This document shows, one piece after another, positions 1 to 64,000 of a DNA stretch of 64,000 bases (positions within the stretch are counted from its first letter, which is position 1; every line of letters begins with the position of its first letter). A program made the translations under genes and the position numbers. The notes under the pieces are model-generated. The model was given only the letters and a program-made list of their open reading frames with translations, made no database searches and was not told where the DNA came from. This DNA comes from Deltaproteobacteria bacterium (GTDB lineage: Bacteria > JAGRBM01 > JAHCIT01), in NCBI GenBank assembly GCA_026129095.1, contig JAHCIT010000011.1:1-64000 (forward strand). Reading direction: 5' to 3'.

Positions 1-27
1 CTCCCAGAGGTCAGGTTCGGCTAGCGG

Positions 28-187
28 CCACGCCTCACCTCAAATGAGGCGTGGTGAGCCGTGGTGAAGCGTGGTGGCTGTAACTATCTGTTTTCACGTG
101 TTATTTTTATGTGATCTCCATCACTTTCTGCCGTCCTGACCCGTGTTGAGGTGTGGTGAAGCGTGGTGAGCCGTGGTGAGGCGTGGC
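28..187. repeat. two decamer direct-repeat arrays, consensus GARSCGTGGT
   Basis: Three tandem decamers lie at 46-75 (GAGGCGTGGT, GAGCCGTGGT, GAAGCGTGGT). Four more lie at 148-187 (GAGGTGTGGT, GAAGCGTGGT, GAGCCGTGGT, GAGGCGTGGC), preceded by a degenerate copy at 138-147. The last three right-hand units repeat the left-hand variants in mirrored order but the same orientation. One inverted unit at 28-37 pairs perfectly with 45-54, giving a 10-bp stem with a 7-base loop. The arrays flank an AT-richer spacer. Such arrays can be iterons, regulator arrays or element ends; nothing here decides between these. Confidence 0.75.
110..125. promoter_or_regulatory. CRP/FNR-family-like palindrome
   Basis: TGTGA, six bases, TCACT matches the classical CRP consensus TGTGA-N6-TCACA at nine of ten defined positions. 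It lies in the AT-rich spacer between the two decamer arrays. The nearest gene inside the window ends at 405 on the minus strand, so a regulated gene would most likely lie beyond the left edge. No CRP-type regulator gene is present in this window. The remaining non-coding stretch, 190-404, shows nothing else I can name. Confidence 0.4.
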
Positions 188-404
188 GGCGGCCCGGTTC
201 ACCGGCTGGGCGCAACCCAAGGCAGCGGCCGGTTTCCCAAGACGTGAGTTTCCTGAAATAGAAGCAATTTGCGTAATCACCAAGACCCTTCAGGGCCGGG
301 CAGGCCGCTCATCATTTGACGGAGCGCGACGCCCCCTGTCCGCTGCCCATTATACCACGGAGGCCTGAACGGGCCGTGCGGGCTCCCAGCGGAGCCGGTC
401 CGAC

Positions 405-1190
405 CTACTTCACGATCCGGCGCTTGATCAGGTTGATCGACAGGGCGAAGGCCACATAGGCGTAGAGTAGCAGCCACGCCACATGATGCAGCAGGCCGGG
501 ATGCACGCGCCCCGCGGCCAGCTCGCGGAACACCGTCACCGCATGGAACAGGGGCTGGAAACCGGCCACTCCGGTCCAGAACGGCCCCAGCGTCTCCACC
601 GGGAAGAACGCCCCGCTCAGGAGCCACATGGGCGTCAGCACGACAGTGAAGTAGTAGGTGAAGAAGTCGTAGTTCGGGGCGAGGGCCGTCACGAGCTGCG
701 CCATCGCCGCGAAGGTGAGCCCCACCAGGAACGACGCCGGCATGGCCAGCACGAGATACGGGCTCTGGGCGAGCCCGGCCACGCTCACGACGCAGACCAC
801 GAAGAAGCCGCCGATGAGCCCCTTCGTCGCGCCCCAGAAGATGTCCCCGGCGACGACCTCCTCCAGCGCAACCGGCGTCAGCATTACAGCCTCGTAGGTC
901 TTCTGCCGCGACATCCGGGTGAACGACCCGTAGGTGCACTCGAATGACGACGAATACATGATGCTGAGGCCCAGCGCGCCGGGCACGATGAAATGGATGT
1001 AGGACATGCCCCCCATTTCGGGGATCATTGACCCCAGTCCGTAGCCAAAGGCGAAGATGTAGAGGATCGGCTCGAACAGCTCGCCAAAGACCGTCGAGAG
1101 CCAAGCTCCCTGCATCCAGACGATCCGGTTGCGGTTCCAGACAGTGAGCGTCCGGATGCCGATCCACGGAAGCGCGAAGACCGCCGTCAT
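405..1190 (-). CDS. ABC-2 type transporter permease, NodJ/DrrB-like
   Basis: The 261-residue protein has about six hydrophobic segments and the organisation of ABC-2 export permeases. It carries the short FIVPGALGLSIMYSS stretch typical of NodJ-like subunits. It should form the membrane channel for the ATPase encoded just upstream. Its ATG overlaps the ATPase stop by four bases, a sign of translational coupling. Family members export oligosaccharides, drugs or lipids; the substrate cannot be read from sequence. NodJ itself is unlikely because no nodulation genes are near. Confidence 0.85.
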   Translation of the reverse strand: MTAVFALPWIGIRTLTVWNRNRIVWMQGAWLSTVFGELFEPILYIFAFGYGLGSMIPEMGGMSYIHFIVPGALGLSIMYSSSFECTYGSFTRMSRQKTYEAVMLTPVALEEVVAGDIFWGATKGLIGGFFVVCVVSVAGLAQSPYLVLAMPASFLVGLTFAAMAQLVTALAPNYDFFTYYFTVVLTPMWLLSGAFFPVETLGPFWTGVAGFQPLFHAVTVFRELAAGRVHPGLLHHVAWLLLYAYVAFALSINLIKRRIVK

Positions 1191-2104
1191 TCGGAAATCT
1201 CCCTTCCCGCCACCTTGAGGAACACGTCCTCCAGCGTCGCCGGGCGCTGGATCACTTCCGTGAATCCCGACGCCCGCACACGGGCGGCGATATCCGCCTG
1301 TCCGTCCAGGTAGAGGTACAGCATGTCGTTGGTGATCTCGTGGCGGGGGACGGGGCTGCCGAGCGTGCCCAGGACCTCGGCCGGCTCCCGGTCGCCCAGG
1401 AACACCTCGACCACCTCCGCCCCCACGTGCCGGGCCACGAGGCTTTCCGGGGAGCCGGAATCGAGAATCCGCCCCCCGTCCATGATGAGGATGCGGTCGC
1501 AGAGCTGCTCGGCTTCCTCCATATAGTGCGTCGTGAGCAGCATCGTCGTCCCCTGGCGCTTGAGAAGCCGGAGCTTCTGCCAGATCAGGTGGCGCGCCTG
1601 CGGGTCCAGGCCGGTCGTCGGCTCGTCCAGCACCAGCAGTTCGGGCGCGTTCACCAGGGCGCGGGCGATCAGTAGCCGGCGTTTCATTCCGCCCGAGAGG
1701 TTCTCGATCTTCTCCCGCCGCTTTTCGGTCAGGTGCACGAACTCCAGCAGGTCACGGGCCCGGCGGGTCGCCTCGCCCCCCCGGATGCCGAAATACCCGG
1801 CGAACACGACGAGGTTCTGCTCCACCGTGAGGTCCGGGTCGGTCGTGTCGTCCTGGGTAACCACGCCAAGGCGGCCCTTCACGTCAACCGGGTGACGTTC
1901 CGGGTCGATGCCGAATACCTCCACCTCGCCACCGGTGCGGAACATCTGCCCGACGAGCATCTTGAGCGTGGAAGTCTTTCCCGCGCCGTTGGGCCCCAGC
2001 AGGCCAACACATTCACCCGGCGCGATATCGAAGCTGATCGCCCGGACGATCTCCAGCGCGTCAAACCTCTTTTCCAGTTCACGAACCGATATGAGTGGAG
2101 CCAT
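1187..2104 (-). CDS. ABC transporter ATP-binding protein, NodI-like
   Basis: This cytoplasmic ATPase energises the adjoining ABC-2 permease. Walker A GPNGAGKTS is at residues 37-45. A Q-loop (VVTQDD), signature LSGGMKRRL, Walker B LLVLDEPTTGLDP and switch histidine (TTH) all follow in order, so it looks fully active. About 90 residues after the ATPase core form the C-terminal domain usual for NodI/DrrA subunits. I chose ATG at 2104; an in-frame TTG two codons upstream (2110) is possible. No clear Shine-Dalgarno sequence precedes either codon. Confidence 0.9.
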   Translation of the reverse strand: MAPLISVRELEKRFDALEIVRAISFDIAPGECVGLLGPNGAGKTSTLKMLVGQMFRTGGEVEVFGIDPERHPVDVKGRLGVVTQDDTTDPDLTVEQNLVVFAGYFGIRGGEATRRARDLLEFVHLTEKRREKIENLSGGMKRRLLIARALVNAPELLVLDEPTTGLDPQARHLIWQKLRLLKRQGTTMLLTTHYMEEAEQLCDRILIMDGGRILDSGSPESLVARHVGAEVVEVFLGDREPAEVLGTLGSPVPRHEITNDMLYLYLDGQADIAARVRASGFTEVIQRPATLEDVFLKVAGREISE

Positions 2105-2164
2105 AGGCAAGGGGAGAAGGAGCTTATGCCGGGGAAGGCGGCTGGCGGCCTCGCGAGACCGCCA

Positions 2165-2368
2165 TCAGCCGATTTTCTGGACGGTCAGGTGGTCGGGATT
2201 AAGCCCGTCACGGACCAGCTTGTACCGGACGCCATCGGTGCCCTTGAACTCGGCGAAACCCTCGAACGATGTGCGGACTTCCTTGATCAGGAACTTGAGG
2301 AAGTCCTTGTTGGCCGCGGCCATTTTCTTGAGTTCCGCGACTCCGGTCGCATCACCATCGAGGTTCAT
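2165..2368 (-). CDS. small conserved-looking protein of unknown function
   Basis: The 67-residue acidic/basic protein has no signal peptide or membrane segment. A purine-rich GGGGGG run sits just upstream of the ATG, and base usage resembles the neighbours. An amphipathic helix (ELKKMAAANKDFLKFL) is followed by a likely beta-rich C-terminus ending in HLTVQKIG. It lies 60 bases upstream of the ABC ATPase on the same strand, so it may be cotranscribed. I do not recognise the family. It may be real but could be a chance ORF. Confidence 0.5.
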   Translation of the reverse strand: MNLDGDATGVAELKKMAAANKDFLKFLIKEVRTSFEGFAEFKGTDGVRYKLVRDGLNPDHLTVQKIG

Positions 2369-2448
2369 CGAAACCCCCCGCCAGCACCCTCGCCTGAAAC
2401 TGCACTATATCCGGCCCCGGACGCGAGGGGCAACCGGCAATGACCTTC

Positions 2449-4692
2449 CTACCGGCGGGCGGATGCAGCCCGGCGCGGCGCCGCACCGTTGCGGGCAGTC
2501 TTGCGGACTCCGGCCGTTTCGTTCCCCATCACGAGCCGGATCCGGTGCCGGATGACCGGCATCTCCTGCTCGAGGGCGCGGAGCTTGTCCCGGGAGATGA
2601 CCAGAACGCGGCAGCCGCCTTCGGTCGTGGCCCGGTACCGGGCCAGTTGCACGCCAGCGATCCTCACGTTCTTGCCGAAATACCGGCCGGGGCCCAGTTC
2701 CAGCGGGCGGCCGCGCTCGTCCTTGAGCGGCTTGCCTCCCTGGCTGAGACGAACCGAGCCTTCCTGGATGATGTAGATATTCTGCGCCTTGGCGACTTCC
2801 GTCTCGCCGACGATCGTCTGGCGGGGCTTGAAGACCAGCGTTTCGGCGACGAGCGAGATCCGGTGGATCGCCGAGGCATCCAGCCCGGCGAACAGCTCCA
2901 CTTCCTTGATCGCCTTGCGGTGGGCCCAGAGCTTCATGAATGTCTGTTCGAGCCCGTTTTCCGCCACGAACTCCATGAAGAGATCGCCTGGCAGCTCGAA
3001 CACCGTCGAGGCCGACGCCGCCGTCACCGAGGCGGTGCGCTCCATCTGCTGGAGGATGGCGATTTCGCCGAAGAAGTCGCCGCGCTCCAGCTCGGCCACC
3101 CGCGTGCCGGCGACGGTCACGTCGAATGAACCCGCAAGCACGAAATAGAACGTGTCCCCGCGGGTTCCCTCACGAACGATGGTCTCCCCCTTCTGCACGT
3201 TCCGGACGGTCCCGCGGGTCAGGATGATGTCGATCCAGTAGCGGTTACGGATATCGAACAGCTTGAGCGATTCCAGAATACCAAGGACATGGAACGGGTG
3301 CACCGTATCGGCCGGAACCACCTGGAACGAATCGCCGGGCCGGGCGACAACCGAATTGGGCCCGAGTTTCCCGTCATAGGTGGACCGGTGCGTGACCACC
3401 AGCTTCTGGTCGGAACCGGCGAAATCCTTGGGATCGAGATGAATGGGCTCCCCGCCGCCATCCATCACCAGAAGATCGTACCGCTTGCCAAGGAAGCTCT
3501 TGAGCTGGTCCCGGCGGGCAGCCTCCAGGAGCCCCTTCCCGTGCATCTCGTCCAGGCCCCGGTGGTGAAGCGTGTCGCCGGAGATATAGACGCTATGCAG
3601 CTTGCCGTCCTTGTCGCGGACCGACATCTCGGCGCCGAGCGCGGGGATCGAATGGACCCCGTAGAAGAACCGGAAATCGACGCCGAAAAGCCGCACCGGC
3701 TCGTCCACCGGCACCGGCATGAAGTCCATGTAGTCGCGGATCGAACCGGGGCTCTCGCCCAGGATCGCGCCCATCTTGATGAGCAGGCATTCGAATATCT
3801 CCGGCGTGGAGATGACGAGCGGCCGGTGCTTGTCGAGCAGGAACTCCAGGAAGTTCAGGTGGTCGTCGTGGACATGGGTGACGATGATTGCCTTGACCGA
3901 CTCCTTCGAAACCCCGCGCTGCTTGAGCTGGTGGTGAGTGAATGCCGGGCAGTCCCACAGGACGGCCACGCCGGACAGCCACAGCAGATAGCAGGTCGTC
4001 GGGAAGTTCGGGTCGAACCCATTGGAGGCGCCCAGAAGGTCCACGGCCAGGATCGATGGCAACTGCGCGCTCTGGGCGATGGGCGTCGAATAGGGCGGTT
4101 CGATGGGCTGGTCGAGCGGTATCTCGACCGTTTCGATCACATCGCGGCCGTCCTCGGCGCCGAGCAGCGCGAACCGGTCGTCGCCGAGCTTTCTCACGTA
4201 GAGGGGATTGTCCTCGTCATCGATCAGCAACGCGGCGTGGGAACCCTGGAATTCGACGAAATCAATGAAATCGTCGATCTGCCGGATGGAACCGTCGGCA
4301 TGCTTGACGGCCAGATAGTCCAGATCGGCCCGGAGGTATTTCCGCACCGAAGGCGGAACCTTCCAGGCTCGCATCTCCTCGTCCGTCGGCCCCAGCAGCG
4401 TGATCCTGAGCATTTCACGGATGCGGTTGCATTGAGACCGGGTTCCGTAAATGCGCATTTTCCGGCCGCTCGCCAGCGCGCCCTGCACGAACACGAAGTG
4501 GTAAAACGGGAACTCGACCGCGACGAGCGAGGAGCCGTCCTTGTGGAAGGTGTCCGGCAGCACGATCGCCGACGGCATGGTCAGCTTTTTCTGGAGGATT
4601 ACCTTGAGAATCTCGTTCGGGCATCCGAACAAGACGGTGAGGTCACCCCTTTTGAGGTGAACACATCCCGGTGCAACATTCGTCAACTGCAT
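2449..4692 (-). CDS. metallo-beta-lactamase-fold protein with two C-terminal cyclic-nucleotide-binding domains
   Basis: The 747-residue cytoplasmic protein has three parts. About 200 N-terminal residues are unrecognised. A metallo-beta-lactamase domain follows (about 220-460) with HVHDDH near 271, a later His in GVHSIPA, Asp in SGDTLHH and a final His in VVTHRS, so the dinuclear metal site looks complete. Two cyclic-nucleotide folds come last. The first keeps a phosphate-binding cassette (FGEIAIL then ERTASV); the second (YFGKNVRIAG) is degenerate. The hydrolase could be a phosphodiesterase-like enzyme gated by a nucleotide. Start chosen at ATG 4692 behind an AGGCGGG ribosome site, rather than an in-frame codon at 4725. 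Confidence 0.8.
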   Translation of the reverse strand: MQLTNVAPGCVHLKRGDLTVLFGCPNEILKVILQKKLTMPSAIVLPDTFHKDGSSLVAVEFPFYHFVFVQGALASGRKMRIYGTRSQCNRIREMLRITLLGPTDEEMRAWKVPPSVRKYLRADLDYLAVKHADGSIRQIDDFIDFVEFQGSHAALLIDDEDNPLYVRKLGDDRFALLGAEDGRDVIETVEIPLDQPIEPPYSTPIAQSAQLPSILAVDLLGASNGFDPNFPTTCYLLWLSGVAVLWDCPAFTHHQLKQRGVSKESVKAIIVTHVHDDHLNFLEFLLDKHRPLVISTPEIFECLLIKMGAILGESPGSIRDYMDFMPVPVDEPVRLFGVDFRFFYGVHSIPALGAEMSVRDKDGKLHSVYISGDTLHHRGLDEMHGKGLLEAARRDQLKSFLGKRYDLLVMDGGGEPIHLDPKDFAGSDQKLVVTHRSTYDGKLGPNSVVARPGDSFQVVPADTVHPFHVLGILESLKLFDIRNRYWIDIILTRGTVRNVQKGETIVREGTRGDTFYFVLAGSFDVTVAGTRVAELERGDFFGEIAILQQMERTASVTAASASTVFELPGDLFMEFVAENGLEQTFMKLWAHRKAIKEVELFAGLDASAIHRISLVAETLVFKPRQTIVGETEVAKAQNIYIIQEGSVRLSQGGKPLKDERGRPLELGPGRYFGKNVRIAGVQLARYRATTEGGCRVLVISRDKLRALEQEMPVIRHRIRLVMGNETAGVRKTARNGAAPRRAASARR

Positions 4693-4816
4693 CTGTTTCC
4701 CGCCTGTTCCCGCAGCACGGCACAATCCCTGTCAGGGGCAACCGGGCCCCAGTAAGGGAAGGACAGAAGAACACCACAACCGAAACGCCCCGTCTGGAAC
4801 CACCTTCCAGACAGGC

Positions 4817-4873
4817 CTACAGTAGGGGCGAAGGACCAGAACGCATAAATTATCAGGTAATATGCCCCTGTAG
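4817..4873 (+). promoter_or_regulatory. promoter of the glycan operon inside an inverted repeat
   Basis: A good -10 hexamer TAATAT (4858-4863) sits upstream of the first glycosyltransferase; the -35 is weak. It is bracketed by CTACAG-TA-GGGGC (4817-4829) and GCCCCTGTAG (4864-4873), which pair over 11 bases apart from a two-base bulge. A separate perfect 8-bp hairpin (GTCTGGAA / TTCCAGAC) lies at 4792-4812. The right arm would fall at the transcription start, so the repeat could be an operator or cruciform. The following ATG at 4883 has no Shine-Dalgarno sequence. Confidence 0.4.
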
Positions 4874-4882
4874 TCAACTAAC

Positions 4883-5884
4883 ATGCTGAAAGAACAGAAT
4901 TTTTCAGGCAATTCCAGTGCGCTAGGTCACACCGAAACCGTGCCTTGCGCCGTTGGCATAGCGATATGGAACAACCGGAATCTCCTGCCGGGCCTGAAGC
5001 AAAGCCTTTCCGCCCTAAGCACACAGCCCCGCCTTGTCCTGCTTTTCGATAACGGTAGTACCGACGATTCGGCCGGCTGGATCGCACAGAACTGGCCGGA
5101 AGCGGTTCTCCTCAAGTCGCCGGTCAATACCGGTTTTGCCGAAGCCCATAACCGGCTTATTGAGGCAGCCTTCGCCAATCCGGAGATCACCGCCTATCTC
5201 GCCCTCAATTCCGATGCCCTGCTGGACCCGGACTTCTTTAAGTCCGCCTTTCCGGCCCTCGACCCGGAAATGAAAATGGGTGCCGTTCAGCCACTGGTTC
5301 TCCATCTCGATGAGACTATGAAGCCAACGGGCCGGATTGATACGACCGGCATCGGGTTCAATGCCCGCACGGGACTTTTTATTGATCGGCACCGGGGGGA
5401 AACCCCCGGAGCGGCTCATCAGACCGCCGGTCCGGTATTCGGCCCGAGCGGCGCGGTCGCGCTTTACCACCGTGACTGGCTCGCGGCAGTGAAAGACCCG
5501 GAGCATGGTTATTTCGACCGGCGTTTTTTCGCCTACTATGAGGACGTGGATATCTCATGGCGGGCGCGACGGCTCGGATGGAGCGCGGTTTTCATACCCG
5601 GCGCAAAAGCCTATCATCAGCGTTACGGTTCCCTGGGAGCCCGGCCGGAGCAGGAGAAGCTGCTTTACCGGAACCGGCTCTGGCTCCACCTGAAAAACGA
5701 GGGCTGGGGTTCGCTGCTCGCGCCAAAGCTCGCGGGCCGCGAACTGCTCAATCTTCTCCGGGCCGCCACGACCCGGCCGTGGCTGAGGGATGTCCTCGCT
5801 GAAAAGTTCCGGACCGCCGTGGCGATCGGCCGCGGATACGATCCGAAACTGGAAAAGATCGACCCACGTGACTACCCGGCCTAA
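4883..5884 (+). CDS. family 2 glycosyltransferase, WbbL rhamnosyltransferase-like
   Basis: This 333-residue enzyme has a GT-A fold. Visible motifs are DNGSTDDS (nucleotide-sugar site), NTGFAEAHN, LNSDALLDPDF (the metal-binding Asp region), GPSGAVALYHRD and FAYYEDVDISWRARRLGW (the catalytic ED and downstream Arg). This order is typical of dTDP-rhamnose-using WbbL-type transferases, though the donor is inferred. It is the first gene of a five-gene operon; the next gene starts inside its last codons. It should act at the cytoplasmic membrane face in surface glycan assembly. Confidence 0.88.
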   Translation: MLKEQNFSGNSSALGHTETVPCAVGIAIWNNRNLLPGLKQSLSALSTQPRLVLLFDNGSTDDSAGWIAQNWPEAVLLKSPVNTGFAEAHNRLIEAAFANPEITAYLALNSDALLDPDFFKSAFPALDPEMKMGAVQPLVLHLDETMKPTGRIDTTGIGFNARTGLFIDRHRGETPGAAHQTAGPVFGPSGAVALYHRDWLAAVKDPEHGYFDRRFFAYYEDVDISWRARRLGWSAVFIPGAKAYHQRYGSLGARPEQEKLLYRNRLWLHLKNEGWGSLLAPKLAGRELLNLLRAATTRPWLRDVLAEKFRTAVAIGRGYDPKLEKIDPRDYPA

Positions 5885-6935
5885 ACCCATCCGCGTCCGG
5901 TTCCTGACCCAGACGGACGAGCAGGGTGCCAGCGCCCGGCTCCGCGTCTATTCGTACGTGAACTACCTGGCAGCCGAGGGACTCCAGATCACGGTGGACC
6001 CCGCCAACACTGAAGCCACCACGATCGGGTATGCGCGTACCGCTCTTCAGCGGATGACGGGGATCGTGGAAACCGCTGCCCTGAACGATGTCATTGTGAT
6101 CCAGCGGGATTTCGTCAACCACATGGTGCCGTGGATCGAATGGCTGTATGCCAAAAGCGGGCGGCCGCTCATTCTCGACGTGGACGACGCCATTGACCTG
6201 CGCCCGCCCGGACATCCCGAAGGATGGCGCAGCAAGCTGCTGGGAACCGACGGCAAGCTGGAAAGCCTGGCCCGTATGGCGCATACCGTCGTCGCTGGGA
6301 ACCATTATCTCGCCGGACGCATCCGGGAGTGGAACCCAAATGTGCAGGTGATCCCCACCTGCCTCGATCTTTCCGCCTGGCCCCGCCCTGCCCCGCGGCG
6401 GCTCCCTGCCGGACGGCCCATCGTCATCGGCTGGATCGGCTCGCCCCTCACGACGTTTTACCTGGGACTCGTCAAGGAAGCCCTGCGGGGGATCGCCGCC
6501 CGGCGGCAGATCGTTTTCCGCACGGTCGGAGCCACGGCCCTCAGCTGGGAGGGGGTGCCGCTGGAACAGCGTATCTGGCGCGCCGAGACCGAACTTGCCG
6601 AGATCGAACAGTTCGACATCGGCATCATGCCGCTCACCGACGACGAATGGAGCCGGGGCAAGTGCGGCACCAAGATCATCCAGTATTTTGCCGCTGCCGT
6701 TCCGGTCGTCGCCTCTCCGGTAGGCATGAACGTGGACGCGCTCGACGGCGGAAAGGCGGGGCTCCTTGCATCGACCACCCGGGAGTGGACCGAGGCATTC
6801 GACCGCCTGCTTGGCGATCCGGGCCTTTACACGCAGCTTTCCGTGGCAGGGCGCGACCGGGCAGAGACGCAATACGACCTGCGCCGGTATGTGCCCCTCT
6901 GGTCGGAGATCATCCACAAGGCGGCGGAACGATGA
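5868..6935 (+). CDS. GT4-type glycosyltransferase
   Basis: The 355-residue protein has a GT-B fold. A C-terminal Rossmann half includes IGWIGSP, then the acceptor/donor region MPLTDDEWSRGKCGTKIIQYFAAAVPVVASPVG, written here as MPLTDDEWSRGK followed by CGTKIIQYFA and VPVVASPVG. A DVDDAIDL acidic motif lies mid-protein. The likely GTG start at 5868 overlaps the previous gene by 17 bases, and the stop shares ATGA with the next start. It probably adds a sugar in the same glycan pathway. Donor and acceptor are unknown. Confidence 0.83.
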   Translation: MTTRPKPIRVRFLTQTDEQGASARLRVYSYVNYLAAEGLQITVDPANTEATTIGYARTALQRMTGIVETAALNDVIVIQRDFVNHMVPWIEWLYAKSGRPLILDVDDAIDLRPPGHPEGWRSKLLGTDGKLESLARMAHTVVAGNHYLAGRIREWNPNVQVIPTCLDLSAWPRPAPRRLPAGRPIVIGWIGSPLTTFYLGLVKEALRGIAARRQIVFRTVGATALSWEGVPLEQRIWRAETELAEIEQFDIGIMPLTDDEWSRGKCGTKIIQYFAAAVPVVASPVGMNVDALDGGKAGLLASTTREWTEAFDRLLGDPGLYTQLSVAGRDRAETQYDLRRYVPLWSEIIHKAAER

Positions 6936-8026
6936 CCGGCAGCCAGCGACCGCGTGTGCTCGTGCTGCTCAAGACGCTGGGTATCGGTGGCGCGGAGACC
7001 CTCGTCCTGAACAGTTCCCGCCTTTGGGACCGGTCGCAGTTCGACTACCGGTTGGGCTATCTGGGGAAACCGGCCGACCTGGAACCGGAGTTCCGGTCCG
7101 GCGGATTTGAACCGGTCCGGTTCGCTCCTTCCGGCCATGCGAACGACCCTTTCAGCCTGTGGGAGCTTTTCCGCTGGATTCGCCGAGAGCAGATCACGCT
7201 GATCCACGCCCATCTTCCGGTGCCCTCCCTGTGGGCCGTTCTTGCCGCCAGGGGAACGGGCACGAAGGTCGTCGCCACGAACCATTCCCAGCCGGAGTCG
7301 ATGCGCCCTCTCACCGCACGGATCGCCCGGCTCGCCTGGCCGAGGGCGGATCTCGTCATCGCCGTGGGATCATCGCTGGCGGCCGACAGCCGGACCGCAC
7401 GGCGAACCGAGCTCGTGAACAACGGCGTCGAACTGGATCGCTTCGTCTCCGCCCGGCCCGCCGCTCTGGATGGCATCCCGCCTGACGCCACGGTGGTTCT
7501 GGTGCTCGGGAGCCTGATCGAACTCAAGCGGCCGCTGGAAACCCTGAACGTGTTTGAGCGGGCGGTCGAAAAGGCCGGTTCTTCAGCCAACGCGCATCTT
7601 GTATTTGCGGGCGGCGGCGAACTGGCCGCTTCCCTTGCCGCCGCCCGTGACGCCTCTCCACATGCGAAGCGCATCCATCTCCTCGGCCTGCGGCGCGATA
7701 TCCCGGCCCTATGCGCACGGGCGGACATTGTGCTTCTCCTGAGCCGAACCGAAGGGCTCCCCATGGCGCTGCTCGAAGGCGGCGCGGGAGGGTGCTCGCT
7801 CATCGCCACACGGATTGCCTCCGTAGGAACTCTCGTCCGGGATGGCGAGAACGGCTTTCTCGTGACAGACGATCTGGAAGCGGCTGGTGCTCTCTCCAGA
7901 CTGCTCGCCGATCCTGCGCTCCGGAAAAAGATGGGAGCCGCCTCCCGCGAGACAGTCGCCCGGGAGTTCAACCTGCAGTCCAATGTCCGCCGGATCGAGC
8001 AGCTTTACCGCGAGGTACTCGCCTGA
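6932..8026 (+). CDS. GT4-type glycosyltransferase
   Basis: The 364-residue GT-B enzyme opens with the classic N-terminal sequence LLKTLGIGGAETLVLN, where the GGAE loop contacts the acceptor. The C-terminal half has VLGSLIELKRP, FAGGGELAASL, and the donor-binding LLLSRTEGLPMALLEGGAGG with the usual E-x7-E pattern. The in-frame ORF extends far upstream, but the ATG at 6932 overlapping the prior stop (ATGA) and the N-terminal motif fix the start. The downstream asparagine synthase ATG shares one base with this stop. Confidence 0.88.
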   Translation: MTGSQRPRVLVLLKTLGIGGAETLVLNSSRLWDRSQFDYRLGYLGKPADLEPEFRSGGFEPVRFAPSGHANDPFSLWELFRWIRREQITLIHAHLPVPSLWAVLAARGTGTKVVATNHSQPESMRPLTARIARLAWPRADLVIAVGSSLAADSRTARRTELVNNGVELDRFVSARPAALDGIPPDATVVLVLGSLIELKRPLETLNVFERAVEKAGSSANAHLVFAGGGELAASLAAARDASPHAKRIHLLGLRRDIPALCARADIVLLLSRTEGLPMALLEGGAGGCSLIATRIASVGTLVRDGENGFLVTDDLEAAGALSRLLADPALRKKMGAASRETVAREFNLQSNVRRIEQLYREVLA

Positions 8027-9891
8027 TGTGTGGCATCGCCGGCATGTTCGTGCCCGGTGCGGATTCCGCCGAACTCCAGCGGCGGGTCCGGGCGGCGGCC
8101 AGCCGCATCGCCCACCGGGGGCCGGACGACGAGGGCTACTACGCGCAGGAGGGGCTGGCACTTGGCCACCGCCGGCTGGTCGTGATCGACCGCACGGGCG
8201 GCGCGCAGCCGTTTACGGATTCCGGGGGCCGTGTCACTGCCGCCTACAACGGTGAAATCTACAACCACCGTGAACTCCGGCAGGAACTCGCCCCCGAGGG
8301 GGAGACCTTCACGACCCGCTCGGATACAGAGGTGCTGGTTCGAGCATTCGCACGGCGGGGCACGGATGCCTTCATCAAGCTGGATGGCATGTTCGCCGCC
8401 GCCCTGTGGAGGCACGCAGACCGGTCGCTGTTCCTGGTGCGCGATCCCGCAGGCGAGAAACCCCTGTTTTTCAGCGAGAACCCGCTTGGCCCTGGCAGTC
8501 CCGGCATTGCGTTCGCCAGCGAGGTTTACTCCCTGCTGGCACTCCTGCCCGAAGTGCCGCCGGTGGACCCGGCGGGCTTATGGTCATACCTGACCCTCGG
8601 CTATGCACGGGAACCGCGAATCCTCAAGGGTATCGGGCTGGTTCCGCCCGGAAGCTGGCTCCGCATCGAAAACGGCCGGATCACGGATCAGCAGCGGTAC
8701 TGGCGGCCCCGGTTCACCCCCGTGCATCTGCCGGAACGGGAAGCCCTACCCTGCATCCGCCGGGCAATGAAGCTCGCGGTCCAGTCCCGACTTGAAGCCG
8801 ATGTGCCGCTCGGCGCGTTCCTCTCCGGCGGAATTGATTCTTCCATCATCGTCTACGAGATGCGGCAGGCCGGGGTGGACGAGATCAACACCTTCTCGAT
8901 CGGCTTCCGGGAGGGCGAAGGTTACGACGAAAGCCCGTGGGCCCGCGAGATCGGACGGCTGCTCAACACCCATCATCATGAGCAGATGTTTGGCGTGAGC
9001 GAGGCCATCGTCGAATCGACCCTGAACGCCCTCGATGAACCGATGGCCGATTCATCGGCCATCGCCACCTGGTCGCTGGCCGAACATGCCCGCCGCCATA
9101 TCACCGTGGCACTGGGCGGCGACGGCGGGGACGAGGTGTTCTGCGGCTACGAGCGGTTCGCCGGTATCCTGCTGACCGAGCGGATACCCCTTGCCGTCCG
9201 GCGGCTGCTCTCGCCACTTGCCCCGCTCGTGCCGGACACGGGCGGCTACGGGAACCGCGGCGACCGGCTGCGGCGGCTTCTGCGGGATGGAATCCATCCG
9301 GCCGCCGAGCGGCTCCTCAGGTGGCAGGCGATCCAGCCCCCGGAACAGGCGCGCCGGTACATGACGGAACCGGCCGGCTTCGCTTCCCTCTTTCCCTGGC
9401 CGGCAGGTTCCACTCCAGGTTCAGGCTCCGTCATCCATGACATGCTGGCGGCGAACTTCGAGAGCTATATGCCTGACGACCTGCTGGTGAAGACCGACCG
9501 GATGACCATGAACCACGGGCTCGAACTCCGCTCGCCGTTTCTGGCGAAGGACGTGATCGAAACCGGCCTGACCCTTCCGGCCGATGGACTCGCCAGGGGA
9601 CTCGCGCTCAAGCGGTGGCTGAAGAAGGCCTACGAGGGGTTTCTCCCGAATCCGGTCCTGCACCGCCGGAAGCACGGCTTCGGAGTGCCTATCCACAAAT
9701 GGCTGCGGGGTGTCCTGCAGGAGTGGGCCGCCGCCCGCCTGTTCGACCGGCAGAGCCCGCTCCATGACCATGTCGATTCCGATGCTGTGCGGCTCCTGTG
9801 GAAGACCCACATGGACGGCCGGGACGGCGGCCAGCAGGTGATCTGGGCGCTGATCGTGCTGGACCACTGGCTCCGGAGAATCCGGTCATGA
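8026..9891 (+). CDS. asnB: asparagine synthase (glutamine-hydrolysing), AsnB type
   Basis: The 621-residue protein starts MCGIAGMF, leaving Cys2 as the N-terminal nucleophile of a class II glutaminase domain (about 2-210). The synthetase domain holds the pyrophosphate loop LSGGIDSS near 266-273. The enzyme transfers ammonia to an ATP-activated carboxylate. Its place between glycosyltransferases, with one- and four-base overlaps, suggests it amidates a sugar carboxylate in the glycan, as AsnB-like enzymes in polysaccharide clusters are thought to do. Ordinary asparagine synthesis remains possible. The ATG is fixed by the Cys2 rule. Confidence 0.92.
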   Translation: MCGIAGMFVPGADSAELQRRVRAAASRIAHRGPDDEGYYAQEGLALGHRRLVVIDRTGGAQPFTDSGGRVTAAYNGEIYNHRELRQELAPEGETFTTRSDTEVLVRAFARRGTDAFIKLDGMFAAALWRHADRSLFLVRDPAGEKPLFFSENPLGPGSPGIAFASEVYSLLALLPEVPPVDPAGLWSYLTLGYAREPRILKGIGLVPPGSWLRIENGRITDQQRYWRPRFTPVHLPEREALPCIRRAMKLAVQSRLEADVPLGAFLSGGIDSSIIVYEMRQAGVDEINTFSIGFREGEGYDESPWAREIGRLLNTHHHEQMFGVSEAIVESTLNALDEPMADSSAIATWSLAEHARRHITVALGGDGGDEVFCGYERFAGILLTERIPLAVRRLLSPLAPLVPDTGGYGNRGDRLRRLLRDGIHPAAERLLRWQAIQPPEQARRYMTEPAGFASLFPWPAGSTPGSGSVIHDMLAANFESYMPDDLLVKTDRMTMNHGLELRSPFLAKDVIETGLTLPADGLARGLALKRWLKKAYEGFLPNPVLHRRKHGFGVPIHKWLRGVLQEWAAARLFDRQSPLHDHVDSDAVRLLWKTHMDGRDGGQQVIWALIVLDHWLRRIRS

Positions 9892-11072
9892 GCCGTCCGC
9901 TCAGGATCGTCAGGATCATCGACCGCATGAACGTGGGTGGCCCGGCCATTCATGTCACCTTGACCAGCGAGCGGCTGAACGACGGACGCCGGTTCGAGAC
10001 ACTGCTCGTCCGCGGCGAGATCGGCCCTGACGAAGGTGACATGAGCTATCTCCTGAAGGGCCGGAACATAAAGGAAAAATACCTGCCGTCGCTGGGCAGG
10101 AGCATTTCTCCCTGGAACGACCTTTTGGTCTTTTTCCAGCTCGTCGGCCTGCTCCGCCGCGAGCGGCCGGACGTGGTGCATACGCACAAGTCGAAGGCGG
10201 GCCTTCTGGGACGGATCGCGGCCTTTATCGCCCGTGTGCCGGTGAGAATCCACACGTTCCACGGTCATGTGTTTCACGGGTATTTCTCCCCGCTGGTCTC
10301 TCGCCTCGTGGTCTGGACGGAAAAGCTGCTTGCCCTGATTACCCACCGGATTTTTGTCGTCGGCGACCAGCTCCGGATCGAGATGACCGAAAAATACCGG
10401 CTGTGTGATCCCGCAAAAATCCTCGTCGTGCCGCTGGGACTGGACCTCGGGCCTTTCGTCGAGGCGTCGGGTGAAGGCCGGGAAAAGGCCCGGCTCGCCC
10501 TGCGGCAGTCGCTCGGCGTCGATTCAGGGAAAAAGCTCGTCGGCATCGTCGGGCGGCTGACGCGGATCAAGAACCACGCGATGTTTCTCGAAGCGGCCCG
10601 GATGATTGCCGGGAAACGCGCCGATACCGATTTCGTTATCGTGGGCGGCGGGGAACTGGAAACGGAGCTTCAGGAACTGGCACGGGCGTCGGGCATTCCG
10701 GACCAGGTTCACTTCATGGGATTCCAGACGAGAACCGCACCGATCTATGCCGGCCTCGATATCATCGCACTCACATCGGACAACGAGGGAACACCGGTGA
10801 CCCTGATCGAGGCCGGGGCAGCGGGCCTGCCCGCGGTTTCGACCGATGTGGGCGCAGTGCAGACCGTGGTGATCGGGGGCGAGACCGGCTTCATGGTGCC
10901 GAAGGGCGATGCCGCCGCACTCGCGGAGAAGATAATGATGCTGCTCGACGATACAGAACTTCGCATGCGGCTCGGTGCGGCCGCCCGCCGTCATGTGACA
11001 TCTAATTTTTCCATCGAACGGCTGTGCGACACGCTGGGGCGTTTGTACGAAGAACTGGCCGCAAGGAAGTAA
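9888..11072 (+). CDS. GT4-type glycosyltransferase
   Basis: The 394-residue GT-B enzyme begins with RIIDRMNVGGPAIHV (acceptor loop) and has DVVHTHKSKAGLLGR. Its donor half holds IVGRLTRIKNH, FVIVGGGELE and LTSDNEGTPVTLIEAGAAGLP, with the E-x7-E pair. It closes the operon: the ATG overlaps the asnB stop by four bases. The gene ends one base before the convergent tyrS stop, leaving no room for a separate terminator. The specific linkage formed cannot be told. Confidence 0.88.
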   Translation: MSRPLRIVRIIDRMNVGGPAIHVTLTSERLNDGRRFETLLVRGEIGPDEGDMSYLLKGRNIKEKYLPSLGRSISPWNDLLVFFQLVGLLRRERPDVVHTHKSKAGLLGRIAAFIARVPVRIHTFHGHVFHGYFSPLVSRLVVWTEKLLALITHRIFVVGDQLRIEMTEKYRLCDPAKILVVPLGLDLGPFVEASGEGREKARLALRQSLGVDSGKKLVGIVGRLTRIKNHAMFLEAARMIAGKRADTDFVIVGGGELETELQELARASGIPDQVHFMGFQTRTAPIYAGLDIIALTSDNEGTPVTLIEAGAAGLPAVSTDVGAVQTVVIGGETGFMVPKGDAAALAEKIMMLLDDTELRMRLGAAARRHVTSNFSIERLCDTLGRLYEELAARK

Positions 11073-11073
11073 C

Positions 11074-12297
11074 CTAGCCCAGTTTTACTTTTGCCCAGGA
11101 ACGTTTCCCGGCCTTGATGACGAGGTCGGCAGGCGGGTCGTAGCGCTGCTTCACATTCGTCACCTTTTCCCCGTTGACAGTGACTGCATTTGCCTCGATC
11201 TTCCGCCGGGCATCCTTTTTAGACTCGGCTATCTTCGCCTCGACCATCAGGTCAGCGAGATCCCGTCCGCCGGTGAAGGAAAACTCCGGCATATCTTCCG
11301 GCGTCTCGCCCTTGGAGAACTGGGCTTCCCAGTCCTGCTGCGCCTTCCGGGCGGCTTCCCCGCCGTGATAGCGGGTCACGATCTCGCGGGCGAGGGACTT
11401 CTTGGCATCCATCGGGTGGCCCGTCTTGCGCCGGGCAATCTCATCCAAAGGCTCGGCCGAGAGAAGCTCGTAGTACTTCCACATCAGGTCATCTGAAATG
11501 CTCATCAGCTTGCCAAACTGCTCGAACGGGGGTTCGGTGATGCCGACGTAGTTGCCGAGCGACTTCGACATCTTCTCGATGCCCCGGATCCCCTCCAGGA
11601 GCGGCATCGTCAGGATGCACTGGGGCCGCTGGCCATAGGACTCCTGAAGGGCGCGACCCACCAGGAGATTGAACCTCTGGTCGTTTCCGCCCAGCTCCAC
11701 GTCTGCCTGAAGTGCCACTGAATCGTACCCCTGCACCAGCGGATACAGGAACTCGTGAATGTGGATCGGCGTGTGGCCCAGATACCTCTTGCTGAAGTCG
11801 TCCCGCTCCAGGATGCGCGCAACCGTGTAGTGGGCGGCGAGTTTCACCATGTCACTCGCGGACATCCTGTCCATCCACTCGCCATTGAAACGGACTTCGG
11901 TTTTTGCCGGATCGAGGATCCTGAATACCTGCGCCTTGTAGGTCTCGGCATTCTTCCTGATCTCGTCTTCCGAAAGCGGCGGACGGGTTTCGTTCTTCCC
12001 CGTCGGGTCGCCGATCTTTCCGGTAAAGTCACCGATGAGGAAAACCACCGTATGCCCCAGCTCCTGGAAATGCCGCATCTTGTGGATGAGAACCGTGTGG
12101 CCTAGGTGCAGGTCCGGAGCCGTCGGATCGAACCCGGCCTTCACGCGGAGCGGCTTTCCCGTGGCGACGGAGCGGCGAAGCTTTTCCTTCAACTCCGGCT
12201 CCGGAACGATCTCCACCGCCCCGCGGCAGATCAGTTCCCACTGGCGCAGGAAGTCGCGCTCCTGCGCGTCATTCAGCCTGGTTTCGTCCGTGGTCAC
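11074..12297 (-). CDS. tyrS: tyrosyl-tRNA synthetase
   Basis: This 407-residue class I synthetase charges tRNA-Tyr. The HIGH-equivalent HLGH is at 64-67, and KMSKS is intact near 241. The sequence [14 protein letters not shown] and the [15 protein letters not shown] stretch are typical of bacterial TyrRS. The last 60 residues form an S4-like RNA-binding domain ([17 protein letters not shown]). The GTG start overlaps the upstream phosphodiesterase stop (GTGA). The spacing between the HIGH and KMSKS motifs resembles the TyrZ-like subgroup; that assignment is from memory. Confidence 0.96.
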
Positions 12298-13112
12298 GCG
12301 GTTTTCTTTTCTTCCCGGCCACCGTCCAGCGGGCGGTTCACCCGCACGATGGACCGGCTTTGCCCGGTCGCCGTGTCAATGTCCAGCACCACGCCACACA
12401 GGCGGGCGCCACCGCCGGCCATTTCGCCCTTTTCGGGAATCTTGCGCACGAACCGGCGGACTGAAATCTCCGCATTCATGCCGATCACCGAATCGTAGGG
12501 GCCGGTCATCCCTGCGTCGGTAATATAGGCGCACCCGCCGGGCAATATCCGCTCGTCGGCCGTCTGCACGTGCGTGTGGGTGCCGATCACGGCGCTCGCC
12601 CGGCCGTCACAGAAAACCCCCATTGCCTGCTTTTCGGAGGTCGTCTCGGCGTGCATGTCCACCAGGATACAGGGAGTCTCGTTCCGGAGTCCCTCCAGCG
12701 CCCGGTCCACTGCTTCCCATGGATCCGCAGGAACCGGGTTCATGAAAACCGCGCCCATCACGCAAACGACCCCGATTTTCACCCCGCCGGGGGCATCGAT
12801 CACCGTCATGCCCCGCCCCGGCGTACGCGAGGGATAGTTCACCGGCCGGAGCAGCAGCGGGCAGTCGCCCCGGTCCATCGGGTCGATGATCTCGTGCCGG
12901 TCAAAGATGTGGTTACCGCTTGTCAGACAGTCAGCCCCGGCCTGCACCAGTTCCCTGTATATATCCGGCGTAATGCCGTGACCGGTGGCGGCGTTCTCGC
13001 AGTTGGCCACCACCACGTCAACCCCGAACTCGCGGATCACGCCCGGAAGCAGCGTCCGGAACGCCTTGCGCCCCGCCGGGCCGAAAATATCGCCTGAAAA
13101 AAAGAGTTTCAT
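12294..13112 (-). CDS. ymdB: YmdB-family metallophosphoesterase (TIGR00282)
   Basis: The 272-residue protein begins [14 protein letters not shown], and has [22 protein letters not shown] and [17 protein letters not shown]. These are the metal-ligand motifs of the YmdB cyclic-nucleotide phosphodiesterase family. In Bacillus YmdB hydrolyses cAMP and is linked to RNase Y function. Here the gene sits directly downstream of rny, 14 bases apart, a conserved pairing in many bacteria. The cytoplasmic location is inferred from the lack of a signal peptide. Confidence 0.92.
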
Positions 13113-13126
13113 TGTTTCCGGACCGG

Positions 13127-14707
13127 TTACCTCGCAAACTCCGTCGCCCGCGTCTCGCGGAATACCGTGATCTTGATCTGGCCAGGGTAAGTGACCTCGG
13201 CCTCGATCTTCTTCGCGATTTCCTTCGAGAGCGCATAGGCCTCGTCGTCCGACACCTTGCTGTTGTCCACCATGATCCGGAGTTCCCGGCCCGCCTGCAC
13301 GGCATAGCTGCGCTCGACGCCGGGGAAGCTGCTGGCGATCTTCTCAAGCGACTCGACCCGCTTTACGTACGATTCCATCTGTTCGCGGCGGCTGCCCGGC
13401 CGGGCAGCCGAGAGGGCGTCGGCGGCCTGGGTGATGGCGGCCCAGATGGTCGGCGGATCGTCGTCATGGTGGCAGGAAACGCCCACGATCACGTCCTCCT
13501 TCTCGCCGTATTTTCTCAGCAGGTCGCCGCCGATATAGGCGTGCGGCCCTTCCACGTCATGCGAAACCGCCTTTCCGATATCGTGCAGCAGGCCGCAGCG
13601 GCGGGCGACAGGCACGTTGAGCTTCAGCTCGGAAGCCATGATCCCGCACAGGAAGGCCACCTCCATCGAATGGGTGAGCTGGTTCTGCGTATAGCTGGTC
13701 CGGTATTTGAGGGAACCCAGCAGCTTGAGGATTTCGGGATGGACACCTGTCAGTCCGAGGTCCATCACCGCCTGGTCGGCGGCCTCCTTGCAGGATTTCT
13801 CCACCTCGCGCTCGGACTTGGCGACCACTTCCTCGATCCGGGCCGGATGGATACGGCCGTCGGCGATCAGTTTCTCCAGCGACCGCTTGGCCACCTCCCG
13901 CCGGAGCGGATTGTAGCCGGAAATGACGATCGTCTCCGGCGTGTCATCGATGATGAAGTCCATGCCGGTGGCGACTTCCAGGGCGCGGATGTTGCGCCCC
14001 TCGCGGCCGATGATGCGGCCCTTGATCTCGTCGCCCGGTATCTTGACGACGCTGACCATGCGTTCGGCGGCATAGTCGCCCGAATAGCGGTTGATGGCGA
14101 GGGCGATGATCTTTTTGGCGCTCTCCTCGACCTTCTCCTTCGCCTGCGTCTCAAGCTGGCGGGCAATACGGGCCGCCTCCAGCTTTGCGTCTTCCTCGAC
14201 CGATGAGAGAAGCTGCTTTCTGGCTTCCTCGGCCGTCAGCGAGGCCACCTGTTCCAGCTGCTTCTGGAGTGCCGTCTGCTTTTCCTTTACGGCCACCTGT
14301 TGCGTCTCCAGCGACCGCAGCCGGTCGGCATAACCCGCCTCGGTGCGTTTCAGGTTTTCCTGCTGCGTCTTGAGATCCCGCTCCTCGCGCTGAAGCCGGT
14401 CCAGACGGTCCTGCACGTCGCGTTCCTTGTCCCGCATCCGGCGCTCGGACTTTTCCGCTTCCTTCAGGGCGTCGCGGGCATCCCGTTCGAGTTCCTCCCG
14501 CGTGCGCTGGGCCTTGTCACGGGCCTTCTCGACGATCTCCTTCTCGATCTCCCGCGCCCGCATCTCGGCCTTCTTCACCATGTCCTCGCGCAGCCGCTGG
14601 GCATCGCCGAGCATCTTCTGCTCACGGCTCCGGCCCAGCACCATCACACCCACCACACCAAGTATCAGTCCCGCCACGCCGGCCCCCGCCGGCACCAGAT
14701 ATTCCAT
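13127..14707 (-). CDS. rny: ribonuclease Y
   Basis: This membrane-anchored endoribonuclease initiates mRNA decay. An N-terminal transmembrane helix (about 4-24) is followed by a long charged coiled coil (about 30-190). A KH domain contains GRIIGREGRNIRALE. An HD domain contains HSMEVAFLCG and GLLHDIGKAVSHDVEGPHAYIG, with the HD metal pair intact. The length, 526 residues, is normal. ATG at 14707 is chosen; a GTG one codon upstream abuts the stop of the cyclo-ligase gene, so the two are probably coupled. Confidence 0.97.
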   Translation of the reverse strand: MEYLVPAGAGVAGLILGVVGVMVLGRSREQKMLGDAQRLREDMVKKAEMRAREIEKEIVEKARDKAQRTREELERDARDALKEAEKSERRMRDKERDVQDRLDRLQREERDLKTQQENLKRTEAGYADRLRSLETQQVAVKEKQTALQKQLEQVASLTAEEARKQLLSSVEEDAKLEAARIARQLETQAKEKVEESAKKIIALAINRYSGDYAAERMVSVVKIPGDEIKGRIIGREGRNIRALEVATGMDFIIDDTPETIVISGYNPLRREVAKRSLEKLIADGRIHPARIEEVVAKSEREVEKSCKEAADQAVMDLGLTGVHPEILKLLGSLKYRTSYTQNQLTHSMEVAFLCGIMASELKLNVPVARRCGLLHDIGKAVSHDVEGPHAYIGGDLLRKYGEKEDVIVGVSCHHDDDPPTIWAAITQAADALSAARPGSRREQMESYVKRVESLEKIASSFPGVERSYAVQAGRELRIMVDNSKVSDDEAYALSKEIAKKIEAEVTYPGQIKITVFRETRATEFAR

Positions 14708-14710
14708 CAC

Positions 14711-15292
14711 TCAATCTCCCTGCTGTTTCCGGATTCGCAGGTCGCGGGTCTCGGTCACCAGCCGGTGAACCGGCCGGTCCCACGCCTCACGGGGCAGTTC
14801 ATCCACAACGAAGGCATCGGCCGCCACGCCAACGCTCACACCCCGGAATCCGGCATCGCCGAGAACCCGGTCATAAAATCCCTTGCCGCGCCCCAGCCGG
14901 TAGCCGGCGAGATCGAACGCAAGCCCCGGTACCAGCAGCACGTCTATTTCCGCCAGCGGGACCAGTTCGGCCGCCGGTGCGGGCTCCCTCAGCCCGAACG
15001 CCCCTGCCACAAACGGTCCCGATGCTTTCGCCGCCCGGAACTCCATCTGTCCTTCACCGGTGACACGTGGCCAGGCGAGCCGGGCACCCCGGCTCTCTAT
15101 TTCGACTGCAACGGCCGTGAGATCGGGCTCCGGCTGGGCGGCGCAAAAGAGCGCCACCGTCCGGGCAGATCGCAATGTTTCCATGCCCGTCAGGCGTTCG
15201 GAGATGGAACCCGACACGGTTCGATCCGGAGGTGGGATTTCGCGCCGGAACCGGTTCCGGAGGGCCGCCTTGGATTCGGACGCGGTAACCAT
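14711..15292 (-). CDS. 5-formyltetrahydrofolate cyclo-ligase
   Basis: The 193-residue cytoplasmic enzyme converts 5-formyl-THF to 5,10-methenyl-THF with ATP. The N-terminus has the KAALRNRFRR helix. The C-terminal signature LVPGLAFDLAGYRLGRGKGFYDRVL contains the nucleotide-binding RxGRGKGxYD pattern; here it runs LGRGKGFYDR. The Shine-Dalgarno sequence is weak. A 6S RNA gene lies upstream on the same strand at about 15780-15965, and this linkage is well known in proteobacteria (ssrS-ygfA). Confidence 0.92.
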   Translation of the reverse strand: MVTASESKAALRNRFRREIPPPDRTVSGSISERLTGMETLRSARTVALFCAAQPEPDLTAVAVEIESRGARLAWPRVTGEGQMEFRAAKASGPFVAGAFGLREPAPAAELVPLAEIDVLLVPGLAFDLAGYRLGRGKGFYDRVLGDAGFRGVSVGVAADAFVVDELPREAWDRPVHRLVTETRDLRIRKQQGD

Positions 15293-15349
15293 CGCTTCTG
15301 CCAGGGCCTTTCCGCCCCGGACCCCGCCCGGTTTGTCGCAAAACCGAAC

Positions 15350-15502
15350 GCCGGTCCTAGGCTGACAGACCTTTCACGAAGGAGGAAACGCCGGAACTAC
15401 TGGTGCACCAGGCAAAAGGGACTCAGCACCGCAGGCCGCCAAAGCGGCCGGAACTTCCGGGTGGTGAGGCGGGCCGCACCCAGGTGCGGCGCTGTTTTGC
15501 AT
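15350..15502 (+). promoter_or_regulatory. glycine-aptamer-like strings followed by tandem hairpins
   Basis: On the plus strand CGAAGGAG (15378-15385) and CAGGCAAAAGG (15409-15419) match two conserved strings of the glycine riboswitch, in the right order and at about the right spacing. The expected upstream GGAGAG arm is not apparent, and a 12-bp palindrome (15400-15411) interrupts the second string. Downstream lie the hairpins GGCCGC/GCGGCC and CCGGAA/TTCCGG, then GCCGCAC-CCAG-GTGCGGC followed by GCTGTTTTG, which resembles a terminator. No plausible plus-strand gene follows until 16234, so this may be coincidental or an orphan element. Confidence 0.3.
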
Positions 15503-15656
15503 GATAAGCCGGCAAGCGGCCCGGGATGATGCCGGAACGGGGAGCGGCCGGCTGCGCCAGCGCCCCCTCAAGCCCATCCTGGTCCGCACGGACGAACGCG
15601 CCCACCGCAGTCCAGAAGACTGCCAGAAGCACGAAAATCGCAACGATTCCTGTCAT
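15423..15656 (-). CDS. possible small single-pass membrane protein
   Basis: A 77-residue ORF begins with a convincing hydrophobic helix (VAIFVLLAVFWTAVGAFV, about residues 4-21) followed by an acidic stretch and a Pro/Arg-rich tail. It lies between 6S RNA and the cyclo-ligase gene, same strand. No clear Shine-Dalgarno sequence precedes the ATG, and the 3' half overlaps strong hairpins that read as a terminator on the other strand. No family is recognised. It could be real up to the end of the helix or entirely spurious. Confidence 0.3.
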   Translation of the reverse strand: MTGIVAIFVLLAVFWTAVGAFVRADQDGLEGALAQPAAPRSGIIPGRLPAYHAKQRRTWVRPASPPGSSGRFGGLRC

Positions 15657-15780
15657 TCGGTCAAGGTCTTTGTCATTACTGGCCGCCCGGAAAATCCGGT
15701 GGCCGAACCGGAAAAAGTATACCCCGTGGCCGGAAGCGGTTGCAACCGGGACACGGGGCATGATTGCGGATAATACCCCC

Positions 15781-15965
15781 AGAACGCCGTGCTGCCGTCG
15801 TGTTCCTGAGACCCGCTGTTAGCAGGTGGGCGTCGTAAACCGGCATCCGATATGGGTTCCCGCCCGGACCGCAAGCGGTCAGCGGCCTCCCCGGCGCCGG
15901 CTGGAACAACTCCCAGGAATTTGGAATAGGCTCAGAGAACTTGTAACGGTCTGTTCACGTACGCC
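15781..15965 (-). ncRNA. ssrS: 6S RNA
   Basis: On the minus strand AAGTTCTCTGAGCCTAT (about 15925-15941) matches the 5' side of the central bubble of proteobacterial 6S RNA (E. coli AGTCCCCTGAGCCGAT). About 100 bases on, CGACGCCCACCTGC is followed by a small hairpin and GACGGCAGCACGG (15783-15795), the 3' bubble side and closing strand. An apical hairpin GACCG-CTTG-CGGTC lies between. The RNA should fold as a long rod mimicking an open promoter and bind sigma-70 RNA polymerase. Ends are estimates. Proximity to the 5-formyl-THF cyclo-ligase gene supports the call. Confidence 0.75.
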
Positions 15966-16233
15966 CCAGGGGAATTTCAAACCTGTATGTCTGCGGCAGG
16001 CCCCGCCTCCCTGAACCGTTCCGCACCGGAACGGCCTTGCGCGCCTGCCAACAGCTACCAGTAGTGCTACGGAACCGCCCCGCTGGCAATACCCCCGGCC
16101 CCGGCAAGCGTGTATCTGGCCGAAAGCACGGCTGATTTTTTTTAGTTGACGCTTAGGTTATACAAGCGGCTGCCGCTCCGGAGCCTTCTGACCGGGCAAC
16201 CGGGACAACTCCGCCCAGCGAGACGGGAACTCA
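15966..16233. other. intergenic spacer between 6S RNA and the UbiB-like gene
   Basis: No ORF here looks coding. A perfect 8-bp stem with a 3-base loop (CCGTTCCG-CAC-CGGAACGG) lies at 16016-16034. A run of eight T at 16136-16143 follows a weak GCCG/CGGC stem, so a plus-strand transcript could end there. A -10-like TATACA at about 16160 may serve the UbiB-like gene, but no matching -35 is evident. Confidence 0.4.
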
Positions 16234-17556
16234 ATGATCTGGCGCTTTATCGTCACCGTTTACATTTTCCTCAAATATGCCCTGATCAAGCTCGCCGACA
16301 TGCTCATGGTCCGGCGGATCGGTTTCTTGCTGACGGGGCGGAACTATTTTCCGCTGACCACACCGGTCCTGATGCGCAAGGCTTTCGAGGATCTCGGACC
16401 GACCTACATCAAGCTGGCGCAGATCATTGCCTCCAGCGAGGGGCTTTTCCCCAAGGCTTACTCCGAGGAGTTCCGCAAATGCCTTGACCGGGTTCCGCCG
16501 TTCTCGTTCCATGAGGTCGAACGCATCCTGCAGGAGGAGTTCGGCCGTCCGTTCAAGCAGGTTTACCGGACCTTCGAGGTGAAGCCGATCGCCGCCGCCT
16601 CGATCGCCCAGGTCCATTTCGCCACGCTCTCCAGCGGCGAGGAAGTGGTCGTCAAGATCCAGCGCCCCCATATCGAGGAGCGCGTCGTGAACGACATGAA
16701 GATCATGGGCCTTATCGCCCGGATCATCCAGGCTGTCGTGCCCCATGCCGAACTGGCCAATCCGGTCGGCGTCGTGGAGGATTTCCGCAGCACGATCGTC
16801 CAGGAACTGGATTTCCGTCTTGAAGGCAGGAACATGGACCAGTTCAACGAGATCATGAAGCTCGCCGACAACTCCTCCGTGGTCGCACCGCTTGTCTACT
16901 GGGACTATACCACCAAGCGCGTCCTGACGATGGAGCGGTTCAAGGGCTGGCGGGTGGACGACTACGAAGGCATCCTCGCCTCGCCTTACAACAGCGAGGA
17001 AAAGCTCGTCGCGGGCCTCCGCGGCTGGTTCCAGTGCATCATCCTGCACGGGTTCTTTCACGGCGATGTCCACGCCGGGAACCTGATGCTCCTGCACGAC
17101 GGACGGATCGGGTTCCTCGACTTCGGCATCATCGGCCGGTTCGACGAGCAGAAGAAGGTCATGGTGATGGAATACATCATGGCCTTCCAGCGCGGGAACT
17201 TCAGCAAGCTGGCACAGGTGCTGGTCGACATGGGAAGCGTGAGCCAGAAGGTCGATGTGGAACAGATGGCCAAGGATCTGGAAGGCTGCTACGGGCCATG
17301 GCTGACGACCAGCTTTTCAAATCTCAAGATCGGCGAGGTCCTTCCTGACGTCATGCGCGTGTCGGTCAAGCACAGGATGCGGCTCCCCAACGAATTCGTC
17401 CTGATCACCAAGCAGCTTCTCTATTTCGACAAGTACGCGAAGAACCTCGCGCCCAAGCTCAACATCTTCAACGACGCAAGGCTGGTCAACTTCATGCTGG
17501 CAGATTTCCAGATGGCCCAGAAACTGAAGGGCTCCCAGGCTCGCGGCACCGCCTGA
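16234..17556 (+). CDS. UbiB/ABC1 family atypical kinase
   Basis: The 440-residue protein has the UbiB-like fold linked to ubiquinone and lipid metabolism. The alanine-rich loop (AAASIAQVH, 120-128), ATP-binding lysine (VVVKIQ, K141), catalytic HGDVHAGN (276-283) and metal-binding DFG (296-298) are present. The family-defining KxGQ motif reads KLAQ (60-63). It lacks the C-terminal transmembrane pair of E. coli UbiB and is about 100 residues shorter, so it is better called an ABC1 kinase than UbiB. No ubiquinone gene is adjacent. Confidence 0.9.
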   Translation: MIWRFIVTVYIFLKYALIKLADMLMVRRIGFLLTGRNYFPLTTPVLMRKAFEDLGPTYIKLAQIIASSEGLFPKAYSEEFRKCLDRVPPFSFHEVERILQEEFGRPFKQVYRTFEVKPIAAASIAQVHFATLSSGEEVVVKIQRPHIEERVVNDMKIMGLIARIIQAVVPHAELANPVGVVEDFRSTIVQELDFRLEGRNMDQFNEIMKLADNSSVVAPLVYWDYTTKRVLTMERFKGWRVDDYEGILASPYNSEEKLVAGLRGWFQCIILHGFFHGDVHAGNLMLLHDGRIGFLDFGIIGRFDEQKKVMVMEYIMAFQRGNFSKLAQVLVDMGSVSQKVDVEQMAKDLEGCYGPWLTTSFSNLKIGEVLPDVMRVSVKHRMRLPNEFVLITKQLLYFDKYAKNLAPKLNIFNDARLVNFMLADFQMAQKLKGSQARGTA

Positions 17557-17565
17557 TATCTGCAG

Positions 17566-18828
17566 CTATCTGCCCTGCTGCCACGGACGGCTGAAGAAAT
17601 CGAACAGCAGCGCGTTCAGGATTCCCGTACCCAGGTACTGATAGGGCACATAAACCATCCCGCACCGGCCATCGAGTTCGCGGAAGAAGAAAATGTCCGT
17701 GTCCATCGGCCGGGCTGATCCGGAGTACACGTAATAGAGTTTCGTCAGATCCACCTTGCGGGTGACATAGGGAAAGCTCTCGTCGCACGCGACCGGCATT
17801 CCCCAGGAAAACCGGAGCAGGTCCCGGAGCGTGTCGCCCAGTTCCGGCGGCACGCCAAACCGCTTCTGGAACAGGAAATCCACCGTGATGGAGTGCGACT
17901 CGGTTTTCCTGGCTCCGCTCAGGTCCATCGTCAGGATTTTCGACAGGTCTCCCTTTCCCTTGTCGCGGATTTCGGGGAGGTTGAACGTGAGGCGGTGGAT
18001 GTAAAGCTGGTTGAGGGCCTTCTCCACCTTTGCAGCCGACTGCGAAACGAAATACTCCGGCGGAAGCGACGTCGCCTCGGCAGCGACCTGGGCGACTCCC
18101 GGCGCAAAGTTGCGGGCGATGGCAGCGTAGGACTTCAGATCGCCCTTGGGTGCCGCCTTCACCCGCTCGGACATTTCCAGAATCAGTTTGGAATAGCGGG
18201 TCGTGAACCGGACGAGCTTGCCTTCAACCCCCGGCACGTTTTCCAGCTTTTCGAGCTTCTGCTTTTCCGGCTCGCCGAGGTTTCCAAGCGGGCTGTCGCC
18301 CCCCAGGATGGAATCGAGGGATGGCTCGTCTCCGGCTGGTGAGCGGCTCAGGGCCGGATTGCCCGGACGGGGCACCGCAGTCTTCGCCGGCGGGGCTTTC
18401 GTTCCCGGCGCGGCGCTTTTGCCCGGCTTGATCAGGCCGGCCCAGGCTGTGCTGCCCTTCGCATTGGTCATGTACTGCCGGGCCTTTTCGACCTGTGCAA
18501 CCGGATGGTCCTCGGTAAGGCCCAGCAGCTTACGCCCCAGCAGCACGATGACCCCCTCCACCAGATCCTGGACGAGATTCTCCTCGTTCAGGTCAAACTG
18601 GACAGTCGAGGTCTCCGTGTCGGATTTAAAGATGTTCAGCAGGTAGTTCGCGACATCTTCGGAACTGGCCTGCTTCAGGTCCTGAAGCGCCAGCTTCTGG
18701 CCGGAACGGCCGATCACCAGGATGAGGCAGTACTGAACGGCCCCCGCAGCGTTGGTGACGTTGGTGATGACATGGAGCTTGTTTTGCCCGGAGCCACGGC
18801 TGACAAGCTTGAAGCGGAGTTCCTGCAC
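17566..18828 (-). CDS. two-domain protein of unknown function
   Basis: The 420-residue protein has a folded N-terminal part (about 1-125, with GQNKLHVITNVTNAAG). A Pro/Ala/Lys-rich linker follows (about 130-180). The C-terminal part (about 185-420) is mixed helix and strand and ends in an aromatic-rich stretch (CGMVYVPYQYLG). There is no signal peptide or membrane segment. It lies downstream of recO on the same strand, 66 bases away, and converges with the UbiB-like gene. I do not recognise any domain. Confidence 0.75.
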   Translation of the reverse strand: MQELRFKLVSRGSGQNKLHVITNVTNAAGAVQYCLILVIGRSGQKLALQDLKQASSEDVANYLLNIFKSDTETSTVQFDLNEENLVQDLVEGVIVLLGRKLLGLTEDHPVAQVEKARQYMTNAKGSTAWAGLIKPGKSAAPGTKAPPAKTAVPRPGNPALSRSPAGDEPSLDSILGGDSPLGNLGEPEKQKLEKLENVPGVEGKLVRFTTRYSKLILEMSERVKAAPKGDLKSYAAIARNFAPGVAQVAAEATSLPPEYFVSQSAAKVEKALNQLYIHRLTFNLPEIRDKGKGDLSKILTMDLSGARKTESHSITVDFLFQKRFGVPPELGDTLRDLLRFSWGMPVACDESFPYVTRKVDLTKLYYVYSGSARPMDTDIFFFRELDGRCGMVYVPYQYLGTGILNALLFDFFSRPWQQGR

Positions 18829-18894
18829 CTTAATTCTACGTCCTGGATCTGGCCGAATTCGTTTCTTTCCGGATACCCGCTTCCGGGTTCCGTT

Positions 18895-19653
18895 TCAAAC
18901 ACGCCGAGAGACCTGTCCGCCAGCGGCGAACCGCGCCGCCATGAGCGGCGCGCCCGCTGCCTCTTCCAGCAGGTCAAGGGTGAAGCGGTCGATCTCGTCA
19001 AACAGCCTCGGCTCCACCCGCAACCGCTTCCACTGCGACGGAGGACGGGTTCTCAGCACCTCGAAACTTTTCAGCGCGGCAGGCGATATCCGGTCCTCCT
19101 TCGACACGGCCGTGCAGTAGCCGCACACCGGTCCCCGCGAAGCCCGGACGAACTTCCATGCCGTACGGACCAGGCTTCGGCCACATTCGACGCACCTTCC
19201 GAACGACGGTGCCAGTCCTTCACGGGCGAGCAGTTCAAACGAAACGGCCACCCTCACAGCCGCCACGTTCATCGCCGGGTCCCGGAGAAGGTCAAGCCCC
19301 TGGACCAGAAGGTCATACAGACCGGGAAGCGGCTCCCCAGCAGGAGCAAAACGGTCCACGAAATCGGCCCAGAGCGCAGCGGTAGCCAGCCGCTCGAAGT
19401 CCGGGAACCCCGCCGGTGTGCGACTTGAAGCTTCCACCCGCAACAGCAGCGTGCGATCGCTCCGGCCCGGCCGCCAGGCGGCATGAACCTCACGATAAAG
19501 ATCGAGTGCCACCCCGAACCGCTCGCGGGAGGCACGGGCCGACTTCGCCATGGCGGTGAGTTTCCCGTTTTCCCGGGTCAGCAGGGTGGCGATACGGTCC
19601 GATTCGCCCGAATCGTACAGACGGAGCACCAGTGCGTTATCCACCAGTTCCAC
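18895..19653 (-). CDS. recO: DNA repair protein RecO
   Basis: The 252-residue protein works with RecF and RecR to load RecA at gaps. The N-terminal OB-fold starts ALVLRLYDSGESDRIATLLT and continues with GKLTAMAKSARASRERFG. A zinc-binding site is visible as CVECG then CGYC in the helical C-terminal half. It lies one base downstream of the metallopeptidase gene stop, so it is cotranscribed with it. The length is typical. Confidence 0.93.
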   Translation of the reverse strand: MELVDNALVLRLYDSGESDRIATLLTRENGKLTAMAKSARASRERFGVALDLYREVHAAWRPGRSDRTLLLRVEASSRTPAGFPDFERLATAALWADFVDRFAPAGEPLPGLYDLLVQGLDLLRDPAMNVAAVRVAVSFELLAREGLAPSFGRCVECGRSLVRTAWKFVRASRGPVCGYCTAVSKEDRISPAALKSFEVLRTRPPSQWKRLRVEPRLFDEIDRFTLDLLEEAAGAPLMAARFAAGGQVSRRV

Positions 19654-19654
19654 C

Positions 19655-21052
19655 CTAGTTTGCCCTGCCCTTCAGGCCCTCTGCGCCGCCAATGGTTCGC
19701 CACCAGCGGTTGTGCATCTCGACCGAATCGATGCCGTAGACCTGCCGGAACGCGGCGTCCAGTTCCGCACCGGCAGCGAACGCATCGATCAGGGCCAGTA
19801 TATTCCGGCGGGGATAGGCCGTCGTCATGTATTTCACGAGGGAAAACGACTGCAGGTACAGCTGGGCGGCGGCCTCCGGCCCCAGAAAGTTCCAGCCGAT
19901 CGTACCCAGCATCGCAATCGACGGCGGAATCCAGCCCGCCGGAGGCCTGTAATTGTTCCATTTCCAAGTGGAGTTATCCGGCTCGGCAAGCTGCGCGAGC
20001 CCCTCATGCAGCCAGCGCGGGATACGGCTGTACCCCGTACCCGCCCGGTCATGGATCAGGGCATGCACGTATTCATGGTACAGGGTGTTGCGGGTGGCGG
20101 CATCAATCGAGGCCGCCTTCTCCGACGGCACCCGGATCTTCTGGCCGTCCCAGAACCCGCCGGACCAGTCCGGCGCGAATCCCTTTGCCGCCAGTTGCCG
20201 GTAACTGCCGCCCGTGAAGAGAATGATCGAGATCTTCTGCCGTGGCGTGTGATCCAGCAGACGCCCCACCTCACGCCAGGCCTGCTCCATGATCTGGAGA
20301 AGCTGGTAAGCGGCGGCGAGATTCACCGCGCCGTCGAACTCCACACGGAAATGCTCGCTCTCCCGGCCGGTATAGTTCCCCTTGATCGTCTGCTCGGACT
20401 CGATCCGTGAAAGGAGCGCCCGGGCGCCGGGATCGCCCGGCGAATACTGGAGCTGCTCGCGCAGGAAACGGATGGCGAGATCGTCCCGGTTCCGGCCGTG
20501 GTAAACCTGCCCGAGCGCGCCCGCAAAACCGCGGCTCGACCCTCCCCGGTCCACGTAGGCTTGCAGGTGTTTCACCGCGGAATAGCTGTCTCCGAGCTGG
20601 AGGCTCGCCATTCCCCATGGCCTCAGGTGGTCGGTGAAGGACGGACCCAGCGCGTCCAGCCTCTCGAATACGCGGATCGCCTCGGCCGGCTTCCCTTCGC
20701 CGAAGTAAAGCTGCATCCCCTCATAGAGAAGAAGGTAGGACTTGAGCTGGCCCAGCAGCACCGGATCGTCCGGGTAGAGCCGTTCCACATCGGCGTAATG
20801 TTTCCGTGCGGACGGGATATCCCGTGCCCGTATGGCTCCTCCCAGACCGCTCACCGCCTGCTGGAGTTCGTCGAAGTGTCCGGGCCGGATGCGGTCAAAC
20901 TCGAACACGGCCTCCGGACGCTGGTTGTCCGGATTCCCCGGTATCCGCAGACGCATCTGCGAGGCAGGCCCGGCCGGGGCCTGTGCATACAGGGACCCGG
21001 ACATGAGGGAAACCGCCATCAATGCGGCTGGCAGGCAGTACAAGCGAAACAA
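19655..21052 (-). CDS. exported TPR protein with gluzincin (MA-clan) peptidase domain
   Basis: The 465-residue precursor has an N-terminal signal peptide (LPAALMAVSLMSGSLYAQA). TPR-like helices (about 50-220) are followed by a peptidase MA-like domain. This carries the zinc motif HEYVH (LYHEYVHALIHD) and a downstream Glu in WLHEGLAQLAEPD. The protease should act in the periplasm or on the cell surface; its substrate is unknown. It sits upstream of recO in the same transcription unit. Confidence 0.85.
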   Translation of the reverse strand: MFRLYCLPAALMAVSLMSGSLYAQAPAGPASQMRLRIPGNPDNQRPEAVFEFDRIRPGHFDELQQAVSGLGGAIRARDIPSARKHYADVERLYPDDPVLLGQLKSYLLLYEGMQLYFGEGKPAEAIRVFERLDALGPSFTDHLRPWGMASLQLGDSYSAVKHLQAYVDRGGSSRGFAGALGQVYHGRNRDDLAIRFLREQLQYSPGDPGARALLSRIESEQTIKGNYTGRESEHFRVEFDGAVNLAAAYQLLQIMEQAWREVGRLLDHTPRQKISIILFTGGSYRQLAAKGFAPDWSGGFWDGQKIRVPSEKAASIDAATRNTLYHEYVHALIHDRAGTGYSRIPRWLHEGLAQLAEPDNSTWKWNNYRPPAGWIPPSIAMLGTIGWNFLGPEAAAQLYLQSFSLVKYMTTAYPRRNILALIDAFAAGAELDAAFRQVYGIDSVEMHNRWWRTIGGAEGLKGRAN

Positions 21053-21111
21053 TGCGGGAGGACTCCGTACGGGAAATCCTACCTGCCGGCGGCGGGAGCG
21101 GCCAGCGTCCG

Positions 21112-22644
21112 CTATTTCGCCACAGAGTTCAGTATCGTGATGATATTGTTCCGCTCCGGCATGTTCTCGTAGCGGATCACGATGTCGTCCCGGCGGTCAC
21201 GGTTCAGGTCCAGGGAATAGATGAAGAACGAGCAGGGCACCTTGTAGTGGTGCGCTTCCACTCCGAACTTCTGGGCGGTCGAGAGCGCAATGGTGAATTC
21301 GCCTGGCCCACGCGCCTGCATGAAATCGGGCCTGCCGTCACCGTTGAAATCGTTCCAGTACAGGAAGCTCGCCCCGAACGACGAGTTCGTCGGCTTGGTG
21401 CGGAAAGCGAAGCTCCAGCTGTCGGTATTCGTGGGCTTTTCCGGGAACCGGCCTGTCTTCGGATCGAAATGGTAATATTCGTAGCGGATCGCCAGCGTGC
21501 CCAGCGCGAGGAACCGGACGATCTGCGTGATGCTGAACGGGAAATACTGGATCACAAGGTCCGGATAGCCGTCATTGTTGAAGTCGCCCAGGCGGGTCGT
21601 CTCGGCAAAACCGTCCGTTACCCAGAAGTTGTCCGGCTTGGCCGGGAACTTGCCGCCGTCATTCAGGAATACCGATGTCTCCATCCCCACTTCCATCGCG
21701 GCGAGGTTGGTGATCTTGAGGCGCGTCGTCCAGGCATCCAGCAGGCCGTCCTTGTTGAAATCGGCAAGGAACACCCGGGTGACCGCCTGGAGACGCGAGT
21801 ATTTCAGGAAATCACTCAGCCTGAACACGTTGAGGCGTATTTCGCGGGGTTTCTCCTCGAACCGGCCGTCGCCCATCCCCCGGAACACAAAGAGCGAATC
21901 GAACTGGACGCTCGTCAGGTCGCCGATTCCGTCGCCGGTCATATCGCCGTACGTGATATCGGGGATATCCAGGGAGCCACGCACGGCGAGCTGGGAAACC
22001 CGGTTGATGATCACGTCGTTTTCCCAGTGGGAGCCCCAGAGGGTTCTCAGCGGAATCTCCAGATACTGCTGGCGCTGAAACGTGCCGTTCTTGCGGGTCC
22101 AGAGCGCGGATTTCTGGAAACCGGGGAGCAGGATGTCCAGCGTCCCATCGCCGTTCCAGTCGCGCACGAAGTCCCACGATACGGCCAGCGTGGGGTCGGC
22201 CCGCTGGAATATCGTCGTTTCCGTGACGAGCCGCACGGGCGTCTCGTCCAGCTTGCCGTCTTTCCAGGCCAGATACACGGCGCCGTCCGGGACCGCGAAC
22301 ACCACTTCTTCGCCGGGCGAATGGCTGTCCACCTCGCCCAGATCAATCACCACCGCCTCGTCAAAAAGACGGAATACCTGGTCCGGCTTCTCGGGGAACC
22401 GCCCCTCCGCCGTCCCCATGAAAATGTTCAGGTAGCGATACAGCTTGCGGGCGGCATCGTTCACCACGTTCGACACCGACACCATGTCAGTGAAACCGTC
22501 GCCGTTGATGTCGCCAAAGAGGCTGTTGCGGGCCTCTCCGCGGGTGTGATGCTCGGTTATCACGAACTCCGGCTTCGTGGAGGCGGCCGCCGGCACCGCC
22601 AGCAGCAGCACCAGAACCAGTCCCGTCAATGAGTAGTTATTCAT
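21112..22644 (-). CDS. exported FG-GAP/VCBS repeat protein, predicted seven-bladed propeller
   Basis: A signal peptide (GLVLVLLLAVPAAAS) precedes seven calcium-binding DxNxDGxxD-type loops. They read DINGDGFTD, DWNGDGTLD, DMTGDGIGD, DFNKDGLLD, DFNNDGYPD, DFNGDGRPD and DLNRDRRDD; the last has lost its Gly. Seven repeats fit an integrin-alpha-like beta-propeller of 510 residues that acts outside the cytoplasm, probably in binding. The ATG at 22644 overlaps the stop of the upstream carboxyltransferase gene (TGATG); a TTG one codon earlier is possible. Confidence 0.88.
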   Translation of the reverse strand: MNNYSLTGLVLVLLLAVPAAASTKPEFVITEHHTRGEARNSLFGDINGDGFTDMVSVSNVVNDAARKLYRYLNIFMGTAEGRFPEKPDQVFRLFDEAVVIDLGEVDSHSPGEEVVFAVPDGAVYLAWKDGKLDETPVRLVTETTIFQRADPTLAVSWDFVRDWNGDGTLDILLPGFQKSALWTRKNGTFQRQQYLEIPLRTLWGSHWENDVIINRVSQLAVRGSLDIPDITYGDMTGDGIGDLTSVQFDSLFVFRGMGDGRFEEKPREIRLNVFRLSDFLKYSRLQAVTRVFLADFNKDGLLDAWTTRLKITNLAAMEVGMETSVFLNDGGKFPAKPDNFWVTDGFAETTRLGDFNNDGYPDLVIQYFPFSITQIVRFLALGTLAIRYEYYHFDPKTGRFPEKPTNTDSWSFAFRTKPTNSSFGASFLYWNDFNGDGRPDFMQARGPGEFTIALSTAQKFGVEAHHYKVPCSFFIYSLDLNRDRRDDIVIRYENMPERNNIITILNSVAK

Positions 22645-24239
22645 CAAACTGGCATCACCGGGCGCTTGCCCTCACGCATCATAACGGGCGAGTCGAGCGA
22701 AAGTTTCAGTTCGGCCGCCAGACGCGGACGGACCTGCTCGGGTTCAAGGATTTCATCGATCCACCCGCGCGAGGCGGCATACTCCACCGTGACCGTGCGA
22801 TCATGCCGCTCGACCGTCTCGCGCATTTCGGTCTCGATCTGCTCCCGTGCGGCGCCTTCGGCACCGGCAAGCTTTTCACCGAACACCACCTGCCCCACCT
22901 GGGAAGAGGCCATGACGGCGATCTCCGCCCACGGCAGGCCGAAGATTCGCCGCGGCCCGAATGCGGTCCCGCACATGGCATAGTAACCCGCGCCGTAGGC
23001 TTTCCTCACCACGACCGTCAGCTTCGGCACCGTCGCCCGGGCGAGGTTCTGGATCATGCGGGCGCCAGCGTGGATGATCCCCCGGTGCTCGGCCTTTGAT
23101 CCCACCATGAACCCCGGCACGTCCTGGAAGAACAGGAGCGGGACATTGAACGAATCGCAGAGCGAGATGAACCACGCCGTCTTGTCGGCCGCCAGGGTGT
23201 CGATGACGCCGCCATAGAAGTTAGGCTGGTTGGCGACAATACCCACCGGAAAGCCGTCCAGCCGGGCAAAACCAGTCAGCATCTGGCGTGCATAACGCGG
23301 CCTGAGCTCAAACCACGAATCCCGGTCAGTGATGGCCGTGACAATCTTCCGCATGTCGTAGACCTTGCGGGTGTCCTCTGGCACGACAGCGGCGATTTCG
23401 CCCGTCGTGCGGAGCGGATCGTCGCCCGTCTCCAAGCGGGGAGCGGGCATGGTGTGGTTCGTGGGCAGATAGGAAAGGAACTTCCGGATCGCCTCGATGC
23501 AGGCCTCGTCGCTCTCGACTTCAAGATCGCCGACACCGGACAGCTCGCAGTGCACCTTTGAACCGCCGAGGTCCTGCTCGCTGATCTCCTCGCCCACGGC
23601 CGCTTTCGCCAGCTTCGGCCCGGCCAGGAACGCCGACGAACGGCCCTTCACGAATGGCGAGAAATCGGCGAGTCCAGGCACATATCCGCCGCCAGCCACG
23701 CAGGGACCGAACACCCCGGCCACCTGCGGGAAAATGCCGGAGTAGAGCGACATGCGGTTAAAGATGTCGCCCGCGTGGTTGTGGTCAGGGAAAACGTGGT
23801 CCTGCTCTGGCAGGAACGCCCCCGCGCAGTCCACCAAAAACACCGTCGGAATCCGCTGCTTGTGGGCGTAGTCCTGCGCCTTGAGGATTTTCTGTATGGT
23901 TTCCGGGTACCAGGCTCCCGCCTTCACGTCGTTCAGGTTGGCGATGATGACCGCTGGCCGGCCGCCGACAAGACCCCAGCCGGTGAGCACACCGGCACGC
24001 GGGATGTCCCGTGCCGAGGCCATGTACCGGTTCATTTCATGGAACGAGCCCTTGTCGAACAGGAGCTGGGCCCGCTCGGTGGCCAGGAGCTTCCCGCGCT
24101 CATGCTGGCGGGCGATGTTCTTCTCGCCGCCGCCAGCCTCCACCCGCCGGCCCAGATCATCAAGTCTTGCCTTCTTCTCCGCGTACGTCGCGGCCTCCCT
24201 GATCGTCGGCCTCGGTTTGTCTGGTTTCCGGCTGGTCAT
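22644..24239 (-). CDS. acyl-CoA carboxylase carboxyltransferase (beta) subunit
   Basis: The 531-residue crotonase-fold subunit should transfer carboxyl from biotin to an acyl-CoA. The CoA/oxyanion regions are visible as VFGPCVAGGGYVPGL and later RKAYGAGYYAMCGTAFGPR. Order and length resemble methylcrotonyl- or propionyl-CoA carboxylase beta chains; substrate is undecided. No biotin carboxylase or biotin carrier gene adjoins. The ORF is open 51 codons further upstream, but ATG at 24239 follows a GAGGAG ribosome site and matches the family N-terminus. Confidence 0.9.
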   Translation of the reverse strand: MTSRKPDKPRPTIREAATYAEKKARLDDLGRRVEAGGGEKNIARQHERGKLLATERAQLLFDKGSFHEMNRYMASARDIPRAGVLTGWGLVGGRPAVIIANLNDVKAGAWYPETIQKILKAQDYAHKQRIPTVFLVDCAGAFLPEQDHVFPDHNHAGDIFNRMSLYSGIFPQVAGVFGPCVAGGGYVPGLADFSPFVKGRSSAFLAGPKLAKAAVGEEISEQDLGGSKVHCELSGVGDLEVESDEACIEAIRKFLSYLPTNHTMPAPRLETGDDPLRTTGEIAAVVPEDTRKVYDMRKIVTAITDRDSWFELRPRYARQMLTGFARLDGFPVGIVANQPNFYGGVIDTLAADKTAWFISLCDSFNVPLLFFQDVPGFMVGSKAEHRGIIHAGARMIQNLARATVPKLTVVVRKAYGAGYYAMCGTAFGPRRIFGLPWAEIAVMASSQVGQVVFGEKLAGAEGAAREQIETEMRETVERHDRTVTVEYAASRGWIDEILEPEQVRPRLAAELKLSLDSPVMMREGKRPVMPV

Positions 24240-24363
24240 CGCGTGGACTGGCTCCTCATGGACTTCGAGTGGCGAAGCGTGGCGACGGTAGCCGGAAAGA
24301 GGCGGGGCACCAAACGGCCGGCGGCTCCGGCCGGACAAACGGGACAAATCGGCCCTGAACGGT

Positions 24364-25284
24364 CTACTCGATCCCCGTTGCGGCCTGCTCACGGACCTGC
24401 TGGGCGCGTTTCATCTCGGCTTCCAGGGTCTTCTTGATCTCCCTGAAGTCCATTTCCGGCTCGGCATGCTGTCTCCAGCCGGGAGCATCACCGCCCACTG
24501 GTTCGCCAGGAAAGCTGCCGGTTTCGGCCGCAGACCCGTTTCCGGCCAGGTCGCCCGAAACCGGAGCACCCGCTGAAAGCCCGGCTCTCCGTGCATCCAG
24601 GCCGGTTACAGATGAAAAGCTGACCGTCCCGCCACGCGCCTTGCGGGATTCCAGAAAGAGGCCGACAGCCGAATCGAGACGCGAGGCATAACCGCTGATG
24701 ACCGTATTGGCCACGATCAGCGCCGCCGCCACGAACACCACGGTCAGCTTGATCATGAGATCAGCCTTCTGGAACCGGTCAATCAGGATGAATGCGATCA
24801 CACCGACCACAAGGCCAAAGAGAATCGTGCCGAGTGTCCATTTGCCGGAGCCAACGTCGTGCCTCACCGACAGCAGGTTCCACGAGAACTCCGGCATCTT
24901 CGCCGCCACATCCAGCGACTTCAGTTCGAGGGAAGTCGGCAGCCGCGGAAGCGTGAAACCGAAGGCGGGACGAATGGCGGGACCGGCGTCCGGCTTTGAC
25001 ATTTCGACTCTGATTTCGGGGGATGGCACCGGCAGCGCGTCAGCCGGAGCGGCTTCCAGTTCCACCTGCTCCAGATGCCGGCTTTCTTCCGATCTCAGAT
25101 CAATCGCCTGTCCACGGTATCTGGCGGGGATATCCTCCCTATGCCGGACCTGGTGCCGCTTCCCGTGCTCGTCAAAATACTGCCAGTCGGCCAGGGCTGG
25201 GGTGGCCGTCAGGACAAAAAGCGACAGCACCAACGCCGCCGCCCAGACGGACCTTTTCGAAATATCCCCGCCCCACCCCGGCAT
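24364..25284 (-). CDS. membrane protein with DUF4124-like N-terminal region
   Basis: The 306-residue protein starts with a signal peptide (ALVLSLFVLTATPALA) followed by DWQYFDEHGKRHQVRHREDIP, a short DUF4124-like motif. A Pro-rich region leads to two adjacent membrane segments (about 160-175 and 185-205). The C-terminal 100 residues are Gly/Ala-rich and then a charged helix. The topology suggests an envelope protein with an external N-terminal domain. Function unknown. It lies 125 bases upstream of the carboxyltransferase gene on the same strand. Confidence 0.7.
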   Translation of the reverse strand: MPGWGGDISKRSVWAAALVLSLFVLTATPALADWQYFDEHGKRHQVRHREDIPARYRGQAIDLRSEESRHLEQVELEAAPADALPVPSPEIRVEMSKPDAGPAIRPAFGFTLPRLPTSLELKSLDVAAKMPEFSWNLLSVRHDVGSGKWTLGTILFGLVVGVIAFILIDRFQKADLMIKLTVVFVAAALIVANTVISGYASRLDSAVGLFLESRKARGGTVSFSSVTGLDARRAGLSAGAPVSGDLAGNGSAAETGSFPGEPVGGDAPGWRQHAEPEMDFREIKKTLEAEMKRAQQVREQAATGIE

Positions 25285-25305
25285 GAACGCTCCCGTGCAA
25301 AATGC

Positions 25306-25339
25306 AGAATCATGCGATTCTCCCCCGTTGTCTTCGGGG
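25306..25339 (-). terminator. probable terminator after dnaJ
   Basis: Reading the minus strand past the dnaJ stop, CCCCG-AAGACAA-CGGGG is followed at once by AGAATC-GCAT-GATTCT and then GCATTTTGC. Two stacked hairpins with a short T run fit a weak intrinsic terminator ending the heat-shock operon. Confidence 0.4.
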
Positions 25340-25385
25340 TGTCAAGAATGAAGCCTTGTGGGAACCGGAGCCGGGCTGCTGGGGA

Positions 25386-26513
25386 TCAGCTCCGGAAGTT
25401 GCTGAAGAACCCCTTGTCGTCGTCACCGACCGCCTCGCCTGACTCCTCGGCGAACTCCTTGAGCAGCTTCTTCTGGCGGGCAGTGAGCTTCTTCGGGACG
25501 TGGATCTCGATGGTGACCAGCAGATCGCCCTTGCCGTACTCGTTCAGGCGCGGAATGCCCTTCCCCTTCAGGCGGAAAGTCTGCCCGCTCACCGAGCCGG
25601 CGGGTATTTTCAGCTGGGCCCGGCCATCGAGCGTCGGCACGTCCAGTTCGCCACCCATGGCGGCCATCGGGAAGGTGATCTTCCGGTGGAGGTGGAGATC
25701 ATAACCGTCACGCTCGAATTCGGGATGCGGCATCACGTCCAGCACCACGTACAGGTCGCCGGGATACCCCCCCTTGCCGGGTGGCAGGTCGCCTTCGCCG
25801 CTCAGCTTGAGATGGGTTCCCGTGTCCACGCCCGCCGGGATTCGGACTTCCAGGCGGCGGCGGATTTCGGTCATCCCGCTGCCACGGCACTTTTCACACT
25901 TTTCGCGGATCACCTGTCCCTCGCCCCCACAGGTGGTGCAGGTCCGCTGCATCGTGAAGAAGCCCTGCTGGAAGCGAAGCTGGCCGCTGCCGTGGCATGA
26001 TGCACAGATTTCCGGCTTGGTCCCGGTCTTTGCGCCGTTCCCGCCACAGGTCTCGCATCCGATGGCACGGGGAATATCGATCGTTTCGGTCCCGCCGAAG
26101 ACGGCCGTCTCGAAGGGGATGGTCAGCCGGTAACGGAGATCCTGCCCCCGTCGTGGACGGTGCTGCTGCTGGCGGGCACGGCCCCCGGCGGCTCCCCCGA
26201 ACAGGTCGCTGAAAATATCGCCGAAAACATCCCCGAACGGTCCGCCCCCGCGGAAATCGAACCCGCCAGGGCTGCCCCCCGCACCCCGGTCGAATGCGGC
26301 ATGGCCAAACTGGTCGTACTGGCTCTTCTTTTCGGGGTCCGAAAGGACGGCATAGGCCTCCTGAATCCCCTTGAACTTCTCCTCGGCGGCCTTGTCGCCG
26401 GGGTTCTTGTCCGGATGGTACTTGAGGGCGAGCTTGCGGTAAGCGCTCTTTATTTCGGCCTCGCTGGCCGACCGGGATACTCCCAAAGCCTCGTAATAGT
26501 CCTGCTTGCTCAT
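25386..26513 (-). CDS. dnaJ: chaperone DnaJ
   Basis: The 375-residue Hsp40 stimulates DnaK ATPase and delivers clients. A J domain (1-70) carries the HPD tripeptide (KYHPDKNPG). It is followed by a Gly/Phe-rich region, then four zinc repeats: [24 protein letters not shown] and CEKCRGSG. The C-terminal substrate-binding domains end normally. The start at ATG 26513 is set by [12 protein letters not shown]; the ORF is open 23 codons further upstream. The gene is 104 bases downstream of dnaK. Confidence 0.97.
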
Positions 26514-26617
26514 ATCCGGTCTGCCCCGGCTTCTCCCGGCAGGGCACAGCCCTTCCGTCGCCCCGGGAGGGGGCATGCACAATCAAACCATCGTTTCTGC
26601 CGGGTCAAGACCAGCCT

Positions 26618-28441
26618 TCAGGATTCCTTCGAAGCGGCCGCATAAAGGGCCTCGGTCACCTTGTGGGATGCCTGCTGGAGGGCTTCGTAGGCGGATTTCA
26701 GCTTCATCGCATCGCCCGTATCCCGGGCCGCCTGGAGCATGCTGATCAGTTCCTTCAGATGGGAAGCGTCCGAGGGATCGAGGATATCCCCCGCCTCGTT
26801 CACCAGCTTGTCGGCCTGGTACAGCAGGCCGTCGGCCTCGTTCTTCATCTCGATGAACTTCACCCGCTCTTCGTCGCTCGCCCTGGCCTTCTCGGCCTCG
26901 GAGACGAGATTGCTGATTTCGTCGGCGCTCAGGCCCGAGGCAGCGGTAATCCGGATCGACTGTTTCTTGCCGGTCCCGAGATCAGCCGCCGACACCTGCA
27001 CGATGCCGTTGGCATCGATATCGAATGCCACCTCGATCTGGGGAACGCCGCGCGGGGCGGGCGGAATGCCTACCAGCTCGAAATTACCCAGGAGCTTGTT
27101 GTCGGCGGCGAGGGGCCGCTCGCCCTGGAAAACCTTGACCGTCACGACGGGCTGGTTGTCCTGCGCGGTCGAGAAGACCTGCGATTTCCGGGTCGGAATG
27201 GTGGTGTTCTTCTCGATGATCTTGGTGAATACGCCACCGGCGGTCTCGACGCCCAGCGACAGCGGGGTCACGTCCAGCAGAAGCACGTCCTTTACCGCGC
27301 CGGTGAGTATCGCTCCCTGAATCGCCGCCCCAATGGCAACAGCCTCATCGGGATTGACGCTCCGGTTCGGTTCCTTGCCGAATATCTCCTTGACCTTGGC
27401 CTGGACCTTCGGCATCCGGGTCATGCCGCCCACGAGCAGCACTGTGTCGATCTGGGCGGCGGTGAGCCCCGCGTCCTTGATGGCCATTTCGCAGGGGGGA
27501 ATCAGCCGGTCGATGAGATCGCTGACCATCTTCTCGAACTCGGCACGCTCCAGCGTGTAGTTCATGTGCTTGGGGCCCGACTTGTCGGCGCAGATGAACG
27601 GCAGGTTGATGATCGCTTCATTGGCGGTGGAAAGCTCATGCTTGGCCTTTTCGGCCCCTTCCGACAGCCGCTGCAGCGCCATGCGGTCCTTGCGCAAATC
27701 AATCCCGGTTTCTTTCTGGAACTTGGCGATGAGCCAGTCGATGATGCGGAGATCGAAATCCTCGCCGCCCAGGAACGTATCGCCATTGGTGGACTTTACA
27801 TTGAAAACGCCGTCCGACAGTTCGAGAACGGAAATATCGAACGTGCCACCGCCAAGGTCGAACACGGCGACCTTTTCTTCCCTGCCCTGCTTGTCAAGGC
27901 CGTAGGCCAGCGCGGCCGCCGTGGGCTCGTTGATCACACGCAGCACATCAAGACCGGAAATCTTGCCCGCATCCTTGGTCGCCTGCCGCTGCGCATCGTT
28001 GAAGTAGGCCGGACAGGTGATGACCGCCTTGGAGACTTCCTCCCCGAGATAGTCCTCGGCCGTGGATTTCATCTTCTGGAGCACCATCGCCGAAATCTCG
28101 GCAGGTGCATACTGCCGGCCCCGGGCCTCGACCCAGGCGTCCCCGTTGGCATGCTCGATAATCTTGAAAGGCGCGATGTCCTTGGTCTTCTGGACTTCCT
28201 GGTCGGTGAAGCGCCGGCCCACGAGCCGCTTCGTCACGTAAATCGTATGTTCGGAGTTGGTGACCGCCTGCCGCTTGGCCACCTGCCCGACAAGCCGTTC
28301 ACCCGATTCGGTAAAACCGACGATGGAAGGCGTCGTCCGTGCGCCCTCGGAGTTGGCGATCACGACAGGCCCCGAACCCTCCATAATCGCGACGCAGGAG
28401 TTCGTCGTCCCCAGATCAATGCCGATAACCTTATCGCCCAT
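26618..28441 (-). CDS. dnaK: chaperone DnaK (Hsp70)
   Basis: The 607-residue protein has the nucleotide-binding signatures [28 protein letters not shown] and [15 protein letters not shown] substrate domain ([18 protein letters not shown]) and a helical lid follow. It is about 30 residues shorter than E. coli DnaK, mainly because the disordered tail before the usual EEVKD-type end is missing; the last residues are AAASKES. It lies between grpE and dnaJ in the conserved heat-shock order. Confidence 0.98.
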
Positions 28442-28480
28442 TCAAAGGGTTCCTGGCCTCTTCTCCCGCCACATCGCGGG

Positions 28481-29254
28481 TCATGACGAACTTTCGGACG
28501 AAGGGGTATCTGGACCGTTTCCGGATGATACACCATCTCCGTCGGCGGCTACCGTAGCCGCTCCCGCCTGCGGTGCAGGCACCTTGGAAACCCCCACAAG
28601 CGCCGGTCTTAGCAGCTTTTCATAGATCATGTATCCTTTTTGATACAAATCAACCACCTGGCTGGGCGGCACGTCGTCCCGCTCGATCTGCTGCATTGCC
28701 TGGTGAATGGCCGGGTCAAAGGCCGCACCGATGCCGGGAACCGGCTTGATACCGTATTTCTCGAACGCCTGCTGGAACAGGGTAGCCGTCATCTGGATGC
28801 CGGTAAGAAACTGCTGCACGGCCGGATCTTCAGGCAGGTTGCCGGCATGTTCGAGGGCCCGCTGGAAGTTGTCCAGCACCTGAAGCGCCTCGGAGGCGAA
28901 CTTTTCATGTCCGAACCGGATGAGGTCCAGCCGGTCCTTCTGCGTGCGCTTGCGGAAGTTTTCCTGGTCGGCGAGCGAGCGCTTGTATTTGTCGTCTGCT
29001 TCTTTCAGCGCCGCCTGGGCCGCCTCCAGATCCTTCGCCATTGACTCGATCTGGGCTTGCATCGCCTGAACCATGGCGGAATCGGGCGGCGGATCGTCCG
29101 CGGCACCGGTACCAGGGACGTCGCCCGTATCGATTTCGACACCCGCCGGCTCGTCTGCGTTCGGCCCGGTCTCGCCTTTGTGCTCGCGGCTGATCCGCTC
29201 AACGCTCTGCAGCGCTTCGCGCATCAGTTCTTCAGGATCAACAGTCTTCGACAA
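28481..29254 (-). CDS. grpE: nucleotide exchange factor GrpE
   Basis: The 257-residue protein releases ADP from DnaK. An acidic N-terminus precedes a long coiled coil (about 70-125, ADDKYKRSLADQENFRKRTQK). The C-terminal beta domain has FEKYGIKPVPGIGAAFDPAIHQAM, the diagnostic GrpE end (GxxFDPxxHxA). The C-terminal tail is Gly/Ser-rich and longer than usual. It sits between hrcA and dnaK, with short gaps. Confidence 0.95.
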   Translation of the reverse strand: MSKTVDPEELMREALQSVERISREHKGETGPNADEPAGVEIDTGDVPGTGAADDPPPDSAMVQAMQAQIESMAKDLEAAQAALKEADDKYKRSLADQENFRKRTQKDRLDLIRFGHEKFASEALQVLDNFQRALEHAGNLPEDPAVQQFLTGIQMTATLFQQAFEKYGIKPVPGIGAAFDPAIHQAMQQIERDDVPPSQVVDLYQKGYMIYEKLLRPALVGVSKVPAPQAGAATVAADGDGVSSGNGPDTPSSESSS

Positions 29255-29316
29255 GTTCTTGTGCTCCCTGCTTCCCGGACTGCCGGTTCGAAACCGTTTA
29301 CCAGATTAAATGCGGT

Positions 29317-30381
29317 CTAGGCCAGTCCCGCATCACCGGCCGCACGCGTCAGCCGCGCCGCCAAATACGTCACCGCCGGCAGGATCCGTTCGTAATCCAT
29401 CCGGGGAGTACCCAGCACACCCACGATTCCGATCGGATCCGATCCTTCGGGGCCATATCCGGCCACCACGAGTGCCGCCGGAAAACCGTCAATCCCGGTT
29501 TCCGAGCCAATGAGCGTCCGCACCCGGCCGTCGCCATCGCGGGCCACCCGCTCCAGAAGCCGCGCCAGCCGGCTCCGCTCCTCCAGCAGCTCCATCACCG
29601 CACGGAGCCGCTTCTCGTCGCTGGAAAGCTCCGGGGCCGTCAGCACGCTACTCAGCCCCTCGACGATGAGCCGCCCGCCGGAATCCTCGGCCTCGACGCC
29701 CGCCAGCGTCTGCCCGGCGAGCTTCAGTGCCGCCGTCCGGAGCCGGTCGTATTCATCCTGGGCATGGCGGAGCTCCTGCGCCACCCGCTCGCGCAGTTCG
29801 GCCAGCGTAAGTCCGTGGAGAATCGAATTAAGATAGTTGTTGAACCGCTCCAGTTCGGCAGTTTCGACTTCCTCCGGGGAAACCAGATGCCGGTGACGAA
29901 CATCCCCCGACTCGGTGACGATGATGGCCACCAGTTCATTCCGGCGGAGTCTCAGGAACTCGATCCGGCCGAGACGCTCGGCCCTGGCCACCGGCGAGAG
30001 CACCAGACCCGCGCAACTGGAAAACATGGCCGCCAGCTTCGATCCCTGCGGCAGGCAGTCGCGGAAACTGGTGGCTCCGGTGAGGCCGGATTCGATGAGC
30101 GCGGCATCCCCGTCCTCCAGCCCGGCCGGTTCCATCAGATCCCGCACGAAGACCCTGAAGCCCTCGTCCGTGGGCACCCGGCCGGCCGATGCATGTGGCT
30201 GGTGCACAAGGCCATCAGCCGCGAGTTCGCCGAAAATGTTCCGCACCGTGGCGGCCGAGCAGTCCAGCCCGCCGCCCCGGACAATCTCAGACGAGGGCAC
30301 CGGTTCGCCGCTCCGGACAAACATCTTCACGAGCGTGCCCAGCACCACATGACGCCGGTCGGTTTTCATTCGTCTCGCCAT
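29317..30381 (-). CDS. hrcA: heat-inducible transcription repressor HrcA
   Basis: The 354-residue repressor heads the heat-shock cluster. A winged-helix N-terminus (VRSGEPVPSSEI then CSAATVRNIFGELAADGLVHQPHASAGRVPTDEG, quoted here in part) has the HrcA hallmark HxSAGRxPT. GAF-like and C-terminal domains follow. ATG at 30381 was chosen; TTG codons just upstream and ATG 30369 are alternatives. I found no CIRCE element before this gene, grpE or dnaK, so its operator here may be divergent or elsewhere. Confidence 0.93.
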   Translation of the reverse strand: MARRMKTDRRHVVLGTLVKMFVRSGEPVPSSEIVRGGGLDCSAATVRNIFGELAADGLVHQPHASAGRVPTDEGFRVFVRDLMEPAGLEDGDAALIESGLTGATSFRDCLPQGSKLAAMFSSCAGLVLSPVARAERLGRIEFLRLRRNELVAIIVTESGDVRHRHLVSPEEVETAELERFNNYLNSILHGLTLAELRERVAQELRHAQDEYDRLRTAALKLAGQTLAGVEAEDSGGRLIVEGLSSVLTAPELSSDEKRLRAVMELLEERSRLARLLERVARDGDGRVRTLIGSETGIDGFPAALVVAGYGPEGSDPIGIVGVLGTPRMDYERILPAVTYLAARLTRAAGDAGLA

Positions 30382-30470
30382 CAACAAATTACCAAATAGT
30401 TTCAGGCAGTTGCGTCATCCTTAGGTTAACGCATTCAGTGTAAATCGGACACCGCAAAAGGCAAGCGGAC

Positions 30471-31718
30471 TTAGTCTGCCAAAAGGCCCGCAATCACCCG
30501 GTTTGCCAGCAGCACCGACCGGGGCGTAAGCCGCCAGCGGCCAATTCTCAGTTCAACTTCGCCCCGCCCGGCGGCCCGCTCCAGCCTTGGCAGAAGCCCC
30601 ACCGTCTTTTCAGTCCCAAACTCATGGCTGAGTTCTTCCAGCGAGATTCCCTCGTCCAGCAGCCGCAGGCCGAGGAAAACGGCTTCCTCGAACGCCTCGC
30701 TCCGGTCCACCTCGCGCCATTCGGGACAAATCCCGCGAACGGGCGCCAACAGTGATGCCAGTTCCCCCGTTCCTGCCACGCCTTCCACATATTTGCCGTG
30801 CCGTTCGAATGGCCGGGGCACGGACCAGCGTAAATCCGGGCTGTGGCCCTCACCCGGCCAGAAGCCGTGCGCCCCGGCGCCAAGGGCAAGATAGGGAACC
30901 CGGCGCCAGTAGAGCGAATTGTGCACCGCCTCGTGTCCCGGCAGCGCGAAGTTGGAGATTTCGTAATGGCGGTAACCGGCGGCCGCCAGCAGTTCACGTG
31001 CGGCCTCGAAGCAGTCGGCCTGGAAATCGCTGTCTGGCACGCCGAGTTTTCCTTCCTTCTGGAGGCGTCCGAACTCCGTGCCTGTTTCGACCGTAAGTCC
31101 GTACATCGAGACATGCAGAGGGCGGTATGCCAGTGCCCGGCGAAGTCCGGCGGCGAACCCTTCCACTGTTTGCCCCGGCAGGCCGTACATGAGATCCAGC
31201 GACCAGCTTTCGAGACCGCTCCCGGCAAGCAGTTCGAGCGCCGTTTCGGCCCTGGGAACATCGTGGACCCGGCCCAGCGTTTTCAGCACATCCGGCTGGA
31301 ACGTCTGTACCCCAAGGCTCACCCGCCCGATGCCCATGCCCCGGTAGCGGGCCAGTTTTTCCCGCGTCAGCGATTCAGGATTCGCCTCCAGCGTCACCTC
31401 ACGAAGTCCGGAGATATCAATCCACCGGCCGAGGGTGTCCAGAAGCTCCCCGATCAGGAGGGGCTCCACTGCCGAAGGGGTGCCGCCGCCGAGATACAGC
31501 GTCTGAAAGCCGCCCGCTCCGGCGGCCGAATCCAGAACCGGTGGAACCAGCAGTCCGGCTTCCCGCCGGAGCCGTCCGAAGTATACGGATTCGGCGCCCT
31601 CCGGCAGCGTCCCATCGGGCCACGAGTTGAAGTCGCAGTAGTGACACTTCCGCGCACAGAACGGGATATGGACATAGAGGCCGGGACACCGGCCGGAAGC
31701 ATCAGGGGACACCGGCAT
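30471..31718 (-). CDS. hemW: radical SAM haem chaperone HemW
   Basis: The 415-residue cytoplasmic protein inserts or delivers haem; it was formerly confused with HemN. The iron-sulfur motif is CARKCHYC (Cys 21, 25 and 28). SAM-binding YLGGGTPSA and the late VHNSLYWRRVPYLALGAGAHGF stretch separate HemW from true HemN (quoted in part: YWRRVPYLALGAGAHGF). It lacks the fourth upstream Cys expected in HemN oxidases. It lies 83 bases upstream of hrcA on the same strand and diverges from the cyclic-nucleotide-fold gene. Confidence 0.92.
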   Translation of the reverse strand: MPVSPDASGRCPGLYVHIPFCARKCHYCDFNSWPDGTLPEGAESVYFGRLRREAGLLVPPVLDSAAGAGGFQTLYLGGGTPSAVEPLLIGELLDTLGRWIDISGLREVTLEANPESLTREKLARYRGMGIGRVSLGVQTFQPDVLKTLGRVHDVPRAETALELLAGSGLESWSLDLMYGLPGQTVEGFAAGLRRALAYRPLHVSMYGLTVETGTEFGRLQKEGKLGVPDSDFQADCFEAARELLAAAGYRHYEISNFALPGHEAVHNSLYWRRVPYLALGAGAHGFWPGEGHSPDLRWSVPRPFERHGKYVEGVAGTGELASLLAPVRGICPEWREVDRSEAFEEAVFLGLRLLDEGISLEELSHEFGTEKTVGLLPRLERAAGRGEVELRIGRWRLTPRSVLLANRVIAGLLAD

Positions 31719-31772
31719 TTCGCGGCCATTGTGGCCATACCGCCGCTAAAAGTCCCGTACCTTCCTTAACTC

Positions 31773-31801
31773 TTGGACCGATCTCCCCGATGGGCTAGTT
31801 T
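31773..31801 (+). promoter_or_regulatory. sigma-70-like promoter
   Basis: TTGGAC (31773-31778) and TAGTTT (31796-31801) are 17 bases apart. They lie 34 bases upstream of the ATG of the cyclic-nucleotide-fold gene, in the divergent region shared with hemW. Confidence 0.5.
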
Positions 31802-31834
31802 CCTCCTTCAGGCAAGGGAAACCGAGGCACGCCC

Positions 31835-32320
31835 ATGATACCGACCGACCAGCTCAAACACATCGCGTTGTTCAGCGGCTTCACTCACGACGAACTGGAA
31901 AAGGTCGCCGCCGTCATGGACCAGAAAACCTGGAAGGACGGCGAGATCATCATCCGTGAGCGTACGATTGGCGAAGGGTTCCACTGCATTGCCAACGGTG
32001 AAGTGGCCGTCTGCCGCCGCCAGGGCGAAGAGCTTGAGGTATTCGCGACACTGAAAAAGGGCGAGCATTTCGGCGAGATCAGCCTCGTGGACAAGAAACC
32101 GACCACCGCCGACTGCGTGGCCAAGGGCACAACCACGACGCTGTTCCTGAGCCGCATGAAATACCGGTCCCTGATCGACAGCCAGCCAGCCATCGGCGTC
32201 AAGTTCCTTGAACACTTCTGCATGTCGCTCTGCGGCCGGCTGCGGGCCACCAATGAGGTCCTGTACGCCGAGAAAAAGATGTCCAAGAAGCTCAAGGAGA
32301 GCGCCGGCCGGAGCGTCTAG
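31835..32320 (+). CDS. single-domain cyclic-nucleotide-binding-fold protein
   Basis: The 161-residue protein is a CAP_ED beta-roll (LFSGFTHDELEKVAAVM, then GEGFHCIANGEVAV, then KKGEHFGEISLVDKKPTTADC). It has a C-terminal charged helix and no helix-turn-helix, so it is not a CRP-type regulator. The cassette keeps FGEI, but the usual phosphate-binding Arg of the R-[TS]-A-x pattern is replaced by Thr (KPTTADC), so nucleotide binding is doubtful. It precedes the ravA/viaA pair on the same strand by about 100 bases. Confidence 0.85.
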   Translation: MIPTDQLKHIALFSGFTHDELEKVAAVMDQKTWKDGEIIIRERTIGEGFHCIANGEVAVCRRQGEELEVFATLKKGEHFGEISLVDKKPTTADCVAKGTTTTLFLSRMKYRSLIDSQPAIGVKFLEHFCMSLCGRLRATNEVLYAEKKMSKKLKESAGRSV

Positions 32321-32423
32321 GGGTCACATTTATTTTCCCTTCGCACCGCCGCCGGATCAGCTACACTTCCCCCGGCAACCGGCCGGACCTTGAAGGCGGC
32401 GCGGGGAGAGGTTCATCGAGACC

Positions 32424-33563
32424 GTGGCATCCGCTAATCCGATCCAGAGCATCCGGACCGAACTGAAGCAGACTTTCATCGAGCGCGAGGAGCTGATCGA
32501 CGGCACCCTCGCGGCGCTGCTTGCCCGTGAGCATGTGCTCCTGATCGGGCCGCCGGGAACGGCCAAGTCGATGCTCGCCGACGAACTGTGCAAGCGGATC
32601 GACGGGGCAGACTATTTCCAGTGGCTGCTGACCAAATTCACGACACCGGAGGAGATCTTCGGACCCATCTCTTTAAAGGCGCTGGAACGGGACGAATACA
32701 CCCGCATCCCCCGGGACAAGCTGCCGGTGGCGCACGTGGCGTTCCTGGACGAGATCTTCAAGGCGAACAGCTCGATCCTGAACGCACTCCTGTCGCTCAT
32801 CAACGAGCGCAAGTTCCACAACGGCGACAAGCCGCAGGATGCGCCGCTGATCTCGATGTTCGGAGCCTCCAACGAGCTGCCGGACGAAGAGGAACTGACC
32901 GCCCTGTATGACCGCTTCATGCTCCGCTACCTGGTGAAATACCTGGAGGAAGATGCGAACTTCGTCTCGATGCTGGCACTCAAGCAGCCCAAGACGCGGA
33001 CCCGGATCACGCTGAAGGAGCTCGACGAGATCCAGGATGAAGTGACCGCCATCGATCTGCCGGATCTGGTCATGAACCTGATCCTGACGGTCCGCAACAA
33101 GCTGAAGAAGGAGAACATCATCCCCTCCGACCGGCGGTTCCGCAACTCGCTGAACCTGCTCCGGGCGGTGGCCTACATGGAAGGCCGGAGCCACGTCACC
33201 GATTCCGACCTGATGATTCTCTGCCACGTCCTGTGGACGACGCCGGATGACATCCCGGTGGTGGAGAACGTCGTCTATGACGTGGCCAATCCCTTTGACC
33301 GGAGGGCGGACGAGTTCCTCCAGCAGGCCCAGGAGATCTCGGCCTATGCCCGGCGCGACTGGGCCGACGAGGACGAGCGCACCAAGGCCGGCATCGAGGC
33401 CCACACAAAGTTCAAGAAGATCCACTCCCGCATCGGCGATGTGATCAAGCGGGCGAGCCAGGAAGGCCGTTCTCTCGGCAAGATCGAGGATGTCCGCGTC
33501 CGGATCGAGCGGATGCACAACGAGATCCTGGAGAACTGCCTCGGACTGGAAGAAGCTCCCTGA
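32424..33563 (+). CDS. ravA: MoxR-family AAA+ ATPase, RavA-like
   Basis: The 379-residue AAA+ ATPase has Walker A GPPGTAKS (42-49), Walker B VAFLDEIFKAN, sensor I GASNELP and the arginine-bearing ALYDRFMLRY. The motifs NSSILNALLSLINERKFHNG (in part) are typical of RavA. RavA works with the VWA protein ViaA, encoded 32 bases downstream here, in chaperone-like assembly or membrane tasks. It is shorter than E. coli RavA (498 residues), lacking part of the C-terminal LARA region. The start is GTG. Confidence 0.9.
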   Translation: MASANPIQSIRTELKQTFIEREELIDGTLAALLAREHVLLIGPPGTAKSMLADELCKRIDGADYFQWLLTKFTTPEEIFGPISLKALERDEYTRIPRDKLPVAHVAFLDEIFKANSSILNALLSLINERKFHNGDKPQDAPLISMFGASNELPDEEELTALYDRFMLRYLVKYLEEDANFVSMLALKQPKTRTRITLKELDEIQDEVTAIDLPDLVMNLILTVRNKLKKENIIPSDRRFRNSLNLLRAVAYMEGRSHVTDSDLMILCHVLWTTPDDIPVVENVVYDVANPFDRRADEFLQQAQEISAYARRDWADEDERTKAGIEAHTKFKKIHSRIGDVIKRASQEGRSLGKIEDVRVRIERMHNEILENCLGLEEAP

Positions 33564-33595
33564 AGACCGGAGCGGCCCGGCTGGAGCCAGCGTAA

Positions 33596-35185
33596 ATGGC
33601 CTACACGCCCCCCAAGGATGTCGAGCGCGGCGAGTTCCGGCGCCGGAAGAAGACAGCCGCTGAACCACCGGCGCCTGCGGATCTGTCCGTCATCCATTCG
33701 GTCGAAAACGATTCCTTCGACCGGGCCATGTTCAGTGAAATGCTCGACGACTCGCCTGTGCTGGCGGACCTGAAGCGCCGGGGCGAAACATTCTTTTCGC
33801 CATTCGGGACGCTGCTGCAGGACGTCTTTTCGAGTTTGTACAAATACAACATCCGGCTCTCGGACCCGAAAACGCTCGTTAAGAGCAATCTCCAGAACCG
33901 GAGCCTCGTCGAAAGCGCCATGGGCCGTAAGGAGTGGCTCGAACTGCGCAAGTTCACCATCCTGAACGAACCCTCGGCGGCCGTCGCCACCTACAGCCTT
34001 GCCAGCGGGATTCTCAGCCAGATCCAGAAGGACATGGCCGAACAGGTCAACGACATGCACGACTCCGAGCAGCGCATGGCCGACCAGCAGGAGGAGATTG
34101 AATCGCTGGAAGAACTGCTGGAGAACTACAACGCCTCCCAAGAAATGGAGGAGAAGATCCGCGAGCGGCTGGAGCAGGCCCGCGAGGAAATGAGCGAGAA
34201 CGCCGAACGGTATGACCAGCAGGTCCAGGATTTCGAGAACGACCCCGCCCGCCAGAGCGCGCTGGAGCGGGCGCTCACCGACGGGTTCGAGCAGGCCCTG
34301 AACGATGTGCGCGACTCGCAGGAACTGATGGAAGGTTTCGGCGAGGAAGCCGGCCAGAACCAGCGGATGACGGTGAACCAGCGGCTGCTCCTGGCGAAAA
34401 AGCTCCAGACTTCGGACAAGCTGAAGCGGCTTGCCAAGATGGTGGGCAAGTTCAAGCGGCTGGCGCTGGCCGAACAGCGCCGCCGGGTGATGCAGCACCA
34501 CGAGGAGATGTACGACGTCACCCTGGGTAACGACATCTCCCGTCTCATACCGGCGGAACTGTTCACCCTGCGCCATCCGCTGCTCCGCAAGGATTTCCTG
34601 CGCCGGTTCGTGGAAGGAAAGCTCCTCCAGTACAACCTGCGCGGCGACGAGGAGCGGGGAAAGGGCGCCCTCGTCGTCTGCATCGACGGCAGCTACTCGA
34701 TGGAAGGCGAAAAGGAACTCTGGTCCAAGGCGGTGACGCTCGCCATGCTGGACATTGCCACCCGGCAGAAGCGCAACTTCCGGGCGATTCACTTCGGTTC
34801 GAAGAAGGATCCGCTTACGGTGATGGAGTTCCCGAAAAACGAGCTGCGGGAACGGCGGATCGAGAAGGTGGAGCAGCTCGCCGAGTATTTCATCGGCGGC
34901 GGCACCGACTTCGAGAAACCCCTCCAGGAAGCGATCTATTCGCTTGAGCGCGACGACAAGCAGCGCGGCGACATCGTGTTCATCACCGATGGCGACTGCG
35001 TGGTGTCGTCCCGGTGGCTCGCCGAGTTCCGGCGGATGAAAGAGGACCTGGAAGTGTCGGTCTATTCGATCCTCGTGGACATGGGGATCAATACCCCCGC
35101 CACGGTGAAGGAGTTTTCCGACAAGGTGACGACCGTCTCGCGCCTCACCTCAGACGAGGTGAAGGACCTGTTCGCGCAGCTGTAG
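33596..35185 (+). CDS. viaA: VWA-domain protein, ViaA-like partner of RavA
   Basis: The 529-residue protein has a long helical N-terminal part, with an acidic coiled coil at about 140-230. A C-terminal von Willebrand A domain follows, with the metal site DGSYS near 363 (VVCIDGSYSMEG) and later Asp/Thr ligands (GGGTDFEKPL and ITDGDC). This helix-then-VWA layout is that of ViaA. The MoxR-VWA pairing is a widespread functional unit. The gene ends three bases before the convergent hydrolase gene. Confidence 0.88.
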   Translation: MAYTPPKDVERGEFRRRKKTAAEPPAPADLSVIHSVENDSFDRAMFSEMLDDSPVLADLKRRGETFFSPFGTLLQDVFSSLYKYNIRLSDPKTLVKSNLQNRSLVESAMGRKEWLELRKFTILNEPSAAVATYSLASGILSQIQKDMAEQVNDMHDSEQRMADQQEEIESLEELLENYNASQEMEEKIRERLEQAREEMSENAERYDQQVQDFENDPARQSALERALTDGFEQALNDVRDSQELMEGFGEEAGQNQRMTVNQRLLLAKKLQTSDKLKRLAKMVGKFKRLALAEQRRRVMQHHEEMYDVTLGNDISRLIPAELFTLRHPLLRKDFLRRFVEGKLLQYNLRGDEERGKGALVVCIDGSYSMEGEKELWSKAVTLAMLDIATRQKRNFRAIHFGSKKDPLTVMEFPKNELRERRIEKVEQLAEYFIGGGTDFEKPLQEAIYSLERDDKQRGDIVFITDGDCVVSSRWLAEFRRMKEDLEVSVYSILVDMGINTPATVKEFSDKVTTVSRLTSDEVKDLFAQL

Positions 35186-35188
35186 GCC

Positions 35189-36919
35189 TTATTCCCACAT
35201 CCGGACGGGCAGCAGGTTCGCCAGGGCAAACCCGGCAATGAGCGCCCAGGAAAGCACGCGGGCCGGCGTTTCGTCGTCCCGGCGGAACATCATGAACGGC
35301 AGGAAACCCATCCACCAGGCAGTGGCCGCCGACAGCCATTCGAGCGGCATCATCATCCGGTAACGGAACAGGGCCATCCCGGCGGCGAGCGCGAACGGCA
35401 CGGTTCCGTGCAGCACCAGCTCGCGGAACAGGCGGTCCTTTTCCGTCCGGGCCGAACGGCGGGCGGCCAGCTTCAGGGAAAACTGGCAGACAAAGAGTGG
35501 TGGCAGCAGCAAGCCGGCCATCAGCGCCGAATAGCCCCACTTCCGTGCCGTCGGCCAGTAGTCGAGAATGGAACCCGTGAGTCCCAGGGCGAGCGCCCCG
35601 CAGACGGCGGCAGCGAACAGCACTCCGGCGGCAAGATAACGGAGCCCCGCCCCCCGGATCAGGCATTCGATCTGATGGGCACGGTTGTCCTCGTCCACAG
35701 CAAGGAACCACAGCACCGAGAACAGGATGCCCGCCGCCCAGAACTGTGCAAGGACCGGTCCAGCCAGCGCCAGCGGCACATGATCCAGCACCGGCTCCAG
35801 CACCACCGACAGGAGCGGCGCCGCCAGCCAGAGGGCGAGGTAGAGCCGCATGCCCAGCTTCAGATACAGGGGGCCGCTGTCTCCGGTGTCTTCGGCGGGG
35901 CCGAGTTCATGCTGGATCGCCTCGCTGATCCGTCCGCCGGAAATCCGGACAGCGGTGTGCGGGAAATGCCTTTCCAGCTCCCGGTACAAGAAGGCCAGCC
36001 ATGCCCACAGCAGTGCCCCGGCGGCTGCCAGAACCCCTGCGATGGTAAGCCCGCTGCCCAGCCAGTCGCGGGCGAACGCCCGCACGTATGCCGGAACGGA
36101 CGGGGGCTGCGACCGGTGGCCGAGCGAGCGGTCCAGCCAGTCCATCACCGCATGGGACATGCCGGGGTGATACACCTCCATGATGTGCTCACAGCCGGGA
36201 AATATCTTCAGGCCCCGCGCCGAGCCGTCCTCAAACCGGCCCACCACCTGTCCAGCTTCGGTAATCATGCCGCCGGAAAACCTTTGCGCCAGTTCCAGCG
36301 ACCGCTCACGGGAGATGTACTGGTCGTACGCACAGTTGAGGAACAGGTAGTTGGGGACTTTCGCCCAGTCACCATTGCCATTGATCCCGGCAATGGCGAC
36401 CACCGCCCCGACGTCCGCACCGAGCAGCGCTGCGTCGGTCACGGCATGGCCGCCCATCGAGTGTCCGACGAGCGCGATCCGTGCCGGGTCCACATCCGGG
36501 CGGCGGCGGAGCGCCTGTATGGCTGCGAGGATTTCCGGCTTTTCCAGCACCTTGAAACCTTCCGGCTCAAACCGCCGGGGGAACCGCATCGCTCCACCGG
36601 TATCGCCGTGCCCTCTCACGTCAATGGCGGCCACCACATAGCCCGATCTCGCCAGCGGAAGGATGTAGTTCGCCTCGTAGAGTTCGTGGCTCGCCATGAA
36701 ACCGTGGACAAACACCACTCCGGGCAGCCTGCCTCCTCCCACCGGACGGGCATAAACCTGCATGGAAACGTCTAGGCTGCTGCCGTCGCTTTCCCGGACG
36801 CTTTCCACGTGATCAACGACTTCAAGGCCCGCATACCGGTTCCACCGGAGGACAAATTGCCCCAGTGCCGCTGCGAACAGCCCGGCAACGACAACGATGG
36901 TTTTCGCCCGCGTAGACAT
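35189..36919 (-). CDS. alpha/beta hydrolase fused to a multi-pass membrane domain
   Basis: The 576-residue protein has an N-terminal membrane anchor (about 7-24), then a serine hydrolase domain. HGFMAS (72-77) supplies the oxyanion turn and GHSMGG (152-157) the nucleophile Ser154. A likely acid lies in NCAYDQYI and the His in MSHAVMDW. From about 290 on there are roughly eight hydrophobic helices. The hydrolase would sit on the outer face or at the membrane, acting on lipids or peptides; substrate unknown. It converges with viaA. Confidence 0.8.
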   Translation of the reverse strand: MSTRAKTIVVVAGLFAAALGQFVLRWNRYAGLEVVDHVESVRESDGSSLDVSMQVYARPVGGGRLPGVVFVHGFMASHELYEANYILPLARSGYVVAAIDVRGHGDTGGAMRFPRRFEPEGFKVLEKPEILAAIQALRRRPDVDPARIALVGHSMGGHAVTDAALLGADVGAVVAIAGINGNGDWAKVPNYLFLNCAYDQYISRERSLELAQRFSGGMITEAGQVVGRFEDGSARGLKIFPGCEHIMEVYHPGMSHAVMDWLDRSLGHRSQPPSVPAYVRAFARDWLGSGLTIAGVLAAAGALLWAWLAFLYRELERHFPHTAVRISGGRISEAIQHELGPAEDTGDSGPLYLKLGMRLYLALWLAAPLLSVVLEPVLDHVPLALAGPVLAQFWAAGILFSVLWFLAVDEDNRAHQIECLIRGAGLRYLAAGVLFAAAVCGALALGLTGSILDYWPTARKWGYSALMAGLLLPPLFVCQFSLKLAARRSARTEKDRLFRELVLHGTVPFALAAGMALFRYRMMMPLEWLSAATAWWMGFLPFMMFRRDDETPARVLSWALIAGFALANLLPVRMWE

Positions 36920-37007
36920 AGCGCCAGAACCGGCGGGCCAAGCCTAGCCGGACCGGTGGCAAAGCGGCCAGTAGGGAAATTTTCCCGAACGTATACACTT
37001 GCAGGTG

Positions 37008-38174
37008 ATGCACCTGGGTCTTTTTCTCGATTCCGCCGAGCCTTTCCTTGCGAGGGAGCTGCTTGTCCTGCAGGAGCGCGGCGTGCCGGTAACCGTCATG
37101 CCGTGCGGGCAGGATGTTTCCGTGCCGGGCCCCGTGGAAGCCGTCTTTCGTGGCGGGATTTCGCTTGATGCGGCCGCCTCGGCGGCCCAGATCATCCAGA
37201 ACCCGGCGGCCTCCCTGAGGACCATGCTCCGCGCCCGGAACCTGATGAGCACGGCGCGGCGGGAACTGAAGGCGGGTTATCTTGCCCGTGTCGTCCGCCG
37301 CCGGGGTGTTTCGCACCTCCACGGTGCGCTTTCAGGGGAGGCAGCCGAACTGGCCGCGATGGTGAGCGCGCTGACCGGCATTCCCTTTTCGTTCACGGCC
37401 CACGGAGCCGACCTCTTCATCCACAATCCCGGTCTCAGGGACAAAATCCGCCACGCCACGGCCGTCCGTGCGACGACGGAGTTCGCGGCCCGCGAACTCC
37501 GCGAGCGGTTCCCCGCCAACGCCGGCGTGATCCACTGCATCCGGCCGGCCGCCGGAGCGGTGGAAGAGGCGGCAAGCCCGCCGGAAGCAGCGGCGGGGCC
37601 ACCCTTCCGGATCGCGGCCGGCGGTCCGTTCATCTCCCGCTCCGGGCTGGATCAGGCGATCGAGGCAGCCTGCGATCTCACCCGCCGGGGCCTGGAGATT
37701 GATCTGGTGATTGCGGGAACCGGTCCTTTGGCAGGTGACCTGCTCAGGCACGTGGAGCTTCGCCGGGCGGGCGGTTTCGTCCGGATCGAAACATCCGGCG
37801 ACTATGCCCGCGCACTGGCTGGCGCTGCCGTGGCACTGGCTCCATGCCGCCGGGACCGGCTCGGCGGCATTGACCCCGTGCCGGAGTTTGTTCTGGAAGC
37901 CATGCGGCTCGGGGTTCCGGTCGTCTCCACGCGGCTCCCCGGCGTCGATGAACTGATCGAAGACAGCCGGACCGGGCGGCTACTGGAGCCGGACAATGCC
38001 CATGAACTGGCGGAAGCCACTGCCGAACTTCTGGCCGATCCGCTGCTCCGGCAGCTCCTCGCACAGGCGGCCCGGCGCGAGCTGGCAAAACGGCATGACT
38101 CCGGCCGCCAGGCGGGTCTCCTGCTCGGCCTCTATTCGATGCAGTCTCAGCCGGGCGCAGGCGGTTCCACATAA
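37008..38174 (+). CDS. GT4-type glycosyltransferase
   Basis: The 388-residue GT-B enzyme has an N-terminal half with HLHGALSGEAAELAAM and PFSFTAHGADLF. The donor half carries VPEFVLEAMRLGVPVVSTRLPGVDELI (in part: EFVLEAMRLGVPVVST), with the E-x7-E type acidic residues. ATG at 37008 was chosen; in-frame TTG 36999 is possible. A GGGAAATTTTCCC palindrome and a TATACA box precede it. Its last 28 bases overlap the convergent kinase gene. The acceptor is unknown. Confidence 0.82.
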   Translation: MHLGLFLDSAEPFLARELLVLQERGVPVTVMPCGQDVSVPGPVEAVFRGGISLDAAASAAQIIQNPAASLRTMLRARNLMSTARRELKAGYLARVVRRRGVSHLHGALSGEAAELAAMVSALTGIPFSFTAHGADLFIHNPGLRDKIRHATAVRATTEFAARELRERFPANAGVIHCIRPAAGAVEEAASPPEAAAGPPFRIAAGGPFISRSGLDQAIEAACDLTRRGLEIDLVIAGTGPLAGDLLRHVELRRAGGFVRIETSGDYARALAGAAVALAPCRRDRLGGIDPVPEFVLEAMRLGVPVVSTRLPGVDELIEDSRTGRLLEPDNAHELAEATAELLADPLLRQLLAQAARRELAKRHDSGRQAGLLLGLYSMQSQPGAGGST

Positions 38175-40630
38175 CCCGGAGGGGTGCTGCCGTCGCGGAG
38201 GCTCTTGAGCGCCTGGAGCAGTTCGTCCGCCGACTGGAACCGGTCCTCCGGTTTCTTGGCGAGCAGCTTCAGGACGATCCAGGCCATGACGGGTGTAAGA
38301 TCACTGCGGTGCAGGCGGGGGTCAGGCGGCATGGTGTGATTGTGGTGATAGCCGATGTCGCCTTCGGTGAACGGCGGCCGGTTGCAGAAAAGCTCGAACA
38401 GGACCGCACCGAATGAATAGAGGTCGCACCGGGCGTCCAGCTCGCCCCCCCGGACCTGCTCCGGCGCCATGTAGTACGGCGTTCCGGAAATCCGGGTGCG
38501 GACCTTGCCCAGCTCGTTCATGGCCCTGGCAAGGCCGAAATCGAGCAGCATCACCTTCTTTTCCGTGGTCCAGAGGAGGTTCGACGGCTTGAGATCCCGG
38601 TGAATGAGTTTCCGGCTGTGCGCGTGCGACAGGGCTCCGGCCACCTGCTGCGCGATATTGATGACCCCGGGAACGGATATCTTCTTTTTCCGGAGTACCT
38701 TGTCGAACGCCTCGCCCTCGATGAACTCCATGACGATGAAATATCCGCGTTCGTCCTCGCCGCAGTCGTAAACATGGACGATGTTCGGGTGTGAAAGCTG
38801 CGCCGTCGCCCTCGCCTCGTCAATGAAGAACTTGGCAGCCTCCGGATGGGACTTGAGGTCCGTCGGCATCATCTTGTAGGCCACTGCCCGGTTCAGCACC
38901 GTATCGAACGCCCGGTACACAACCCCCATGCCGCCGGCGCCCACTTCCTTTTCCAGACGGTAACGGCCGGTGCTGCGATTCACCGCCTGAATGTCGAGCT
39001 GGGTACGTCCGTCGGGCGGGATGGGGCCGGAAGCCGCTGTCCCGGCACCAGAGGGTGCCACATCGGAAAGCCGGACCGATGCCTCCTGGGATGCAGCCAC
39101 CCGCTGCCCGCCGGATGGCTGCGGGGAAGCCTCTGCCTGCCGCTGGACGCGGAGCAGCCGGTCCTTCACATCCTTGTAATCGTATGCCTCGGCAACGATC
39201 TGCTCGAAAATATCGGCAGCCTTCCTGAACTCGCCTGCCTTCTCCAGCAGCGTCGCCAGCATGTAGTAACTGCCAGAGGTTTCCCGGCTGACCTTGACGC
39301 CCTGAAGCGACCGCTCCAGCGAACGGATGCCCATGGCGTGGTCACCCTTGCTCACGAACAGCTCGGCCAGCAGCGTGCGCGAATCGCGGAAATCGGGAGA
39401 GTCCTCGGTCACCTGCTGGGCCAGCGAGATCGCCTTGTCCACCCTGCCCTGCTGGAAATGGATCCGGGCCGCCTCCAGCGGCCGGCCCGCCTTTTCCAGC
39501 ACCGCCGCCTGGCGCGTCACGTCGCCCGCCTGCTGCCACGCGTGGGCGGCCTCCCGGTAGTAGGAGAGCTTTTCAAAGTCCATTGCCGCCCGTTTCCACT
39601 CGCCGAGACTGGCCCAGAGCTCTGCGGCCCTGGCGAAATCCCCCGCCTTTTCGAAATTTTCCGCCGCTTTCTCCGGTTGCTGAAGCTGTACGTAGATTTC
39701 GCCGGCCTGCAGTTCCTCACCGGCCTCGGCATACCAGCGGGCAGCTTCGATCAGTTCGCCCCGCTTGTCGGCACCCGTTGCGCGCTGGAGGGCGGCCGCC
39801 TGCTTCTCGCCGAGCCTGTCGTAAATGCCGGCTGCGGCCTCGTGCTCGCCTCCCTGGGCGCAGGCTTCGGCAAGCGCCGCCGTGGGCTTCACCTTCCCCT
39901 CGGATGCGATTTGCGCGGCGAGCCTGAACAGATCGAACTTGAGGGCGAGGTCCACACCCTGCTGATGAAGGTTGTTCTGCATGTAAACCTTGCAGATTCG
40001 TTTCACCGTTGTGACTGTATCGGCAGGAAACGGCGACCCGGGGATGTGGCCGGTCAGCTGCTTGCGGAGATCGGTTTCGAGTTCCTTCGCCTGCTTGACG
40101 GAAAGCGTCTTGGACGTCTTGAGCGCAACGGAAGCCATCGTCTCAAGGCCTGCCTTGCGATAATCGTCCGCCGCCTCATGGGTGAGATTGGCCTTCTCCA
40201 GAACCTCTGCCGCCCGCAGGTGATCACCCGCCTTGCGGAACGCCGCCGCCGAGCCCCGGGGATCCCTGTCCTTCAGCAGTTCGCCCAGATCCTTCCAGAG
40301 GGAATTGTCCGTCAGCAGCTTGCGGGCCTGCTCCAGCTTGTCGCGTTTCAGCAGCAACCGCGCCGCATCGCCATACAGACCATGTTTCTTGTAGAGCGAT
40401 ATCGCCTCGTCGTATTCCTCAAGCTGCTCCATCAACATCCCGGCATTCTGGTAGTTGCCGATCTTGATCGCCGTCCTGATCTCCTTCCGGATCTGCTTGC
40501 GGAAATTGCCCTTGCCGCCGCTGGACAGTGCGCCGAGTATCTTGCGGACGATGAACAGGAGGACCACGACCACCAGCGCGAGGCGCGCAACGGGCGAATC
40601 AAGCTGCCGGATGATGGCATCCACGTTCAC
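38147..40630 (-). CDS. membrane TPR protein with C-terminal Ser/Thr kinase domain
   Basis: The 827-residue protein begins with a membrane helix (LALVVVVLLFIVRKIL). About 500 residues of TPR-like helical repeats follow (many A-x-x-x-E-x-A-G units). A Hanks-type kinase occupies about 556-815: GAGGMGVVYRA (ATP loop), Lys in AYKMMP, HRDLKPSN (near 672), LLDFGLA (near 694) and GTPYYMAPEQV. Catalytic residues look intact. Having TPRs before the kinase inverts the common PknB-type order and puts both in the cytosol. It lies downstream of the WecA-like gene. Confidence 0.9.
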   Translation of the reverse strand: MNVDAIIRQLDSPVARLALVVVVLLFIVRKILGALSSGGKGNFRKQIRKEIRTAIKIGNYQNAGMLMEQLEEYDEAISLYKKHGLYGDAARLLLKRDKLEQARKLLTDNSLWKDLGELLKDRDPRGSAAAFRKAGDHLRAAEVLEKANLTHEAADDYRKAGLETMASVALKTSKTLSVKQAKELETDLRKQLTGHIPGSPFPADTVTTVKRICKVYMQNNLHQQGVDLALKFDLFRLAAQIASEGKVKPTAALAEACAQGGEHEAAAGIYDRLGEKQAAALQRATGADKRGELIEAARWYAEAGEELQAGEIYVQLQQPEKAAENFEKAGDFARAAELWASLGEWKRAAMDFEKLSYYREAAHAWQQAGDVTRQAAVLEKAGRPLEAARIHFQQGRVDKAISLAQQVTEDSPDFRDSRTLLAELFVSKGDHAMGIRSLERSLQGVKVSRETSGSYYMLATLLEKAGEFRKAADIFEQIVAEAYDYKDVKDRLLRVQRQAEASPQPSGGQRVAASQEASVRLSDVAPSGAGTAASGPIPPDGRTQLDIQAVNRSTGRYRLEKEVGAGGMGVVYRAFDTVLNRAVAYKMMPTDLKSHPEAAKFFIDEARATAQLSHPNIVHVYDCGEDERGYFIVMEFIEGEAFDKVLRKKKISVPGVINIAQQVAGALSHAHSRKLIHRDLKPSNLLWTTEKKVMLLDFGLARAMNELGKVRTRISGTPYYMAPEQVRGGELDARCDLYSFGAVLFELFCNRPPFTEGDIGYHHNHTMPPDPRLHRSDLTPVMAWIVLKLLAKKPEDRFQSADELLQALKSLRDGSTPPGYVEPPAPG

Positions 40631-40666
40631 AGGCGGTAGTACCCTTTCTGAAGCATGACCGGTCCG

Positions 40667-41770
40667 TCAGCGCCCGTCCGCGCCCTTGCCCCCGAAAAAC
40701 ATGAGCATGCTGACCAGCATCACCACGATGATATTCTGGACCAATACAAGCCAACCGTACCCAAAAGTCAGGCGGGGGAGCAAGACAGCTCCGAAGCCGG
40801 TGACGATCTGGAGCAGGCACAGGAAAAGTACCGCCTCCGGAATGCTGAGTCCGATCCGCACAAGACGGTGGGAAAGGTGATTCCGGTCACCCTGATAGAC
40901 CGGCTGGCCATTACGCATCCGGATCACGATCACCGAGAAGGTATCGAACAGCGGAATTGCCAGCACCAGCAGCGGCATCAGGACCGCCAGCGAGAGCGGC
41001 TCGCCAATGGCAATATAGCTCTGGATCACAGTCATGGATCCGAGGAAAAACCCGATCAGCAGCGACCCGGCATCTCCAAGATAGATCGATGCCCGGTGCC
41101 AGTTGAACGGGATAAAACCGGATATGGTTCCGGCAAAAACCGCCAGTAGGCTCGCCACCAGCCACTGCCCGAGCGAGAACGCGACGATCCAGAAACAGAT
41201 GGATGATATGACGGCGATGGCGGAGGAAAGACCGTCCATGTTGTCCAGCAGGTTGAAGGCGTTTGTGATGCCAACGATCCACAGGAACGTCACCAGATGA
41301 TCGAGGCCGGGAAGATTGAAGATTTCGATGTGCACACCGCTCAGCACCACCAGAAGCGCGGCCAGCGACTGCCCGGCAAGCTTTGCCCAGACGGGAAAGG
41401 CTGCCCCCTTCCAGTCATCCAGCAGCCCGGTCACGAAAATAACAGTCATTCCGGCCGCCAGCGCCAGCAGGACGGTAGCCCGCTCGGCCACGGGGCGCGG
41501 CGCCAGTTTTTCCAGCGAAATGAACTGGCCGCTCAGGGAACGCCCGGTTTCCGTTCCCAGCCCGAACACCGCGAGCAGGAACGCGCCCAGAAGTCCGGCA
41601 AACACCGCCGCTCCTCCCAGGTACGGCACCGGCTTTTGCTGGAGCTTCCGCCCGCCGGGACGGTCAACGAGATCCGTTTTCGTGGCGATCTGGCGGAACA
41701 GCGGCACAAGTGCGCCGCACAGGACAAACCCGAAACCGAACAGCAGCGCCTGTAGCCAGACCAGCTTCAC
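40667..41770 (-). CDS. polyprenyl-phosphate sugar-1-phosphate transferase, WecA/TagO-like
   Basis: The 367-residue integral membrane enzyme has about eleven hydrophobic helices. The MraY/WecA motifs are present: GLLDDW, NAFNLLDNMDGLSS, IYLGDAGSLLIGF and HLSHRL. It transfers a sugar-1-phosphate, usually from UDP-HexNAc, to undecaprenyl phosphate, starting glycan synthesis. Loss of the MraY-specific features and the HxxHR form point to WecA/TagO. Its ATG overlaps the epimerase stop by four bases, so the two act in one pathway. Confidence 0.9.
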   Translation of the reverse strand: MKLVWLQALLFGFGFVLCGALVPLFRQIATKTDLVDRPGGRKLQQKPVPYLGGAAVFAGLLGAFLLAVFGLGTETGRSLSGQFISLEKLAPRPVAERATVLLALAAGMTVIFVTGLLDDWKGAAFPVWAKLAGQSLAALLVVLSGVHIEIFNLPGLDHLVTFLWIVGITNAFNLLDNMDGLSSAIAVISSICFWIVAFSLGQWLVASLLAVFAGTISGFIPFNWHRASIYLGDAGSLLIGFFLGSMTVIQSYIAIGEPLSLAVLMPLLVLAIPLFDTFSVIVIRMRNGQPVYQGDRNHLSHRLVRIGLSIPEAVLFLCLLQIVTGFGAVLLPRLTFGYGWLVLVQNIIVVMLVSMLMFFGGKGADGR

Positions 41771-42786
41771 GGTGCGGGTGTCCCTGTCTCCTTCAGGCTG
41801 GCGATAATGCGGGCGAGTATCGAATCCAGCCCGTGACGGGGCTCGTAGCCGGTAAGGCCCCGGATTTTTGAAAGGTCCGGAACCCGGCGGCGCATGTCCT
41901 CAAACCCTTCGGTTCCGGCGAACGCAAGGTCATAGGGGATCATCCTGATTTCGGATTTCGACCCCGTGAGCGCCACGACCCGCCGGGCAAGCTCCAGTAT
42001 GGTGATTTCGTCCTTCCCGCCGACATTGAATACCTGGCCGAAGGCCCGCGGCTCCTCAATCAGCTTCTGCAGCGCCGATACGGCATCCGAGACGTCGCAG
42101 AAGGTCCGGCTCTGCTGCCCGTCACCGTGAACGAGCAGCGGCTTTCCCTCGAGGGCCGCCGACACGAACCGGGGAATCACCATCCCGTAGCGGCCCACCT
42201 GCCGGGGCCCCACCGTATTGAACAGCCGGACAATCACGGCCTTCACGCCCTGCGTCCGGACATGGGCCAGCGCCAGGAACTCATCGAGCGCTTTCGTGCA
42301 GGCATAGCTCCAGCGGGTGAGCGACGTGGCACCGACCACCGAATCATCGTCCTCCGAAAGCGGCACCTTTGGGTTCTTGCCGTAGACCTCGGACGTGGAG
42401 GTGATGAGCAGCGGCACCCCGTACTTGCGAACGGCTTCCAGAACGATCCGTGTTCCGTCCACGTTGGTCGTGATGGTCTCAACGGGATGCTCAAGGATGT
42501 ACCGCACACCCACGGCAGCGGCCAGATGGAACACCCGTCCCGCCCTGCCCACCAGCGAATCGACGAGGGCCTCGTCCAGAACGGACCCGGAAATCAGCGA
42601 AAACTCCGGATGCTGCCGCAGGTGCGCGACATTTGCCGCCGCACCGGTGGACAGGTTGTCCAGGGCAGTCACCGAATGCCCCGCCGCGAGCATCTGCTCG
42701 GCCAGATGGGAACCGATGAAGCCGGCCCCGCCAGTGATCAGGATGTGTTTGCCCAAAAAAGCTCCCGGCCCCTCAGCCCGCGCCAA
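41767..42786 (-). CDS. NAD-dependent sugar-nucleotide epimerase/dehydratase
   Basis: The 339-residue extended short-chain dehydrogenase has the NAD loop TGGAGFIGSH, then LDNLSTG, HLAAAVGV and the catalytic Ser/Thr-Tyr-Lys set (STSEVYGKNP, then YACTK). It is close to UDP-glucose 4-epimerase and UDP-glucuronate decarboxylase families; which it is cannot be decided. It probably supplies a UDP-sugar to the downstream WecA-like transferase. TTG at 42786 is the longest start; a second TTG near 42750 with a GGGAGC site is plausible. Confidence 0.85.
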   Translation of the reverse strand: MARAEGPGAFLGKHILITGGAGFIGSHLAEQMLAAGHSVTALDNLSTGAAANVAHLRQHPEFSLISGSVLDEALVDSLVGRAGRVFHLAAAVGVRYILEHPVETITTNVDGTRIVLEAVRKYGVPLLITSTSEVYGKNPKVPLSEDDDSVVGATSLTRWSYACTKALDEFLALAHVRTQGVKAVIVRLFNTVGPRQVGRYGMVIPRFVSAALEGKPLLVHGDGQQSRTFCDVSDAVSALQKLIEEPRAFGQVFNVGGKDEITILELARRVVALTGSKSEIRMIPYDLAFAGTEGFEDMRRRVPDLSKIRGLTGYEPRHGLDSILARIIASLKETGTPAP

Positions 42787-42850
42787 AGTAACAGTCCACG
42801 AGATACAGGAAACGGAGTGATTCTAGCCGGTTATGAAGTTGGCGAAAAGC

Positions 42851-42883
42851 GAAACCCCTTCCCGGTGTCAGGAAAGGGGTTCC
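42851..42883 (-). terminator. rho-independent terminator of ahcY
   Basis: On the minus strand GGAACCCCTTTCC and GGAAGGGGTTTC form a long stem with a loop of about seven bases, followed by GCTTTTCGCC. It lies 32 bases after the ahcY stop and should end the metK-asd-ahcY unit. Confidence 0.75.
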
Positions 42884-42914
42884 ATGCCGTCTGGGCCGTT
42901 CCGGAACGGAACGA

Positions 42915-45373
<2,459 letters not shown>

Positions 45374-45504
45374 AATTGTGTCTACCTCTTGATATGCCGC
45401 CGCAGGATTCCCTGCGGGCCAGTTACCGGGACTGGAGGCCGCGTCAGGGCTCCGGTCCCGTGTTTATCCTATCTGATGCTGATAATCGCCGCGCCGGTTG
45501 CTGT

Positions 45505-46701
45505 TCAGGCCCGCCGGGCCGTCTTCATCGAACGGGCGGCAAGGTTTTTCAGTTCGGCCGCCTTGTCGGTTTTTTCCCATGTAAATGCCGTTCCGGTCCG
45601 GCCGAAATGGCCATTGGCCGCCGTCTCCGAGTAAACCGGCCGCAGAAGCCTGAGATGCTCAATGAGAGCCCGTGGCCTGAGCGGGAACACCTGCCGCACC
45701 AGGTCAGCCAGCTCACCGTCGTCGATCGCGCCGGTTCCGAATGTCTCGACCAGAACCGACACCGGCTCGGCGACGCCGATGGCATAGGCCACCTGGACCT
45801 CACACTTGGCCGCCAGTCCCGCCGCAACGATATTCTTGGCGATGTAACGGCACATGTAGGCCGCTGAACGGTCCACTTTTGAGGGATCCTTCCCGCTGAA
45901 GGCACCTCCGCCATGACGGCTCCAGCCGCCATAAGTGTCCACGATGATCTTTCGCCCGGTAACGCCGCAGTCGCCCATCGGGCCGCCCACCACGAACTTG
46001 CCAGTCGGGTTGATGAAATACTTGGTCCGCTTGTCCAGCAGCTTTGTCGGCACGACCGGCCTGACCACTGTTTCCATCACCAGCTCCTTGAGCTGCTTCT
46101 GGCTGATATCCTCTGCGTGCTGGGTCGAGACCACAACAGTATCCACCCGGAAGGGCACGCCGTCCCGGTACTCGACCGTCACCTGGGATTTCCCGTCGGG
46201 ACGGAGCTTGGAATGCCGGTCACCCTTGCGGACACTGGTCAGTTTTGCCGTGAGCGCATGGGCGAGCTCTATCGGCATCGGCATCAGCGCCTTCGTCTCG
46301 TTGATCGCATATCCGAACATCAGGCCCTGATCGCCGGCGCCCTGCTCCTTCGACTGGCTGGTGTGCTCATCGACGCCGAGCGCAATGTCCGGGCTCTGCT
46401 GCTCGACCGCGACCAGGATCGCGCAGGTCTTCCCGTCAAAGCCCATGTCGCTGTGCGTGTACCCGATCTCGCAGACGGTCTGCCGGACCAGCTTGTGGTA
46501 GTCCACCTGCGCCCGCGACGTGATCTCCCCCGCGACAATCACCAGCCCCGTCTTGACCAGCGTCTCGCACGCCACACGGGCCTTCTGGTCCTTTGCCAGA
46601 TGTGCGTCCAGCACGGCATCCGAGATGCGGTCGCACATCTTGTCCGGGTGGCCTTCGGTGACTGACTCGGAGGTGAACAGGAAGTCGCGGTTGGAGCTCA
46701 T
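45505..46701 (-). CDS. metK: S-adenosylmethionine synthetase
   Basis: The 398-residue enzyme makes SAM from methionine and ATP. Motifs are [22 protein letters not shown] (in part: [16 protein letters not shown]), [12 protein letters not shown] and the phosphate loop [19 protein letters not shown] (in part: [16 protein letters not shown]). It is the first gene of metK-asd-ahcY. An AGGGG ribosome site lies 9 bases before the ATG, and a clear promoter and structured leader lie upstream. Confidence 0.97.
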
Positions 46702-46790
46702 CGTATATTTCCCCTAGGGATTTCCGATGCTTCCAGCTAGAGTGGAAGCGGCCTGTTGAGGCGCCTTTCGGGTGTCCCTCCTCAAGGCGC
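46702..46790 (-). promoter_or_regulatory. metK 5' leader with interleaved complementary segments
   Basis: The predicted transcript starts near 46789. It opens with GCGCC (46786-46790) and TTGAG (46781-46785), then 15 bases, then GGCGC (46761-46765) and CTCAA (46756-46760). The order X-Y-X'-Y' allows either a pseudoknot or two mutually exclusive hairpins. The 15-base spacer has its own GGG-ACA-CCC. A perfect 7-bp hairpin (GCTTCCA / TGGAAGC) follows at about 46729-46749, before the AGGGG ribosome site. It does not match the SAM or SAH riboswitch classes I can recall, but position suggests control by SAM or methionine. Confidence 0.5.
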
Positions 46791-46794
46791 GCCG

Positions 46795-46823
46795 ATGCTA
46801 GGTGCATGGGCATAGCGAGTCAA
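46795..46823 (-). promoter_or_regulatory. sigma-70 promoter of metK
   Basis: On the minus strand TTGACT (46818-46823) and TAGCAT (46795-46800) are exactly 17 bases apart. Transcription would begin about 46789, at the first base of the interleaved leader. The divergent permease gene starts only 14 bases upstream of the -35. Confidence 0.75.
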
Positions 46824-46836
46824 CGGATCTGACGGC

Positions 46837-48075
46837 ATGACATCGGAACCGACAAACGAAACGAATGTTCCCGCCCCGGTCGAGATACGGATCGGCGTGG
46901 AACAGCATCAGGAACCGCCGCTTCGTATGCAACGTAGGGCGTTTTTGGTCGTGTTCGCCGCGCTGGGCGCAGTGCTGGGCATCTGGTTCCTGAGGCCCTT
47001 CGCCCCTCCACTGGTTTTCGCGGCCGTTTTCGCCGTTCTCCTGTGGCCCGTACACGACTGGTTCCAGCGGAGGATGGGGGCCGGACCGGTGCTGGCCGCC
47101 ACCGGCGCGGTCATTGTGGCGCATCTGACAGTACTTCTGCCGTTTACCGTGGTGGCGACATTTACCATCCAGCAGCTGACGGGGCTCATCCAGCGGGGCA
47201 TTATCGACACCGTTGAAATGGAGACCTATCTCATCCGGATCGAGGCCCTCATCCACGAAACGTTCAGTACCGACGTCGATATCATCGGTTTCGTTGTCAG
47301 CCAGTGGCAAAAGATCGCGGCCGAGAGCACTCGTGTCATCTCCGGCATCCTGGGAGGCTTCGCCATCCTCCTGTTCCAGTACATTATCGCCGTCGTATTC
47401 GTTTTTTATCTCCTGATACGGGGTCAGGCGCTGGTGAACCTGGTGGTTGAGATATCACCGCTGGGCTCGGACGTGAACCGCCGGATTCTTGACCGTTTCG
47501 GGGAGACAAGCCGCGCCGTGCTCTGGGGGACTCTCGTCACCATTACCGCGCAAGGCTTCATCGGAACGCTGGGGCTCATTTTCGGCGGCGTCGAGAACGC
47601 TGTTCTCTGGGGCGTCGTGATGACGTTCGCCGCCCTGGTCCCGGTGTTCGGCACGACCCTCGTCTGGGGGCCAGCCTGTCTCTATATGTTCATGAACGGC
47701 CATGTGGGGTCAGGCATCGTCATCCTTGTCTTCGGCGCCATCGCCAGCACGATCGACAACATCATCCGCCCACTGATCGTCGGCGGAGCCACGACCGTTC
47801 CCACCCTCTGGATACTCATCGCCATTCTGGGCGGCATCGTCACGCTGGGGCCCATGGGCGTGATCCTCGGTCCCGCCCTTCTTGCGGTCTTCGTCGAGTG
47901 CATCGACATCTACCGCGAAGAGTTCCTCGGCTATCCGCGCAAGAGGCCACGCGCCGGCCCCCGCTTCCGCGACCTCTCCGTCCCCGACGGCCGGATTCCT
48001 GATCTCAAAAAATTAAAACCCAACCCCGCCCCGGCGGCAGAAGAAACCCCTGGCAGCGAAGCCGCCGCCAAGTAA
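46837..48075 (+). CDS. AI-2E family transporter (PerM-like permease)
   Basis: The 412-residue membrane protein has about eight hydrophobic helices. It shows the family features PPLVFAAVFAVLLWPVHDWF (in part: FAAVFAVLLWPVHDWF), ENAVLWGVVMTFAALVPVFG and IIRPLIVGG. Related proteins export autoinducer-2 or act as sodium/proton antiporters; the true substrate is open. The N-terminal 30 and C-terminal 50 residues are polar, the latter Pro/Ala-rich. It diverges from metK and may be cotranscribed with apaG. Confidence 0.88.
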   Translation: MTSEPTNETNVPAPVEIRIGVEQHQEPPLRMQRRAFLVVFAALGAVLGIWFLRPFAPPLVFAAVFAVLLWPVHDWFQRRMGAGPVLAATGAVIVAHLTVLLPFTVVATFTIQQLTGLIQRGIIDTVEMETYLIRIEALIHETFSTDVDIIGFVVSQWQKIAAESTRVISGILGGFAILLFQYIIAVVFVFYLLIRGQALVNLVVEISPLGSDVNRRILDRFGETSRAVLWGTLVTITAQGFIGTLGLIFGGVENAVLWGVVMTFAALVPVFGTTLVWGPACLYMFMNGHVGSGIVILVFGAIASTIDNIIRPLIVGGATTVPTLWILIAILGGIVTLGPMGVILGPALLAVFVECIDIYREEFLGYPRKRPRAGPRFRDLSVPDGRIPDLKKLKPNPAPAAEETPGSEAAAK

Positions 48076-48152
48076 CGGAGGCAGGCCCCGTTGCCTCTGT
48101 GCCCGCAGCGGTGCAATCAATGCCGCTCCTGCTACAAGGAGTACGCCACGCA

Positions 48153-48542
48153 ATGCCCAGTTCGAACACCGTCACCCGGGGAATCCGCGTCCATGTAGAG
48201 TCCGCCTACGCGCCGGACCTGTCGCTGCCAGAACAGCACAAGTGGTTTTTCCGCTATACCGTACAGGTATCCAACGAGGGACAGGAAACCGTCCAGCTCG
48301 TGAGCCGCCACTGGATCATCACGGACGCCGAAAGCCATGTGGAAGAGGTGAAAGGCCCCGGCGTGGTGGGTGAGCAGCCGGTCCTGAAACCCGGCGAGTC
48401 GTTTACCTACACTTCTGGCTGCCCGCTGGAAACGCCCTTCGGCTCCATGCACGGCACCTACCAGATGGTAACGAAGGCGGGAGAGCAGTTCGACGCCCAG
48501 ATCGCCCCATTCACCCTCGCCGAACCTATGTCGATCAACTGA
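48153..48542 (+). CDS. apaG: ApaG family protein
   Basis: The 129-residue protein has an Ig-like beta fold. Visible family motifs are FFRYTVQVSNEG, VQLVSRHWIITDA, VVGEQPVLKPGESFTYTSG (in part: GEQPVLKPGESFTYTSG) and MHGTYQMV. ApaG is linked to Co2+ resistance and diadenosine tetraphosphate levels, but its biochemical role is unclear. ATG at 48153 is chosen from the family N-terminus, with AAGGAG about 12 bases upstream. Confidence 0.93.
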   Translation: MPSSNTVTRGIRVHVESAYAPDLSLPEQHKWFFRYTVQVSNEGQETVQLVSRHWIITDAESHVEEVKGPGVVGEQPVLKPGESFTYTSGCPLETPFGSMHGTYQMVTKAGEQFDAQIAPFTLAEPMSIN

Positions 48543-48548
48543 GAAGGC

Positions 48549-49727
48549 TCATGTCTTTCGCAGCGTAATGAGCGTGATCTCGCTCGGGCTCCCGGCGCGA
48601 TTCGGCGGTCCCCAGTATCCGGTCCCCCGGCTCACATAGATCGGCATGCCATCAATCCGGTGCAGCCCCGCACCCACCGGCTGGAAAAGAGTGATCAGGA
48701 ACGTCCAGGGGATGAACTGACCGCCGTGGGTATGCCCGGAGAGCTGAAGCTGGGCGCCAGCCCCGGCGGCGGCGAACGCGCTCCGGGGCTGGTGGGCAAG
48801 CATCAACTTGAAGCTGTCTTCCGGAGCCCCCTCAAGAGCCTTTGCCGGATCGGTGAGATGGGGCGGATAACGGTGGCTCGCACTATGATCGGTGGCACCG
48901 GCCACGGTGAGCTTTGCACGCCCATGCACGATTACCCGGTGCTCGTTGATGAGCGGGTCATAACCGATCCGCTCCATTTCACGTACCCAGCCCGGCGCGT
49001 CCCAGTAATATTCATGATTGCCGGTCACGTAGTAGAGCCCGTGCCGCGCGGTGATCCTGCCGAGCGGAGCCACGTGGTCCCTCAGCTGGTTCACATGGCC
49101 ATCGATCAGATCACCGGTATTGGCCACGAGGTCCGGCTTCAGCGAGTCGGTTACTTCGGCAACCGTTTCCGTGAAGGGGGCCCGGATCGTCGGACCCACA
49201 TGGATATCGGTCAGCAGCACGATCCGGAAACCGTCGAGGTCCTCATGCAGGCCCGGAAGCGGGATGTCCACTTCCACCACGTCCGGGCGGCGGCGGGCGG
49301 CATGAAACCCTGAGCCCGTCACAATGGCCGATGCGGCAATCACGCCGACGTTCACTGACCGGACCAGGGCAAGCCTGCGGGATGGCAGTTCCGGCGGCCC
49401 GGACTCCTCCGGCACGCCCTGGTCCCGCAGTTTCCGTATGGCAGCGGCCACTCCCCAGCCGAAATCAGCCAGGATCACCGCCGGCAGCAGCATCAGGAAG
49501 AAGCCGACATAGAGATACCCGGCCCATTGCACCAGTCCCATCCAGTCCGGCTTTTCCGGCACGCGGCCCAAGGCCATCGCCGCAGGACCGAGCATCAGCA
49601 GCGAACCCAGCAAAACACCCGCGACGATGTTCCACGGCCGGGCAAGCCGGGACCGGTGCAAAAGACGCCATCCCACATAAACATGAGCGATGAGCCAGAG
49701 CGTCCGGGTGACGGCAAAAAACGACAT
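48549..49727 (-). CDS. membrane-anchored metallophosphoesterase, YkuE/YaeI-like
   Basis: The 392-residue protein has three to four N-terminal membrane helices (about 1-140). A calcineurin-like phosphoesterase domain follows: LLTDIHVGP, VANTGDLIDGH, VTGNHEYYWDAP, LMLAHQP and LSGHTHGGQF. All five metal-ligand blocks are intact. Related enzymes hydrolyse UDP-diacylglucosamine-like or other phospho-lipids at the membrane; the substrate here is inferred at best. It ends six bases past the convergent apaG stop. Confidence 0.9.
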   Translation of the reverse strand: MSFFAVTRTLWLIAHVYVGWRLLHRSRLARPWNIVAGVLLGSLLMLGPAAMALGRVPEKPDWMGLVQWAGYLYVGFFLMLLPAVILADFGWGVAAAIRKLRDQGVPEESGPPELPSRRLALVRSVNVGVIAASAIVTGSGFHAARRRPDVVEVDIPLPGLHEDLDGFRIVLLTDIHVGPTIRAPFTETVAEVTDSLKPDLVANTGDLIDGHVNQLRDHVAPLGRITARHGLYYVTGNHEYYWDAPGWVREMERIGYDPLINEHRVIVHGRAKLTVAGATDHSASHRYPPHLTDPAKALEGAPEDSFKLMLAHQPRSAFAAAGAGAQLQLSGHTHGGQFIPWTFLITLFQPVGAGLHRIDGMPIYVSRGTGYWGPPNRAGSPSEITLITLRKT

Positions 49728-49796
49728 CCGTCAGGGGATACCCACGCGGCAGCCGGAATGCCAGCCGATTGCCCTGATAGCGGGAACTTCCGGTAT

Positions 49797-51410
49797 CTAC
49801 GCCGCGTAGAGGAGCTGGCGCTGCTCCCTGACCCTGGAATCCTCCAGGTAGGCGTCGAACGGCATGTTCACGTCAAGGACGCCCTTCGGGGCGATCTCGA
49901 CGATCCGGTTGGCGACAGTCTGGATGAACTGGTGATCCCGGGATGAAAAAAGGACCGTACCGCTGAAGTCAACGAGTGCGTCGTTCAGCGCCGTTATCGC
50001 TTCCAGGTCCAGGTGATTCGTCGGCTCGTCCATCACCAGCACGTTGCCGCCGTGGACCATCATCTTGGAAAGCATGCAGCGCACGCGCTCGCCGCCCGAC
50101 AGCACCCGCGCATTTTTCTTCGCCTCGTCACCGGAAAACAGCATCCGCCCGAGAAATCCCCGGATATACCCTTCGGTCTGTTCCTTGGAATACTGCCGGA
50201 GCCATTCGATAAGGTTCAGATCGGTTTCAAAATAGGGCCCATTGTCACGGGGGAAGAACGACGGCACAGCAGTAGAGCCCCATTCAACCGTTCCGCTGTC
50301 GGGCTGAAGCGTCCCTTCGAGAATCTGGAACAGAACGGTGGCAGGCAGGCTGCTCTTACCCACAAAGGCGATCTTCTCGCCCCGCTGCACGGAAAGGGAG
50401 AAGTTTTCCAGCACTTTCTGGTCTTCCACGGCCTTGGTCAGCCCCGCAACGGATAGAATGGAGCGGCCTGATTCGCGCTCGGCCTTGAACAGGATAGACG
50501 GATAGCGCCGGGATGAAGGCTTGATCTCATCCAGCGAGATCTTGTCCAGCAGCCGCTTGCGGCTCGTCGCCTGACGGGCCTTGGAAGCATTGGCGCTGAA
50601 CCGGGCGATAAACTCCTTGAGTTCCTTGATCTTCTCTTCCTTCTGCTTGTTCTGGTCCTGCGTCTGGCGGAGCGCCAGCTGCGATGCCTGGTACCAGAAC
50701 GAATAGTTGCCCGTGTAGAGCCGGATCTTCTGGTAATCGATATCGAGAATATGGGTGCAAACCCGGTCCAGAAAATGTCGGTCATGCGAAACGACAATCA
50801 CCGTGTTCTGGAAGTTGTACAGAAACTCCTCGAGCCAGAGGATCGAATCGGGATCCAGGCCGTTCGTGGGCTCATCCATCAGGAGCACGTCGGGATTTCC
50901 GAACAGCGCCTGTGCCAGCAGCACCCGGACCTTGAGGGCCCCGTCCAGATCACGCATCTTCATCTCGTGCAGGGGTTCGGGAATCCCCAGGTTGCTGAGG
51001 AGCGATGCGGCTTCGCTCACCGCTTCCCACCCGCCAATCTCGGTAAACTGTGCCTCAAGATCGGCCGTCCGCATGCCGTCGGCATCGGAGAAGTCGGGCT
51101 TGGCATACAGCGCGTCCCGCTCGGTCATGATGCCATACAGCTTTTCATGGCCGCGGATCACGGTATTGATGACCGTAAAGTCGTCAAACTCGAACTGGTT
51201 CTGGCGGAGGAAGCTGACCCGCGACCCCTTGGCAGTGTGGACCTTGCCCGTGTCGGGATCGATCTCCCCGGACAGTATCTTCAGGAACGTGGACTTTCCC
51301 GCTCCATTGGCCCCAATCACCCCATAACAGTTGCCCGGTGTGAACTCGGTGGTAACGTCCTCGAACAGCGTTCTGGCTCCAAACCGGAGCGTGATGTTGT
51401 CGGCACTAAT
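49797..51410 (-). CDS. ABC-F ATPase, YbiT-like, with degenerate second nucleotide site
   Basis: The 537-residue protein has two ABC domains and no membrane part, like ribosome-associated ABC-F factors. Domain 1 has Walker A GANGAGKST, Walker B LLMDEPTNGLD and switch VSHDRHF. Domain 2 has signature LSGGERVR and Walker B LVMDEPTNHLD, but its Walker A reads GKSSLPATV in place of GxNGxGKST, its Q-loop has Arg, and its switch reads SSRDH. The domain 1 signature is LDGAL. GTG at 51410 (VISADNITLRFG) fits the family; an in-frame ATG at 51470 also exists. Confidence 0.88.
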   Translation of the reverse strand: MSADNITLRFGARTLFEDVTTEFTPGNCYGVIGANGAGKSTFLKILSGEIDPDTGKVHTAKGSRVSFLRQNQFEFDDFTVINTVIRGHEKLYGIMTERDALYAKPDFSDADGMRTADLEAQFTEIGGWEAVSEAASLLSNLGIPEPLHEMKMRDLDGALKVRVLLAQALFGNPDVLLMDEPTNGLDPDSILWLEEFLYNFQNTVIVVSHDRHFLDRVCTHILDIDYQKIRLYTGNYSFWYQASQLALRQTQDQNKQKEEKIKELKEFIARFSANASKARQATSRKRLLDKISLDEIKPSSRRYPSILFKAERESGRSILSVAGLTKAVEDQKVLENFSLSVQRGEKIAFVGKSSLPATVLFQILEGTLQPDSGTVEWGSTAVPSFFPRDNGPYFETDLNLIEWLRQYSKEQTEGYIRGFLGRMLFSGDEAKKNARVLSGGERVRCMLSKMMVHGGNVLVMDEPTNHLDLEAITALNDALVDFSGTVLFSSRDHQFIQTVANRIVEIAPKGVLDVNMPFDAYLEDSRVREQRQLLYAA

Positions 51411-51472
51411 CACGGCGGCCCCACTAGCCAAATCCGCCCCCGGAATACAAGTTTTGCGGGGATGAGCCATCT

Positions 51473-52366
51473 GTGAGCAAGCACGCAGCCAGCCCTTCCA
51501 ACCATCTTCTCCGGTCCATAAACCGGACGTGGGACTGTTACGAGCGGTGCCGCAGTCGCTATCGCCGCAAGGGCAGCGAGCGGTCCATCCACGATCTCCG
51601 GGTCGCCACTCGCCGGCTTCTCGCCATGTTCGATCTCTACGGACCGCTTCTCGGCGATGACGGGGCGGATATGGTCAAAAAGGCCCGTAAACGTGCCAAG
51701 GAGGATATGGGAAGCCTCGGCCCACTCCGGGATGCCCAGGTCCAGCTCCGGCTTCTGCCGTCGGTTCTTTCTGTCAACGCCCCTCTGGAACCGCTCGTAA
51801 AAGAGCTCCGGTCCGAAGAGAAAAAACTTTCCAAGAAACGAGTCCCGGCCCGGAAGGCCGGGACACCAAAGTCTATCCGCCGCGCCGTCAGGCAGATTCG
51901 CAGCCTGACCCAAAAGGCAGGCACCCGGGACGAGACTTCGACGGCGCTCGCCATCTCGCTCGGCCGGATTTCCAGGCGGGAGTTCCAGAAGGTTGTCCGG
52001 CTGGCCGCACTGGTAGACGCAGACGAGCCCGTGACCATTCACCGACTCCGTGTGCCGTTCAAGAAGTTCCGTTACATGCGAGAGTTCATGGCCAGTGTGC
52101 CGCCCGGCGTCAGCCGTCAGCAGATCGGCTCGATGCGCCGGTTTCAGGCGGCCATGGGCGCCGTGCAGGATATCTGTGTGCTGGAGAAACGGATCGCCAG
52201 TTACAGTGGGGCCGCACCGGCGCCCCTGAAATCCGGCGCAAAGGCCGCCCTGCGGAAAGTCCGTTCCGAACGGGACCGGCGCATCCGGGAGTTTATTCAG
52301 TTGCTGCCGGAGCTGGAATCGTTCCGGGAACCGCCTGAAACGATGCGCTCAAGCTGGCGGCCGTGA
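51473..52366 (+). CDS. CHAD-domain protein
   Basis: The 297-residue protein is an alpha-helical CHAD domain, rich in Arg and Lys. The conserved histidine helices are visible as SIHDLRVATRRL and VTIHRLRVPFKKFRYM, and RDAQVQLRLLP lies between. CHAD domains bind inorganic polyphosphate and often localise to polyphosphate granules. The GTG start is three bases from the alternative ABC-F ATG. The 3' end overlaps the convergent DUF2238 gene by 70 bases. Confidence 0.88.
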   Translation: MSKHAASPSNHLLRSINRTWDCYERCRSRYRRKGSERSIHDLRVATRRLLAMFDLYGPLLGDDGADMVKKARKRAKEDMGSLGPLRDAQVQLRLLPSVLSVNAPLEPLVKELRSEEKKLSKKRVPARKAGTPKSIRRAVRQIRSLTQKAGTRDETSTALAISLGRISRREFQKVVRLAALVDADEPVTIHRLRVPFKKFRYMREFMASVPPGVSRQQIGSMRRFQAAMGAVQDICVLEKRIASYSGAAPAPLKSGAKAALRKVRSERDRRIREFIQLLPELESFREPPETMRSSWRP

Positions 52367-52947
52367 ACACCGCTGAGGAGAAGCAGGGACAGCGCCGCCC
52401 CCACCAACGCGAGGAACATGTCCCACTGGGTATCCCACTCGTCGCCCTGCATCCCCAGGAATTCGTTGGCGCCCTGCCCGATAATCACGGCGGCAAGCCA
52501 CTCCATCAGTTCATAGACGGCACTGAAGGCAAGACAGAAGCTCACTACGATAAAGAACAGCCACTTGCCGGGTTTCAGCGGCGTCAGGCGCAGCAGCAGT
52601 TCCCTCGCCAGGATCGCCGGAACAAACCCCTGCACGAAGTGGCCGAACCGATCATAGGGATTACGACTCAGGGAGAAGACATCGCGCATCCAGTCGCCTG
52701 CCGGAACCCGTGCGTAGGTGTAATGTCCGCCCAGGATCAGCCCCAGCGAGTGAAAGAACAGGAGCCGGTAGAGCAGCGGCGTCAGCGGGAACCGGTCGAA
52801 GGTCAGAATAGCCAGCGGGAGTCCGATCAAGACGGGCAGCACTTCCAGGAACCAGGTGAGCCGGTCAAACGGGCTCCAGCCTGAAAGAACCAGCGCCAGC
52901 ACCGTCAGGGCGACAAGGGCGATCCGTTCAGCGCGAGAGCTGGTCAC
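52297..52947 (-). CDS. DUF2238 (YjdF-like) membrane protein
   Basis: The 216-residue protein has five to six hydrophobic helices. It holds the family signature stretches GGHYTYARVP, RNPYDRFGHFVQGFVP, SAVYELMEWLAA and GDEWDTQWDMFLALVGA. Conserved acidic and His residues in the membrane part suggest an enzyme or ion-binding site, but no function is established. Its start overlaps the stop of the small membrane protein gene by four bases. Confidence 0.88.
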   Translation of the reverse strand: MTSSRAERIALVALTVLALVLSGWSPFDRLTWFLEVLPVLIGLPLAILTFDRFPLTPLLYRLLFFHSLGLILGGHYTYARVPAGDWMRDVFSLSRNPYDRFGHFVQGFVPAILARELLLRLTPLKPGKWLFFIVVSFCLAFSAVYELMEWLAAVIIGQGANEFLGMQGDEWDTQWDMFLALVGAALSLLLLSGVHGRQLERIVSGGSRNDSSSGSN

Positions 52948-53174
52948 GGAGATGCGGGTTCCACGGCACCGTCAGCCGGGCTGCTGTCGCTGGTCCCGTG
53001 CTCTATCTGGACGGGAAGCGCTTCGCGGTGCTCGCGGGCCCGCCAGATGACAAAACCCACTGACAGCACGGCCAGCCAGACGGCGATCAGGCCCGCCAGG
53101 ATGCCGATGATCCGGACCCGGCGCTCCCGTTCTTCGGGCGTTTCCTCTGGAACTTCGTTGGCTGGATCGCTCAT
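52944..53174 (-). CDS. small single-pass membrane protein
   Basis: The 76-residue protein has an acidic N-terminus (EVPEETPEERERRV), one membrane helix (IIGILAGLIAVWLAVLSVGFVIW) and a polar tail. ATG at 53174 was chosen because the ORF upstream of it lacks a ribosome site. The stop overlaps the DUF2238 start by four bases, and ribBA ends 45 bases away in the same direction of reading. No family is recognised. Confidence 0.6.
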   Translation of the reverse strand: MSDPANEVPEETPEERERRVRIIGILAGLIAVWLAVLSVGFVIWRAREHREALPVQIEHGTSDSSPADGAVEPASP

Positions 53175-53219
53175 CGCGGATTCATGAACGGCCGGCAGCG
53201 GGACGTGCAAGCGCCGCCC

Positions 53220-54434
53220 CTACTCCCCGTCCGGCATGATCCGGAGCAGGTGGCCGAGCTTGTCGCGCTTGGTCTTCAGGTAACGCAGGTTTTCCTGGCT
53301 GGGCTCGATCTCGATGGGAACACGGTCAACCACTTCCATCCCATAGGCTTCGAGCCCGACGATCTTCTTGGGATTGTTGGTCATGAGGCGGAGCTTCTTC
53401 AGCCCCAGGTCCACGAGAATCTGCGCGCCAATGCCGAAATCCCTCAGATCCGGCTTGAACCCGAGAGCGATATTGGCTTCCACCGTGTCCATGCCGCCGT
53501 CCTGGAGGTTGTAGGCCTTGATCTTGTTCGCCAGCCCAATACCGCGGCCCTCCTGGATGAGGTACAGGACAACACCCTTCCCGGCGCGCTCCACCATGCG
53601 CATGGCAGCGTGAAGCTGCTCTCCGCAATCGCACCGGAGCGAATTGAAGATGTCGCCCGTGACGCATGACGAATGGACCCGCACCAGCGTCGGCTCGCCG
53701 TCGGTCACATCGCCCTTGATGAGCGCCACATGTTCATGGCTGTCCACGTCATTGTGGTAGACGATGATCCTGAACTCGCCATACTGGGTCGGCAGGCGGC
53801 CCTCCGAGACGCGATGAACGAGCCGCTCCTTCCAGAGCCGGTACCGGATGATGTCGGCAACCGAGATGATCTTGAGATTCCATTCGGCGGCAAACCGTTC
53901 GAGGTCCGGCATCCGGGCCATGGTGCCGTCGTCCTTCATGATCTCGCAGATGACACCGTAGGGTTTCACACCCGCCATTCGGCAGATATCGACCGAGCCT
54001 TCGGTCTGTCCCGTGCGCTGGAGCACGCCGCCCGGACGGGCGATCAGGGGAAATACATGGCCGGGGCGGGACAGATCGCTGGCGGTAGAACTGTCATCAA
54101 TCGCCACATGGATGGTACGCGCCCGGTCGGCGGCGCTGATGCCGGTCGTCACGCCCGTACGCGCCTCGATGGAAACAGTGAACGCCGTGCCGAACTGGGA
54201 CGTGTTTTCGCGGACCATCAGGGGAAGGTTCAGGTGCCCGGCACGTTCTTCGGTCAGGGTAAGACAGATCAGCCCCCGGCCATGTTTGGCCATGAAGTTC
54301 ACAGCCTCGGGGGTGGCGAACTGGGCCGCCATCACGAGATCGCCCTCGTTCTCGCGGTCCTCATCATCAACCATGATGATCATCTTGCCTTCGCGCAGGT
54401 CGCGCATGGCGTCTTCGACACGGCTCAACGGCAT
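53220..54434 (-). CDS. ribBA: bifunctional DHBP synthase / GTP cyclohydrolase II
   Basis: The 404-residue enzyme supplies both riboflavin precursors. The RibB half (1-200) has DDEDRENEGDLVMAA (acid and Mg site) and RPGHVFPL. The RibA half has the zinc motif CVTGDIFNSLRCDCGEQL and the GTP-binding IQEGRGIGLANK. Both active sites look complete. It lies 157 bases downstream of ribE, behind a structured leader that appears to occlude its ribosome binding site. Confidence 0.96.
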   Translation of the reverse strand: MPLSRVEDAMRDLREGKMIIMVDDEDRENEGDLVMAAQFATPEAVNFMAKHGRGLICLTLTEERAGHLNLPLMVRENTSQFGTAFTVSIEARTGVTTGISAADRARTIHVAIDDSSTASDLSRPGHVFPLIARPGGVLQRTGQTEGSVDICRMAGVKPYGVICEIMKDDGTMARMPDLERFAAEWNLKIISVADIIRYRLWKERLVHRVSEGRLPTQYGEFRIIVYHNDVDSHEHVALIKGDVTDGEPTLVRVHSSCVTGDIFNSLRCDCGEQLHAAMRMVERAGKGVVLYLIQEGRGIGLANKIKAYNLQDGGMDTVEANIALGFKPDLRDFGIGAQILVDLGLKKLRLMTNNPKKIVGLEAYGMEVVDRVPIEIEPSQENLRYLKTKRDKLGHLLRIMPDGE

Positions 54435-54591
54435 AGAGGGAACTCCCGCGCACCCGGGAACAGTTCAGGCCGGATCAGCCGGTCCCGACCGGTGGATGGG
54501 GTGGCCCCTGAAAACTCCGCGGGTTTCCGCGGCGGGGCGCTTGAGGCGCCGGGGGACACTGGAATCCACCCCCCGGGTGCTGGATGTAACC
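54435..54591 (-). promoter_or_regulatory. structured leader of ribBA
   Basis: On the minus strand GGTGGAT and ATCCACC (54564-54570 and 54491-54497) enclose about 65 bases holding the hairpins GGCGC-CTCAA-GCGCC and CCGCGG-AAAC-CCGCGG, plus CCCC/GGGG pairing. CCGGT-CGGG-ACCGG follows. Last comes a hairpin (54440-54466) in which GGGAG, the ribosome site nine bases before the ATG, is paired. I do not find the conserved strings of the FMN riboswitch (for example CCCGACCGGCGGU), so this is either a very divergent form or another element. Confidence 0.5.
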
Positions 54592-55272
54592 CTATTCCAA
54601 AAATCCGTGTTCGGCCAGAAACCTGAGATCAATCTTCGAACCCCCGGCTTTCCCGGCCACGGCAGGCCCAAGCCGGACCGCGAGCAGCCGCTCGACGTAT
54701 TTGGCCAGCACGTCCGCCTCAAGATTGACCGGATCGCCCTTTTTGAGCGTGCCCAAGGCTGTTTCGGACCAGGTGACCGGAATGATGTTGACGGTAAACT
54801 CCGCCCCTTGAACCTCGTTCACGGTCAGCGATACCCCGTCCACCGCCACCGAACCCTTGGGTATCAGGTACGGGGCGATGGTATCCGGCACCCGGAAGGT
54901 GAGCTTGTGGCTCTCGCCCACAGGTTCGGCCGACAGCAGTTCGCCGACGCCATCCACGTGGCCCTGAACGATATGCCCCCCGAGCCGATCAGCTGCCCGG
55001 AGCGCCCGTTCGAGATTCACTTCCGATCCCACGGCGACGCTGCCCAGTTTCGTCTTGTTCAGGGATTCGCGGGAGACATCGGCCTCAAAGCCGTCCCTGT
55101 GAATCTTCGTTACCGTGAGGCATGTGCCGCTCACGGCGATGCTCTCACCCAATTCAAAATCGCCGGTATCCAGTTTCGTCTGGACCGTCAGGACAACTCC
55201 CGCCGTTTCGCCCCCCGGCAGCGCCCGGCGGCCGGTTATCTTCCCACGGTCAATGATGAGGCCGGTGAACAT
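54592..55272 (-). CDS. ribE: riboflavin synthase alpha chain
   Basis: The 226-residue enzyme dismutates lumazine to riboflavin. It starts MFTGLI, and has two repeated lumazine-synthase-like barrels. The first carries AVSGTCLTV and ESLNKTKLG; the second has VAVDGVSLTVNEV and NIIPVTWSETALG. NLERALRAADRLGGHIVQGHVDGVG (in part: GGHIVQGHVDGVG) is diagnostic. It lies nine bases downstream of ribD in one operon. Confidence 0.96.
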   Translation of the reverse strand: MFTGLIIDRGKITGRRALPGGETAGVVLTVQTKLDTGDFELGESIAVSGTCLTVTKIHRDGFEADVSRESLNKTKLGSVAVGSEVNLERALRAADRLGGHIVQGHVDGVGELLSAEPVGESHKLTFRVPDTIAPYLIPKGSVAVDGVSLTVNEVQGAEFTVNIIPVTWSETALGTLKKGDPVNLEADVLAKYVERLLAVRLGPAVAGKAGGSKIDLRFLAEHGFLE

Positions 55273-55281
55273 GGCTTGAAC

Positions 55282-56439
55282 CTACCTTGCCCGGTAGCGG
55301 CGGTCGAGTTCGCCCGTAACGAGGAGATCATTACCCAGCCGCTCGGTCGCCAGATCGCGGACCGGTATCGCCCCCGCCAGTTTTTCCACGCCGGAACCGC
55401 CGAGCACGCCCGGTGCCAGCGCGCCGCCGATGATTCTGGGGGCGAGAAAAAGGGCGAACCGGTCGGCAAGTCCCAGTTCGATCAGGCTCCACCCGAGCGT
55501 GGGACCGCCTTCGACCAGTACGCCCGTTATCCGTTCCAGACCCAGGTACCGCCACAGGCGGGGCAGGTCCACCTGTCCGTTCCGGTCAGTCAGCTCCACG
55601 ACGCGGGCGCCGGCCTTTTCCAGCACCCGGCGGCGGGCCGCTCCACCCCGCCCGGTGGTGGCGATGATCTTTTTCGTCCGGCGGTTACGGAACAGCCTGG
55701 CCGTGGGAGGCGTCCGGAGGCGCGAATCGACGATGACAACAGCCGGATCGGCGCCGGTCCGGCGGGTGAACCGCACGTTCAGTTCTGGATCGTCGGCCAG
55801 CACAGTGCCCACGCCCACGCAAACGGCATCATAAAGGTCGCGCCACTCGTGAACCCGGCGGAGCGACTCCCTGCCGGTGATGTATTTCGACTGGCCCGTG
55901 CGGGTGGCGATCTTCCCGTCCAGCGAGGCGGCGAGCTTCACCACCGTAAATGGCGTCCCGGTTCCGGCCCAGGTGAGGAAGATTTCGTTCAGCCGCCCGG
56001 CTTCGTCCTTCAGGATGCCCGTCGTTACTTCAATCCCCGACCTGCGGAGCCGCTGCAGGGCCCCGTCAGCCTTGGGGTGCGGATCATCCGACGCGATGAC
56101 CACCCGTTTGACCCCGGCCGCAATCAGTCCCGACGTGCAGGGTGGCACCTGGCCCTCAAGGTTGCAGGGGGTGAGCGTCACATAGACCGTTGCCCCCTTC
56201 GCCCGGCGTCCGGCCCTTGCGAGCGCCTCGGCCTCGGCGTGCGGCAGGCCCGGACCCCGGTGGTAGCCCTCGGCGATGATTTTGCCGCCCTTTACCACCA
56301 CCGAGCCGACGATGGGGTTCGGCGAAGTCTTCCCCTTGCCCCGGGCTGCCAGTTCCAGCGCACGGGCCATGAACTTCCGGTCCGCTTCACGCTGCGGATG
56401 GAGCTTGACGGGCCGGGCCGGGCGTTTGGGACCGCTCAT
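55282..56439 (-). CDS. ribD: riboflavin biosynthesis deaminase/reductase RibD
   Basis: The 385-residue bifunctional enzyme has an N-terminal deaminase with zinc motifs HAEAEAL and TLTPCNLEGQVPPCTSGLI (in part: TPCNLEGQVPPC). The C-terminal reductase has KLAASLDGKIATRTGQSKYIT (in part: KLAASLDGKIA) and LVEGGPTLGWSLIE. It is the first gene of ribD-ribE-ribBA. A TATATA box (56447-56452) lies only eight bases before the ATG, so the mRNA may be nearly leaderless. Confidence 0.96.
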   Translation of the reverse strand: MSGPKRPARPVKLHPQREADRKFMARALELAARGKGKTSPNPIVGSVVVKGGKIIAEGYHRGPGLPHAEAEALARAGRRAKGATVYVTLTPCNLEGQVPPCTSGLIAAGVKRVVIASDDPHPKADGALQRLRRSGIEVTTGILKDEAGRLNEIFLTWAGTGTPFTVVKLAASLDGKIATRTGQSKYITGRESLRRVHEWRDLYDAVCVGVGTVLADDPELNVRFTRRTGADPAVVIVDSRLRTPPTARLFRNRRTKKIIATTGRGGAARRRVLEKAGARVVELTDRNGQVDLPRLWRYLGLERITGVLVEGGPTLGWSLIELGLADRFALFLAPRIIGGALAPGVLGGSGVEKLAGAIPVRDLATERLGNDLLVTGELDRRYRAR

Positions 56440-56493
56440 GTGCCGGTATATAGCACAGAGCCCTCTCTGTTCGCCCCGCCCCCCGATCGTGGT

Positions 56494-56499
56494 TACAAT
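56494..56499 (+). promoter_or_regulatory. -10 element of rnpB
   Basis: TACAAT lies seven bases before the first base of the RNase P RNA P1 helix at 56506. The -35 region (TTCGCC at 56471, 17-base spacing) is weak. Confidence 0.6.
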
Positions 56500-56505
56500 G
56501 TCCCT

Positions 56506-56903
56506 TGCGCCCTGGAACGGCGGGTGGTCGCGTCAGGGGTTGGCAGCTTGCTGCCGGCCGCCTGCCGAGGAACTTCCGGACTCCGTGGGACCGGACGCCG
56601 GCTAACGGCCGGGAGCCGAAAGGCTACGGAAAGTGCAACAGAGAACAGTCCGCCGATGGCCCCGCAAGGGGATCAGGCAAGGGTGAAACGGTGCGGTAAG
56701 AGCGCACCCGGCACCGGGGCGACCCGGACCGTGGCAAACCCCGTCCGGAGCAAGATCAAATAGGTGCGCGCTGGTAGGCGAGAGTCCCCGCCGAAGCGCA
56801 CGGGTAGATCGCTTGAGGGCGCCGGCAACGGCGTTCCCAGATGGATGACCACCGCCCCGCAAGGGGGACAGGATCCGGAGTACAGCCGTTCCAGGGCGCA
56901 CTT
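56506..56903 (+). ncRNA. rnpB: RNase P RNA, type A
   Basis: The catalytic RNA that matures tRNA 5' ends. Conserved blocks appear in order: CGAGGAACTTCCGGACTC (CR I region), GTGCAACAGAGA, CGCCGATGGCC, GGGTGAAACGGTGCGGTAAG, AGAGCGCACC, CCGGAGCAAGATCAAATAG, CGGGTAGATCGCTTGAG and CAGATGGATGACCACC, then GGATCCGG near the 3' end. The ends pair perfectly over 16 bases (56506-56521 with 56885-56900), forming P1 and fixing the boundaries. Length is about 398 bases. The lipoprotein gene begins 18 bases after it without an evident terminator. Confidence 0.95.
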
Positions 56904-56920
56904 TAGATGAAGGAATCCGG

Positions 56921-57652
56921 ATGAAAACGACTGGCGGATTCGCGGCCATATTGATCCTTTTGCTCCCGGCCTGCGCCCCGAAGGCAATGCCGTTCGACGC
57001 CATGGATTTCGACCCGGAACCGGCGCAACTCCAGACGCTGCACGGCGGATTTCTTTTTCCCGCCGGCACGCTCAAGGCTGAAATTGTCCTCACCGAAGCC
57101 CGGCAGAGCATCTATTTACAGGACGGGTTCGGAAACCCGGTGGAGACCTTGCCCGAACGCTGCCGGGGGCTCGTGATCCGGCGGGGGACCAGCGAACGCT
57201 GGGAAGAGTTCTGGTTCGCCCGCTCAGGAGATGAACCCGGCGCCTTTCATGCGACGGAACTCAGGGAAGCGGTGATCCGCGGCGTCACCGGGCATCTCCT
57301 GTTCCGCGACTGCCCAGCGGAAGGGGCGGCCGACGCCGTTATCCGCATCGACCCGCCACGGGACTACTACGCCCGGCACGGCGGCAGGGTTTACACAAAC
57401 GCCGACTACCTGATCGAAGTGGTGAGGAAGGACGACCTCGTGAAATTCTATGTCTCGACGCCGGAACAGCCCTCCATCGACGTCTCGAAGATCGGCCTAG
57501 CCCTGCTCTATGACTCCCGCGGACGTTCGCTTCCGGTGGCCCGCTCACGGGACGGAGCGTTCCTGTATGCCCGCGTCCCGGCCCGTCCTGGCCGCGGCCG
57601 GCTCATGTTCCATCTGTTCAACGAGGAACTGGACCTGCAGGTCGAGTGGTAG
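56921..57652 (+). CDS. predicted lipoprotein of unknown function
   Basis: The 243-residue protein has a lipoprotein signal peptide with lipobox LLPAC (Cys18), so it should be lipid-anchored. The mature part is mostly beta-rich with no recognised domain. An AAGGA ribosome site lies six bases before the ATG. It starts just after RNase P RNA and may be read from the rnpB promoter. It converges with the acyl-CoA ligase gene three bases away. Confidence 0.8.
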   Translation: MKTTGGFAAILILLLPACAPKAMPFDAMDFDPEPAQLQTLHGGFLFPAGTLKAEIVLTEARQSIYLQDGFGNPVETLPERCRGLVIRRGTSERWEEFWFARSGDEPGAFHATELREAVIRGVTGHLLFRDCPAEGAADAVIRIDPPRDYYARHGGRVYTNADYLIEVVRKDDLVKFYVSTPEQPSIDVSKIGLALLYDSRGRSLPVARSRDGAFLYARVPARPGRGRLMFHLFNEELDLQVEW

Positions 57653-57655
57653 CCC

Positions 57656-59266
57656 TCACTGCCACTTCCAGTCCTTGTACCGGTCCCTGAGGGCGGTCTT
57701 CAGGAACTTGCCCGTGGAGGTGCGTGGAATCGCGTCAGCGAACTCCACCGCGTCAGGAAGCCACCACTTGGCGAACCGCGATGCCAGATACTGCCTGATG
57801 TCGTCAGCAGTCGCCTTCTGGCCATCCTTCAGCACGACGACGGCCAGCGGCCGCTCGTCCCACTTGGGATGCTGGATGGCGATCACCGCCGCCTCCTTCA
57901 CCGCCGGGTGGCCCATGATGGCGTTCTCCAGATCCACCGAACTGATCCACTCGCCACCCGACTTGATGAGGTCTTTCGTTCGGTCGGTGAGCTTGACGAA
58001 CCCTTCGGGGTCGATTGTCGCCACGTCTCCGGTCCGGAACCAGCCGTCGGCGGTGAACTTGTCGTCAGAATTCTCAAGCCGGTAGTAGCTCGACGCCACG
58101 TACGGCCCACGAACCTGAAGTTCGCCCATCGTCTCCCCGTCCCACGGAGCCTCGCCCTTCTCGTTCACGATACGGGTATCGACCAATGGCACCGGAAGCC
58201 CCTGTTTCGCGCGGATGGCATACTTCTCGTCCTCGGTGCAGCCCGCCTGCGACGCTTTCAGCTGACTGCAGGTGCCGAGCGGCGACAGCTCGGTCATTCC
58301 CCACAAGTGAATAATTCTCATGCCAAACCGGTCGAGCTTGCGCATCAGGGCCTCGGGAACGGCCGATCCGCCCACCGCCATCCGGACCTCGGACTGGAAC
58401 TTCCAGCGGGACGGCTCCTTTTCGAGCGCCTCCAGGATGCCAAGCCAGATGGTCGGGACCCCGGCGCTGAAGGTGACGCGCTCGCCCGCAAAAAAATCCA
58501 GCAGGTTTGCCGCATCCAGGTGCGGCCCTGGAAACACCTGACGCGCCCCCACCATCACGCAGATGAACGGCAGCCCCCAGGCATTCGCATGGAACATGGG
58601 CACCACCGGCATCACCGTATCGTGCTGGGAAAGGCCATGAACGTCCGGCAGCGCCGAGACGAGCGAATGCAGCGCGATGGCCCGGTGAGAATAGAGGACG
58701 CCTTTCGGGTTACCCGTGGTACCGCTCGTGTAGCAGATACCCATCGCCTCGTTCTCGTCGATGTCGGGATACCTGAAATCCTCGCTGCCGCTGTCAATAA
58801 ACTTCTCGTAGTCCTCCATTCCGGCCGGAACCGGCCCCTTGAACGGAACAACGATCACTTTTTCAAACTTCACCCGGTCCTTGAACTGGTCGTAGAGCGG
58901 GAGCAGCACGTCATCGACGATCAGGAAACGGTCTTCGGCGTGGTTGGCGATATAGGCGAGGTCGTCCGCAAAGAGCCGCAGGTTCAGGGTATGCAAGACG
59001 CCGCCTGCCGCCGGAATGCCGAAGTAGCACTCCAGATGCCGCCAGTGGTTCCAGGAAAGCGTCGCCACGCGGTCCCCGCGTTTCATGCCCGCTTTCGTGA
59101 GCGCCGATGCGAGTTTTTTCGTCCGGCGGTAGAACTCGCCGTACGTCGTCCGGTGGATCGACTTGTCGGGCAAACGCGTCACGATCTCCGTTTTCGGGAA
59201 AAGCTTTCCGGCCCGCTCCAGCATGAAAGGAAGCGTCAGCGGGTAGTTCATCATCAGGCCGTCCAT
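57656..59266 (-). CDS. long-chain fatty acid-CoA ligase (AMP-forming)
   Basis: The 536-residue enzyme activates a carboxylic acid through an acyl-adenylate. The P-loop is YTSGTTGNPKGVLYSH. Then come HLWGMTELSP, GWFRTGDVATIDPEGF, LTDRTKDLIKSGGEWIS and a C-terminal lysine in PRTSTGKFLK. It resembles medium- or long-chain acyl-CoA synthetases; chain length is not determined. The ORF is open 112 codons further upstream, but ATG 59266 has a strong AAGGAGG site and fits the family. Confidence 0.92.
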   Translation of the reverse strand: MDGLMMNYPLTLPFMLERAGKLFPKTEIVTRLPDKSIHRTTYGEFYRRTKKLASALTKAGMKRGDRVATLSWNHWRHLECYFGIPAAGGVLHTLNLRLFADDLAYIANHAEDRFLIVDDVLLPLYDQFKDRVKFEKVIVVPFKGPVPAGMEDYEKFIDSGSEDFRYPDIDENEAMGICYTSGTTGNPKGVLYSHRAIALHSLVSALPDVHGLSQHDTVMPVVPMFHANAWGLPFICVMVGARQVFPGPHLDAANLLDFFAGERVTFSAGVPTIWLGILEALEKEPSRWKFQSEVRMAVGGSAVPEALMRKLDRFGMRIIHLWGMTELSPLGTCSQLKASQAGCTEDEKYAIRAKQGLPVPLVDTRIVNEKGEAPWDGETMGELQVRGPYVASSYYRLENSDDKFTADGWFRTGDVATIDPEGFVKLTDRTKDLIKSGGEWISSVDLENAIMGHPAVKEAAVIAIQHPKWDERPLAVVVLKDGQKATADDIRQYLASRFAKWWLPDAVEFADAIPRTSTGKFLKTALRDRYKDWKWQ

Positions 59267-59357
59267 GCAGGCGGTCCTCCTTGGGATACAGGTCCAGTTC
59301 AGACCGGAAATATGTAACCGCCCGGCAGGATGAAGGCCAGACGGTGCGGCCGCAAGT

Positions 59358-59894
59358 TCACGCCCCCTTGGGCCGGAATGCCTTGATGACGGTGTCGTCG
59401 GTTTCGAGCCGGGGACCGTCAACAAGATCAATACAGTAGGGAACGGCGGGGAAAACGGCATCGAGGCATTCACGGATCGACTTGGGCTTTCCCGGCAGGT
59501 TGATGATGAGCGTCGATCCGCGTGTCCCGGCGATCTGGCGCGACAGTATCGCCGTCGGGACAAACCTGAGCGACACCGCCCGCATCTGCTCGCCAAAACC
59601 ATCCAGAATCTTGTCGCAAATATTCTCCGTCGCCTCGGGCGTCACATCGCGTTTCGCCGGGCCCGTGCCGCCCGTCGTGAGAACGAGGCTGCACTTTTCC
59701 CGGTCCGCCAGCTCGATAAGTGTCTTTTCGATCACCGGCTGCTCGTCCGGAATGAGGCGGTAAACCTCCTCCCACGGACTTTTGAGATAGGCCTTCAGGG
59801 TGTCCCTGATGGCGGGGCCGGAGAGGTCTTCATATACGCCCGTCGAGGCGCGGTCGGAGATGGTGACGATGCCGATACGGATGGGTAATGACAT
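59358..59894 (-). CDS. mog: molybdopterin adenylyltransferase, MogA-like
   Basis: The 178-residue protein has IGIVTISDRASTGVYED, LVLTTGGTGPAKRDVTPEA (in part: TTGGTGPAKRDVTPEA) and LIINLPGKPKSIRECLDAV. These are the MoCF-fold motifs of MogA, which adenylylates molybdopterin before metal insertion. MoaB is the close alternative, but the TGGTGPAxRDVTPEA form favours MogA. No other molybdenum cofactor gene is nearby. Confidence 0.93.
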   Translation of the reverse strand: MSLPIRIGIVTISDRASTGVYEDLSGPAIRDTLKAYLKSPWEEVYRLIPDEQPVIEKTLIELADREKCSLVLTTGGTGPAKRDVTPEATENICDKILDGFGEQMRAVSLRFVPTAILSRQIAGTRGSTLIINLPGKPKSIRECLDAVFPAVPYCIDLVDGPRLETDDTVIKAFRPKGA

Positions 59895-59944
59895 GGAGAC
59901 ATGAGTAGCACGGAACCGGCCGGGGCAGGTAGGCTCATTTCCCG

Positions 59945-60748
59945 ATGGAAACAGTCATCGACAACCGGGAGGTCCGGCACGATTTCGTGGAGCCGCCGCG
60001 CCGGATCATCTCTCTGGTGCCCAGCCTGAGCGAGACCGTGGCCGAACTCGCCGGGGTGGATGCGCTCATCGGCGTGACCAGGTTCTGCAAGCACCCGGCA
60101 GGGCTTCGTGAACGGATCGCCACCGTGGGCGGCACCAAGGATCCCGATATCCGGAAGATCGCCGCCCTCCAGCCCGATCTCGTTCTCGTCAATGAAGAAG
60201 AAAACCGCATGGAGGATTACGAAAAACTCCGCTCGGCCGGCCTGCCCGTCTTCGCCACCGGCCCCCGGACTTTCACCGAAGGGCTCACCCTGCTCCGCCA
60301 GATCGGGCGCATTCTGGGCCGGGTCAGGGAAGCCGATGCCATCGCCACGGCGGCTGAGACAAGGGCCGAGAAAATCCGCGCCGAGAGGCCCGGCCGGGGA
60401 TTGAGGCTCTTTTATCCCGTCTGGAACCGGCCCCTGATGACCATCAGCGGTGACACCTACATCCACGATGTCATCACGCTGTTCGGCTTCGCCAACCCGT
60501 TCGCGCCCAAGCGGGACCGTTACCCGGAGATCACCGAGGCCGAACTCGAAAAGGCGCTGCCGCAGGTGATCGTGCTGCCGGATGAGCCGTATGAGTTCCG
60601 CCCCGAGCACCGAGCCGACTGGCTGATGAAGAGCCAGTATCCGGCGGCCCGCCGGCTGCAGGTCCACCTCGCTGACGGATCGTATTTCTGCTGGTATGGC
60701 GTGCGGCAGCTGGCCGCGTTAAACTATATTGAAAGACTTCTCACCTGA
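59945..60748 (+). CDS. BtuF-like helical-backbone binding protein without signal peptide
   Basis: The 267-residue protein has the substrate-binding fold of cobalamin and siderophore ABC receptors (RRIISLVPSLSETVAELAG, then DPDIRKIAALQPDLVLVNEE in part: RKIAALQPDLVLVNEE). The N-terminus METVIDNREVRHDF has no signal peptide or lipobox, so it is predicted cytosolic. No permease or ATPase is adjacent. It might bind cobamide or a metal complex inside the cell. The ATG at 59945 is 50 bases from the divergent mog start. Confidence 0.85.
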   Translation: METVIDNREVRHDFVEPPRRIISLVPSLSETVAELAGVDALIGVTRFCKHPAGLRERIATVGGTKDPDIRKIAALQPDLVLVNEEENRMEDYEKLRSAGLPVFATGPRTFTEGLTLLRQIGRILGRVREADAIATAAETRAEKIRAERPGRGLRLFYPVWNRPLMTISGDTYIHDVITLFGFANPFAPKRDRYPEITEAELEKALPQVIVLPDEPYEFRPEHRADWLMKSQYPAARRLQVHLADGSYFCWYGVRQLAALNYIERLLT

Positions 60749-60763
60749 CGGAGTAACAACCAG

Positions 60764-61717
60764 ATGCGACGTGCCACCATTTTCCGGCTGTCCGGGCCGG
60801 CCCCCCTGCTTGTTCTTGCTGCCATACTGGCCTCGGGTTCCGGCGCCGCCGCGCAGGAACTGGGAGTTTCCCGCATCGAAAGCTGCCAGCCGCTCGCCGA
60901 CAAGCGGGTCCAGTGTTCGGTGGTCGCCTCAAAGGTGAACTGTGCCAGCCGGCGGTTTACCGATCCGCACCAGGACGCCCCGCCACTGACCTTGCCGGAG
61001 AAGACTGCCAGGCAGCAGAAGGGCCGCTGGAAACTCGGCCAGCTCAACATCCCGTCCCAGTGCGAGCCGTTCATTGTCGAGGAGATGTCCGAGGGAATCC
61101 TTGCCGTCTTCATCGACACGGCCAAACTCGGTGCCGATGGCTATGTCGAGACTGGCGGGGCCCCAGCCGGACAGACAGCCGCTGCGGCGCCCATTGCCCC
61201 CGTTTCGTCGGCCGCCATCGTAGGCCCCGAAGGGGCGGCCTCGCCCAAACCCATCGGCGAGCAGGTGGAGCAGGCCTCCGGGATTCCCCTGCTGGCAGGA
61301 GATTTCGTGCGTGTCCGGCAGCCGCGGCCAGCCGGCAGCCGCGACGAGAGCGACTATGCCTATGTGAGCGTCCGGGACGGATATCCCGTCTGGCATGTGC
61401 GCGGGGCGGCCACGCTTGCCATGAACCGCCCGCTGAACGGGCTCCCCCACACGGTCTGGCTGCTGGTCCATGCGGGTGCGGAACCCCACGACCGGATCGA
61501 GGCGGAACTCGTCCGTTCCGGCGTCACTGTCGCCCGCTGGGCCATGAATCGCGTCTGGACAAATGGCCCCGAATGGATACGCCTCGAGCGGGAACTTCCC
61601 GCCGGAACCCTGGAACCGGCCATGAACCCTGGTGACGATCTCAGGTTCCGGATCATCGACCAGAATGAAGCCCGGGAACTCGACATCGTGAAGGCGAAGC
61701 TCGTTCAGGCCAGATAG
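60764..61717 (+). CDS. exported protein of unknown function
   Basis: The 317-residue precursor has a signal peptide (LVLAAILASGSGAAAQ). An N-terminal part has four cysteines that may form disulfides (SCQPLADKRVQCS, KVNCASR, PSQCEPF). A Pro/Ala linker follows, then a C-terminal beta-rich domain. It starts 15 bases after the BtuF-like gene and is probably cotranscribed. It converges directly with the carotenoid oxygenase gene. No family recognised. Confidence 0.75.
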   Translation: MRRATIFRLSGPAPLLVLAAILASGSGAAAQELGVSRIESCQPLADKRVQCSVVASKVNCASRRFTDPHQDAPPLTLPEKTARQQKGRWKLGQLNIPSQCEPFIVEEMSEGILAVFIDTAKLGADGYVETGGAPAGQTAAAAPIAPVSSAAIVGPEGAASPKPIGEQVEQASGIPLLAGDFVRVRQPRPAGSRDESDYAYVSVRDGYPVWHVRGAATLAMNRPLNGLPHTVWLLVHAGAEPHDRIEAELVRSGVTVARWAMNRVWTNGPEWIRLERELPAGTLEPAMNPGDDLRFRIIDQNEARELDIVKAKLVQAR

Positions 61718-63418
61718 CTACGCGCTCCGCTCGGCACGCTTCGGCTTCCTGACCATGAGCCCGGCCATACGGGCAAAAGCCGATACACGGCCCGGCACAT
61801 CGCGCACCGCACCCCAGACTTCCTTCACCGGGTCCACCCGGTATTGCGATGGCCGGGGGCCCTTCCGGGGAGCCATCCAGCAGGAATGGAGCATGAAGGG
61901 CGGGTTGAAGTCGGGCGCACTGGCGACGGCAACGGGACCCTGCACGAGATTCGCCGCGTCGAAGATGTGGATTTCCTTCGGGGCCTTCTTGTGAACCACC
62001 ACGACCACGTAGCCGTCGAGGTCATGCTGGCAGTTCCTGCGGGGTACAAAAGTAGGAGGATGCGGGAACATTCCGTCCTCGTACCGGTACACGTCGGAAT
62101 ACTCCATCTGCTCCAGGTCCACGCGTGCCAGCGCACCGGGGATGTATTTCTCAGGCAGCCGGTCCATGGGGACAATGGCGTGCTGGTAGTCCTTGTAAAG
62201 ACGCCAGGTGGTTTCGGCCATCAGCTCCGGATCGAACCCCATACTGCCGTAAAAGAGGTTTCTGGCCTTCCGCTGGGAGCTGTCGGTGTAGACATTCTGT
62301 GTCCAGAGGATTCCGCCCCAGAACTGGTCCCTGTCATATGCCAGTTTCGTCTCCTTCAGTTCTCCCGTCGCGGCTGCGATCCGGTACCTGCCCACCACCG
62401 ATGGCTGCGAATCGAGTGCGATCAGGCCGTCGTGGTTGGGATCGAACATCTCCCCGTCCCGGTTCCGTTCGTTCGGGTTGCAGGTGATGGCGAGGTCCGC
62501 CGTCCCGATATGCTGCAGGTAGACGGTGATCTCGCCTCCGGGATTGTCATAGTCGATGGCGATATGACCGGTGCTCATGGGGATTTTCAGTTCGCGGAAC
62601 GGCACGCTCCCGCCAGCGGGCGTTTGCTTCAAGTCCTTCTTGCTCACGATCCACAGCCGCGTGAAGTCCTGGTTGGGCCGCTTGCGCGGGCCGCCCATGA
62701 CCACCGCCGGCTCGGTGGCGAACGGAAGGTCAGTGATGACAAGGTAGTCCTTCGTCGCCTTGATATCGTGAATGCTGTCGAACTTTCCGATACCGTCTAG
62801 CTTCCACCGTTCAACAGGACCGTCCAGTGCCCACCGGGCCACCCAGGTGCCCGTTTCGATGCCCGGCAGCGGGATCTGGAGATAGTTCACGAAATAGAGC
62901 GCATTTTCGTCATACGCAGGCGCCGGATGCGCCGCGACGGAGGTCATCGGCTCGATAAGCCCCGGCAGGCTGTGAACCCACTCGGTGTTGTCGCCAACCG
63001 CTGTCACGTAGTCGAGTGTCTCGGGGTCAATCTCCACCGGGCGGCCGACATCGTAGCCGAGAAACAGACGGTCATTCATCGGCTGCACGTTCGTGTTGGC
63101 GAGGTTCGTGACGCCAAAGGGGGACGCCTCCATGACGAACACTTTCCTGAACAGCCAGGGAAGCCGGTCACGCAGTTTCTTGACCGGCGTCTCCACCAGC
63201 CGGAACTGGACACGCACCCTGCCGCCGGAATCCGGCGCGCAGTGGATCTTGCAGATCATCCCGTGTTCGTTGAACCAGTGCCCACCTGGCCGCCGCTTGT
63301 CGGGACCGACGATAAAAACCGCCCCATCGGCATCAGTGGGCCAGCACCCTTTGGTCACGTTCAGCCGGAAGTCTCCCTCTCCGGCACCCCAGAACAGGTT
63401 GTGAGTGATTGTCGCCAT
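61718..63418 (-). CDS. carotenoid oxygenase family (RPE65/CCD-type) dioxygenase
   Basis: The 566-residue enzyme should be a non-haem iron oxygenase that cleaves an alkene double bond of carotenoids, stilbenes or lignin-type phenols. Four iron-ligand histidines of the seven-bladed propeller are visible in SVAAHPAPAYDE, FDSIHDIKA, MSTGHIAIDYD and FMLHSCWM. The N-terminal GGHWFNEHGMI matches the family. A GGAGG ribosome site lies seven bases before the ATG, and TTGTAA-N17-TTAGTT upstream is a possible promoter. No carotenoid biosynthesis genes are in the window. Confidence 0.88.
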   Translation of the reverse strand: MATITHNLFWGAGEGDFRLNVTKGCWPTDADGAVFIVGPDKRRPGGHWFNEHGMICKIHCAPDSGGRVRVQFRLVETPVKKLRDRLPWLFRKVFVMEASPFGVTNLANTNVQPMNDRLFLGYDVGRPVEIDPETLDYVTAVGDNTEWVHSLPGLIEPMTSVAAHPAPAYDENALYFVNYLQIPLPGIETGTWVARWALDGPVERWKLDGIGKFDSIHDIKATKDYLVITDLPFATEPAVVMGGPRKRPNQDFTRLWIVSKKDLKQTPAGGSVPFRELKIPMSTGHIAIDYDNPGGEITVYLQHIGTADLAITCNPNERNRDGEMFDPNHDGLIALDSQPSVVGRYRIAAATGELKETKLAYDRDQFWGGILWTQNVYTDSSQRKARNLFYGSMGFDPELMAETTWRLYKDYQHAIVPMDRLPEKYIPGALARVDLEQMEYSDVYRYEDGMFPHPPTFVPRRNCQHDLDGYVVVVVHKKAPKEIHIFDAANLVQGPVAVASAPDFNPPFMLHSCWMAPRKGPRPSQYRVDPVKEVWGAVRDVPGRVSAFARMAGLMVRKPKRAERSA

Positions 63419-63625
63419 GTCAAAGCCTCCAGAGTCCGGACACGTGCCACGTCCTCGCCAACTAACTAAGCAAAAGTGCAGTTGTTTTACAAGTTAAATT
63501 TACGGGTGTTCCTTTCCCTTCCAAAATCTCTCTTGCCTTGGAAAGAGGTCCGGTTCATGGTCATCAAAGGGCCCTGATAAGGTGGCGTCCTGCCGCCTGG
63601 GGCCCCTTCAGGAGCTTCCACCCCC

Positions 63626-64000
63626 TTGAGCCGGATTTTCGACTTCGCCACCTCAGCCCTTGCGACGGCCGCACGTCTTGGCGCGGGGATCGTGGCCGAG
63701 CAGCCCGCCCGCCGTCCGGGCCGGCCGCTGGAGCTGTACGAATTCGAGGCTTGTCCGTTCTGCCGCAAGGTACGCGAAGCCCTCACCGAACTGGATCTCG
63801 AAGTCATGATCTACCCCTGCCCCAAGGGCGGGAAAATCTACCGCCCCCGCGTGAAGCAGCTCGGCGGCAAGGAGATGTACCCGTTCCTTGTGGACCCGAA
63901 CACGGGCGTGCAGCTTTACGAATCGGCCGATATCGTCGGCTACCTGTTCAAGACCTACGGCGGACGTGCAGCGGGACCCCTGCTCGCCATCGATTCGCTG
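63626..64000 (+). CDS. GST/glutaredoxin-fold protein, truncated by window end
   Basis: This is the N-terminal 125 codons; the gene runs off the right edge in frame. A short N-terminal region is followed by a thioredoxin-like domain: LYEFEACPFCRKVREALTE with CPFC redox motif, and MYPFLVDPNTG with the cis-Pro. It resembles GST N-terminal-domain proteins that have two such modules. TTG at 63626 is the likely start, 11 bases after AGGAG; no ATG is in frame upstream of the redox motif. Confidence 0.75.
   Translation, partial: MSRIFDFATSALATAARLGAGIVAEQPARRPGRPLELYEFEACPFCRKVREALTELDLEVMIYPCPKGGKIYRPRVKQLGGKEMYPFLVDPNTGVQLYESADIVGYLFKTYGGRAAGPLLAIDSL

Follow-up and report, generated by a model that had tools for sequence, protein, structure and literature searches.

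A bacterial metallo-β-lactamase protein with a degenerate N-terminal copy and two cyclic-nucleotide-binding domains, probably a phosphodiesterase for the nucleotides that it senses

Domain architecture of the 747-residue protein

The window, by which we mean the whole 64,000-nucleotide stretch of DNA analysed here (positions 1 to 64,000 of contig JAHCIT010000011.1, assembly GCA_026129095.1, Deltaproteobacteria bacterium), encodes a protein composed of a dead metallo-β-lactamase (MBL) copy, a live MBL domain and two cyclic-nucleotide-binding (CNB) domains (Table 1). An alternative TTG start at 4725 would lengthen the open reading frame to 2449-4725 on the minus strand; Met occupies the corresponding start position in a relative from FCPU426 (L038) and in one from the same order (L009). 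In Pfam, Lactamase_B is matched over residues 230-385 (E 1.1e-9, 39 bits against a cut-off of 22.7), and cNMP_binding (PF00027) in two stretches, the better at 497-579 (E 6.1e-28), with a whole-protein score of 97.1 bits against a cut-off of 27.5. The layout is far beyond what chance would give, because a relative from the same order (genome G001) is 54% identical over residues 2-741 and because the full-length AlphaFold2 model is confident (mean pLDDT 88.6, pTM 0.90). The full layout occurs in one copy in this genome, where seven further matches span the CNB region only.

Table 1. Coordinates of the gene and of the features of its product within the window
Feature	Positions	Strand	Basis
Whole gene, 747 aa plus stop	2449..4692	minus	ATG start
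Residues 1-205, degenerate MBL (pseudo-MBL) domain, no metal-binding motif	4078..4692	minus	AF2 model, Foldseek, VIA
E60, candidate counterpart of the Apyc1 opposing-protomer catalytic Glu	4513..4515	minus	Conservation; secondary-structure order only
Residues 209-461, catalytic MBL domain	3310..4068	minus	Pfam, PDB profile search, VIA fold match
H273-V-H275-D-D277-H278, metal-binding motif	3859..3876	minus	Invariant in 50/50
Residues 463-592, CNB-1, canonical cassette	2917..3306	minus	PF00027, VIA fold match
Residues 540-556, phosphate-binding cassette FFGEIAILQQMERTASV (E543, R552)	3025..3075	minus	Alignment
Residues 600-720, CNB-2 fold, degenerate cassette (K674, no Arg)	2533..2895	minus	PF00027 stretches, model, alignment

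Beyond the histidine motif, the metal ligands of the catalytic domain are H347, D373 and H435, and none of the seven (H273, H275, D277, H278, H347, D373 and H435) varies across the 50 sequences aligned, nor do H418 and K306. This alignment (A2) joins the window protein to 49 of the 80 loci analysed; 31 loci, L092 and L097 among them, were left out as truncated open reading frames, as near-duplicates or on account of a size limit, and the start was placed near the match, not at the first start codon, in five rows (L040, L048, L055, L056, L058). H435 is not invariant in a six-row alignment (A1), because L010 aligns differently there. A PDB profile search with the catalytic domain returned Apyc1 at the top (7u2s, E 2.7e-13; 7t28, 5.8e-12; 7u2r, 3.4e-11), followed by BA1088 (1.8e-9), YhfI (1.9e-9), ELAC1 (7.8e-9) and RNase Z (6.5e-8). 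Fold comparison with VIA gave a similar order, with Apyc1 7u2r at Z 24.4 (rmsd 2.4 over 217 residues), YhfI at 22.7, RNase Z at 21.6-21.7, PhnP-family and AMP/GMP-binding MBL proteins at about 21 and yeast PDE1 at 19.5. The live domain is therefore closest to Apyc1 and YhfI by both profile and fold, and the gap in Z to RNase Z is modest. Curated family models were less decisive: PF23023 (Apyc1) scored 18.6 bits, under its Pfam cut-off of 50, while neither PF02112 (typical class II phosphodiesterase) nor NF041851 (the NCBIfam cyclic nucleotide-degrading phosphodiesterase) matched the protein at E up to 1. The same-order relative L009 does match NF041851 (E 5.2e-8), below that model's cut-off.

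The N-terminal region of about 205 residues is predicted to be a degenerate MBL fold. When residues 3-208 were modelled alone (AF2 pLDDT 91.2), the best Foldseek matches in the PDB were Apyc1 7u2r (E 4.1e-5), ELAC1 (4.6e-5) and RNase Z (3.6e-4), and VIA aligned the model with RNase Z 1y44 (Z 13.9, rmsd 4.9, 155 residues) and with ELAC2 9ey2 (Z 11.9, rmsd 3.0, 147 residues). In the full model, residues 1-460 superposed on residues 58-756 of ELAC2 8rr3 (Z 19.8, rmsd 4.1, 365 residues). It is because of these superpositions on RNase Z and ELAC2 that we assign both a degenerate MBL fold and the arrangement of the long form of tRNase Z. The fold match of the N-terminus comes from structure, since sequence and profile comparisons show none: hhalign found no homology between the N-terminal and catalytic profiles (probability 1.3), and the N-terminal profile had no match among PDB sequences, the best hit (a GABA receptor, E 0.089) being taken as chance. 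Positions 47-52, where the dead domain would be expected to carry a metal motif, are unconserved. Elsewhere in the N-terminus, G9, K30 and F61 are invariant in 50/50 aligned sequences, and position 60, where the matching helix begins, is Glu in 49 and Asp in one.

CNB-1 carries a cassette of the FGE...R type, with E543 and R552 both present, and superposes on the cGMP-binding PKG domain 4qx5 (VIA Z 18.6, rmsd 1.8, 124 residues). In CNB-2, K674 stands at the position of the cassette Glu and the cassette Arg is absent. R552-T553 resembles the PKG-type cassette; naming cAMP or cGMP as the ligand from these two residues was nevertheless rejected, because position 553 varies too much. A role in Pycsar defence was likewise considered, as PADLOC reported matches to Pycsar effectors; these are confined to the CNB domains (PycTIR, E 7.4e-18), and the role was set aside because the 747-residue protein contains no TIR or other effector domain. 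A plasmid search gave no match. An earlier note on this DNA, made from the letters alone, had described a complete dinuclear metal site followed by one well-preserved and one degenerate CNB fold, a description that the conserved ligands and the two cassettes bear out. It had also left some 200 N-terminal residues without assignment, which still holds for Pfam, where residues 1-210 have no match, and no longer for structure prediction, which places them as a degenerate MBL.

Relatives, neighbours and co-occurring cyclases

The family is present in many phyla, and its known spread is a lower bound. Five of the 60 genomes searched hold a relative that reaches past the CNB region into the MBL part (G001, G049, G030, G018 and G024), and a scan of GTDB genomes confirmed at least 108 relatives, of which 80 loci were analysed. 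Among the matches listed, relatives come from Spirochaetes, Leptospiraceae, Myxococcales, Magnetococcales and other proteobacteria, as well as Riflebacteria/Ozemobacter, Planctomycetota and FCPU426. Lactamase_B and cNMP_binding are both matched in 50/50 sequences of A2, and 15 of these additionally carry a hemerythrin domain. Ten relatives were scanned singly: six have an N-terminal receiver domain (L087, L095, L099, L102, L103, L111), two a family 3 solute-binding domain (L094, L098), and two have no CNB match. In the latter (L092:7896-9275 and L097:7980-9410) the chain consists of pseudo-MBL and MBL and ends there, with the metal ligands kept; L092 retains all seven together with H418 and differs at positions 9, 60, 306 and 413, and L097 retains 14 of the 14 positions checked.

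A family tree with midpoint root separates two clades, one of 28 sequences that includes the window protein (clade I) and one of 22 (clade II). R552 is found in 28/28 and E543 in 27/28 members of clade I, against 1/22 and 16/22 in clade II, in which the CNB fold is kept (e.g. L115, L101, L084). Because retention of these two residues differs between the clades, so does our judgement of sensing: judged from the alignment, cyclic-nucleotide sensing by CNB-1 is well founded in clade I and doubtful in clade II, whose CNB-1 may have a different ligand or none. With the CNB-1 Arg missing from 21/22 members of clade II, we do not extend nucleotide sensing to the whole family.

The gene is divergent from glycosyltransferase and asparagine-synthase-like genes (4883-11072, named by eye). 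Its same-order relative likewise points away from a pair of glycosyltransferase genes, which share 54-55% identity with their counterparts in the window, so that the position of the gene is conserved between the two genomes. The ABC transporter genes downstream (405-1190 and 1187-2110) are absent beside the same-order relative, which lies on a 10 kb contig. Over the 80 loci among the matches listed there is no conserved neighbour; the commonest neighbour cluster is response-regulator-like (18 loci), and generic ABC ATPases adjoin seven loci and the window gene. In the three Brevinematales loci (neighbours L059:4458-6080, L060:6700-7914 and L069:6700-7914) a gene for 405-541 residues immediately precedes the family gene, with an overlap of a few bases at two loci; two of these genes were scanned and both encode GAF plus HD. 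Elsewhere in the window's own genome (L126:657-2136, on contig C4 near 12490), a gene for a CRP-like CNB regulator is followed by an overlapping MBL gene whose product is class II phosphodiesterase-like (PF02112, 55.9 bits), so that the same two functions stand there as separate neighbours.

Class III cyclases accompany the family almost without exception. This genome encodes five, and all five have Lys before the GD motif, a residue that marks adenylyl cyclases. Among the matches listed, 77 of 78 other family-carrying genomes (38/39 and 39/39) encode class III cyclases, as do 36 of 55 comparison genomes that lack the family (Fisher p 8e-8 against carriers, uncorrected for kinship). The count covers 78 of the 80 loci, L073 and L103 being omitted because each is the second locus of an isolate already counted, and two of the 78 genomes are apparently G018 and G030 of the 60-genome set. 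The sole genome without a cyclase, G096, is the Saganbacteria genome that harbors the CNB-less L092; the genome of the CNB-less L097 has four class III cyclases.

Proposed function and its alternatives

We propose, with a probability of roughly 0.6, that the protein is a soluble cAMP/cGMP phosphodiesterase (class II, MBL fold) that is switched by nucleotide binding to CNB-1. The di-metal site of residues 209-461 would hydrolyse cAMP and/or cGMP to the 5′-monophosphate, while the dead N-terminal MBL would pack on the live one like the second protomer of dimeric class II phosphodiesterases or the corresponding half of the tRNase Z long form. CNB-1, lying C-terminal of the MBL domain, would bind a cyclic nucleotide via E543 and R552 and switch the catalytic domain, most simply by feedback activation, and CNB-2 would serve as a structural relay lacking a normal ligand site. 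The earlier note had suggested a hydrolase set by cAMP, cGMP or another nucleotide, and this remains the best-supported reading, the live domain being nearest to cyclic-mononucleotide phosphodiesterases, with the refinement that only CNB-1 keeps its cassette.

The part assigned to the dead domain draws on Apyc1 and YhfI, which are dimers that hydrolyse cyclic mononucleotides; for Apyc1, the opposing protomer has to contribute E74 and Y112 (PMC9117128). The putative Apyc1 Glu lies five residues past the last His of HxHxDH in two Paenibacillus Apyc1 chains and in Bsp38 Apyc1; at the corresponding place in the family, position 283, only the window protein among the 50 aligned has Glu. E60 of the dead domain may instead be donated to the live site, and its correspondence to Apyc1 E74 we infer from the order of secondary structure only. 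Such a pseudo-dimer could spare the live domain from having to carry Glu at position 283 itself. What would be new here is this built-in second protomer, a dead MBL that may supply the catalytic glutamate.

Several observations weigh against a phosphodiesterase. The MBL superfamily is promiscuous, and the best matches are only narrowly ahead of RNase Z and PhnP-type folds; no cut-off of a curated phosphodiesterase family is reached (PF23023, PF02112, NF041851); a genome with no RNase Z over the cut-off makes a nuclease role conceivable; and the same genome already encodes a typical class II phosphodiesterase, the PF02112 match noted above. Among the alternatives, an MBL hydrolase of another substrate (a cyclic dinucleotide, a cyclic phosphate or a phosphodiester metabolite), for which cAMP or cGMP is the regulator only, is unlikely in our estimation and fares best. 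It would accommodate the Z of about 21 for PhnP-family and AMP/GMP-binding MBL proteins and the placement of the gene directly after, or overlapping, the upstream gene in 3/3 Brevinematales loci (GAF plus HD in the two scanned), but both profile and fold match cyclic-mononucleotide phosphodiesterases best, and the Dictyostelium enzymes of the same layout hydrolyse cAMP/cGMP (PMC11988041).

The main structural rival is a tRNase Z-type nuclease or RNA-processing enzyme gated by a cyclic nucleotide, which we hold to be quite improbable. The superposition of pseudo-MBL and live MBL on ELAC2 over residues 1-460 is what such an enzyme would show, and the MBL part gives low-scoring matches to RNase Z models; the window protein, however, reaches 29.6 bits against a TIGR02651 (RNase Z) cut-off of 292.95, and Apyc1 and YhfI outscore RNase Z in profile and in fold. 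In this genome (96.65% complete) nothing passes the TIGR02651 cut-off for RNase Z, the best score being 33.7 bits, and only five of 35 other family genomes pass, a sixth scoring 286.6 bits. The missing RNase Z is weak evidence because five of 14 control genomes miss the same cut-off, and the five passing genomes hold the family alongside an over-cut-off RNase Z. In addition, a tRNA enzyme would not be expected to occur almost always together with cyclases. Least probable is a sensor or scaffold with residual catalysis whose CNB region responds to some other input than a cyclic nucleotide, as many bacterial CRP/FNR-type folds do; the degenerate CNB-2, the loss of the CNB-1 Arg in clade II and the response-regulator, hemerythrin and solute-binding fusions, which show other inputs, would suit it, but the metal ligands are invariant and clade I, including the window protein, keeps E543 and R552 almost throughout.

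Relation to characterised enzymes

The earlier note knew of no characterised protein of this layout, a statement that has to be amended: in Dictyostelium, GbpA and GbpB combine an MBL catalytic domain with two CNB domains that follow it in the same chain, as the window protein does, and they are described as intracellular class IIb phosphodiesterases that hydrolyse cAMP/cGMP and are stimulated by cyclic nucleotides, whose binding activates them (PMC11988041). They are eukaryotic, whereas the window protein is bacterial, and we liken the two by layout, not by sequence. In the open-access literature searched, as far as its accessible text goes, no description was found of bacterial MBL-CNB-CNB proteins, nor of bacterial phosphodiesterases switched by cAMP/cGMP through CNB domains of their own. 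The mycobacterial Rv1339, which is related to Apyc1 and YhfI, has been classed as an atypical class II MBL phosphodiesterase, and its group extends over several phyla (PMC9293780).

Other known systems each share one portion of the architecture. Apyc1 and YhfI resemble the catalytic domain most closely in profile and fold and possess the HxHxDH site, but they lack CNB domains and form homodimers with one MBL domain per chain, whereas in the window protein a dead copy fused to the live domain apparently takes the partner's place. The long form of tRNase Z (ELAC2) likewise joins a dead N-terminal to a live C-terminal MBL, in what the model predicts to be the same spatial arrangement, but is a tRNA 3′-processing endonuclease that has no CNB domains, and the window protein falls under the RNase Z cut-off. 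The regulatory subunit of PKA and PKG share the tandem CNB domains and are the best phmmer and Foldseek matches for residues about 463-730; unlike theirs, the CNB pair of the window protein is joined to a hydrolase and only its first member keeps the cassette. The combination of MBL and two CNB domains is known from a eukaryote, and the bacterial form adds the predicted dead MBL, a likely built-in partner.

More tentatively, these proteins could make up a family of cyclic-nucleotide phosphodiesterases, widespread in bacteria, that are pseudo-dimers within one chain and in which a fused dead MBL supplies the trans-acting E60 and a PKA-like tandem CNB module provides feedback; such a family would be a signalling counterpart of the tRNase Z long form and the bacterial counterpart, perhaps the ancestor, of GbpA/GbpB. 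In the organism studied here, the gene probably encodes a bacterial enzyme that destroys cAMP or cGMP upon sensing them; to date, such a design has been studied in a slime mould. If confirmed, that feedback design would be backed by a large bacterial pool comprising spirochaetes, myxobacteria, magnetotactic bacteria and candidate phyla. The catalytic unit of two domains would then offer a direct test of how a dead duplicate comes to replace a dimer partner.
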